Source: Chloroflexota bacterium (lineage in GTDB: Bacteria > Chloroflexota > Anaerolineae > B4-G1 > SLSP01). Taken from it: a DNA stretch of 34,139 bases. The stretch is from contig JAKJAC010000017.1 of assembly GCA_022707705.1 (NCBI GenBank), positions 352-34,490 of the forward strand, written 5' to 3'. Below are positions 1 through 34,139 of the stretch, piece by piece; the first letter of the stretch is position 1, and every line of letters begins with the position of its first letter. The notes under the pieces are model-generated. The model did not search any database and was not told the DNA's origin. It worked only from the letters and a program-made list of their open reading frames with translations. A program made the position numbers and the translations under genes.

Positions 1-98
1 GGGGCAGAGTGACCCCAAGCCCGCAAGCGATTGCAGACACAACTCGCAGATCCGGTGCAAAACCGGAGCCGACGGTAAAGTCCGGATGGGAGAAGGAG
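1..98 (+). promoter_or_regulatory. FMN riboswitch (RFN element), 5' edge cut by window
   Basis: Conserved RFN blocks are visible: GGGGCAGAGTGACCCCA at the very start, GGTGCAAAACCGGAGCCGAC around 54-73, AGTCCGGATGGGAGAAGG at 79-96. The 5' strand of the closing P1 helix (partner of GAGAAGGA) lies outside the window, so the element is incomplete. GGGGC at 1-5 is complementary to GCCCC at 131-135 in the terminator below. As in the well-studied ribD leader, this suggests an antiterminator that FMN binding would disrupt. The expected outcome is that high FMN shuts off the downstream importer. The family identity is strong; the switching mechanism is inferred from complementarity. Confidence 0.93.
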
Positions 99-128
99 CA
101 GGTGTGAGCCGTTGTCCGAAAGCACTTG

Positions 129-164
129 ATGCCCCGAAGCCTTTCTTCGGGGCATAGCTTTTTT
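129..164 (+). terminator. Intrinsic terminator of the FMN riboswitch expression platform
   Basis: A perfect 11-bp stem (ATGCCCCGAAG at 129-139 with CTTCGGGGCAT at 145-155) has a 5-nt loop and is followed by six Ts at 159-164. It sits between the riboswitch aptamer and the ribosome-binding site of the permease gene, so it acts as an attenuator for the whole importer operon. The 5' arm can alternatively pair with the GGGGC at the aptamer start. A purine-rich Shine-Dalgarno (AGAGGGG, about 164-170) lies downstream of the T-tract, which argues for transcriptional rather than translational control. Confidence 0.92.
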
Positions 165-178
165 AGAGGGGAAACGGC

Positions 179-976
179 ATGGGATGGCGTGACAAAAAGA
201 TCAACAGGCTGCAGAATCCAAACCCATTGTTGTATCTGCTCTCGCTTGGATTGGTGCTCTTACTTTGGCAGGGCGCACTGCTTGCCCTCGAAGACAGCGC
301 CCGGAAATTCATTCTGCCCACTACAGCACAGGTAGTCACACGCTTTCTCAGACTCGTGGTCGATGGGAGCCTACTTCAACATACAGGTGTCACCCTGCTG
401 GAGATGGGCCTGGGCCTGGCATTGGGAACAAGCACGGCATTAGTGTTAGGATACGCCGTGGCGCACAGTCAAGTCCTCGCGCACCTGCTGGAACCCATTA
501 TCGTCACCTCACAGGCGATGCCCGTTGTTGCTCTGGCGCCGTTATTGGCAATCTGGTTTGGACCAGGTCTGGTATCCAAAGTGGTCGTTTGCGCCCTCAT
601 CGTATTCTTCCCCATCCTGGTCAATGTGAGCGCCGGGTTAAGTCATATTGATAATGGCTTTCGGCAAGTCTTCCGTTTGCTGGAGGCTACCCGCTGGCAA
701 CGCTTCCGCTGGCTAGAAGTACCCGCCGCTTTACCCGCTTTCCTCACAGGGCTGCGCGTTGGCGGCACATCCGCAGCCATGGGCGCAGTGGTCGGGGAGT
801 TTGTCGCTTCGAGTGCGGGTCTGGGGTATCTGGTAAAACAAGGACAGAACCTCTATGATACACCCCTGATGTTCGTCGCCATCCTGACGCTCACTATGCT
901 GGCACTTGTCACCTACGGCGCATTAGGGCTGATCGAGCGACGGATACTGAAATGGCGTTCAGCAGGAAAAACATAA
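179..976 (+). CDS. ribX: Riboflavin ABC transporter permease RibX
   Basis: 265-residue inner-membrane permease of the binding-protein-dependent transport family (SsuC/ThiX-like). Hydrophobic segments lie near residues 17-37, 72-95, 105-128, 133-153 and 220-252. The cytoplasmic EAA-type loop that contacts the ATPase is at about 169-188 (LLEATRWQRF then the VPAALPAF end). The ATG follows AGAGGGG at good spacing and directly follows the FMN-riboswitch terminator. Position behind an FMN switch and in front of an NMT1/THI5-like binding protein and an ATPase matches the RibXY riboflavin uptake system described in Chloroflexi. Sequence alone would also fit a thiamine-precursor or sulfonate permease; the riboswitch makes riboflavin by far the better call. 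Confidence 0.88.
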   Translation: MGWRDKKINRLQNPNPLLYLLSLGLVLLLWQGALLALEDSARKFILPTTAQVVTRFLRLVVDGSLLQHTGVTLLEMGLGLALGTSTALVLGYAVAHSQVLAHLLEPIIVTSQAMPVVALAPLLAIWFGPGLVSKVVVCALIVFFPILVNVSAGLSHIDNGFRQVFRLLEATRWQRFRWLEVPAALPAFLTGLRVGGTSAAMGAVVGEFVASSAGLGYLVKQGQNLYDTPLMFVAILTLTMLALVTYGALGLIERRILKWRSAGKT

Positions 977-1069
977 GGAAGCCTATTGAGATTGCGGATT
1001 GACAGGATGACACGCCTTGTGCCGTTTGGCGCTGGGATAAAACTGGAACTTGTGATAGAGGTGATACGT

Positions 1070-2035
1070 ATGCGTAAGTGGATTTTGGTGATCAGTGTGT
1101 TGCTGCTGGCATTCTTACCGGGTTGTAACGGCAATCAACCGGAGCGCGAAGCCATCACCTTGCCCATGGGTTATGTGGCAAACGTGCAATTCAGTCCCAT
1201 CTATATGGGATTGGAACGGGGGTATTTCCAGGATGCTGGATATGATATCACCCTCGATTATCGTTGGGAGACTGACGGACTGCGCCTGGTTGCAGCTGGG
1301 ACTATACCCTTCACCATCGCTTCGGGGGATCAAGTCATTCAAGCACGCAGCCAGGGATTACCTGTCGTTGCCATCGCTTCATGGTACCGCAAATTCCCGG
1401 TCGCCATCCTCTCACTGGCGGATACACCGCTCAACACCCCCGCCGATCTGCGGGGGTTGCGAATCGGCACGCCGGAGACCTTCGGCGCCTCGTATATCGG
1501 GTTGCGCGCGCTGTTGACTGCCGGCAACCTGACCGAACAAGATATCGATTTGCAAGTGATTGGCTACAGCCAGATTCCCGCACTGCTGGCAAAGACCGTG
1601 GACGCCGTGGTGGTCTACGCCAATAACGCACCCAGCATTCTGGAAGAGGAAGGCATCGCGTACAACATACTCTACGTCTCAGACTACTCCGAACTGGTGT
1701 CCAATACCCTCATCACCAATGAAACCATGATCAATGAACACCCTGAGCGGGTAGCTGCTTTTGTCAAAGCATTCCTGCACAGCCTGGAGGATGTTCTCAA
1801 CGAGCCTGAGACTGCCTTTGAGATCTGTAAAAAATACGTCACGGGCCTGGAAGAGAATGCCGCCGCGCAACGCACAGTCCTGGAAGTGACCCTCACTTAC
1901 TGGCGATTTGCAGACCTTGGGCACTTCACACCGGAATCCTGGGCGCAGGCGCAACAAGTGATGTTGGATGCAGGGCTGATCACTCAAGCCGTACCTGTGG
2001 AAAGCCTGTTCACCAACCAGTTTGTGGATGAGTGA
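1070..2035 (+). CDS. ribY: Riboflavin-binding lipoprotein RibY (NMT1/THI5-like)
   Basis: 321-residue substrate-binding protein of the NMT1/THI5-like family (relatives of ThiY). The chosen ATG has a Shine-Dalgarno (AGAGGTG) upstream and begins a lipoprotein signal, MRKWILVISV followed by a hydrophobic stretch and lipobox LPGC; the frame stays open to a TTG at 986 but that start would bury the signal peptide. The periplasmic-binding fold begins with the ITLPMGYVANVQFSPIYMG region and the ERGYFQDAGYD helix typical of the family. It would be anchored by lipidated Cys19 outside the membrane and deliver ligand to the permease. Riboflavin as ligand is inferred from the FMN riboswitch and the RibXY precedent; the fold by itself also covers pyrimidine precursors of thiamine. 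Confidence 0.87.
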   Translation: MRKWILVISVLLLAFLPGCNGNQPEREAITLPMGYVANVQFSPIYMGLERGYFQDAGYDITLDYRWETDGLRLVAAGTIPFTIASGDQVIQARSQGLPVVAIASWYRKFPVAILSLADTPLNTPADLRGLRIGTPETFGASYIGLRALLTAGNLTEQDIDLQVIGYSQIPALLAKTVDAVVVYANNAPSILEEEGIAYNILYVSDYSELVSNTLITNETMINEHPERVAAFVKAFLHSLEDVLNEPETAFEICKKYVTGLEENAAAQRTVLEVTLTYWRFADLGHFTPESWAQAQQVMLDAGLITQAVPVESLFTNQFVDE

Positions 2036-2110
2036 ATCATCCATCCGCCCGCATGAGCTCAAGGAAAGTCTGCCAGCCATGGTTGCCTGAATTCAAACTG
2101 GAACACCATC

Positions 2111-2920
2111 ATGATTGCTAGTCCAGAAACACTACTGGAGATCAAAAATCTCTATACCGCGTTCGTAGAGCCAGAAGGCACGCTGGAAGCGCTGGAAGAC
2201 GTCAGCTTCAAAGTGCTTCAGGGCGAATTCATCTGCCTGATCGGTCCCTCAGGCTGTGGGAAATCCACCTTATTGCGGACACTCGCCGGACTGCTTCCCC
2301 CATCCAAGGGTGAGGTGCGCCTGCGTGGCATCCCTATCAGAGGTCCAGAACACGCCGTAGGGTTGGTGTTTCAGCAGCCGACGTTGTTGCCCTGGCGCAC
2401 AGTTGCGGAGAACATCGCTTTGCCATTGGAATTGCGTGGACAGCCGCTTGCAGAACGGCAGCAGCGCGTGGCAGAGCTCCTTGAGATGGTGGGACTCGCC
2501 GGTTTCGAGGCGACCTACCCACAGTTGCTCTCCGGTGGGATGGCGCAACGCGCCGCGATTGCACGCGCCCTGGCTCAAAATCCCGAGGTTTTGTTACTGG
2601 ATGAGCCTTTTGGCTCGCTGGATGCTCTCACCCGGGAGCGGATGGCAGCGGCGCTCCTGGAACTCTGGCAACGGCAGCAACGCACGGTGTTGATGGTGAC
2701 ACACAGTGTCGACGAAGCGGCGCTGCTTGCGGATCGAGTCGTGGTGTTAAGCCCCCGACCGGGACGGATCATAGATATCATACCAGTGAGGTTACCGCGT
2801 CCGCGAGACCCAAGCTTGTTGCTTGACCCACGTCTGCAAAGCGTGGTTCGGGAATTGCGTCAGGCGCTCAAAAACGGTGAACTTCAAGGCAATGGCAGAA
2901 ATTCGCAACCGAAAGCGTAG
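2111..2920 (+). CDS. ABC transporter ATP-binding protein of the riboflavin importer
   Basis: 269-residue nitrate/sulfonate/thiamine-type (SsuB/ThiZ-like) ATPase. Walker A GPSGCGKST at residues 45-53, Q-loop at 88-89, signature LSGGMAQR at 140-147, Walker B VLLLDEP at 160-166, D-loop SLD, and H-loop MVTHS with His198 are all intact, so it should hydrolyse ATP. It lies 75 bp after ribY on the same strand with no terminator seen between them, so it most likely completes the RibXY importer under the FMN switch. The ATG has no strong Shine-Dalgarno. Its stop is only about 25 bp from the convergent stop of the galactosidase gene and I see no terminator hairpin there. Confidence 0.88.
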   Translation: MIASPETLLEIKNLYTAFVEPEGTLEALEDVSFKVLQGEFICLIGPSGCGKSTLLRTLAGLLPPSKGEVRLRGIPIRGPEHAVGLVFQQPTLLPWRTVAENIALPLELRGQPLAERQQRVAELLEMVGLAGFEATYPQLLSGGMAQRAAIARALAQNPEVLLLDEPFGSLDALTRERMAAALLELWQRQQRTVLMVTHSVDEAALLADRVVVLSPRPGRIIDIIPVRLPRPRDPSLLLDPRLQSVVRELRQALKNGELQGNGRNSQPKA

Positions 2921-2945
2921 ACGCTGCGCGACCTCGCAGGGTTGA

Positions 2946-5339
2946 TCATGACCAAGTCACGCGGAGCGTCCCTTCGTGCAACAAACGGAATCGGAAAGCC
3001 CAAATGCCCCTGGCAACTCCTGAAATGGCTTCGCGAGGGATCGGTGCGCCATCCAGCGTAGCCTCGCAGGATGATGCTGGCAATGCCAGCCAAACCTCGC
3101 CCTCCGCAATCCGCCCCAGGCGCAGCTTGAGCTCCACAGCCTCAGGGTCTACCTGCCAGGCGGTGACTTCACCGCCCTGCGAAATGTGGAAAGTCGTGCC
3201 AATCAGCTGCGGCGGCACCGTCGCCGCACGCACCCCCAGCAGCACACACCCGTGTGCGGCAAGAGGGAATTCCGGCAGCGGCGCTCCCGCTTCCAAACAC
3301 TGATAGCGGCGGTTCCAAAAATCCATCACATGATACTGCCGGCGTGGATCGAACCCCGGAAGATGGCGCGGCAACAATGCCACAGACGGCGTCTCGCGCC
3401 AGTTGAACAACCCAATCAGCTGCCAATGCCCCCATGGGCGAGCCACAGGCGCGACAACCTCTGCGGGCATTGAACGCCGGAAAAGGTCAAGACTATCCAT
3501 ACCTTCCAACAAGGATGGATAAAGCACAGCAGCGGCAGCAATCTGCTCCGGGTCCAGTTGCGGCAAATCATCCGAAATGCTGAAAAGTCCCCCAGCTAAC
3601 CCCAAGACCGTGAGCTGTGAGCGAATCTCTTCAGCATTCAACAGCGTTTCCTTTTCACGCACCATGAGTGCATCGGGGTCGTTATTCCACCAGCGACCGT
3701 GCATCCAGGCGCGGGTCATCACATTGCGCAAGCTATTCCGCAAAGCCGGCATTGTGCCATCTTTCCGAAAGGGACGCCGCATGCCCGCGATGACAGGCTC
3801 CCAGGCAGGCGCGGTATCCGGTCCGATGCGCATGGCGTCAACAAGTCCAATGGAAGGTCCCAGGGGCGCGCCACACCCCACAAGAAATGTGGATTCGCCG
3901 GCAGCCTCACGGATAAGCCGTAACGCGCGCCGGTAAATCTGCGCGCGTGTTAGGTGGGGATTATGATGGTCACCAGGTAAGGCAGCTGCGTAAAGGAAAT
4001 CCAGCTTAAGGTAATCATAACCCCACTCATGCACCGCAGCTGCAATCAATTCACGCAGATATTCCTCCACCGCCGGATGAGTGGTATCCAGCGCGTAGCC
4101 GATAAAGCTGCCACTGAGAAGTCCAGCGCTCACCGGTTGCCCCTTAGGGTCGCGCAGCAGCCACTCTGGGTGCATCGCGGCTATACGCGAACGCGGGTGG
4201 ACCGTGAAAGGTCCCAACCACAGCCCAGGCACGAAGTTCGAACCACGAATACGCTCCGCCAACCACTGCAGCGAGTGCGGGAAGCGCTCATTGCGGTACT
4301 GCCAATCCCCCCACTGTGGCTCAAAACCCTGGTCCAGCTGGATTACCTGTAGGGGAAAGACATCTGCCAGCAAAGCCGCGGTCGCCAAATTGTGAATCAC
4401 ATCAGATTCAGAAACCTTGTCCCCAAAGATGTACCACGATGACCAACCATAGGGCGCAGGACGCAGCGCAGGGGTTTCCATCTGCCGGGCAACGGTATAG
4501 GCATATTGCGCCAGCGGGTCAGCCCATACACCGGCAGAACACGTAGGCGCGGCAATTTCTGCAGCCACAGGGCAAGACACCCATTCGAGATAGAACCACT
4601 CCGACGCGCGCGCTTCCCCGACACTAAGCTGCACATCATCCCCTTGAGACTGCAGCAACACCTCCAGATTCTCCGGACGCAAGTCCACCCGCACCTGAAC
4701 GAACTGGTCGCCCAGGGATGCCCCGCCACCGACTAACAACTCCTGCGAGGTCGCAATCACCCCCATAGATTCGCTCCAAAACCGCCCTGGGCGCTTGCTC
4801 CAGGGTGTATGTGCATTGTGCATCATGGGAGAGATAAACCGGCGCAGATACCAGGGAGGTTGTCCATCACGCGCAGTAGCCGGCACAAAACCGGCATTCG
4901 ACCAGGATTGCCAATCCATGCGATAGAAACCAGTAGGCGCTGCAGTAGGGCGCAGGCTATTGGGCAAGGAGCGGAAGAAGAAACGCCGCAATAAGATGGG
5001 AGCAGCACGCTCATTCGTGCAGGTAATACGAAACAACACAAAAGGACGGGTTGTATAGAAACGGAACTGCACGGTCAACGCCAAGCCCTGAACAGCACGG
5101 AAGCGGAAGGTAACTTCTTCTGCCGTGCCATGGGCATCTTCCAGGACCTGCTGCTGCACCACCGGTGTGCTCGCGCCGGCGGCGGCATCCGCTGTGGTGA
5201 CGGTAAGAGGACGCCCCTTATACACACCCTCAACGCCAACGACGCCGCTCAGCGAGCGTCCGGGGCTGGCGAGGCCAAACGCCCCTTGGGCGCCATCCCA
5301 CAGGAAATCAAAAGCTGGGCTGTGTAGTACCGTTTCCAT
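2946..5339 (-). CDS. Alpha-galactosidase-like glycoside hydrolase (GH36/clan GH-D)
   Basis: 797-residue putative glycoside hydrolase with the GH36 architecture: an N-terminal beta-sandwich (about 1-285), a TIM barrel starting at YGWSSW (297-302), and a C-terminal beta-domain. Barrel motifs include QLDQGFEPQWGDW (334-346), the nucleophile strand YDYLKLDF with Asp447, and RIGPD with Asp508 as likely acid/base. It would release terminal alpha-linked galactose or a related sugar; the substrate cannot be read from sequence. No signal peptide is evident, so it is probably cytoplasmic. It follows the Rieske gene by 5 bp on the same strand and is probably co-transcribed. The length is slightly above the common 700-750 residues of bacterial GH36. 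Confidence 0.85.
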   Translation of the reverse strand: METVLHSPAFDFLWDGAQGAFGLASPGRSLSGVVGVEGVYKGRPLTVTTADAAAGASTPVVQQQVLEDAHGTAEEVTFRFRAVQGLALTVQFRFYTTRPFVLFRITCTNERAAPILLRRFFFRSLPNSLRPTAAPTGFYRMDWQSWSNAGFVPATARDGQPPWYLRRFISPMMHNAHTPWSKRPGRFWSESMGVIATSQELLVGGGASLGDQFVQVRVDLRPENLEVLLQSQGDDVQLSVGEARASEWFYLEWVSCPVAAEIAAPTCSAGVWADPLAQYAYTVARQMETPALRPAPYGWSSWYIFGDKVSESDVIHNLATAALLADVFPLQVIQLDQGFEPQWGDWQYRNERFPHSLQWLAERIRGSNFVPGLWLGPFTVHPRSRIAAMHPEWLLRDPKGQPVSAGLLSGSFIGYALDTTHPAVEEYLRELIAAAVHEWGYDYLKLDFLYAAALPGDHHNPHLTRAQIYRRALRLIREAAGESTFLVGCGAPLGPSIGLVDAMRIGPDTAPAWEPVIAGMRRPFRKDGTMPALRNSLRNVMTRAWMHGRWWNNDPDALMVREKETLLNAEEIRSQLTVLGLAGGLFSISDDLPQLDPEQIAAAAVLYPSLLEGMDSLDLFRRSMPAEVVAPVARPWGHWQLIGLFNWRETPSVALLPRHLPGFDPRRQYHVMDFWNRRYQCLEAGAPLPEFPLAAHGCVLLGVRAATVPPQLIGTTFHISQGGEVTAWQVDPEAVELKLRLGRIAEGEVWLALPASSCEATLDGAPIPREAISGVARGIWAFRFRLLHEGTLRVTWS

Positions 5340-5344
5340 ATCAC

Positions 5345-6340
5345 CTATGCTACAGGATGATCGATAGCAACCGCAGCCTGCCGCAGCGCCTCGCGCCGGC
5401 GGCGGTATTCTACGATGGGGCGGTCGCCTTGAATCAAGTTCTCCGCAGAACGCAGGGCGCTGGGTTTAGGCTGCTGCGTGATGACGACGCGACGATCCTG
5501 ATGAGCGACCAGCACATTGAAGGGCATTGAAAGCGCATTGATGAGATTCCGCAGGACCGGGAGGCGCATGAAACGCTGATAGAAGCGCAAATAGAGCAGC
5601 GTGTGTTCTCCATCCACAGGCACAAAAGCTGCTACGACACGCACATCTTGGCTGATATGATTCTGCCAGAGGTTGGGGAATTGGAATTCCAGGTGAAACT
5701 CGGGATAGGGTGGCGCGATCTCCTCAGGCTTTCGCGGAGACTGCCCCCGGTCTGCCTCATTGAAGACGTAAACACGGAAACGATTCGCCTCTTGCCATTC
5801 CACGACCGGACCGTTCACGAGAGCTCGGTTTCCGCGACCAATGGTATTGTGATGCACAAAGGGCAAGTGAACCACATCCAGCTGGTTCTCGATCACTCGC
5901 GAATAATGCGCTTCCCAGGGGTCGCGTGCAGAACCGTAAGAAAAGTCAGGCGTGATGTCCTCAAAAAAGGAAGGTGGCTGCAGATCTGGGGGTGGAGTCT
6001 GCCCCCACCAAATCCAGATGAAGCCATGCGCCTCATAGGTGGGGTAAGCGTGGACTTTGAAGCGCGCAGGGATAGCTGCCTTTTTGCCATTTGCGGGAAT
6101 GACCACTGCCGCACCGGAAGTATCATAGGCGAAACCGTGAAAGGGGCACTGCAATGCACCCTCGATCACCTTACCTTTGCTGAGCGCCACTCCGCGATGT
6201 GCACAGAGGTCACGCAAACAGCTCACTTTGCCGGCAGCATCGCGCCAGAACACCAGCTTCTCATCCATACGGGTCACACCAATCGGTTTAGCACCTACCT
6301 GCTTGGAATCCAAGACAACGTACCATTGATTGGGAATCAC
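5345..6340 (-). CDS. Rieske [2Fe-2S] non-haem iron oxygenase, alpha subunit
   Basis: 331-residue aromatic-ring-hydroxylating/demethylating oxygenase-like protein. The N-terminal Rieske domain has Cys46-Ala-His48 and Cys65-Pro-Phe-His68 as the 2Fe-2S ligands. The C-terminal domain has the bridging and mononuclear-iron signature NQLDVVHLPFVHH (152-164) with Asp155, His158 and His163. The gene starts with GTG at 6340 after a clear GGGAGG; the protein begins MIPNQWYVVLDS, a common start in this family. The substrate is unknown; vanillate-demethylase-like, pheophorbide-oxygenase-like and choline-monooxygenase-like members share these motifs. No reductase or ferredoxin gene is adjacent, so electrons must come from elsewhere. 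It is the first gene of a two-gene unit with the galactosidase. Confidence 0.86.
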   Translation of the reverse strand: MIPNQWYVVLDSKQVGAKPIGVTRMDEKLVFWRDAAGKVSCLRDLCAHRGVALSKGKVIEGALQCPFHGFAYDTSGAAVVIPANGKKAAIPARFKVHAYPTYEAHGFIWIWWGQTPPPDLQPPSFFEDITPDFSYGSARDPWEAHYSRVIENQLDVVHLPFVHHNTIGRGNRALVNGPVVEWQEANRFRVYVFNEADRGQSPRKPEEIAPPYPEFHLEFQFPNLWQNHISQDVRVVAAFVPVDGEHTLLYLRFYQRFMRLPVLRNLINALSMPFNVLVAHQDRRVVITQQPKPSALRSAENLIQGDRPIVEYRRRREALRQAAVAIDHPVA

Positions 6341-6484
6341 ATCCGCCTCCCGGACAACGCCAATGTATTGAAGATTGAAAGTCTAAGAAATAAACCGAAA
6401 TCTAACATCTCGACATAACCAAAGACAAACACCACTACCCTCTGCTTCAGGCAGTGTTGAAATCGAATCGGGCTTTTAGTTGTA

Positions 6485-6512
6485 GAGACGCTTGCACCAG
6501 AGGAAGCGCCTC
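6485..6512 (-). terminator. Weak hairpin downstream of dodecin
   Basis: On the minus strand GAGGCGCTT and AAGCGTCTC can form a 9-bp stem (one G-U pair) with a 10-nt loop, about 20 bp after the dodecin stop. It is not followed by a clear run of U, so it is only a possible terminator or mRNA 3' end between dodecin and the Rieske gene. The rest of the interval 6341-6533 shows an A/T-rich segment upstream of the Rieske gene but no convincing promoter. Confidence 0.3.
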
Positions 6513-6533
6513 ATTTCCGCCAATGTGCGAGAC

Positions 6534-6734
6534 CTAGTCCTCAAGGACGAAGGTGACCAGCATGTTCACCTGATATTCCAGACCATCATCCACAACGCGA
6601 ACATGCTGCTCCTTGATCCAGGCACCCTTAACATTCTTGAGGGTCGTATCGGCACGCTTGAGCCCACACCGGATCGCATCATCAAAGCTCTCATTAGAGG
6701 TCGCACTGATTTCCACAATCTTCGCTACGGACAT
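6534..6734 (-). CDS. Dodecin (flavin/CoA-binding dodecamer subunit)
   Basis: 66-residue protein beginning MSVAKIVEISATSNESFDDA and ending with the strand VNMLVTFVLED, matching the dodecin family along its whole length. Dodecins form hollow 12-mers that bind flavin dimers (or CoA) and are thought to buffer free flavin. The start was set at the ATG whose protein matches the family start; GGGAGGT lies 8 nt upstream, and a ten-residue longer reading frame has no support. The key region GAWIKEQHVRV contains the conserved Trp that stacks on the flavin ring. It lies upstream of the Rieske gene and downstream of aspS; whether it shares their transcripts is unclear. Confidence 0.9.
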   Translation of the reverse strand: MSVAKIVEISATSNESFDDAIRCGLKRADTTLKNVKGAWIKEQHVRVVDDGLEYQVNMLVTFVLED

Positions 6735-6868
6735 GTCAACATACCTCCCGTGTAGTAGAATCACGCTTCAGAACAGATTCGGTAAATACAAAGCGACAAA
6801 CGCTAAGGCGCGCCTCACAGTTGACGCCTCATCAGCAATCTCACCGCACCAACGCTGTCCGGTGTCAG

Positions 6869-8635
6869 CTACTCGCTTTCAGATAACTTCAAATGCAACT
6901 CATCCAGCTGTTTTTGGTCCACCGGAGAGGGTGCATCTGCCATGAGGTCCACCGCCTGCGCGGTCTTCGGGAAGGCAATCACCTCGCGGATGTTATTCTC
7001 ACCGGCGAGCAGCATCACGGTACGATCAATACCTGGCGCCATCCCACCATGCGGCGGAGCGCCGTAGGAGAAAGCTTCCATCATGTGACCAAAACGCGCC
7101 CGCGCCTCCTCTTCCGGGTAGCCCAGCACGCGGAAGATATCCATCTGGATACGCGGGTCGTGGACGCGGATGCTACCAGAGGCAAGCTCATAGCCGTTAC
7201 ACACCAGGTCGTAAGCATCGGAGAGCACGGCTGTCGGGTCTGCCATCATTGCAGCATAGGTGTTAGGGCGTGGCATCGTGAAAGGATGATGTGCAGCATC
7301 CCAACGTTGGCCTTCTTCATTCCATTCGAACATGGGGAAGTCGAGCACATAGCCAAAGGCGAGCAAGTCCGGATCGGCAAGTTGCAGCTGGTCGCGGAAA
7401 GCGAGTCGCAATGCAGAGAGCGCTCCGGCAACCACCGGCTTGGCATCTGCCACAATGCAAACCAAGTCACCTTCGCCCGCTCCTAGATGCTGTGCGATCA
7501 CAGCGAGCTCACTTTCGGTAAGGAATTTGACCGCCGGTCCTTTGACCCCATCAGCGCGGAACGCCAGGGTTACCAAGCCTCTGGCGCCCTGCTTCTGAGC
7601 GAGCGCCGTAAGCTCATCAAGCTGCCGGCGAGCATAATCCGCGCAACCGGGCGCCACAATCCCTTTGATCTGTCCTCCCTCTTCAATAGCAGCCCGGAAG
7701 ACACGGAACTCGCTCGTGCTCAAGACGGCTGTCAAGTCACCCAGCTCCATCCCAAAACGCAGGTCTGGCTTGTCACTGCCATAGCGTTCCAGGGCTTCGG
7801 CGTAACTGAGGCGCGGGAACGGTGAAAGGACACGTTTTTGAGGCGTCACAGCAGCGACAAGTTCGGTAAACAGCACCTCCACCAAATCGAGAATGTCATC
7901 CCTTTCAACAAAGGACATTTCAAAGTCGAGTTGGGTGAATTCCGGCTGCCGGTCGCCGCGCAAATCCTCGTCACGGAAGCAACGCGCAATCTGGTAATAG
8001 CGCTCATAACCCGCAACCATCAGCAATTGCTTGAGCTGCTGTGGTGACTGCGGCAAGGCATAAAACTTGCCCGGATGCACGCGACTGGGAACCAGATAAT
8101 CCCGTGCGCCTTCAGGAGTTGATTTGAAGAGAAAAGGCGTCTCGATCTCAACAAAGCCGTGGGCGTCCATGAAGTCGCGAATAAACTTTACTGTACGGTG
8201 GCGCAGGAGTATGTTACGCTGCATGCGTGAGCGACGCAGGTCGAGATAACGATAACGCAAGCGCAGCCCCTCGTCTACAGCTGAGTCTTCGTAGATATAG
8301 AAGGGAGGTGTTTGAGAAAGATTGAGAATGCGGACTTCCCGAGCCTCCACCTCGATAGCTCCAGTGGCCCAGTCAGGGTTCACCTGTTCTTCAGGGCGCA
8401 GACGCACCACACCACGCACCTGAATCACATACTCACCGCGCACGGTTGCAGCCGCTTCGTGCGCTTCAGGCGCGGCTTCGGGGCTGGAGACAATCTGGGT
8501 CAGCCCGGCGCGGTCGCGCAATACAATGAAGACCAAACCACCATGGTCGCGGCGGCGATTCACCCATCCAGCAAGCGTGACTTCCTGCCCTACGTTTTCG
8601 GGGCGCAGTTCCCCACAAGAATGTGTTTTGAACAT
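6869..8635 (-). CDS. aspS: Aspartyl-tRNA synthetase
   Basis: 588-residue class IIb synthetase charging tRNA-Asp in the cytoplasm. Order: anticodon-binding OB fold (1-105, [11 protein letters not shown]), motif 1 (about 155-180), motif 2 with [18 protein letters not shown], the bacterial GAD insertion (about 290-410), and motif 3 GIDRTVML near residue 540. Length is normal. His31 replaces the Leu of E. coli (RRRDL), the signature linked to non-discriminating AspRS that also charges tRNA-Asn. The ATG follows GTAAGGAGGTC, an excellent Shine-Dalgarno. A promoter lies about 35 bp upstream, so the leader is short and no T-box is present. Confidence 0.97.
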
Positions 8636-8668
8636 GGAATGACCTCCTTACGCCACAAGCCTTCGGAT

Positions 8669-8697
8669 ACTATACCACAAGAGCAAAAGTGAAGCAA
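8669..8697 (-). promoter_or_regulatory. Sigma70-type promoter of aspS
   Basis: On the minus strand TTGCTT (8692-8697) and TATAGT (8669-8674) are separated by 17 bp. The predicted start site is near 8662, giving a leader of about 25 nt before the aspS ATG. An inverted repeat GCGCAC-GTG-GTGCGC (8700-8714) abuts the -35 box and could be a regulator site. Confidence 0.6.
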
Positions 8698-8988
8698 ACG
8701 CGCACGTGGTGCGCACGCGTGCTGTGCTGAGCAGAGAAAAGATTCCCGGCACAGATTTGGCGACACCACACCGTCTCGTAAAGCTCACTGTGACAGCGGG
8801 CTTCCAATGACACTCCCCACTCGCCTTCAAAAACAGCGCCAAAACGGCATAAATCCCCAACGGAGTGCCTGTTGCAGGTCAACTCATGCCCCAGACTCTG
8901 GTTCACATTGCGATGGTTTTGAGAGTAAATTGATGATTTCTTGATGATAGCGCAGTATGCTAGAAGTATCTTGAATGGGGCGTAGGAC
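8698..8988. other. Intergenic region between divergent aspS and 8989 gene
   Basis: About 290 bp without a recognisable gene. It holds the short palindrome GCGCAC-GTG-GTGCGC next to the aspS promoter and, close to the 8989 start, a tandem TTGATGATTTCTTGATGAT (8931-8949). I could not identify a convincing -35/-10 pair for the plus-strand gene. A minus-strand frame of about 100 codons spans the region, but it has no family resemblance I recognise and overlaps the aspS promoter, so I treat the interval as non-coding. Confidence 0.5.
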
Positions 8989-9204
8989 ATGATAGAAGAA
9001 CCGTCTCCCGATTACTTCGCTTATCTGGTGCGTTTCTGGCGATCCGGTCCGGGGCGGCCCTGGCGGGTGAGCCTGGAAGACCCACATACCGGCGAACAGC
9101 GGGGATTTGGATCGCTGGAAGCACTGCTAGTTTTCCTGAAGCGCCGGATGCGCCAGCCGTCTCAGTCGAATCACAAGTGTTCTCAGTCAGAAGAAGGAGG
9201 TTGA
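8989..9204 (+). CDS. Small conserved-looking protein of unknown function
   Basis: 71-residue protein starting MIEEPSPDYFAYLVRFWRS. The core reads like a single compact domain: aromatic strand FAYLVRFWR, then PWRVSLEDPHTGEQRGF, then a helix FGSLEALLVFLKRRM. I believe similar short proteins recur in Chloroflexi genomes, but no function is known to me. It has no signal peptide or membrane segment. The stop is one base before the ATG of the lipoprotein gene, and that gene's Shine-Dalgarno (GAAGGAGG) is inside this frame's last codons, so the two are translationally coupled. The low-complexity C-terminal tail may simply accommodate that site. Confidence 0.7.
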   Translation: MIEEPSPDYFAYLVRFWRSGPGRPWRVSLEDPHTGEQRGFGSLEALLVFLKRRMRQPSQSNHKCSQSEEGG

Positions 9205-9205
9205 A

Positions 9206-10300
9206 ATGTCAACGAGAATTCCGCAACAACAGGTCCTTTGGGCGCTCTGGCGAAAGCGCCTGCGCGGTTGCGCACTGTTATGGATGGTGCTCTGCATTCT
9301 GGGAGGCTGCAACGGCGGGCAGGCGACACCGCCACCACCGACTGCAACCAACGCACCTCCTCCCGCGACAGCGGTTCCCGAACCCACTGCTACGCCGGCT
9401 CCCGAGCTCACCGCTACGCCGATTTCGATGGAGGATATTGCTTATTCCAACCTCGACAATCCCGTGACCAAGCGGACGCTGAGCATCCTCCATCCAGAAA
9501 GCGGTAGCCCACCCTATCCCGTAATCCTGCTCACGTACGCTCATGAGAGCCGCGCCAGCGATTACACCGCCATGGTCGAGGCGTTGCTCTCACGCGGTTA
9601 TGCCGTTGTGCAACTCGGCGGCAGCAGAGAAAATGTTGGCGCCTGGGACGATGGCTTCTGCGCCTGGGCATGGCTGGAGGCCAACGCCGCATCCTACGAC
9701 CTGGACATGAACCGTGCGCTGGTATTCAACCATGGGATAGGCATAGTCGGGGGTTTGTTGGGCTTGGGTGATAAGGCGCTTTGGACCGAAATGCTGAAAT
9801 ACTGCCCGAGCCCAATGCCATCTACCGTCCATATTAAAGGCGTCGTGACCTACAATGGGTGGTTCCTCATCCCGGAAGGCAGCCTTACATGGTTTGGCTA
9901 TTTTGTTCTCCCCACACGCATGACCGATATCAAAGAGGACCCACAAGTCGCGGTCGCACGACTGGTAGAGATTCCGTATGATGAATGGCGCACCACTGAC
10001 CAGCTGGATGAGCCAATGCGCCATCTCGCCAGCCAGCTGCCCCTCTATTACGTCTCAGATCCGAATCCGTCTGGAGAGCGACCGGCTTTTCTTCTGCTGT
10101 ACAGCGACGCAGAGAACGTGGAGATTCCGTCTTCGGAATCCCTCGCGTTTGCTCCCGCTCTGGAGAAAGGCGGTATTCCCGTGCAACTGCAGGAGATTTC
10201 CAGTTCTGACTTCTGGAGCCTCAAAGAACCCGAAATCGCCGCCAGAATCGCCGATGCCATTGATGTTTTTGCGCAGCAGCTCTTCGCCGCCGCTCCTTGA
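9206..10300 (+). CDS. Lipoprotein with alpha/beta-hydrolase fold, nucleophile serine absent
   Basis: 364-residue predicted lipoprotein. Residues 1-35 form a basic N-region, a hydrophobic core and a lipobox ILGGC (Cys35). Residues 39-72 are a Pro/Thr/Ala-rich wall-spanning linker. The rest resembles an alpha/beta-hydrolase (chlorophyllase/dienelactone-hydrolase-like): strand PYPVILLTYAHES, then GYAVVQLGGS, and a nucleophile-elbow position ALVFNHGIGIVGG. There His176 stands where GxSxG needs Ser, so ordinary esterase chemistry is unlikely. A late SDFWSL segment may occupy the place of the catalytic-His loop. Function is unknown; a binding or structural role at the outer membrane face or cell wall is one inference. 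It is coupled to the small gene upstream. Confidence 0.75.
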   Translation: MSTRIPQQQVLWALWRKRLRGCALLWMVLCILGGCNGGQATPPPPTATNAPPPATAVPEPTATPAPELTATPISMEDIAYSNLDNPVTKRTLSILHPESGSPPYPVILLTYAHESRASDYTAMVEALLSRGYAVVQLGGSRENVGAWDDGFCAWAWLEANAASYDLDMNRALVFNHGIGIVGGLLGLGDKALWTEMLKYCPSPMPSTVHIKGVVTYNGWFLIPEGSLTWFGYFVLPTRMTDIKEDPQVAVARLVEIPYDEWRTTDQLDEPMRHLASQLPLYYVSDPNPSGERPAFLLLYSDAENVEIPSSESLAFAPALEKGGIPVQLQEISSSDFWSLKEPEIAARIADAIDVFAQQLFAAAP

Positions 10301-10305
10301 CACCC

Positions 10306-10341
10306 AAGCGTCCTGGCGAGACGATCCTCGCCAGGACGCTT
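10306..10341. terminator. Hairpin between convergent genes
   Basis: A perfect 15-bp stem (AAGCGTCCTGGCGAG with CTCGCCAGGACGCTT) and 6-nt loop sits 5 bp after the lipoprotein stop and 17 bp before the stop of the convergent regulator gene. No U-run follows on either strand, so it may act as a bidirectional 3' end by stability alone or as an RNA-stabilising hairpin. Confidence 0.6.
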
Positions 10342-10357
10342 GCACCCACACCCGACT

Positions 10358-13300
10358 TCATGCCGAGCGAGCCGTACCCTTGAGTTCCGCCAGCATTTCC
10401 ACCGCCGTCGCGTGGAGATCCCGCATCTGCCCACGGGTCTTAGCCGCCGCCACAACTACCGTTGGCAGGCTCTCGGCTGCGACCTCGACGTGCCGTATCG
10501 CCACGTCCCAAAACCAACGCGAGGCCTCAAGCAACGGGAACCTGGCAAATACTGCTGCGATGAGTTCAATGGCGTGCTCGTTATCGTTTTGATGCAGCAA
10601 GAACAGCGCCGTACCCACAAGGCCGTGCACCAGCGCCAGGTGATCCTTCGTTTCTACCCCAAGCTGTAAAGCTTCAGTCAGATGTGCGCCCGCTTCCGCA
10701 ATCCTATCCTGCGCCCATAGCACAACACTAAGGCCCGCGAGAGCTACAGCGACATCTTGAGGCCGTTGCAGCGCGCGATAAGCAGCGATGCTGGTCTCGA
10801 GCAGGGACAACGCCTCAGCATACTGTTCTAGAGCCAGTGCGATAAGTCCCAGCAGCGCCGTAGCGACCGCCCAGTGACGTCGTCGGGTCCACGCGCCGGG
10901 CCAATCCTGGAGCGTCCTGAACTGATCAACCGCGATTCGGGCTTCGGTTTGCGCCTCCAGGTAATCCCCTGCATACATTTTAGCCCAAGCGCGCAAACCG
11001 TGACCAGCGGCGCCATAGATATCCGGCAAATCGCGGCTGAGTCCCTGCAAATCCTCCAACAGGGGCCAAACCTTTTCGAATGAGCCGAAGTAAAAGATGT
11101 AAGGCAGAGTCAGGCCCCACAGGGCATCAGCAATCTCCCGGCGATCCCCCAGCGCGCGCCGCTGTGCAAGCACAGCCGTTGCCAGATGCACACATTCGTC
11201 GCACTCACCCGTGGACCACGCTACAAAGCTCAACAGTTGGAGCGCTTCTGCCACGCTCGCCTGATCTTCAAGCCGGCGCAGAATCACCAGGCTTGCCTCA
11301 AGGTGATGCCGGGCAGCTTCGTAATCACCCATCTCGTAGTTTTGAATCCCCAGACCCAGATGGGCCCTACCCTCCCACCACTCATCCTCACACACCCGGC
11401 ATAGCGCCAGACTCTGATCAAGAAGGTGGATCGCTGCGCTGCGGTCCAGAAAGCCCATGACATAGGCGATTTGCTGCAGTGCAGCCGCCTTTTCCCTGCG
11501 CGCACTCCATGGCGGCAGTAGCGGGCTTTCGAGGAGCGCCAGGCAGCGTTCCATCGAGGCAAGCGCCTGCTCCGGGGGCAAAAAGTTGCTGTGCCATTGC
11601 ATGACTCTGGCTCGAGCCAACACTGCTTCTTCCGACGGGGAAACTCCTGCAGAATCCACCGCCTCCAAGCGCTCAAGGGCGCTGCGACAGGCAGCTTCGC
11701 CTTGTCGTGAAAGTTGTCGCGACAGATAATACTGGCTAAGCCCTTCAATTGCCTGACCGATGCGCGCCGGATCGGGCTGTGCGACTGCCCAGGCCCAGGC
11801 CGCCTGTACGTCACTGATCTCCGCATCCATCTCCAGCAGCGCTTCCACCCGCCGGGGACCTTTGGCATCCTCAGCCCACCCTTGCAGTAGCGCGGTGTAA
11901 TAGGCGCAGTGACGGTCGTGAACCGCATAGGCCGCAGCGGAGTCAAGGGCCAGGCGACTCTCGGCGTCTTGTTGTACCAACCGGTGCATCGTGTAGCGCC
12001 CCGTGGACTCGCGCTTGATCAGCGAGGCCTCCACCAACCCGCGCAGGTCCTTCCGCGTCGCGTCGGTGATGGCCCAGGCTGTCGTCTGAGTAAAGGCGCC
12101 GCGCAGGACAGAAAGGGCTTGCATGATACGCTGCTCACGCTCCGTCAGCAAGCGCCATGTCCCATTGAAGACGGCGCGCATACTGCGCTGACGCTCTGGA
12201 ATCGTCTGCCAGTCCGTCTCCAACAGCTCCTGAGCTTGTACTGCATCACAAGTGAGTTGCGCGGCGATATCGGCGGCGGACATCACATTGACCCAGCTCG
12301 CACACAGCAGGATTGGCAACGGGACGCCCTGCAAGTGACGGCAGATAGCGCTGGCAGCCTGTACATTAGCCTCTGTGAGAGCAAAGTCAGGGCGCCTCTG
12401 TTGTGCAGCCTGAACAAAAAGGCGCACAGCGGCCACATTCTCTGCGACCGCAAGCGACACCGTTGTTGTTTGCGGGTAATCCAACTCGTGGATCGGGAAT
12501 AGGGTTTCGCCCAACACATTCAGCGCCATCCGCGACGTAGCCATAATTTTGAGACCGGGTACTCCCTCGAGAAGGTTCGTTATCAGACCGACCAGGGTAG
12601 ACCTTGTTTCATCCACAATGCTGTTCGAGTCAGAAACAGCATCCTGCTGCGGCGCTTCCCGGAGCAAATGCTCGACATTATCAAGCACCAGCAATAGGGT
12701 CTTGTGCTGCAAATAGTCGTGCAGCTGCTGCTCTTCGGAGCCACCCTCGACAGTGAAGGTAAGCCCCAGGCTTTGGGCCACCGCACCCGCAACCGCACCC
12801 AGGGTGTGAACCGGCATAAGCGAGACAAAAAAGACGCCATCAGCAAAGCCAGCGACCAGCGATGTAGCCGTCTCAAGAGCCACGCGCGTCTTGCCAATGC
12901 CACCAATGCCCGTCAACGTGACCAGGCGGCATGCCGGATCCTTCAGACGCGCTCGCAACACCGCCAGTTCCGTTTCCCTCCCGATCAACGGCAGAAGCTG
13001 CGCAGGCAGATTGTGTTTGGGGAGTGGAGCGCCGAATGACTGGAGCGTCGTCGCGTGTCCAGAGCGCACCTCCAAGGTTCCATGTCTAATCGCCTCGACC
13101 AGCGCAACCGTCTCCGCCTCTGGGTCCACATCCAGTTCTTTGCGCAATAGGGCGCAGCATGTAACATAGTGCGCCAGCGCTGCAGCACGTTGACCGGTCT
13201 GCGCCAGCAAACGCATGACCTGGCGGTGCGCCTCTTCGTGCCACGGAACCAGGTCCACTCGCCGCCAGGCAAAATCCAGAGCACGGTCAAGCTCACCCTG

Positions 13301-13846
13301 CTCGCTATACCCCGTGACCAGGCGGCTTAGGGTGTGCTGCATCAGGCGATGGAAGTGTTCGCGCTGCACCAAAATCCACTCTTCGAAGGCCGGACTATCG
13401 CCGAACGAGAGGCCCTCCAGGAAAGCGCCGCGATACACCACCGCTGCTTCCTCCAACCGGCGCAGCGCCTGAAGGGGATCGGATGTGTGGATGCGCAGAT
13501 TGGGCAGCGTAGTGAAGCGCTCCACGTCCAGCCAATAATCACTGGCACGGTTGAAGCGCAATGCCTGTCGGGTGACATCCAGAAAGAGGATGGATTGGTG
13601 CTCATCGCGGTCGCCGATGACGTGACGCACGTTGGAAAGCGCCTGACTCAAGCTCTGCCTGGCCCGCTCCTCAGGGAATTCGGGCCAGAGCAATCCTGCC
13701 AGGCTCTCGCGAAGATGCGGCCGATCGGCCTCGATAGCCAGATAAGCCAGCAACGCGCGCGCCTTGTCAGAATCGAAGCCGGTTACCGGGTTATCTCCCA
13801 GTGTAATCTGCAATGGACCCAGGGACAGAATAGCTAACCGCGCCAT
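10358..13846 (-). CDS. SARP/AfsR-like regulator: BTAD, NB-ARC ATPase and TPR domains
   Basis: 1162-residue cytoplasmic regulator. Residues 1-95 are a winged-helix DNA-binding domain (ARLAILSLGPLQITLGDN, then the KARALLAYLA helix). Residues 96-245 are the bacterial transcriptional activator domain (DYWLDVERF, RRLEEAAVVYRGAFLEG). A STAND/NB-ARC ATPase follows from about 285, with P-loop TGIGGIGKTR and Walker B LLLVLDNVEHLL. The C-terminal half is a series of helical TPR-like repeats. Such proteins switch on target genes when a signal binds the repeat region. The start is ATG 13846; an in-frame GTG lies five codons upstream. The target is unknown; it is divergent from the (p)ppGpp synthetase gene and convergent with the lipoprotein gene. 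Confidence 0.9.
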   Translation of the reverse strand: MARLAILSLGPLQITLGDNPVTGFDSDKARALLAYLAIEADRPHLRESLAGLLWPEFPEERARQSLSQALSNVRHVIGDRDEHQSILFLDVTRQALRFNRASDYWLDVERFTTLPNLRIHTSDPLQALRRLEEAAVVYRGAFLEGLSFGDSPAFEEWILVQREHFHRLMQHTLSRLVTGYSEQGELDRALDFAWRRVDLVPWHEEAHRQVMRLLAQTGQRAAALAHYVTCCALLRKELDVDPEAETVALVEAIRHGTLEVRSGHATTLQSFGAPLPKHNLPAQLLPLIGRETELAVLRARLKDPACRLVTLTGIGGIGKTRVALETATSLVAGFADGVFFVSLMPVHTLGAVAGAVAQSLGLTFTVEGGSEEQQLHDYLQHKTLLLVLDNVEHLLREAPQQDAVSDSNSIVDETRSTLVGLITNLLEGVPGLKIMATSRMALNVLGETLFPIHELDYPQTTTVSLAVAENVAAVRLFVQAAQQRRPDFALTEANVQAASAICRHLQGVPLPILLCASWVNVMSAADIAAQLTCDAVQAQELLETDWQTIPERQRSMRAVFNGTWRLLTEREQRIMQALSVLRGAFTQTTAWAITDATRKDLRGLVEASLIKRESTGRYTMHRLVQQDAESRLALDSAAAYAVHDRHCAYYTALLQGWAEDAKGPRRVEALLEMDAEISDVQAAWAWAVAQPDPARIGQAIEGLSQYYLSRQLSRQGEAACRSALERLEAVDSAGVSPSEEAVLARARVMQWHSNFLPPEQALASMERCLALLESPLLPPWSARREKAAALQQIAYVMGFLDRSAAIHLLDQSLALCRVCEDEWWEGRAHLGLGIQNYEMGDYEAARHHLEASLVILRRLEDQASVAEALQLLSFVAWSTGECDECVHLATAVLAQRRALGDRREIADALWGLTLPYIFYFGSFEKVWPLLEDLQGLSRDLPDIYGAAGHGLRAWAKMYAGDYLEAQTEARIAVDQFRTLQDWPGAWTRRRHWAVATALLGLIALALEQYAEALSLLETSIAAYRALQRPQDVAVALAGLSVVLWAQDRIAEAGAHLTEALQLGVETKDHLALVHGLVGTALFLLHQNDNEHAIELIAAVFARFPLLEASRWFWDVAIRHVEVAAESLPTVVVAAAKTRGQMRDLHATAVEMLAELKGTARSA

Positions 13847-13890
13847 TGGGTTTGCCTTCACTGTGAATACGGAGACATTCGGTTATTTTT

Positions 13891-13918
13891 ATTGTACACC
13901 AGATCACCATCTGTGTAA
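13891..13918 (-). promoter_or_regulatory. Candidate promoter of the SARP-like regulator
   Basis: Minus strand TTACAC (13913-13918) and TACAAT (13891-13896) with a 16-bp spacer, about 45 bp before the ATG. The -35 is weak, the -10 good. It occupies the divergent region shared with relA. Confidence 0.4.
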
Positions 13919-14025
13919 CAACGAGGCATTCCAACGTGCGCCCACGCACCGAAACTGTTCAGCATTCGGACCGTGCATTGCACTGTCGGGGGCACCACGC
14001 GACAGCCAAAAACCCTTCTGCATGT

Positions 14026-14053
14026 TTGACAACCTTCTCAGAAGCATTATGAT
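14026..14053 (+). promoter_or_regulatory. Promoter of the (p)ppGpp synthetase gene
   Basis: TTGACA (14026-14031) and TATGAT (14048-14053) with a 16-bp spacer form a near-consensus sigma70-type promoter. The in-frame ATGs at 14049 and 14052 fall inside the -10 box, so they cannot be used by this transcript; the first usable start is ATG 14085, about 25 nt after the predicted start site. Confidence 0.7.
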
Positions 14054-14084
14054 GCAGTCAAATCCCAAGTTTCAAGAGCAGGCA

Positions 14085-16313
14085 ATGAACGAGCAATCCA
14101 ACCTGACCCTTGATGATATTCTGACGCTCTTACCCACAGAGGATACCGAAGCGCGAGAGCTGCTTCGCCGCGCCTACAAGCTCGCCGAACAGATTCACCG
14201 CGGGCAGAACCGGGAATCCGGGGAACCGTATATCCAGCATCCGCTGCATGTAGCCTATCTGCTGGCTGAAGCTAACTACAAACTAACAATGATTGCCGCA
14301 GGATTGCTACATGATATCCTTGAGGATACCCGCCAGCAATCTGCAGACGCACTCCGCGAACGCTTGCACAAGGAATTCGGTGAAGAAATCCTGACACTTG
14401 TGGAGGGTGTGACCAAACTCGACAAAATCGAAGCGCAAGCCGGCAGTGATAACGCGCGCTATCGCGATGTGCAGGAGCTTGAAAGCCTGCGTAAGATGTT
14501 CATTATTATGGCGGAGAACGACCTCGGCGTTATCTTTATCAAACTAGCGGATAGAGTGCACAACATGCGCACGCTTGAGGGACTCAAGAATGACCCCGAA
14601 CGTCAACGCCGTATCGCGCGTGAGACCATGCAAATCTTCGTGCCGCTGGCGAATCGAATGGGGATTTGGCCCTGGAAAGCCGAACTCGAAGATACCGCTT
14701 TTCGATATCTTAATTGTTCCACCTATGAACACCTCGAGCAACTCCTCGAAGCACGTCGGGAGGAACGGGAAGAGCATATCAAGACTCATACCCGACAGTT
14801 GCGAGAAGCCCTGACAGCGCAAGGCATAAACGCCAAGATCAAAGGGCGTCCCAAGCACATCTACAGTATTCATCGCAAGATGCGCCGAAAAAACGTGCCT
14901 TTTGCTGATATCTATGATACCGAAGGAATCCGCGTCATTGTCAACACCGACCAGGAATGCTACCAAGCCCTGGGTGTGGTGCACAGTTTGTGGACGCCGG
15001 TCGAGGGTGAGTTTGACGATTATATTGCCAAACCCAAACCCAACGGCTATCAAAGCCTTCACACTGCGGTAAGAGTGGCGAACAACAAGACCTTCGAAAT
15101 CCAGATTCGCACTACCGAGATGGATAAGGCGGCAGAGCAGGGTATTGCTGCAGCACACTGGCTCTATAAAGAGTCCAATGCGCCCATCAGCCCACAGATG
15201 CGAGACTATATCAACCAGCTACGCCAGAGCATTCAAGATGTCACACGTGAGACGCAGGATGCCGAGGAGATGCTCGAAGAGATGCAGGCAGATGTCTTCG
15301 AGGAACGGGTGTATGTCTTCACACCTAAGGGGAAGGTCATTGACCTGCCGTTGAAGGCAACACCCATTGACTTAGCCTATCACGTTCACACCGATATTGG
15401 TAATCGCTGCCGCGGCGCGCGCGTCAACGGACGTTGGGTACCTCTCAACTACCAGCTCCAAACGGGGGACCAAGTAGAAATCATCACCTCACGCACGAGC
15501 ACTCCCAACCGTGATTGGCTCAGTGAGGAATTCGGTTATACCCAGAGTAGTCGTACTCGCCAAAAAATCCGGCAATGGTTTCGCCAACAGAGCCGCGATG
15601 AAAACATCATGCGGGGACGCATCATCATCGAACAAGAAATCCGCCGCCTGGGGCTCAACCTGACCCTGGAAGACATCGCTGCGCTCTTCACCAAACACTA
15701 TCAGCGCACTGAGGACTTTCTCGCAGCTGTAGGTATTGGCGATATCAACAATGACCGCATCATCAATCGCATCGAAGATCACCTTAAACGCCAGGAGACG
15801 CTACCCTTTGAAGAGCTGGAAGTAGAATCGCAGGAACCTCCTACCACGCCCGAAATCGAAGCACCGATGAACATTCAAGGGGCAGGAGCGCTCTTCACCC
15901 GCGTCGCCCATTGCTGTAACCCCCTGCCCGGCGAAGAAGTGATCGGTTATGTCACCCGCGGACGCGGCGTGACCATTCACCGGCGCGACTGCGTGAATGT
16001 TGCGCGGTTGGAACGTGAGGAGCGAGAGCGCTTGATCGAGCTGGAATGGGGCGTGGCAAAGGAAACCACCTTCCCGGTACAGATTCGAATCACAGCTTAC
16101 GATCGTTCACGCCTGTTGCACGATATCTCGACCATCATCACCAACGAGAATCTCGACATGATCAAGGTCAATACCGGCAAACGTGACCGGTACAACATGC
16201 TGCCGATTTTCATCACGCTTGAAATCCCCAATCTCGCCAAACTCCACCGGGTGATGGCCAAAATCAGACAAGTACATAACGTCAATGCGGTTGAACGCTA
16301 CGTGAAACACTGA
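14085..16313 (+). CDS. rel: Bifunctional (p)ppGpp synthetase/hydrolase (RelA/SpoT, Rel)
   Basis: 742-residue long RSH protein of the stringent response. HD hydrolase domain: His52, His76-Asp77 in LLHDILEDT, and Asp156 in IKLADRVHN, all intact, so ppGpp hydrolysis is expected. Synthetase domain: GRPKHIYSIHRKM, DTEGIRVIV, and DDYIAKPKPNGYQSLHT. TGS domain from about residue 405 (RVYVFTPKGKVIDLP), then a conserved-cysteine segment (HCCNPLPGEEVIGYVTRGRG, about 610-630) and a C-terminal ACT domain (VQIRITAYDRSRLLHDIS). Start at ATG 14085 is chosen because upstream ATGs lie within the promoter. It ends just before a perfect palindromic hairpin. Presence of one long RSH fits a non-proteobacterial Rel. 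Confidence 0.96.
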   Translation: MNEQSNLTLDDILTLLPTEDTEARELLRRAYKLAEQIHRGQNRESGEPYIQHPLHVAYLLAEANYKLTMIAAGLLHDILEDTRQQSADALRERLHKEFGEEILTLVEGVTKLDKIEAQAGSDNARYRDVQELESLRKMFIIMAENDLGVIFIKLADRVHNMRTLEGLKNDPERQRRIARETMQIFVPLANRMGIWPWKAELEDTAFRYLNCSTYEHLEQLLEARREEREEHIKTHTRQLREALTAQGINAKIKGRPKHIYSIHRKMRRKNVPFADIYDTEGIRVIVNTDQECYQALGVVHSLWTPVEGEFDDYIAKPKPNGYQSLHTAVRVANNKTFEIQIRTTEMDKAAEQGIAAAHWLYKESNAPISPQMRDYINQLRQSIQDVTRETQDAEEMLEEMQADVFEERVYVFTPKGKVIDLPLKATPIDLAYHVHTDIGNRCRGARVNGRWVPLNYQLQTGDQVEIITSRTSTPNRDWLSEEFGYTQSSRTRQKIRQWFRQQSRDENIMRGRIIIEQEIRRLGLNLTLEDIAALFTKHYQRTEDFLAAVGIGDINNDRIINRIEDHLKRQETLPFEELEVESQEPPTTPEIEAPMNIQGAGALFTRVAHCCNPLPGEEVIGYVTRGRGVTIHRRDCVNVARLEREERERLIELEWGVAKETTFPVQIRITAYDRSRLLHDISTIITNENLDMIKVNTGKRDRYNMLPIFITLEIPNLAKLHRVMAKIRQVHNVNAVERYVKH

Positions 16314-16317
16314 CCAA

Positions 16318-16353
16318 TAACAACAGGGGCTCTGTACAGAGCCCCTGTTGTTA
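16318..16353. terminator. Perfect palindrome between convergent genes
   Basis: A 36-bp perfect inverted repeat (arm TAACAACAGGGGCTCTGT, centre at 16335/16336) lies between the rel stop and the stop of the convergent isomerase gene. It can form a very stable hairpin on both strands and probably ends both transcripts, though neither side has a strong U-tract. Confidence 0.7.
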
Positions 16354-16369
16354 CAAACACAACAAAACC

Positions 16370-17518
16370 TTACGGCGTATCCGGAGTTACCTTGGAGTAA
16401 TCCAGATACTCGATGCGGGAGTTCTTCTGCTCCGTTAACCACTCGCTGAAACGTTGTTCACGGATAGAACTCAGGGTAGAGGAGTCCATCTCACGTACCT
16501 CGCGTCCCTGCACGAAAACAACGTAGACCGCGCCATCATCGGTGCTGATTGGGTCGGAAGCCGTTCCCACCGGGGTCTCAAATGCGGCGGCCTCAACTGC
16601 GTCACCATAACCCGAAGCCAACCGGCCCGGCAAGAGCCATCCCATGTCCGCGGCCCAGCCCAGGGTAGAACCAGCGGCGTTGATCTCTTCCAACAATGTG
16701 TCAATGGGCTCACCGGCATTCAGTCGCTGCTGCCATCCAGCTGCCACTTCGAGGGTGTCAGTGACCAGCAGAGTCACCTGCGCTTGATTAGCAGTAGTTT
16801 CAATTTCCTGAGTGGTGGCCTCAACCACTTTAGGTCTCAGCAACTCAACCTCAAGAGTGTGCCGGAATGCCTCTGCAGAGAGGCCACTCTGCCGCAGGAA
16901 GGTGTCTTCAAACCGCTCATAGGCGGTTTTGAAGTCTTCTTCCGTCATCGGCGGCGTGGTATTGGTAACCGTTTCCGTTGTATCCACAACTGCATCACGA
17001 TCATAGCCAAACAGCTGTTCCAATTGGCGATCAACTTCATCTGGAGTAACCGTGATTCCCAATTTGGTGGCTTCTTGACTCACGAGGTATTCCTCGGCCA
17101 TTTTCTCCAGCACACCGCCGCCAAACACCGTGGCAACGCCAGGCGATAATTGAGACTCCAATTGCGCCTTCTGCTGCTGCAGCTGTTCGACGAATGACTG
17201 CATCGTTTCATCCGTGGTATCGAACTGCGCCAGGTAATTGTCGTATTGAAGAATCTGGCTTTGGGCGCTCAAGCGCTCAAAACGCACCCGCGCCTGATAA
17301 TCTTTGGTCTTGATTGCTGTGCCATCGATGCGTGCCACAGGCGCGTTGGCTTTGATGATCAATTCGCTGACCACGCCAAAGCCCAGCACCAACAAAACCA
17401 ATGCACCTACGCCAATCGCAATCCAGGTAATGATCCGCTGGGCTTTCTCATCCCGTTTGCGCGTAGCTTGCTGTTTACGATTCGGTCCCTTCACAGGGGA
17501 CTGCTCTGCTCGTGCCAT
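16370..17518 (-). CDS. Membrane-anchored PpiC-type peptidyl-prolyl isomerase (SurA/PrsA-like)
   Basis: 382-residue protein with a basic N-terminus, a single membrane segment (IITWIAIGVGALVLLVLGF, about residues 29-47) and an extracytoplasmic chaperone region. The start is ATG 17518, preceded by AAGGAG; the frame runs upstream without a better start. A SurA-like helical region (about 80-240) is followed by a parvulin-type rotamase segment: WQQRLNAGEPIDTLLEEI, then DMGWLLPG and AVEAAAFETPVGTASDPI. The rotamase is less conserved than in PrsA. The role would be folding of exported proteins. It lies downstream of the rpsF-ssb-rpsR operon terminator, so it may have its own promoter in the short gap or depend on readthrough. 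Confidence 0.82.
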   Translation of the reverse strand: MARAEQSPVKGPNRKQQATRKRDEKAQRIITWIAIGVGALVLLVLGFGVVSELIIKANAPVARIDGTAIKTKDYQARVRFERLSAQSQILQYDNYLAQFDTTDETMQSFVEQLQQQKAQLESQLSPGVATVFGGGVLEKMAEEYLVSQEATKLGITVTPDEVDRQLEQLFGYDRDAVVDTTETVTNTTPPMTEEDFKTAYERFEDTFLRQSGLSAEAFRHTLEVELLRPKVVEATTQEIETTANQAQVTLLVTDTLEVAAGWQQRLNAGEPIDTLLEEINAAGSTLGWAADMGWLLPGRLASGYGDAVEAAAFETPVGTASDPISTDDGAVYVVFVQGREVREMDSSTLSSIREQRFSEWLTEQKNSRIEYLDYSKVTPDTP

Positions 17519-17539
17519 TCCGTTTGCTCCTTGAGGCAT

Positions 17540-17570
17540 AAACAAAGGGCATAGGAAAAGCCCTATGCCC
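17540..17570 (-). terminator. Intrinsic terminator of the rpsF-ssb-rpsR operon
   Basis: On the minus strand a 9-bp stem GGGCATAGG/CCTATGCCC with loop GCTTTT is followed by TTTGTTTA. It comes 21 bp after the rpsR stop and just before the isomerase gene. Confidence 0.85.
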
Positions 17571-17590
17571 GTGAATGCTTGGCTGTACGT

Positions 17591-17854
17591 CTAGTGACGG
17601 CGCATTTCTGCGACAAACGGCAGAAGCGCCATGTGTCGAGCGCGCTTAATCGCTACCGCCAACCGCCGCTGATGCTTGGCGCATACACCGGTCTGACGAC
17701 GAGGCCGAATTTTGCCGCGCTCATTGATAAAACGACGCAGGCGGTCGCTATCCTTGTAATCAACGTCGTTCACTTCATCCAAACAATACTGGCACATTCT
17801 GCGCCGCGCCGGGAATTTCTGCCGGCGCGCGGGGTTTCTTCGATCCGTACTCAC
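17591..17854 (-). CDS. rpsR: Ribosomal protein bS18
   Basis: 87-residue small-subunit protein that pairs with S6 on the 30S platform. The conserved core is recognisable: [22 protein letters not shown] and [26 protein letters not shown]. It carries a zinc-type Cys set (CQYC near residues 21-24 and CAKH near 58-61), the C+ form of S18. Third gene of the rpsF-ssb-rpsR operon, followed by an intrinsic terminator. Confidence 0.97.
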
Positions 17855-17908
17855 AGTTTCTACTCCTCTATATCATCAAGAGCTAATGGGTTTGATCTTA
17901 AAAACGGG

Positions 17909-18316
17909 CTAGTAAGTAGAGGATAACAACTCCTCATCATCATACACTGGCTCGTGTTCCTCATCCAGGTCCACAATTTCCTCGAAGCTATCGAGAAAAA
18001 CCATCTCCTGGGCTACCAGCTCGGTGCGAAAGAAACGCTGCCCATCCGGTTCTTCCCAACGCCGGGTTTGCAACCGGCCCTCCACATAAACTTGAGAGCC
18101 TTTGTGCAAGCGTTTCTTACACAGTTCAGCCAGACCACCCCAGGCGACTACATGGAACCACTCAGTTTCTTCCTGGCGCGCGCCGTTATTGTCGGTCCAG
18201 CGCCTGGAAGTCACCACATTGAACGCTGCCACAGCTCGGCCACTAGCAGTAAACCGCATTCCCGGGTCGTGCCCCAGATGCCCGATCACCATGACCTTGT
18301 TCAATCCACGCGCCAT
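17909..18316 (-). CDS. ssb: Single-stranded DNA-binding protein
   Basis: 135-residue SSB with an OB fold: LNKVMVIGHLGHDPGMRFTASG at the N-terminus, then AAFNVVTSRRW, EWFHVVAWGGLAELC and KGSQVYVEGRLQTRRW. It coats single-stranded DNA during replication and repair. The C-terminal tail is acidic but ends EELLSSTY rather than the usual DDDIPF-type tip that recruits partner proteins, so partner binding may differ. Location between rpsF and rpsR is the classic arrangement; spacing to both neighbours is 40-55 bp. Confidence 0.96.
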   Translation of the reverse strand: MARGLNKVMVIGHLGHDPGMRFTASGRAVAAFNVVTSRRWTDNNGARQEETEWFHVVAWGGLAELCKKRLHKGSQVYVEGRLQTRRWEEPDGQRFFRTELVAQEMVFLDSFEEIVDLDEEHEPVYDDEELLSSTY

Positions 18317-18356
18317 TGGCTAGCCCCTTAGTTGAATTTTTGGTGTTAGCTGCCGT

Positions 18357-18761
18357 CTATAGCGTCTCGCCCAACTCCTCTGGCTCAACCGCCTCGACAT
18401 CGGTGGGTTCAACCCCAGGTTCGGTAGCGAGTGCTGTCTCAGCAATCTCAGTAGTCTCCCCCTCGGGCGCATCCTCCACCAGGATGATCAACTCCCGCAA
18501 TACACCTTCCAGCAACAACAAACGACGTTCAAAGTCCTTGATGGTGTTGGTAGGCATCACGAAGCGCGCCAGATAATAACGCCCTTCCCGGAAGCCCTTG
18601 ATTGAATAGGCAAGCCGACGCATGCCCCAATTCCGGAACTCCGCCACAGCGGCTCCGGCCTCAAGCAGATAATTCTGCACACGGTTAAGGAGCGCCTCCA
18701 GGCTCTCCTCGGTCAGCTCAGGGCTGACAATGAACAATAACTCATAGCTGCGTGTTACCAA
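18357..18761 (-). CDS. rpsF: Ribosomal protein bS6
   Basis: 134-residue S6: RSYELLFIVSPELTEESLEALL, then WGMRRLAYSIKGFREGRYYLARF, matching the whole domain. It binds 16S rRNA together with S18. The C-terminus extends about 35 residues as an acidic tail rich in Glu/Thr, as in several bacteria. The start is TTG at 18761 (protein written MVTRSYEL); GGAGG precedes it by about 10 nt and no ATG is close. First gene of the operon with ssb and rpsR, with a strong promoter and a structured leader. Confidence 0.96.
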   Translation of the reverse strand: MVTRSYELLFIVSPELTEESLEALLNRVQNYLLEAGAAVAEFRNWGMRRLAYSIKGFREGRYYLARFVMPTNTIKDFERRLLLLEGVLRELIILVEDAPEGETTEIAETALATEPGVEPTDVEAVEPEELGETL

Positions 18762-18783
18762 GACGGATTTTCCTCCTTTCCAT

Positions 18784-18819
18784 GGGTTTACCCCCGGTCG
18801 CGCCGGGAGCGGAAGGCCC
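18784..18819 (-). promoter_or_regulatory. Candidate S6:S18 autoregulatory RNA motif in the rpsF leader
   Basis: On the minus strand the leader folds as a GGG/CCC outer helix, an internal loop with TTCCG on the 5' side and TAAA on the 3' side, and an inner stem CTCCCGG/CCGGGGG with a CGCGA loop. A CCG next to the inner stem is the hallmark of the published S6:S18 leader motif, which mimics the 16S rRNA site and represses translation. Position directly before the rpsF Shine-Dalgarno fits. The fold was judged by eye. Confidence 0.45.
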
Positions 18820-18837
18820 GTCTGAGCTCAGGTAATG

Positions 18838-18865
18838 AATATACCATAAAACTGAGGGATGGCAA
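18838..18865 (-). promoter_or_regulatory. Promoter of the rpsF operon
   Basis: Minus strand TTGCCA (18860-18865) and TATATT (18838-18843) with a 16-bp spacer. Predicted start near 18831 gives a leader of about 70 nt that contains the candidate S6:S18 motif. Confidence 0.65.
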
Positions 18866-18976
18866 GCAACGTATCGAAGAAGGTGCAACTAACCATACAG
18901 GCAGAAGAGGTTGCTGGCGTGGGGCAGGTCGCCCTTGTTTTCAGAATTCGAATGACACCGCCAGAGGACAACAGAA

Positions 18977-19388
18977 GGCCTGAGTCAGCCGATAAGCCGG
19001 ATTCTGTGCCTGTTAACCAGGGGGTGATCATCTCTCTAGGATGACAGTCACCTATCATCTCCAGCAGCCTACCCGAAGGTTACCCTTTCAGGGGGAGGAA
19101 ACGGGTAGCTTCCCAGCCAACCGCAAGGGCTAGCCTTCCCTTCTGCTTGACCTTGCTCCCGATGGGGGTTACCTGGCCGCAGCAGTTACCTGCTACGCCG
19201 GTGGTCTCTTACACCACCTTTTCACCCTTACCCATCTCTTGCGAGATGTCGGCGGTATGTCTCTGTGGCCCTGTCCGCGGGTCGCCCCGCCCGGGCGTTG
19301 CCCGGCGTCGCACCCTTTGGAGTCCGGACTTTCCTCGCGCTACCGGGTATTACCCCGGCAGCCCGTGATCACCTGGCCAACTCAAGCC
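18977..19388 (-). ncRNA. rnpB: RNase P RNA (bacterial type A-like)
   Basis: About 412 nt catalytic RNA that cleaves tRNA 5' leaders. Minus strand carries the universal block GAGGAAAGTCCGGACTCC (19319-19336) near the 5' end and ACAGAATCCGGCTTAT (18992-19007) near the 3' end. The ends were set by a 14-bp P1 helix (GGCTTGAGTTGGCC with GGCTGACTCAGGCC), allowing G-U pairs. The 5' end is 7 bp from the -10 of a well-placed promoter. Short plus- and minus-strand frames here are not genes. Confidence 0.96.
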
Positions 19389-19395
19389 CACTTGC

Positions 19396-19423
19396 ATCTT
19401 ACCACAGTTGGCCTACCGGTCAA
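19396..19423 (-). promoter_or_regulatory. Promoter of rnpB
   Basis: Minus strand TTGACC (19418-19423) and TAAGAT (19396-19401), 16-bp spacer. The expected start site coincides with the P1 5' end at 19388. It lies just after the metallophosphoesterase stop. Confidence 0.6.
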
Positions 19424-19438
19424 TGAGACGCATTTCCG

Positions 19439-20638
19439 CTACGCATCACTGGCATTCCGCAGTTCCCACAATATCAACTCCGGAGGCGCCAGGAGACGCG
19501 CGCGGGGAGCGCCTAAGCCCTCCATACCCAACCCACGGCTGACATAAAGCGTTGTCTGTCCCTCTTGAGTTCTGCCGCCTTCGTATTTCTTGCCCCACTG
19601 CGAGCTGGTGAAGAGTGCACCATAGAAAGGCAGGCATAATTGCCCCCCGTGCGTATGCCCAGCGAGATAGAGGTCAATGCCCAGGTCCACCACCTGTGGC
19701 ATCAAATCAGGGGTGTGATAGAGCAAAATCGTGGGCGCGCCAGCAGGGATTTCCGCGTGCACCTTTGCCAACGCGGCTGCATCCCGCTCTGAACCGACGG
19801 TACACGTAACCCCCATCAGCCAGAGCGTACAACCATTCCACTTCACAGGGCTTGCGGCATCCCGCAACCAATGAATGGGTAGCCCGGCGAAAATCTCCGG
19901 GACAATGCCCGCCACATCCACAGGCGCGCTGCCCGTCACAGCATAGACTCCCAGAGACGCGCTCAGTTGCGCGAGCCACGCCCGTGCTCCAGATTGTGCT
20001 GTCGCATCGTAAACTGAGGAAATGTTGAGATAGTCGCCCGTCAAAAGTATCAAATCCGGGCGCAACACCTTGACTTGCGCTAGCACAGCCCTCTCGCGGG
20101 GGGAATCACCCTCGAAATGCAAATCGGAAATGTGCAATATCCGCAATGGCACAGTGGTCCACCGCTCTAGCCGAAGGGTTTGCTGCGTGATGCCAACACG
20201 GAAAGGCTCAACCCAGGTCGCATAAATCAAGACGCCGCTGAGCAAGCCCATGGCGCATGTAAATACAGCTAGCGCCAGGTAAGGTGCTACCCAGCGCCCC
20301 AAAGTCCAGGCAAAAAACCAGGAGAGAAAAACACGCAATGCAGTCAAAGCCAAAAGCGAAGGCGTCACAGGTCCCCAGGAGCGCCCATAACGTGGCAATA
20401 ACGCCAATGCCACCCAGTCGCTCGCCCACGTCAGGGCAACCAGCCCAGCGATGAACAGTTGAGATGCTCTCCAGGGCCAACAGGCTACCGCAATCGACGC
20501 GGCCCACGCTGGGAGCAAAGCAATTGGGGAGAGGCGTCCAAGCACTCCCGTGATGATGAACACACGATGCAAAAAGGAGTAGCGCCCCTCACGGTCCGCG
20601 GGAATGGTTGGGGGCAAATTCGTGCCAGAAATATTCAT
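19439..20638 (-). CDS. Membrane metallophosphoesterase-like protein (YkuE-like) with altered motif III
   Basis: 399-residue protein with four or so N-terminal hydrophobic segments (about 25-143), then a calcineurin-like phosphoesterase domain. Metal motifs seen: DLH at 172-174, GDYLN at 201-205, YHTPD with His308, and GHTHGGQ at 327-333. The usual GNHD/E motif is replaced by GSAPVD at 236-241 (context VYAVTGSAPVD), which removes the bridging Asn and catalytic His. Phosphatase activity is therefore uncertain. It is the last gene of a minus-strand operon with the AIR-synthase-like gene 22 bp upstream and rnpB immediately downstream. No clear Shine-Dalgarno precedes the ATG. Classic relatives act on UDP-diacylglucosamine or cell-envelope substrates. 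Confidence 0.82.
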   Translation of the reverse strand: MNISGTNLPPTIPADREGRYSFLHRVFIITGVLGRLSPIALLPAWAASIAVACWPWRASQLFIAGLVALTWASDWVALALLPRYGRSWGPVTPSLLALTALRVFLSWFFAWTLGRWVAPYLALAVFTCAMGLLSGVLIYATWVEPFRVGITQQTLRLERWTTVPLRILHISDLHFEGDSPRERAVLAQVKVLRPDLILLTGDYLNISSVYDATAQSGARAWLAQLSASLGVYAVTGSAPVDVAGIVPEIFAGLPIHWLRDAASPVKWNGCTLWLMGVTCTVGSERDAAALAKVHAEIPAGAPTILLYHTPDLMPQVVDLGIDLYLAGHTHGGQLCLPFYGALFTSSQWGKKYEGGRTQEGQTTLYVSRGLGMEGLGAPRARLLAPPELILWELRNASDA

Positions 20639-20660
20639 AATTCATAAACCGAGGAGCGTT

Positions 20661-21692
20661 TCAGTCGAAAAGACGTGCCAGCTCATCGCGTGCAAACTGC
20701 GGCAACGCTGTCACCGAAGACCCGTCGCGCAGCAAGACGCCAGGCGCTTCCGTCACACACCCAATCTCGACTGCCGGAATTCCCGCAACCTGTAGGGCAT
20801 CCAAAGCATGGGCGAGCGCATCTGGAGCAATGGCTGCCAGCAAAGATCCAGAAGCGATTAGCCCCAGCGGATCGAGATGGAGCAAGTTGCACAGCAGCGC
20901 CGTCTCCGGCAGGATGGGCAAAGCGGAGCGTTCGATGGTCGCGCCACAACCAGCAGTCTGTACCAGCTCATAGATTCCCGTTGCCACACCCCCCTCAGTA
21001 GGATCATGCATGGCATGGATGCCCTCCAAGGAAGCCAGGATTTGCGCCTCTCGAAACACGCTGATGCCCGGGTCGTGCAAGAAAGCAGCCGCACGTGAGA
21101 GCACTGCCGCAGGCGCCTGTGAACGCAGCTGCGAGGCTAACTCCCGCGCCAGAATGGCGCTGCCCTCAATCGCAATCCCTTTGGTCAGCAACAACCGGTC
21201 CCCAGGGCGCGCGCCATCTGAACGAATCAGACGTCCCGGCGCGATTTCTCCCAGCATCATCCCCACCGCAATAGGGCGGTCCAATCCGTGCGTGATTTCG
21301 GTGTGCCCGCCAATCAGGGTCGCCCCAACCTCCACACAAGCTGCGCACAACTGCTCAAAAACCTGCTCAGCAAGAGCAGGAGTTGTCTTTTCGGCAGGTA
21401 GGAGCAACGTAGCAATGAACCAGCGCGGTATCGCGCCCACACAGGCAATGTCATTGGTGTTGATGTGAACCACATACCAACCGATCTCGTCGGTGGCAAA
21501 AGTGATAGGATCGCTCTTGGTCGCTAAATAGCGGTCACCCAAATCCACAACAGCCGCATCGTGGCCCAGACCGGGACCGAGAATAATCCGGGGATCAGAG
21601 AAGTGGCAATTTGCCAGAAATCTCAGCAAATCCGCCTGAGGTAGCTTACCCGTGCGATAGCACAAAGTGGTATCCCTATCCTCCGGCATCAA
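20661..21692 (-). CDS. AIR synthase-related protein (HypE/ThiL/PurM superfamily)
   Basis: 343-residue cytoplasmic protein with the two-domain PurM fold. The N-terminal half has LGPGLGHDAAVVDLG, the metal/ATP-binding KSDPITF, INTNDIACVGAIPRW and GATLIGGHTEI. The C-terminal half has GDRLLLTKGIAIEGSAILA, HAMHDPTEGGVATGIYEL and LDPLGLIASGSLL. This layout is closest to HypE-like stand-alone proteins, but the C-terminal Cys of true HypE is absent (it ends ARLFD) and there are no hyp genes nearby, so hydrogenase maturation is unlikely. The reaction is unknown; ATP-dependent phosphorylation or dehydration is the family theme. Its start overlaps the FecR-like stop by 4 bp, so translation is coupled. 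Confidence 0.83.
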   Translation of the reverse strand: MMPEDRDTTLCYRTGKLPQADLLRFLANCHFSDPRIILGPGLGHDAAVVDLGDRYLATKSDPITFATDEIGWYVVHINTNDIACVGAIPRWFIATLLLPAEKTTPALAEQVFEQLCAACVEVGATLIGGHTEITHGLDRPIAVGMMLGEIAPGRLIRSDGARPGDRLLLTKGIAIEGSAILARELASQLRSQAPAAVLSRAAAFLHDPGISVFREAQILASLEGIHAMHDPTEGGVATGIYELVQTAGCGATIERSALPILPETALLCNLLHLDPLGLIASGSLLAAIAPDALAHALDALQVAGIPAVEIGCVTEAPGVLLRDGSSVTALPQFARDELARLFD

Positions 21693-22942
21693 TCCTCCAA
21701 CAATAATGCCACGTCATCAACTTCTGAGGTAAAAGTGTGGCCCGAGGCATAGACATCCACAGAGACAATGGTCGCCGGTTCCAAATTCCGCTCCATGAAT
21801 AGTTCAATCAAGTCAGGCGAAGTGTATGCGAACCACGCACTCTGGGGAATCTGGATATGCTGGGGTTGGCTCTCGCAAATAGAAATCGAACATACATCCA
21901 GATAGGGACCCGATAGGTAGTAGAAACCCTGCAGCCACTCATGCAAGCCCCCGAGCGTATCCAGATAGGTGACTCGCAACATGATAGGGCACTCAGTGCC
22001 ATTCGCACCGCAAACGGGAACGCTTTGGTTATCCACCTTGAGTAAAGCCGTCACGTAGAGTGATTGGGCGCCACGCACATCCTGATTCAGGCGCTGTGTG
22101 ATTCCCAACTCAATATGACCGGTTCCCGAACGGTCAAAAATCACGACTGCCCGGTCATCAGGGCGAATGGCTTCGCCGTCACTCTGGTCGGGGCGCTCTT
22201 TGGCGAGCGTATAAATAGTCCAATGCGGGTCCAGGCTCTGCGACAAGTTACCATTTCGCAGGATATTGCGCTGCCCCCCTACCCCGATTTCACTCAGACC
22301 GGTATCGGTCAACTCCACGCGCTGCAGGCTATTCAACAATAACAATGCCCCATCTTCAGGGTCAGGAATACGCGCCTGTCCCTGTCGGACTGCAATCTCG
22401 GTGCGCTCCTGATCCACGGCAAGGGTATACGAACCTTCCGCGAGTTGCAGATTGCCATGCGGAGTTTGTAGTTGCAAATCAGAAGGGCGATCATCATCAC
22501 CGCCGACATTGACCCGCAACTCTCGGCTCATATTTACCTGCAGAACAAGCTGGTGTGGTAGATCACCATAGTTCTCAAAGCGCGGCGTTCGTGCAGAGAC
22601 GAAGGTAACTTCGGTTTGCCCATAGAGCTGCAAAGTACCCACAGGAGTATCAGGGCGTGTGGGCACATAAAACAGCAAGAAGGCCTCTGCATCCGCTGAG
22701 GAAAGAACAATACGGCTTTGCGTAGGTACCTCTCGCAGGTCGCCTAGAAGCGTTACATCACCGCGTCCCTTTTCCTGAATTCCTACCACACCCCCCCGAG
22801 GCTGGATGATAACCTGCAGTGGGTAAGTAGCATTACGAAGATACCACCGACTCAGCAGCGGTATCCCAATCACCAACGCCAGGAAAGCGACGAAGGAAAA
22901 TAGCAAAATGACCCAGGCAGTTGTTTCGGGTTTTCTCAACAT
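21689..22942 (-). CDS. Membrane-anchored FecR-like protein of unknown function
   Basis: 417-residue protein with one N-terminal membrane segment (WVILLFSFVAFLALVIGIPLL, about 10-30) and a large, beta-rich, extracytoplasmic part. Two stretches recall the FecR fold: a region with a barrel-like VPTQSRIVLSSADAEAFLLF, and later LQTPHGNLQLAEGSYTLAVD followed by RTEIAVRQGQARI. The C-terminal half (about 230-417) looks like a carbohydrate-binding-module-like sandwich (NGNLSQSLDPHWTIYT onward) and has four Cys in two short segments. No FecA/FecI partners are nearby. Function unknown; sensing or binding at the cell surface is plausible. It follows the acylphosphatase gene by 6 bp. Confidence 0.72.
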   Translation of the reverse strand: MLRKPETTAWVILLFSFVAFLALVIGIPLLSRWYLRNATYPLQVIIQPRGGVVGIQEKGRGDVTLLGDLREVPTQSRIVLSSADAEAFLLFYVPTRPDTPVGTLQLYGQTEVTFVSARTPRFENYGDLPHQLVLQVNMSRELRVNVGGDDDRPSDLQLQTPHGNLQLAEGSYTLAVDQERTEIAVRQGQARIPDPEDGALLLLNSLQRVELTDTGLSEIGVGGQRNILRNGNLSQSLDPHWTIYTLAKERPDQSDGEAIRPDDRAVVIFDRSGTGHIELGITQRLNQDVRGAQSLYVTALLKVDNQSVPVCGANGTECPIMLRVTYLDTLGGLHEWLQGFYYLSGPYLDVCSISICESQPQHIQIPQSAWFAYTSPDLIELFMERNLEPATIVSVDVYASGHTFTSEVDDVALLLED

Positions 22943-22948
22943 ACACCT

Positions 22949-23236
22949 TCAACAAATCCGGAAATCTGTGAATTGCCCCGTTGGCGCGACCCGCAGGTGT
23001 TCCACGCGCGCAACATGCGAGCCGCGCGGACCATGTGACAACACATTGAGAAGCTGCTGCAATTTAGTCTCGGAACCTTCCGCATGAACTTCCACAGTGC
23101 CATCCCCCAGATTGCGCACCCAGCCCGTGAGCCCCAATGACTGTGCACGTTGGAGGACGAAATAACGGAATCCCACTCCCTGCACAAAACCATGGATGAT
23201 GGCATGGACTGCACCAGCCAACAGTTGTTCAGACAT
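22949..23236 (-). CDS. acyP: Acylphosphatase
   Basis: 95-residue acylphosphatase hydrolysing carboxyl-phosphate bonds such as acetyl phosphate or carbamoyl phosphate. The phosphate loop VQGVGFRYFV (catalytic Arg) and GWVRNLGDGTVEV (catalytic Asn) are intact. The ATG at 23236 is preceded by GAGGAGC with good spacing; a 15-residue longer frame lacks support. First gene of a minus-strand operon with the FecR-like, AIR-synthase-like and metallophosphoesterase genes. Confidence 0.94.
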   Translation of the reverse strand: MSEQLLAGAVHAIIHGFVQGVGFRYFVLQRAQSLGLTGWVRNLGDGTVEVHAEGSETKLQQLLNVLSHGPRGSHVARVEHLRVAPTGQFTDFRIC

Positions 23237-23279
23237 GGTATCGCTCCTCAAGCAATCAGAACCCACATTGTCACCTGCC

Positions 23280-23307
23280 ATTGTAGCGCGGAAGAGCCAG
23301 CTGGCAA
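23280..23307 (-). promoter_or_regulatory. Promoter of the acyP operon
   Basis: Minus strand TTGCCA (23302-23307) and TACAAT (23280-23285) with a 16-bp spacer; predicted start near 23273, leader about 37 nt. Confidence 0.6.
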
Positions 23308-23486
23308 GTAACGATATCCTTCATTGTTCAGATTTCTATTGCCAACTGCGGACCAAAGTCCGTTGGGAGAGCGTTTTTGGGCACCGCGCGTTGCACGGCG
23401 TCCAAAAGCACCACCGGAAAAAATAGCGGAATTAGCCCCTCGCTATGTCAAACGAGAGCACACCGAACAGAAATTGGATTTTGGCG

Positions 23487-23515
23487 TTGTCAGACTTCAA
23501 GATTACCCCTATAAT
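23487..23515 (+). promoter_or_regulatory. Promoter of the glycosyltransferase gene, leaderless transcript
   Basis: TTGTCA (23487-23492), 17-bp spacer and a perfect TATAAT (23510-23515). The ATG at 23523 is 8 bp after the -10, where transcription should begin, so the mRNA would have no leader. No Shine-Dalgarno fits between them. Confidence 0.7.
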
Positions 23516-23522
23516 AATCATA

Positions 23523-24650
23523 ATGGAAACACAAGGCCTGGTTGTCCTCAACGCACAGCTGGTCTCAGGTGCTGCCTCATACCGCAGCGCTGGTATTCAT
23601 GCTTACATCGTCAACCTGCTACGCCAGCTTAAATTCGACGACAACTTACGGTATCTTGCGCTAACCGGTCCCGGAGCACTTCCAGAAGGTATTGCCATGC
23701 CGGTTCAACGGACGAAGCTTCCCACTCACCGTCCGCTGATCCGTATCCTATGGGAGCAAACCAGACTACCCTGGGAGCTAGTGCGCCTGCGAGCCAGCTT
23801 ACTGCATGCGCCCGCTTTTGTCGGACCATTATGGGCGCCTTGCCCGCAGATCCTCACCATCCTTGATCTCGGCTTCTTGCGCCACCCAGAATTCTTTCGC
23901 CGGGGGAACCGCACCTATTTGCACCTGCTAACACGGCTCTCCGCCAAACGAGCTGCGGCAATCATCACCATCTCCAAGTTCTCGGCGCAGGAGATTAGCG
24001 CATTGCTAGGTAGTGCTCCAGAACGCATCCACGTCATCTACCCGGGTGTTGAAGCCCGTTTCCGTCCCCTCCCCCCCGCGGAAGTGCTGCGCTTCCGCCA
24101 AGAGCAGAACCTGCCCGAGCGGTTCATTCTCTATCTGGGGACTCTGGAACCGCGCAAGAACCTGATCACCCTGATCCACGCTTTTGCACGCTTGCGGGAC
24201 CCAGAGCTCCATTTGGTATTAGCCGGAGGCAAAGGGTGGCTTTATGAACCGCTTTTCGCCGAGGTGGAGCGCTTGGGGCTGAACGATCGGGTGCACTTTG
24301 CGGGTTATGTACCCGCCGAAACTCAAACACTCTGGTATAATGCAGCTACCATGTTGGCATATCTTTCGAGCTACGAAGGTTTCGGCTTACCCGTCGTGGA
24401 AGCCTTAGCCTGTGGTACACCGGTGGTTGCAGCTAATAGCAGCTCGCTGCCAGAAGCTGCCGGCGATGCCGCCCTGTTGGCGCCCCCGCATGATGTGGAG
24501 GCCATTGTCGCCAGTATGGAACAAGTTCTGAGTGACGCTGCCTTACGGGAATCGTTGCGCGAGCGAGGACTGAGACATGCCGCGCACTTCAACTGGCAGA
24601 CCGTTGCACAACAGACTGCCACAATCTATCGCTCTCTGGTAAAACAATGA
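23523..24650 (+). CDS. GT4-family glycosyltransferase
   Basis: 375-residue GT-B fold glycosyltransferase that transfers a sugar from a nucleotide donor, probably onto a lipid- or polysaccharide-linked acceptor. N-terminal acceptor domain begins LVVLNAQLVSG; the donor domain has ERFILYLGTLEPRKNLITLI and the nucleotide-sugar site SYEGFGLPVVEALACGTPVV with ESLPEA-like SSLPEAAGDA. Start: ATG 23523 was chosen over an upstream in-frame ATG at 23445 because the promoter -10 lies between them and the family start fits METQGLVVLN. The stop overlaps the next gene by 4 bp. It opens an envelope-polysaccharide unit. Confidence 0.9.
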   Translation: METQGLVVLNAQLVSGAASYRSAGIHAYIVNLLRQLKFDDNLRYLALTGPGALPEGIAMPVQRTKLPTHRPLIRILWEQTRLPWELVRLRASLLHAPAFVGPLWAPCPQILTILDLGFLRHPEFFRRGNRTYLHLLTRLSAKRAAAIITISKFSAQEISALLGSAPERIHVIYPGVEARFRPLPPAEVLRFRQEQNLPERFILYLGTLEPRKNLITLIHAFARLRDPELHLVLAGGKGWLYEPLFAEVERLGLNDRVHFAGYVPAETQTLWYNAATMLAYLSSYEGFGLPVVEALACGTPVVAANSSSLPEAAGDAALLAPPHDVEAIVASMEQVLSDAALRESLRERGLRHAAHFNWQTVAQQTATIYRSLVKQ

Positions 24651-26055
24651 AAACTCCAAAAAGTGTTTGCACCATAAATGAGAGTGTGAAACGCAAGGAG
24701 TCCAGTCCCTGGTGGGTCATACCGCTGGATATTCTCATGATCCTGTTGGGACTCCTACTGGCTTATGAGCTGCGCCATCGCCTGCAATGGTTTGTAGAGG
24801 TCATTTACGACGCGCCGCTCACTGCCTACCTGCCCTTTGGTATTCTGTTTGTGGGGCTTATCCCCAGCATCCTCTGGTTCGAGGGCGCCTATCGCCGGTG
24901 GCGAGGACGGAGCTGGTTGGACCATGTCTACCGGATCATCAACGCCGTCACTACCACGCTGGTCTTGATCCTTGCCTATGCCTTTATCTCTCGTCCTCTG
25001 GTTTACTCCAGGCTTCTATTGCTCGAAGCTGGTGTGGGCATCATCCTGCTCATGTCGCTCGACCGGCTGATAGTGCTACTCATTCAAAAGCATCTCTTCC
25101 GAAAAGGAATTGGGGTGAAGCGCGTTATCATCGTGGGCGCGGGCGAAGTCGGCCGGCGGGTCATCCGCACGATCGTCGCCCAACCCCAACTAGGGTATCA
25201 CATTGTTGGCTATGTGGATGACAATCCAGCCAAAGGCGAAAAGGAAATCGGACGTATCAAGGGCTTAGGTCCCGTGGACAGTCTGGCTGATATCATTGCC
25301 ACCGACGAATTCTCAACGTACTGCGGGAATGTGAGCGCCGTCAGGTCATCGCCCGCATCGTCCCTGACCTGTTTCAACTTAGCCTGAGCCAGGTCGAGGT
25401 AAGCGATCTGGGCGGAGTACCACTAATCAGCGTGCACGAAATCGCTTTCAGCCGGACGGCGCTAATCTTCAAACGCGCCTTCGACATCGTTGGCGCTGTA
25501 TTGGGATTCATCGTAGGTGCGCCGTTGCTAGCACTCATCGCCATCGCCATCAAAATTGACTCGCCAGGCCCGGTATTCTTCAAGCAAATCCGGGTTGGCA
25601 AAGATCACCGGCAATTCCAAATTATCAAATTCCGCTCCATGTATACAGGCGCCGAAAGTGAACAGCAGAAATTGCTGGAGCTCAATGAAGCCGATGGACC
25701 CTTGTTCAAGATTCGTGACGATCCGCGCCTTACCAGAGTCGGGGCTTTTCTACGGCGCACCAGCCTGGATGAATTGCCCCAGCTGTTCAATGTTCTGGCA
25801 GGAGAAATGAGCCTCGTGGGTCCCCGTCCACCCGTGCCCACTGAAGTGGCTTGCTATCAACCCTGGCATCTGCAGCGACTTGGGGTACCTGGAGGCATGA
25901 CGGGGCTCTGGCAGGTCAGTGGGCGCAGCGAGCTCACTTTTGACGAAATGGTGTTACTGGATATCTACTATATTGAACATTGGTCACCATGGCTCGATTT
26001 ACAAATCCTCCTGCGTACGGTTCCCAATGTTTTGTTGGCTAAAGGGGCTTATTAG
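24647..26055 (+). pseudogene. Polyprenyl glycosylphosphotransferase, disrupted by frameshift/deletion
   Basis: Sugar-phosphate priming transferase (WcaJ/EpsE-type) in two frames. The first frame (24647-25387) has four membrane segments and a Rossmann-like domain with VIIVGAGEVGRRVIRTI, diverging after DSLADIIATDE near 25309. The second frame picks up at RILNVLRECERRQVIARIV (about 25304 on), then VPDLFQLSLSQVEVSDLGG, and the full catalytic domain: [61 protein letters not shown]. In relatives about 14-17 residues (of the type xDEVIIxLPWxxH) sit between these points, so about 3n+1 bases seem missing. The catalytic half could still be made from GTG 25432, but no ribosome site is seen. Either a real lesion or an assembly error at the GAATTC at 25307-25312. 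Confidence 0.85.
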
Positions 26056-26090
26056 GGGTAATCATCAATTCAACATGAGGAAAAAAGCCT

Positions 26091-27278
26091 ATGAATTCCT
26101 GGCAGCTCTCGTCTACTGAAACCGATGCCCTGGTGGATTTCCTGCGTCGGTTGGTACAAACGCCCAGTTTACCCGGACAGGAAGGGGCTGTTGCCGCATT
26201 GATACTGGCAGAAATGCAGAAACTCGGCTTCGACGATGTGAAAATGGATGCCGCCGGCAATGTCACCGGGCAGATTGGCAAGTCTGATGGACCGGCGCTG
26301 CTCATTGATGCTCACATGGATACTGTAGACGTTGCCGAGCCCGAACGCTGGCGTGTGGATCCCTGGAGCGCCGAGATACAACAGGGGCGGCTCTACGGCT
26401 TGGGCAGCTGCGACATGAAGGGTGGACTGGCAGCTGCACTCTATGGAGCTGCACACTTGCTCCACGCGGGCGTTCCCCTGGGAGGACGGGTGGTCGTGGC
26501 AACGGTTGGACTAGAGGAACCCGCCGAGGGTACCTGCACCCGCTTGCTTCTCGAGGAAAGCCGGCTTCACCCCAACTGGGTCGTGATTGCGGAGCCTTCT
26601 GACCTGCAGGTCGTGCGGGCACAACGGGGACACCTGGAAATGCTGCTCACCCTCCAGGGAAAATCCGCCCACTCCGCCAAACCAGAACTAGGCGATAACG
26701 CCATCTATGCCGCTGCACGGGTCATTTTCGGTCTGGAGATTCTGGCGGAGCAGCTGGCTGAAGACGCTTTTCTAGGACCCGGCATCCTTGCTGTCACCAG
26801 CATTCGTTCACATGCGGTGAGTCGCAACGCTATCCCCGAGCGGTGCGAGATGGTTATTGACCGGCGGCTGACTGTAGGCGAAACTGAAGCGTTGGCGCTT
26901 GCTGAAATCCAGCGCGTTATCGCCCGTGAAGGGGTGCGCGGCACGGTGAAAGTGATCGAAGAAGAGGTACGCACGCACACCGGCAAAGTCTATCGCGCCA
27001 GACGCGCCTCCCCGCCATGGGCGCTGGATGAACATCACCCGCTGGTGGTGGCGCTGCTCCAGGCTGGGCGCGACGCCGGGTTGCGTCCCGGATTGAGCAA
27101 ATGGGTTTTTGCCACCGAAGGAGCCTACACCGCCGGTGTAGCGCAAATTCCCACTATTGGCTTTGGTCCCGGTGACCCGAATCTAGCGCATACTTGTAAC
27201 GAGAGTATACCGCTCGAGCAGGTTACCAGTGCTGCGAGCACCTATGCAGCACTGGCAGCACGGCTGCTGCATCCCTAG
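26091..27278 (+). CDS. M20-family metallopeptidase (ArgE/DapE/YgeY-like)
   Basis: 395-residue cytoplasmic dizinc hydrolase. Zinc ligands and catalytic residues visible: LLIDAHMDTVD, YGLGSCDMKGGLAAA, VGLEEPAEGT (catalytic Glu pair), IAEPSD and the C-terminal LAHTCNESI His. The lid/dimerisation domain has GKSAHSAKPELGDNAI. These features fit the YgeY-like subgroup or ArgE/DapE relatives acting on N-acyl amino acids or similar amides; the substrate is not determinable. ATG follows GAGGAAAAAAG. It is 35 bp after the transferase and 24 bp before psuG on the same strand. Confidence 0.9.
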   Translation: MNSWQLSSTETDALVDFLRRLVQTPSLPGQEGAVAALILAEMQKLGFDDVKMDAAGNVTGQIGKSDGPALLIDAHMDTVDVAEPERWRVDPWSAEIQQGRLYGLGSCDMKGGLAAALYGAAHLLHAGVPLGGRVVVATVGLEEPAEGTCTRLLLEESRLHPNWVVIAEPSDLQVVRAQRGHLEMLLTLQGKSAHSAKPELGDNAIYAAARVIFGLEILAEQLAEDAFLGPGILAVTSIRSHAVSRNAIPERCEMVIDRRLTVGETEALALAEIQRVIAREGVRGTVKVIEEEVRTHTGKVYRARRASPPWALDEHHPLVVALLQAGRDAGLRPGLSKWVFATEGAYTAGVAQIPTIGFGPGDPNLAHTCNESIPLEQVTSAASTYAALAARLLHP

Positions 27279-27302
27279 ACACAATAAAAAGCGAGGATTC
27301 CA

Positions 27303-28223
27303 ATGACCACACCCATCATCATTTCAGACGAAGTTCGCGAGGCACTGGAGCGTTGCGCCCCAGTTGTGGCTCTCGAATCTGCCCTCATCACCCATGGTTT
27401 TGCTTATCCTGCCAATCTGGAGATTACCCACCGCATGGCGGACGTTATCCGCGCTGCGGGAGCCTTGCCCGCAGTCATCGGTGTGTGGGAAGGACACCCA
27501 ACGGTGGGGCTGAGCGAGACGCAACTCGAAAGGCTGGCGCAGGAAACCGCGGTCAAAATCAGCATTCGCGACCTATCCCTGGCGCAGCTGCGCGGACTGC
27601 ATGGCGGCACCACCGTTGCCGCCACCATGCTGCTGGCGCATCGCGCGGGATTGCAGGTCTTCGCCACCGGAGGTATTGGGGGAGTGCATCGTGGGCATCC
27701 CGAAGACATCTCCGCCGACTTGCCCGCCTTAGCCACCACCCCGGTAATTGTAGTATGCGCGGGGGCGAAAGCCATCCTGGATCTGCCACGCACCCTGGAG
27801 TTTCTGGAGACCTGGGGGGTGCCAGTGTTAGGCTGGCAGACAGATATTTTTCCGGCGTTCTACAGTCGAGAATCTGGCTTAGCCATAGACCAACGCATTA
27901 ACCACGCGGCTGAAGTTGCAGCTATCTATGCCAGCCAACGCGCGCTAGAATTGCAGCAAGGGCTATTGGTGACCGCACCCATACCGGCAGAAGATGAAAT
28001 CCCGGCACAGGAAATCGAGCCGTTGATTGCGCAAGCGCTGGCTGAAGTTGAGGCGTTGGGTGTTAAGGGAAAACATGTGACCCCACACCTGCTGGCCCGA
28101 TTGGTGGCTCTGAGTGAGACACGCAGCCGACGCGCCAACGAGAGTCTGTTGCTCAACAATGCAGGGGTCGGGGCGCAGATTGCGGTGCAACTTGCGTCGC
28201 AATCCGGAACAATGCACCTGTAA
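27303..28223 (+). CDS. psuG: Pseudouridine-5'-phosphate glycosidase
   Basis: 306-residue PsuG/IndA-family enzyme cleaving pseudouridine 5'-phosphate to uracil and ribose 5-phosphate (reversible C-glycosidic bond). Conserved motifs: VALESALITHGFAYP with catalytic Glu, VKISIRDLSLAQ with the Schiff-base Lys region, GGTTVAATMLLA, FATGGIGGVHRGHPEDISADL and GWQTDIFPAFYSRESG. Length is standard. ATG preceded by GAGG. No psuK kinase is adjacent, so pseudouridine must be phosphorylated elsewhere or the enzyme acts on recycled nucleotides. It sits between the M20 peptidase and a response regulator, probably in one transcript. Confidence 0.96.
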   Translation: MTTPIIISDEVREALERCAPVVALESALITHGFAYPANLEITHRMADVIRAAGALPAVIGVWEGHPTVGLSETQLERLAQETAVKISIRDLSLAQLRGLHGGTTVAATMLLAHRAGLQVFATGGIGGVHRGHPEDISADLPALATTPVIVVCAGAKAILDLPRTLEFLETWGVPVLGWQTDIFPAFYSRESGLAIDQRINHAAEVAAIYASQRALELQQGLLVTAPIPAEDEIPAQEIEPLIAQALAEVEALGVKGKHVTPHLLARLVALSETRSRRANESLLLNNAGVGAQIAVQLASQSGTMHL

Positions 28224-28252
28224 TCTGCCGGCGCTCAGAGACAAGCCCTACC

Positions 28253-28933
28253 ATGCGCGCGTTACTGATCTCGCAAGATCCGGATGAAGCAGCCATTCTG
28301 TCGCTGATTCTTCAGCGCGCCGGCATGGCGGTCAATCGCTCAACGGATTTGGAGCACGCGCTGCAAAATCAGCCAGAATCGCCGGCAGATTTGATTCTGT
28401 TGGCAATGCCAGCAGGTTCGCCATTGGTGCAGGTCCGCATGATTCGAGCACAAACGGAAACGCCGTTGGTGCTTGTCGCCGAACAGATAGAGGAAGCCGT
28501 TCACGCCTTGCTGCTGGAATCGGGCGCCGATCTGGTGGTAACCCGCCCCTTTGGCGCTCGTTTGTTGATTTCTCAGTTACGCGCACTGCTCCGCCGCGCT
28601 GCAGGGTTGCCCTTCTTCACCCTGCCCACCCTCAGCATCAGCGATCTGACCCTGGACCCAGCGACGCGTACCGTTCAAATCGGAAATCAAGGACCCAAAC
28701 GCCTCACACAGCTGGAATTCCGGTTACTCTATGCACTCATGATCCACCGCAGTCAGGTATTGCCGGCAGAGATTCTGGTCGAACAAGTTTGGGGCTACAC
28801 GGGCGAGGGAGAGAGAGATTTGGTTCGCGGGCTCATCAGACGCCTTCGCGCCAAAGTTGAACCCGATCCTAGCCAACCGCGTTTTATCCTCACGATTCCG
28901 GGAATTGGCTACACCTTCGACCCACAGGACTGA
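28253..28933 (+). CDS. OmpR/PhoB-family response regulator with degenerate receiver
   Basis: 226-residue DNA-binding regulator. Residues 1-112 have the receiver fold but lack key residues: the phosphoacceptor position reads DLILLAMPA (Ala51 where Asp is needed), the switch Lys is Arg (TRPFGARLL, Arg98), and the acidic N-terminal pair is reduced. Residues 125-226 are an intact winged-helix domain (RLTQLEFRLLYALM, VLPAEILVEQVWGYTGEGE, RDLVRGLIRRLRAKVE, TIPGIGYTF). It should bind DNA but probably not by classical phosphorylation. Start ATG 28253 fits the receiver's first strand; its ribosome site is weak. It follows psuG by 29 bp; the large histidine kinase starts 670 bp downstream. Confidence 0.88.
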   Translation: MRALLISQDPDEAAILSLILQRAGMAVNRSTDLEHALQNQPESPADLILLAMPAGSPLVQVRMIRAQTETPLVLVAEQIEEAVHALLLESGADLVVTRPFGARLLISQLRALLRRAAGLPFFTLPTLSISDLTLDPATRTVQIGNQGPKRLTQLEFRLLYALMIHRSQVLPAEILVEQVWGYTGEGERDLVRGLIRRLRAKVEPDPSQPRFILTIPGIGYTFDPQD

Positions 28934-28941
28934 AGCAGCGC

Positions 28942-29008
28942 ATAACTGTGACCGGCAAGGGCAAATCGTAACGAAAGTCACACATGGTGTGCGTTTTGCC
29001 ACAGTTAT
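28942..29008 (+). repeat. Nested inverted repeats downstream of the response regulator
   Basis: An outer pair ATAACTGTG (28942-28950) / CACAGTTAT (29000-29008) encloses an inner hairpin AACG-(5 nt)-CACAC-atg-GTGTG-CGTT. It could be a structured RNA leader of the LysW-like gene, an mRNA 3' end, or regulator binding sites. I see no strong promoter in the 28934-29157 gap; TATGAT at 29046 lacks a partner -35. Confidence 0.4.
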
Positions 29009-29157
29009 TGCATGGTTTTAACACAAGTTTTACACAGGTCTCCTCTATGATGCAAGCGAGACTTGAATGCCAGGAACTTGCAAGATAAGCCTGACAAGAA
29101 AGCTATCATTGCGGAGCGCCGCACCGTACAGGGAAACGAAGGTGGAGGAGGTTGAAT

Positions 29158-29370
29158 ATGGCTTCGGCAGTATGCCCGTCCTGCGGAGAAACGATCAAAG
29201 TCACAGGACAAGTCAAAATTGGGCGGTATATCACATGCCCGATTTGTGATGAGATGCTTGAGATTATTGATGTCAACCCAATCGAACTGGATTGGGCTTT
29301 CTACGACGATGAGGATGATGAAGACGATCTGGATTACGATGAGCGGGATGATGACGATTGGGACAATTAG
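29158..29370 (+). CDS. LysW-like zinc mini-protein with poly-acidic tail
   Basis: 70-residue protein. A zinc-ribbon-like core has Cys6-x2-Cys9 and Cys27-x2-Cys30, then EIIDVNPIELDWAFYD, closely resembling the LysW/ArgW amino-group carrier that holds lysine and arginine intermediates. The tail (about 50-70) is almost all Asp/Glu and ends DDDDWDN; true carriers end EDWGE and attach the substrate to the terminal Glu. No lysX, lysZ or lysK-type gene is adjacent. So it may be a LysW paralogue with another role. ATG 29158 follows GGTGGAGGAGG; an in-frame TTG two codons upstream is less likely. It has its own terminator. Confidence 0.82.
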   Translation: MASAVCPSCGETIKVTGQVKIGRYITCPICDEMLEIIDVNPIELDWAFYDDEDDEDDLDYDERDDDDWDN

Positions 29371-29425
29371 AGTGAGCTGAGCTGCTTGAACTATAGACCA
29401 AGAGAATCGGGGTCATAATTCTCGG

Positions 29426-29456
29426 ACGGTCCGTTGTTATTGCAACGGACCGTTTT
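29426..29456 (+). terminator. Intrinsic terminator after the LysW-like gene
   Basis: 11-bp perfect stem ACGGTCCGTTG/CAACGGACCGT with a 6-nt loop, followed by TTTTGTTA. It separates the mini-protein gene from the histidine kinase gene. Confidence 0.85.
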
Positions 29457-29517
29457 GTTAGCCTCAAAACCAGCTCAGAATCCTACTGGAGAGGAGATAG
29501 ATTAACCGTTGTTGTGC

Positions 29518-29545
29518 TTGTGCTTCGGTCGGGTCGGTGTATCAT
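29518..29545 (+). promoter_or_regulatory. Possible promoter of the histidine kinase gene
   Basis: TTGTGC (29518-29523) and TATCAT (29540-29545) with a 16-bp spacer. The -35 is poor, the -10 is good. It would give a leader of about 50 nt. Confidence 0.3.
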
Positions 29546-29603
29546 TATTGGAAGATGAACGCTTTTATGAGGCGCCAAAGTCTCCGCAATAGGGACCAGA
29601 ACC

Positions 29604-32600
29604 ATGGGGCTTGAGTACACCTGGTGGGTTACACCATCACGCTTCACATTGGTTTTTCCCCAGACACTGCCAGGTATAGCGCTGTTTGGTCTTTACACGC
29701 TTGTCTCCCTATGGCTGTTGTACCGGCGCCGCGCTGATTTTCGCGCCCTATCACCCTCTAAGATAGGGCTTTTCATATTCGGGTTGGTATGCATCGGTTT
29801 GACCGCTGGCGTATCCGTGCTGGCAACCTCGCCCCAAAGCATCATCCAGGTAGTACCGATTACGCAGCTCACTTATCCCCCGGCAATCTCTTTGATTGCC
29901 CTGAGCATACTTTCCGCCGTTGCTATCTGGCTTGGACCCGGTCCTGGACTCACTGCAGGGCTGGTCTTGGGAATAGCGCAAGCACGGTTTTCGCTACTTT
30001 CCGCCAACGATATCTTTGCGTATGCGGCATGGGGTTTGTGTGCAGGGCTATTGATACACCAACCATACGTCGGCACATTCTTCAGAATCATCCGCATACC
30101 GGCGCTGGCTATCAGTACCGGCACATTTGTACTCCTGATGCTGTTGGGCTTCAACCGCCTGGCTGAAACTATCCCGCCGCTCGGTGTAGGCGCCTTTGAG
30201 CAATTGTTGGGACCCTTCAACATGGGATGGCGGTTATGGTTAGTCTGTGGAGTGGGCGTGGGTCTCTTCTTCACCTCAATATGGGTGCTTGCGCCAAACC
30301 TGCGCCCAAACACCCGCGCCGATGTCATCCCATTAACGCGACGCAGCCTGCGCGCTCGTTTCCTAATAGCCCTCATTCCACTGATTGTTTGCAGTTTTAT
30401 ACTTTCTCTATTGATGGTGACTAATAGCGCCATGAAGCTGGCTCTAAACCAGGCTATGGGTGAACTTGACCGCAGCGCCACCATTGCCGGTGAAGGGATT
30501 GCACATTTCAGAGTCTCGGGTCGCAACCTGCTAGAAAAATTCTCCACCGAGTCAGCGCTGATGGATCCAGAATTGCGGCAGACAACTCTGGAGGCTAACC
30601 GGCAGCTGGTACCGTTCTTCCGGGAAATGCTCCTTACGGAGGCAGAAGGGCAGGTCGTTGCCATTGCCCCGCAGGACACCACCGATTCCGATCTTAGTCC
30701 TGAAGAAACGCTGCTAGTAAAAAAAGCCTTGCAGTTCGGCATGTCTGACGAAGTGCAATTGATCAAACTGCCATCCGGTGCAGTCCGCATGACCTTCGTT
30801 CACCCATTGTCGAACGGACAAGAAGAAAAAGCCACGGGGGCACTTCTGGGACGCGTGCAACTGGATATCAATCCGGAAATACAACGTGTTTTGACGGCGT
30901 TGCAGGCTGCACAAGGCGTCGGCGAGGGTTTCCTGGTAGACGATCGAGACCTCATCGTCTTACACCCAAACCCAGATGTTGTAGGACGCCCATGGCGTAC
31001 CAATCCCAATGCACTAACATGGGAAGTGGGATCCGGACTGGCATACCGGGATCTATCCGCCTCCAACAATGAATCTACGCTATTCTATATACGAGATATC
31101 GAAGGTACACCTTTCACAGTAGTCATACAATTGCCCTACGCCGTGGTTTTTGAGATGTCCAGGTCCATCTTCGGACCCCTGTTACTATCACAGTTGCCCT
31201 TTGGATTTCTGCTATTGCTCATCGTGCCCTTCCTTGTCTCACGAATTACACAACCATTGCACATGCTGGCGACCGCTACAGACCAAATCGCCGAAGGCAA
31301 CCTGGGGATTCCAGTTCATATCTCTGGAGATGATGAAGTTGCCCAACTCGGTTCAGCCTTCGAACAGATGCGATTGCGTCTCAAAGATCGCCTCAACGAC
31401 CTTTCGCTGCTGCTGCGTATTTCGCAATCCGTCTCAGCCACGCTCAATCTGAATGAGGGCGTGCCATTAATTCTCGAAGGTGTTTTGGAGGAGACCGGCG
31501 CCGCCGTAGCACGCCTCATCCTTTTGGAAAACGATGAACGAACGCAGGTCTTCAACACCGGGATCAATGATCCCGCATTCCAGGGCTTAGATCGGGCGCT
31601 GGTCTCCATCGTTTCGCGACGGCGCGACCCCTTCATTGAACAAGACTTGCCTGGCAGCAATGCGAAAGATATCGCGCACAGCCCATTGCGCAGCATTGCG
31701 GCTTTCCCCGTGCGACTCCAGAACCGTGTGGTTGCCATCCTGTGGGTTGGAGCCTTGAAAACACAGGCCTTCGATGAAGCAGGGGTACACTTTCTAAACA
31801 CGCTGGCAAATCAAGCGGCGGTGCTAGTGGAGAACATTCGGCTCTTCGAGGCAACTGAGGGGGGGCGGCAGCGACTCGCCGCCATCCTGGCAAGCACCAC
31901 TGATGCCATCATGGTCATTGATCATGAGCGCCGGTTGTTGCTCATCAACCCGGCAGCACAGACGCTACTGCAGCTTAATGAGCTCTCTTATGGACGCCCC
32001 ATCGGTTCACTCAACCTGCCCCAGCCCATTCTCGAGGCGGTGGCGCGGTTGGGAGAAGATGCGACGCATATACCGCCGACGGTGGAATTCTCCCTATCAG
32101 ATAGACGTACGTTTAACACCAACATTGCTCCAATTAAAGGGTTAGCGACCACCAAAACCCCTTCTGGCTCAGAAACACAGGTTGCCGGATGGGTTGCAGT
32201 GATGCGTGATGTCACGCATTTCAAAGAGCTCGATGAAATGAAGACCGACTTCGTCTCCACGGTGTCGCACGACTTGCGTGCGCCGCTCACTTTCATGCGC
32301 GGCTATGTGACGATGCTCAACATGGTCGGTGAATTGAACGACAAGCAGCAGGAATATCAAGGGCGCATTCTGGAAGGCATCGAGCAGATGAGTGCGCTGA
32401 TTGACGACCTCCTGAATTTGCGACGTATCGAAGCCGGCCTTGGCATCCGTCAAGAACCATGCCGCCTGGGTCTGGTCTTATTGGAAGCTGTAGACCTTAT
32501 GCGCGCCCGCGCTGCGGCTAAGGGTGTGACCTTGCGTCTCGAACCAGCGCGTCCCATCACCACAGAGGCGCGGCTAGAACAAAGCCGACCACAAGTCAAA

Positions 32601-33044
32601 GAGGATGCGCCAGGCAACACCGAGAGCGGAACAGGCGCCGCGCTGACACAGCGAGCATCAGCAACAGTCATCGGTGATCGCACATTGCTGCGCCAAGCCA
32701 TCGGCAATCTGGTGGACAACGCTATCAAATATACCCCTACCGGCGGACTGGTAAGCGTAGGTATGGATTTGAGTGAAAATGTCGCTGTGGTACGCGTCAG
32801 CGATACTGGAATTGGCATCACGCCAGAGAATCAAGTGCGGCTCTTCGAGAAATTCTACCGCATCAAGCGTCGCGAAACCACCGATATCTCTGGAACCGGT
32901 CTGGGACTGGCTTTGGTTAAATCCATTGTCGAACGCCATCAAGGGCGCGTATGGCTGGAGAGTGAATTGAACAGGGGGTCGACGTTTTATATTGCATTGC
33001 CGCTGCAGTCAGCCACAAGCAGCGAGGAACACACCCCACAATAA
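29604..33044 (+). CDS. Multi-domain sensor histidine kinase (membrane, Cache-like, HAMP, GAF, PAS, HisKA, HATPase)
   Basis: 1146-residue sensor kinase. Residues 1-232 hold about six to seven membrane segments; another at 250-272 leads to an extracytoplasmic Cache-like sensor (about 275-515); a segment at 523-547 is followed by a HAMP domain (about 548-600), a GAF domain (about 610-750) and a PAS domain (758-875). The HisKA domain has phosphoacceptor His889 in STVSHDLRAPLTFMRGY. The ATPase domain has N-box NLVDNAIKY, DTGIGI and GTGLGLALVKSIVERH. A flexible, Gln/Glu/Thr-rich insert (about 985-1020) parts HisKA and the ATPase. All kinase motifs are intact. The nearby response regulator lacks a phosphoacceptor, so its partner is likely elsewhere. 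Confidence 0.93.
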   Translation: MGLEYTWWVTPSRFTLVFPQTLPGIALFGLYTLVSLWLLYRRRADFRALSPSKIGLFIFGLVCIGLTAGVSVLATSPQSIIQVVPITQLTYPPAISLIALSILSAVAIWLGPGPGLTAGLVLGIAQARFSLLSANDIFAYAAWGLCAGLLIHQPYVGTFFRIIRIPALAISTGTFVLLMLLGFNRLAETIPPLGVGAFEQLLGPFNMGWRLWLVCGVGVGLFFTSIWVLAPNLRPNTRADVIPLTRRSLRARFLIALIPLIVCSFILSLLMVTNSAMKLALNQAMGELDRSATIAGEGIAHFRVSGRNLLEKFSTESALMDPELRQTTLEANRQLVPFFREMLLTEAEGQVVAIAPQDTTDSDLSPEETLLVKKALQFGMSDEVQLIKLPSGAVRMTFVHPLSNGQEEKATGALLGRVQLDINPEIQRVLTALQAAQGVGEGFLVDDRDLIVLHPNPDVVGRPWRTNPNALTWEVGSGLAYRDLSASNNESTLFYIRDIEGTPFTVVIQLPYAVVFEMSRSIFGPLLLSQLPFGFLLLLIVPFLVSRITQPLHMLATATDQIAEGNLGIPVHISGDDEVAQLGSAFEQMRLRLKDRLNDLSLLLRISQSVSATLNLNEGVPLILEGVLEETGAAVARLILLENDERTQVFNTGINDPAFQGLDRALVSIVSRRRDPFIEQDLPGSNAKDIAHSPLRSIAAFPVRLQNRVVAILWVGALKTQAFDEAGVHFLNTLANQAAVLVENIRLFEATEGGRQRLAAILASTTDAIMVIDHERRLLLINPAAQTLLQLNELSYGRPIGSLNLPQPILEAVARLGEDATHIPPTVEFSLSDRRTFNTNIAPIKGLATTKTPSGSETQVAGWVAVMRDVTHFKELDEMKTDFVSTVSHDLRAPLTFMRGYVTMLNMVGELNDKQQEYQGRILEGIEQMSALIDDLLNLRRIEAGLGIRQEPCRLGLVLLEAVDLMRARAAAKGVTLRLEPARPITTEARLEQSRPQVKEDAPGNTESGTGAALTQRASATVIGDRTLLRQAIGNLVDNAIKYTPTGGLVSVGMDLSENVAVVRVSDTGIGITPENQVRLFEKFYRIKRRETTDISGTGLGLALVKSIVERHQGRVWLESELNRGSTFYIALPLQSATSSEEHTPQ

Positions 33045-33065
33045 TGGCGAAAGGGTAAATGATCC

Positions 33066-34139
33066 ATGACCATCAATATAACCTTAGGCGATACCGAGAT
33101 TCAGAAACTGGAGGCACGCTTTTTGCGTTACGTCCAGATCGATACACAGAGCGACGAAGCCTCAACCAGTGTTCCAAGTACACCAGGGCAGCGCCACCTT
33201 CTAGAAATTCTGGCTGAAGAGCTGCGCGGCTTAGGGGCATCCGAGGTGACCCTCAGTGATTATAGCTGCGTCTTTGCCACCCTACCCCCAACTGTTACCA
33301 CAGCCGCGCCTACAATCGCGTTTCTCGCACATGTGGATACGGCGCAGGATTATAGCGGGGCACACATCAAACCTCTCGTACACAGGTGCTATGACGGACA
33401 GCCGATCGTCCTGCCCGATGCGCCAGAGCAAGTGCTCAAGCCAGAAGAGAGCCCACGCCTGGCAGGGAAAATCGGAGAGGATATTATCACGGCGAGCGGT
33501 ACAACCTTGTTGGGAGCAGATGACAAAGCCGGTGTCGCCATCATCATGACCCTGGCAGATTACCTTTTGCGAAACCCTGAGATTCCGCATGGACCAATTC
33601 GTATCTGCTTTACACCGGATGAGGAAATCGGTCGGGGCGTCGAGCACCTGACGCCACAAGACCTGCGTGCGGACGTAGCCTACACGCTCGATGGCGGCGA
33701 AGTCGGTGAAATCACTTATGAGACCTTCTCAGCAGACAAAGCCATCGTGACCATCACAGGAGTCGCTGTGCATCCAGGCGTCGCCAAGGGAAAGCTGGTC
33801 AACGCCCTGCGGTTAGCGGGCAAGTTCCTTGCAGCGCTGCCGCCGGAACTTAGCCCTGAGATGACTGCCGAACGAGAAGGGTACATCCACCCATACCGCA
33901 TACAAGGGACTGCCGCAGAGGTCGTCTTGGGGTTCTATCTGCGAGATTTCGAACTAGAAGGGCTGCACTCCCACGGAGAGCGGCTTCGAGCTATCGCACG
34001 CACACTAGAGGCGGAGGAGCCCCGTGTGCGCATCACCTGCACCATCACGCCGCAGTACCGGAATATGCGTTACGGTTTGGAGAAGGATATGCGCCCGGTG
34101 GAGCTCGCATTGGCGGCGTTGCAGCCCCTGGGAATTCCA
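33066..34139 (+). CDS. pepT: Peptidase T (tripeptide aminopeptidase), truncated by window end
   Basis: First 358 codons of an M20B dizinc aminopeptidase that removes the N-terminal residue from tripeptides in the cytoplasm. Visible ligands and catalytic residues: LAHVDTAQDYSG (His89, Asp91), GTTLLGADDKAGVA (Asp152/153), FTPDEEIGRG (Glu186/187), and TLDGGEVGEITYETF (Asp209). The family's typical mid-region motif of VLKPEESPRL then GEDIITASGTTLLGAD is present. The protein is normally about 410 residues, so roughly 50 residues, with the last zinc-ligand His, lie beyond the window. It starts 21 bp after the kinase stop; the ATG has only a weak GGG-type ribosome site. Confidence 0.93.
   Translation, partial: MTINITLGDTEIQKLEARFLRYVQIDTQSDEASTSVPSTPGQRHLLEILAEELRGLGASEVTLSDYSCVFATLPPTVTTAAPTIAFLAHVDTAQDYSGAHIKPLVHRCYDGQPIVLPDAPEQVLKPEESPRLAGKIGEDIITASGTTLLGADDKAGVAIIMTLADYLLRNPEIPHGPIRICFTPDEEIGRGVEHLTPQDLRADVAYTLDGGEVGEITYETFSADKAIVTITGVAVHPGVAKGKLVNALRLAGKFLAALPPELSPEMTAEREGYIHPYRIQGTAAEVVLGFYLRDFELEGLHSHGERLRAIARTLEAEEPRVRITCTITPQYRNMRYGLEKDMRPVELALAALQPLGIP

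Follow-up and report, generated by a model that had tools for sequence, protein, structure and literature searches.

Carrying amino acids is, to our knowledge, the only role on record for LysW, and a small gene of an Anaerolineae bacterium raises the question of what a LysW-like protein might do outside that role. The gene, lysWt, encodes a tailed LysW-like protein (LysWt) and lies in the 34,139-nucleotide stretch of DNA analysed here (the window), which belongs to a draft genome (G000) of 4.8 Mb in 456 contigs, 78% complete. The strongest clues to LysWt are an upstream regulator gene and the putative operator between the two genes (Table 1), both absent from the original prediction, which had been made from the sequence alone. 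Taken as a whole, the reading preferred here, namely that LysWt is a non-carrier LysW paralogue that forms the main output of this regulator and acts by protein contact, has about an even chance of being correct.

Table 1. Features of the lysWt locus, in window coordinates
Feature	Position	Strand	Remarks
OmpR/PhoB-type response regulator	28253..28933	+	pseudo-receiver and winged-helix DNA-binding domain
Four 11-bp-phased repeats: TTTTGCCACAG TTATTGCATGG TTTTAACACAA GTTTTACACAG	28994..29037	+	putative regulator operator
-10-like TATGAT	29046..29051	+	8 nt past last repeat; by inspection
Shine-Dalgarno AGGAGG	29146..29151	+	precedes LysWt ORF; kept in genus alignment
LysWt ORF (tailed LysW-like protein)	29158..29370	+	70 aa plus stop
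LysWt layout			core with the zinc ribbon (about residues 1-48), then acidic aromatic tail (49-70)
Terminator-like hairpin, then TTTTGTT	29426..29459	+	z -6.0 for 29405-29470
Sensor histidine kinase	29604..33044	+	HAMP, GAF, PAS, HisKA, HATPase_c; dCache match under cut-off

The open reading frame (ORF) is real, with the start and end originally called; its translation runs from MASAVCPSCGE to DDDDWDN (full sequence, MASAVCPSCGETIKVTGQVKIGRYITCPICDEMLEIIDVNPIELDWAFYDDEDDEDDLDYDERDDDDWDN). Codons 1-49 differ from their counterparts in the same-genus genomes G001, G002 and G004 (L040, L041 and L039) by 16 synonymous changes and by no non-synonymous one, which marks lysWt as a functional gene and rules out a chance ORF; the comparison with the counterpart in G003 (L042) yields 11 synonymous changes and 1 non-synonymous change. 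Judging from these codons, purifying selection on the LysWt core is very strong. The predicted resemblance of the zinc-binding core to LysW is borne out. In particular, LysWt scores 34.5 bits against Pfam PF21344 (LysW; cut-off 27), the core of its AF2 model (41-row alignment) has a pLDDT of about 90, and the top five rows of the comparison with the PDB are all LysW structures (VIA-align Z 6.8-7.8; sixth row 3.9; best Foldseek E 1.5e-3), so that the zinc ribbon with two CxxC pairs required for the LysW fold is found by both Pfam and structure comparison. With LysW/ArgW (TIGR01206, PF21344; PDB 3WWL, 5K2M, 3VPB), LysWt shares the four-cysteine zinc ribbon, the fold, the P-x-x-LD strand after the ribbon, and acidic residues and Trp near the end. 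It differs from them in lacking the terminal EDWGE and its Glu, in scoring 25.4 bits against the NCBI equivalog TIGR01206 (under the cut-off of 53.2), in belonging to a genus without a LysX match, and in having a long acidic tail and a regulator as neighbour. The replacement of EDWGE by DDWDN, which had been noticed beforehand, is read directly in the translation. The poly-acidic tail also stands, but the figure of about 20 acidic residues was slightly high, as Asp and Glu account for 16 of the last 22 residues and for 23 residues of LysWt overall (computed pI 4.05). Rich in Asp, Glu, and Trp/Tyr/Phe and modelled at a pLDDT of 54-59, the tail is probably disordered.

LysWt had been described as an orphan without adjacent lysine/arginine carrier enzymes, and the wider search supports this description. 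No lysine/arginine pathway gene is recognised among the window ORFs, and a PF21344 search of G000 at E up to 10 gives 15 places, with only LysWt above the cut-off. A separate lysW with lysX, the alternative raised at the outset, is found neither in G000 nor in the four same-genus genomes, which have one LysW match apiece (94-99% identical to LysWt). LysX (TIGR02144, E<=1e-20) has no match in the five genus genomes or in G005, and it is present in 33 of 60 relatives; as the genus genomes are 78-93% complete, the absence of LysX and of a second LysW rests on the five drafts jointly. The idea that LysWt belongs to a split lysine/arginine operon is rejected, given that G000 yields neither a LysX match nor a second LysW above the cut-off. 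In the relatives, LysX matches adjoin canonical LysW (e.g., G056, G050, and G012), and none of the 21 close tailed LysW genes of the 60-genome sample lies beside a LysX match; G013 has both on one contig, approx. 15 kb apart. Elsewhere in the window (24647-26055), a sugar-transferase-like gene appears as two ORFs (246 and 207 aa), which are likely the result of a frameshift or an assembly error; in L041 and L042 the gene is a single 484-aa ORF.

Profile search places LysWt among tailed LysW proteins that form a family in Anaerolineae. In 396 genomes of the class, the search gives matches in 304, canonical and tailed proteins pooled. From 80 fetched regions and three further loci, 92 LysW-like ORFs were read, comprising 80 distinct tailed and 11 distinct canonical sequences, where canonical proteins end in DWGE and tailed ones in any other way; the regions were mostly picked from the best-scoring matches, several being deliberately canonical, and are not a random sample. 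The survey of tails and end residues called for by the original prediction gives 16 different terminal residues for the tailed proteins, Glu being found in 7 of 80. Tails are at least 40% acidic in 64 of 80 proteins (below 40% in 16) and contain an aromatic residue in 79 of 80; they resemble each other in composition, not in sequence, and the invariant columns of the family all fall within the core. Beyond the class, 20 weaker matches from a phylum sample were fetched; a LysW-like ORF is present in 11 of these loci and, by profile, absent from the other 9, and the only acidic tail of the LysWt kind among them belongs to L168, itself of the same class. One scan beyond the phylum, with LysWt as the single query, returned seven loci: five Anaerolineae/Chloroflexi counterparts of G001-G005 and two doubtful zinc fingers (L044, L045).

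Several variants of the LysW-like protein were met along the way. Six loci in phylum genomes outside the class (L160, L161, L162, L165, L166, and L173) encode a second LysW-like protein, the end of which (PESYA or PESYG) is conserved and not acidic. In family f21 (L097, L100, L102, and L112), tailed LysW proteins occur as tandem pairs, both behind the regulator, one member being acidic-tailed and the other ending basic (GRRRNGR, RRKSGR). In one frame of L143, an additional CxxC pair (rubredoxin-like by inspection) precedes a LysW-like domain and an acidic end. L224, in a genome without a LysW profile match (G357), holds a small ORF that resembles this frame, with an acidic tail, downstream of a regulator homologue.

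These data bear directly on the suggestion that LysWt may be used as a carrier. The E54A substitution in ArgW, which removes the attachment Glu of EDWGE, is reported to cause arginine auxotrophy (PMC10433800). In the tailed family, the acceptor of the carrier is gone, because the last position is taken by 16 different residues across the 80 distinct proteins and by Glu in only 7 of them; by this comparison of end residues, the carrier reading of LysWt fails its defining test, the terminal Glu. Together with the absence of a LysX match from the genus and of LysX from beside any of the 21 close tailed genes, this disfavours use as a carrier, and LysWt is very probably a non-carrier. The adaptor or mimic roles suggested as alternatives are candidates that fit the data.

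The regulator upstream of lysWt combines an OmpR-type output domain, the winged helix scoring 78.1 bits against PF00486, with a receiver that scores 30.0 bits against PF00072 (cut-off 30.2). It carries Ala at the phospho-Asp position and Arg in place of the conserved Lys. Among 36 aligned regulator rows (four regulators are counted twice, as two LysW follow each, and several rows come from one genus), the phospho-Asp position is occupied by Ala in 29, Ser in 4, Val in 2, and a gap in 1, so that the residue is absent from all 35 scorable rows, and the Lys position is Arg in 35 of 36. Because both positions are replaced, the protein is a pseudo-receiver regulator. It shares the missing phospho-Asp and the OmpR-type output with ChxR, an atypical member of the OmpR family, which reportedly binds a direct repeat, and it differs from ChxR in that its partner gene encodes a LysW-like protein.

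Regulator homologues recur beside tailed LysW genes. In 70 tailed loci (the near-duplicates L040 and L042 being left out), the distance to such a homologue is at most 1.5 kb in 33 and at most 4 kb in 36; the nearest match is always on the LysW strand and, of the 33 within 1.5 kb, 29 are upstream and 4 downstream. Where the upstream sequence spans 1.5 kb or more, the regulator is found within 1.5 kb in 28 of 59 tailed loci. No regulator lies within 4 kb of canonical LysW in 11 loci, some of which have little upstream sequence.

The two genes also occur together at the level of whole genomes. Among 60 relatives, the regulator (E<=1e-42) is found in 18 of the 21 with a close tailed LysW (profile A1 score of 79 bits or more, a narrow limit of our own choosing) vs 0 of the 39 others (Fisher 1.4e-12, a value that, like all co-occurrence p-values, is too small since the genomes are related); per genus, the counts are 11 of 12 with vs 0 of 28 without a close tailed LysW. 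Of the 21 close-homologue genomes, 18 come from the class profile search and three (G002, G015, and G023) from ORF reading; other relatives outside the class search were classed by the PF21344 scan. The three exceptions, G013, G018, and G020, all belong to genus g10 and have a tailed LysW without a regulator match, and the tailed proteins of family f3, which reach 76.5 bits (L061), likewise have no regulator match. The co-occurrence is not a matter of linkage only, because five genomes (G007, G016, G021, G023, and G059) have the two genes on separate contigs. In the 396 class genomes, the regulator is present in 65: in 33 of the 43 with a LysW profile match at E<=1e-18 and in 32 of the 353 others. 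A tailed LysW was read in 49 of these 65 genomes, the other 16 being without one among the proteins read. At 20 regulator loci picked for an absent, weak or unlinked LysW, an adjacent tailed LysW was found in only 4. In L225 and L226, the regulator homologue is followed by several TTTnnnACA boxes and then by a different small ORF (77 and 69 aa, respectively; the two look alike). The comparison thus points to a pairing of regulator and LysWt that is strong, yet not exclusive, because of the 4 of 20 picked loci and of L225 and L226; its strong form, an obligate pair, is rejected on the same grounds and because g10 has no regulator match.

The intergenic region between the regulator and lysWt is conserved across the genus and partly in G005. 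Its repeat stretch has a best 44-bp lag-11 self-match of 0.61, a value reached in 0 of 2000 base shuffles. With the half-site TTTnnnACA, which was chosen by eye after these sequences had been viewed, the number of matches per upstream region (regions shorter than 150 bases being dropped) is 1.06 for regulator-adjacent members (n = 33), 0.36 for the other tailed members (n = 45), 0.10 for canonical members (n = 10), and 0.03 for other-ORF controls (n = 541). Only 3 of the 33 regulator-adjacent members have a pair of exact half-sites with a spacing of 11, 22 or 33 bases, so that the case for phasing beyond the genus is built on looser matches and the mean value at lag 11 (0.434 vs 0.339-0.397 at other lags). 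Within the genus, the doubled half-site is found at the lysWt promoter in all five genomes and elsewhere only at one place in G000, an alike one in G002, and one further place in G002; the backward pattern, used as a control, has no match in these genomes. The doubled box is also present upstream of lysWt in G059, despite the unlinked regulator of that genome. No exact half-site is present upstream of lysWt in L047, L051, L052, L055, L057, L058, and L060. A consensus scan detects no sigma-70 promoter, and the hairpin downstream of lysWt does not figure in the list of a simple terminator scan. On this evidence from gene order, co-occurrence and repeats, there is good reason to expect that lysWt is regulated by the adjacent pseudo-receiver regulator.

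In the preferred reading, LysWt is a LysW paralogue that has lost the carrier function and the terminal Glu and gained an acidic aromatic tail. The phosphorylation-independent OmpR-type regulator would most likely bind the 11-bp-phased repeats just upstream of the lysWt promoter, and LysWt would be its main output. LysW docks on its enzymes, and the LysWt core may dock on a partner in the same way, while the acidic aromatic tail may bind a basic surface of that partner. That LysWt is such a protein-contact adaptor has a little under an even chance. The first-choice partner would be a nucleic-acid-binding protein; this might even be the regulator, which would create a feedback loop. This most specific version, in which the regulator activates one main promoter and LysWt, the product, is a protein ligand that binds back to the regulator and sets its activity, is unlikely. 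MirA, described as a small inhibitor of the atypical regulator Rem in Agrobacterium (PMC12632262), would provide a functional model should LysWt bind its regulator.

The acidity of the tail may also be taken to mean that LysWt is a nucleic-acid mimic, the tail filling the DNA-binding surface of the regulator, RNA polymerase or a similar protein. The 16 acidic residues in 22, the pI, the adjacency of a DNA-binding regulator, and tails alike in composition and unlike in sequence are all consistent with mimicry; however, the confinement of the invariant columns to the core and the basic ends (e.g., GRRRNGR) of some paralogues behind the same kind of regulator make it distinctly unlikely.

A second alternative keeps LysWt as a carrier, with the carboxylates of its tail loaded by a DDL-like ATP-grasp enzyme with a product of a lysine 2,3-aminomutase (KamA) pathway. 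Of the 70 tailed loci, 16 have KamA nearby, in 15 cases together with a DDL-like ATP-grasp gene; one such KamA, when tested, scored above the AblA cut-off, and KamA at 590 bits or more is present in 20 of the 21 relatives with a close tailed LysW vs 8 of the 39 others. The reciprocal look weakens this reading. At 20 KamA loci outside the window's family that were not fetched via LysW (a set that thus omits ten KamA loci found via LysW), DDL is adjacent in 20 and LysW in only 2; when those ten and seven more loci (no LysW) are included, LysW is present in 12 of 37. Another 13 KamA loci have no LysW nearby, and all of them except L128 (12 of 13) have DDL close by. KamA-DDL is therefore a module of its own that often meets LysWt. 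Moreover, KamA-DDL is on a different contig from LysWt in G000, and five f20 genomes with the regulator and a tailed LysW (G351, G394, G427, G480, and G496) have no KamA match at E<=1e-150, a threshold passed in 195 of 396 class genomes. As the tailed family also has no conserved acceptor residue, loading of this kind is improbable. The module itself comprises KamA with one to three D-Ala-D-Ala-ligase-like ATP-grasp genes (L050, L052, L059, L062, L126-L138, and L174-L193), sometimes with an HDAC-like hydrolase; the HDAC and a possible GNAT were named by inspection.

A role of LysWt as accessory to the neighbouring sensor kinase, instead of to the regulator, is quite improbable. The kinase, which lies downstream in the window, adjoins lysWt in genera g1, g2, and g10, and g10 retains this adjacency without a regulator match; however, among the loci compared, adjacency of this kinase (at least 40% identity) is limited to the window's family, a terminator-like hairpin separates lysWt from the kinase gene, and the regulator has no Asp to accept a phosphoryl group from a kinase. 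A zinc or metal store or buffer with a cation-binding tail, which the zinc-ribbon cysteines and polyacidic tail might suggest, is most improbable, as core conservation extends far past the cysteines and no metal-homeostasis gene is recognised in neighbour clusters common to at least 4 loci (names by inspection).

In the openly licensed PMC literature, as represented by titles and abstract openings, we found no recognisable tailed or regulator-linked LysW, nor a pairing of an atypical regulator with a LysW-like protein. LysW-like carriers are mentioned in encapsulin clusters, in a passage that does not concern the tailed family (PMC8346489). Tailed genes of the present kind should not be named 'lysine biosynthesis protein LysW'. 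The preferred reading, that LysWt is a non-carrier output of its regulator, concerns a pair that is directly testable, with a small soluble partner and an operator that is almost single-copy in the genus. If LysWt does bind back to its regulator, the two would make up a two-protein circuit free of phosphorylation, with a former amino-acid carrier now serving as a signalling protein. A large family in Anaerolineae that has kept the fold and lost the attachment residue, with an atypical regulator alongside, would be a clear case of a repurposed carrier.
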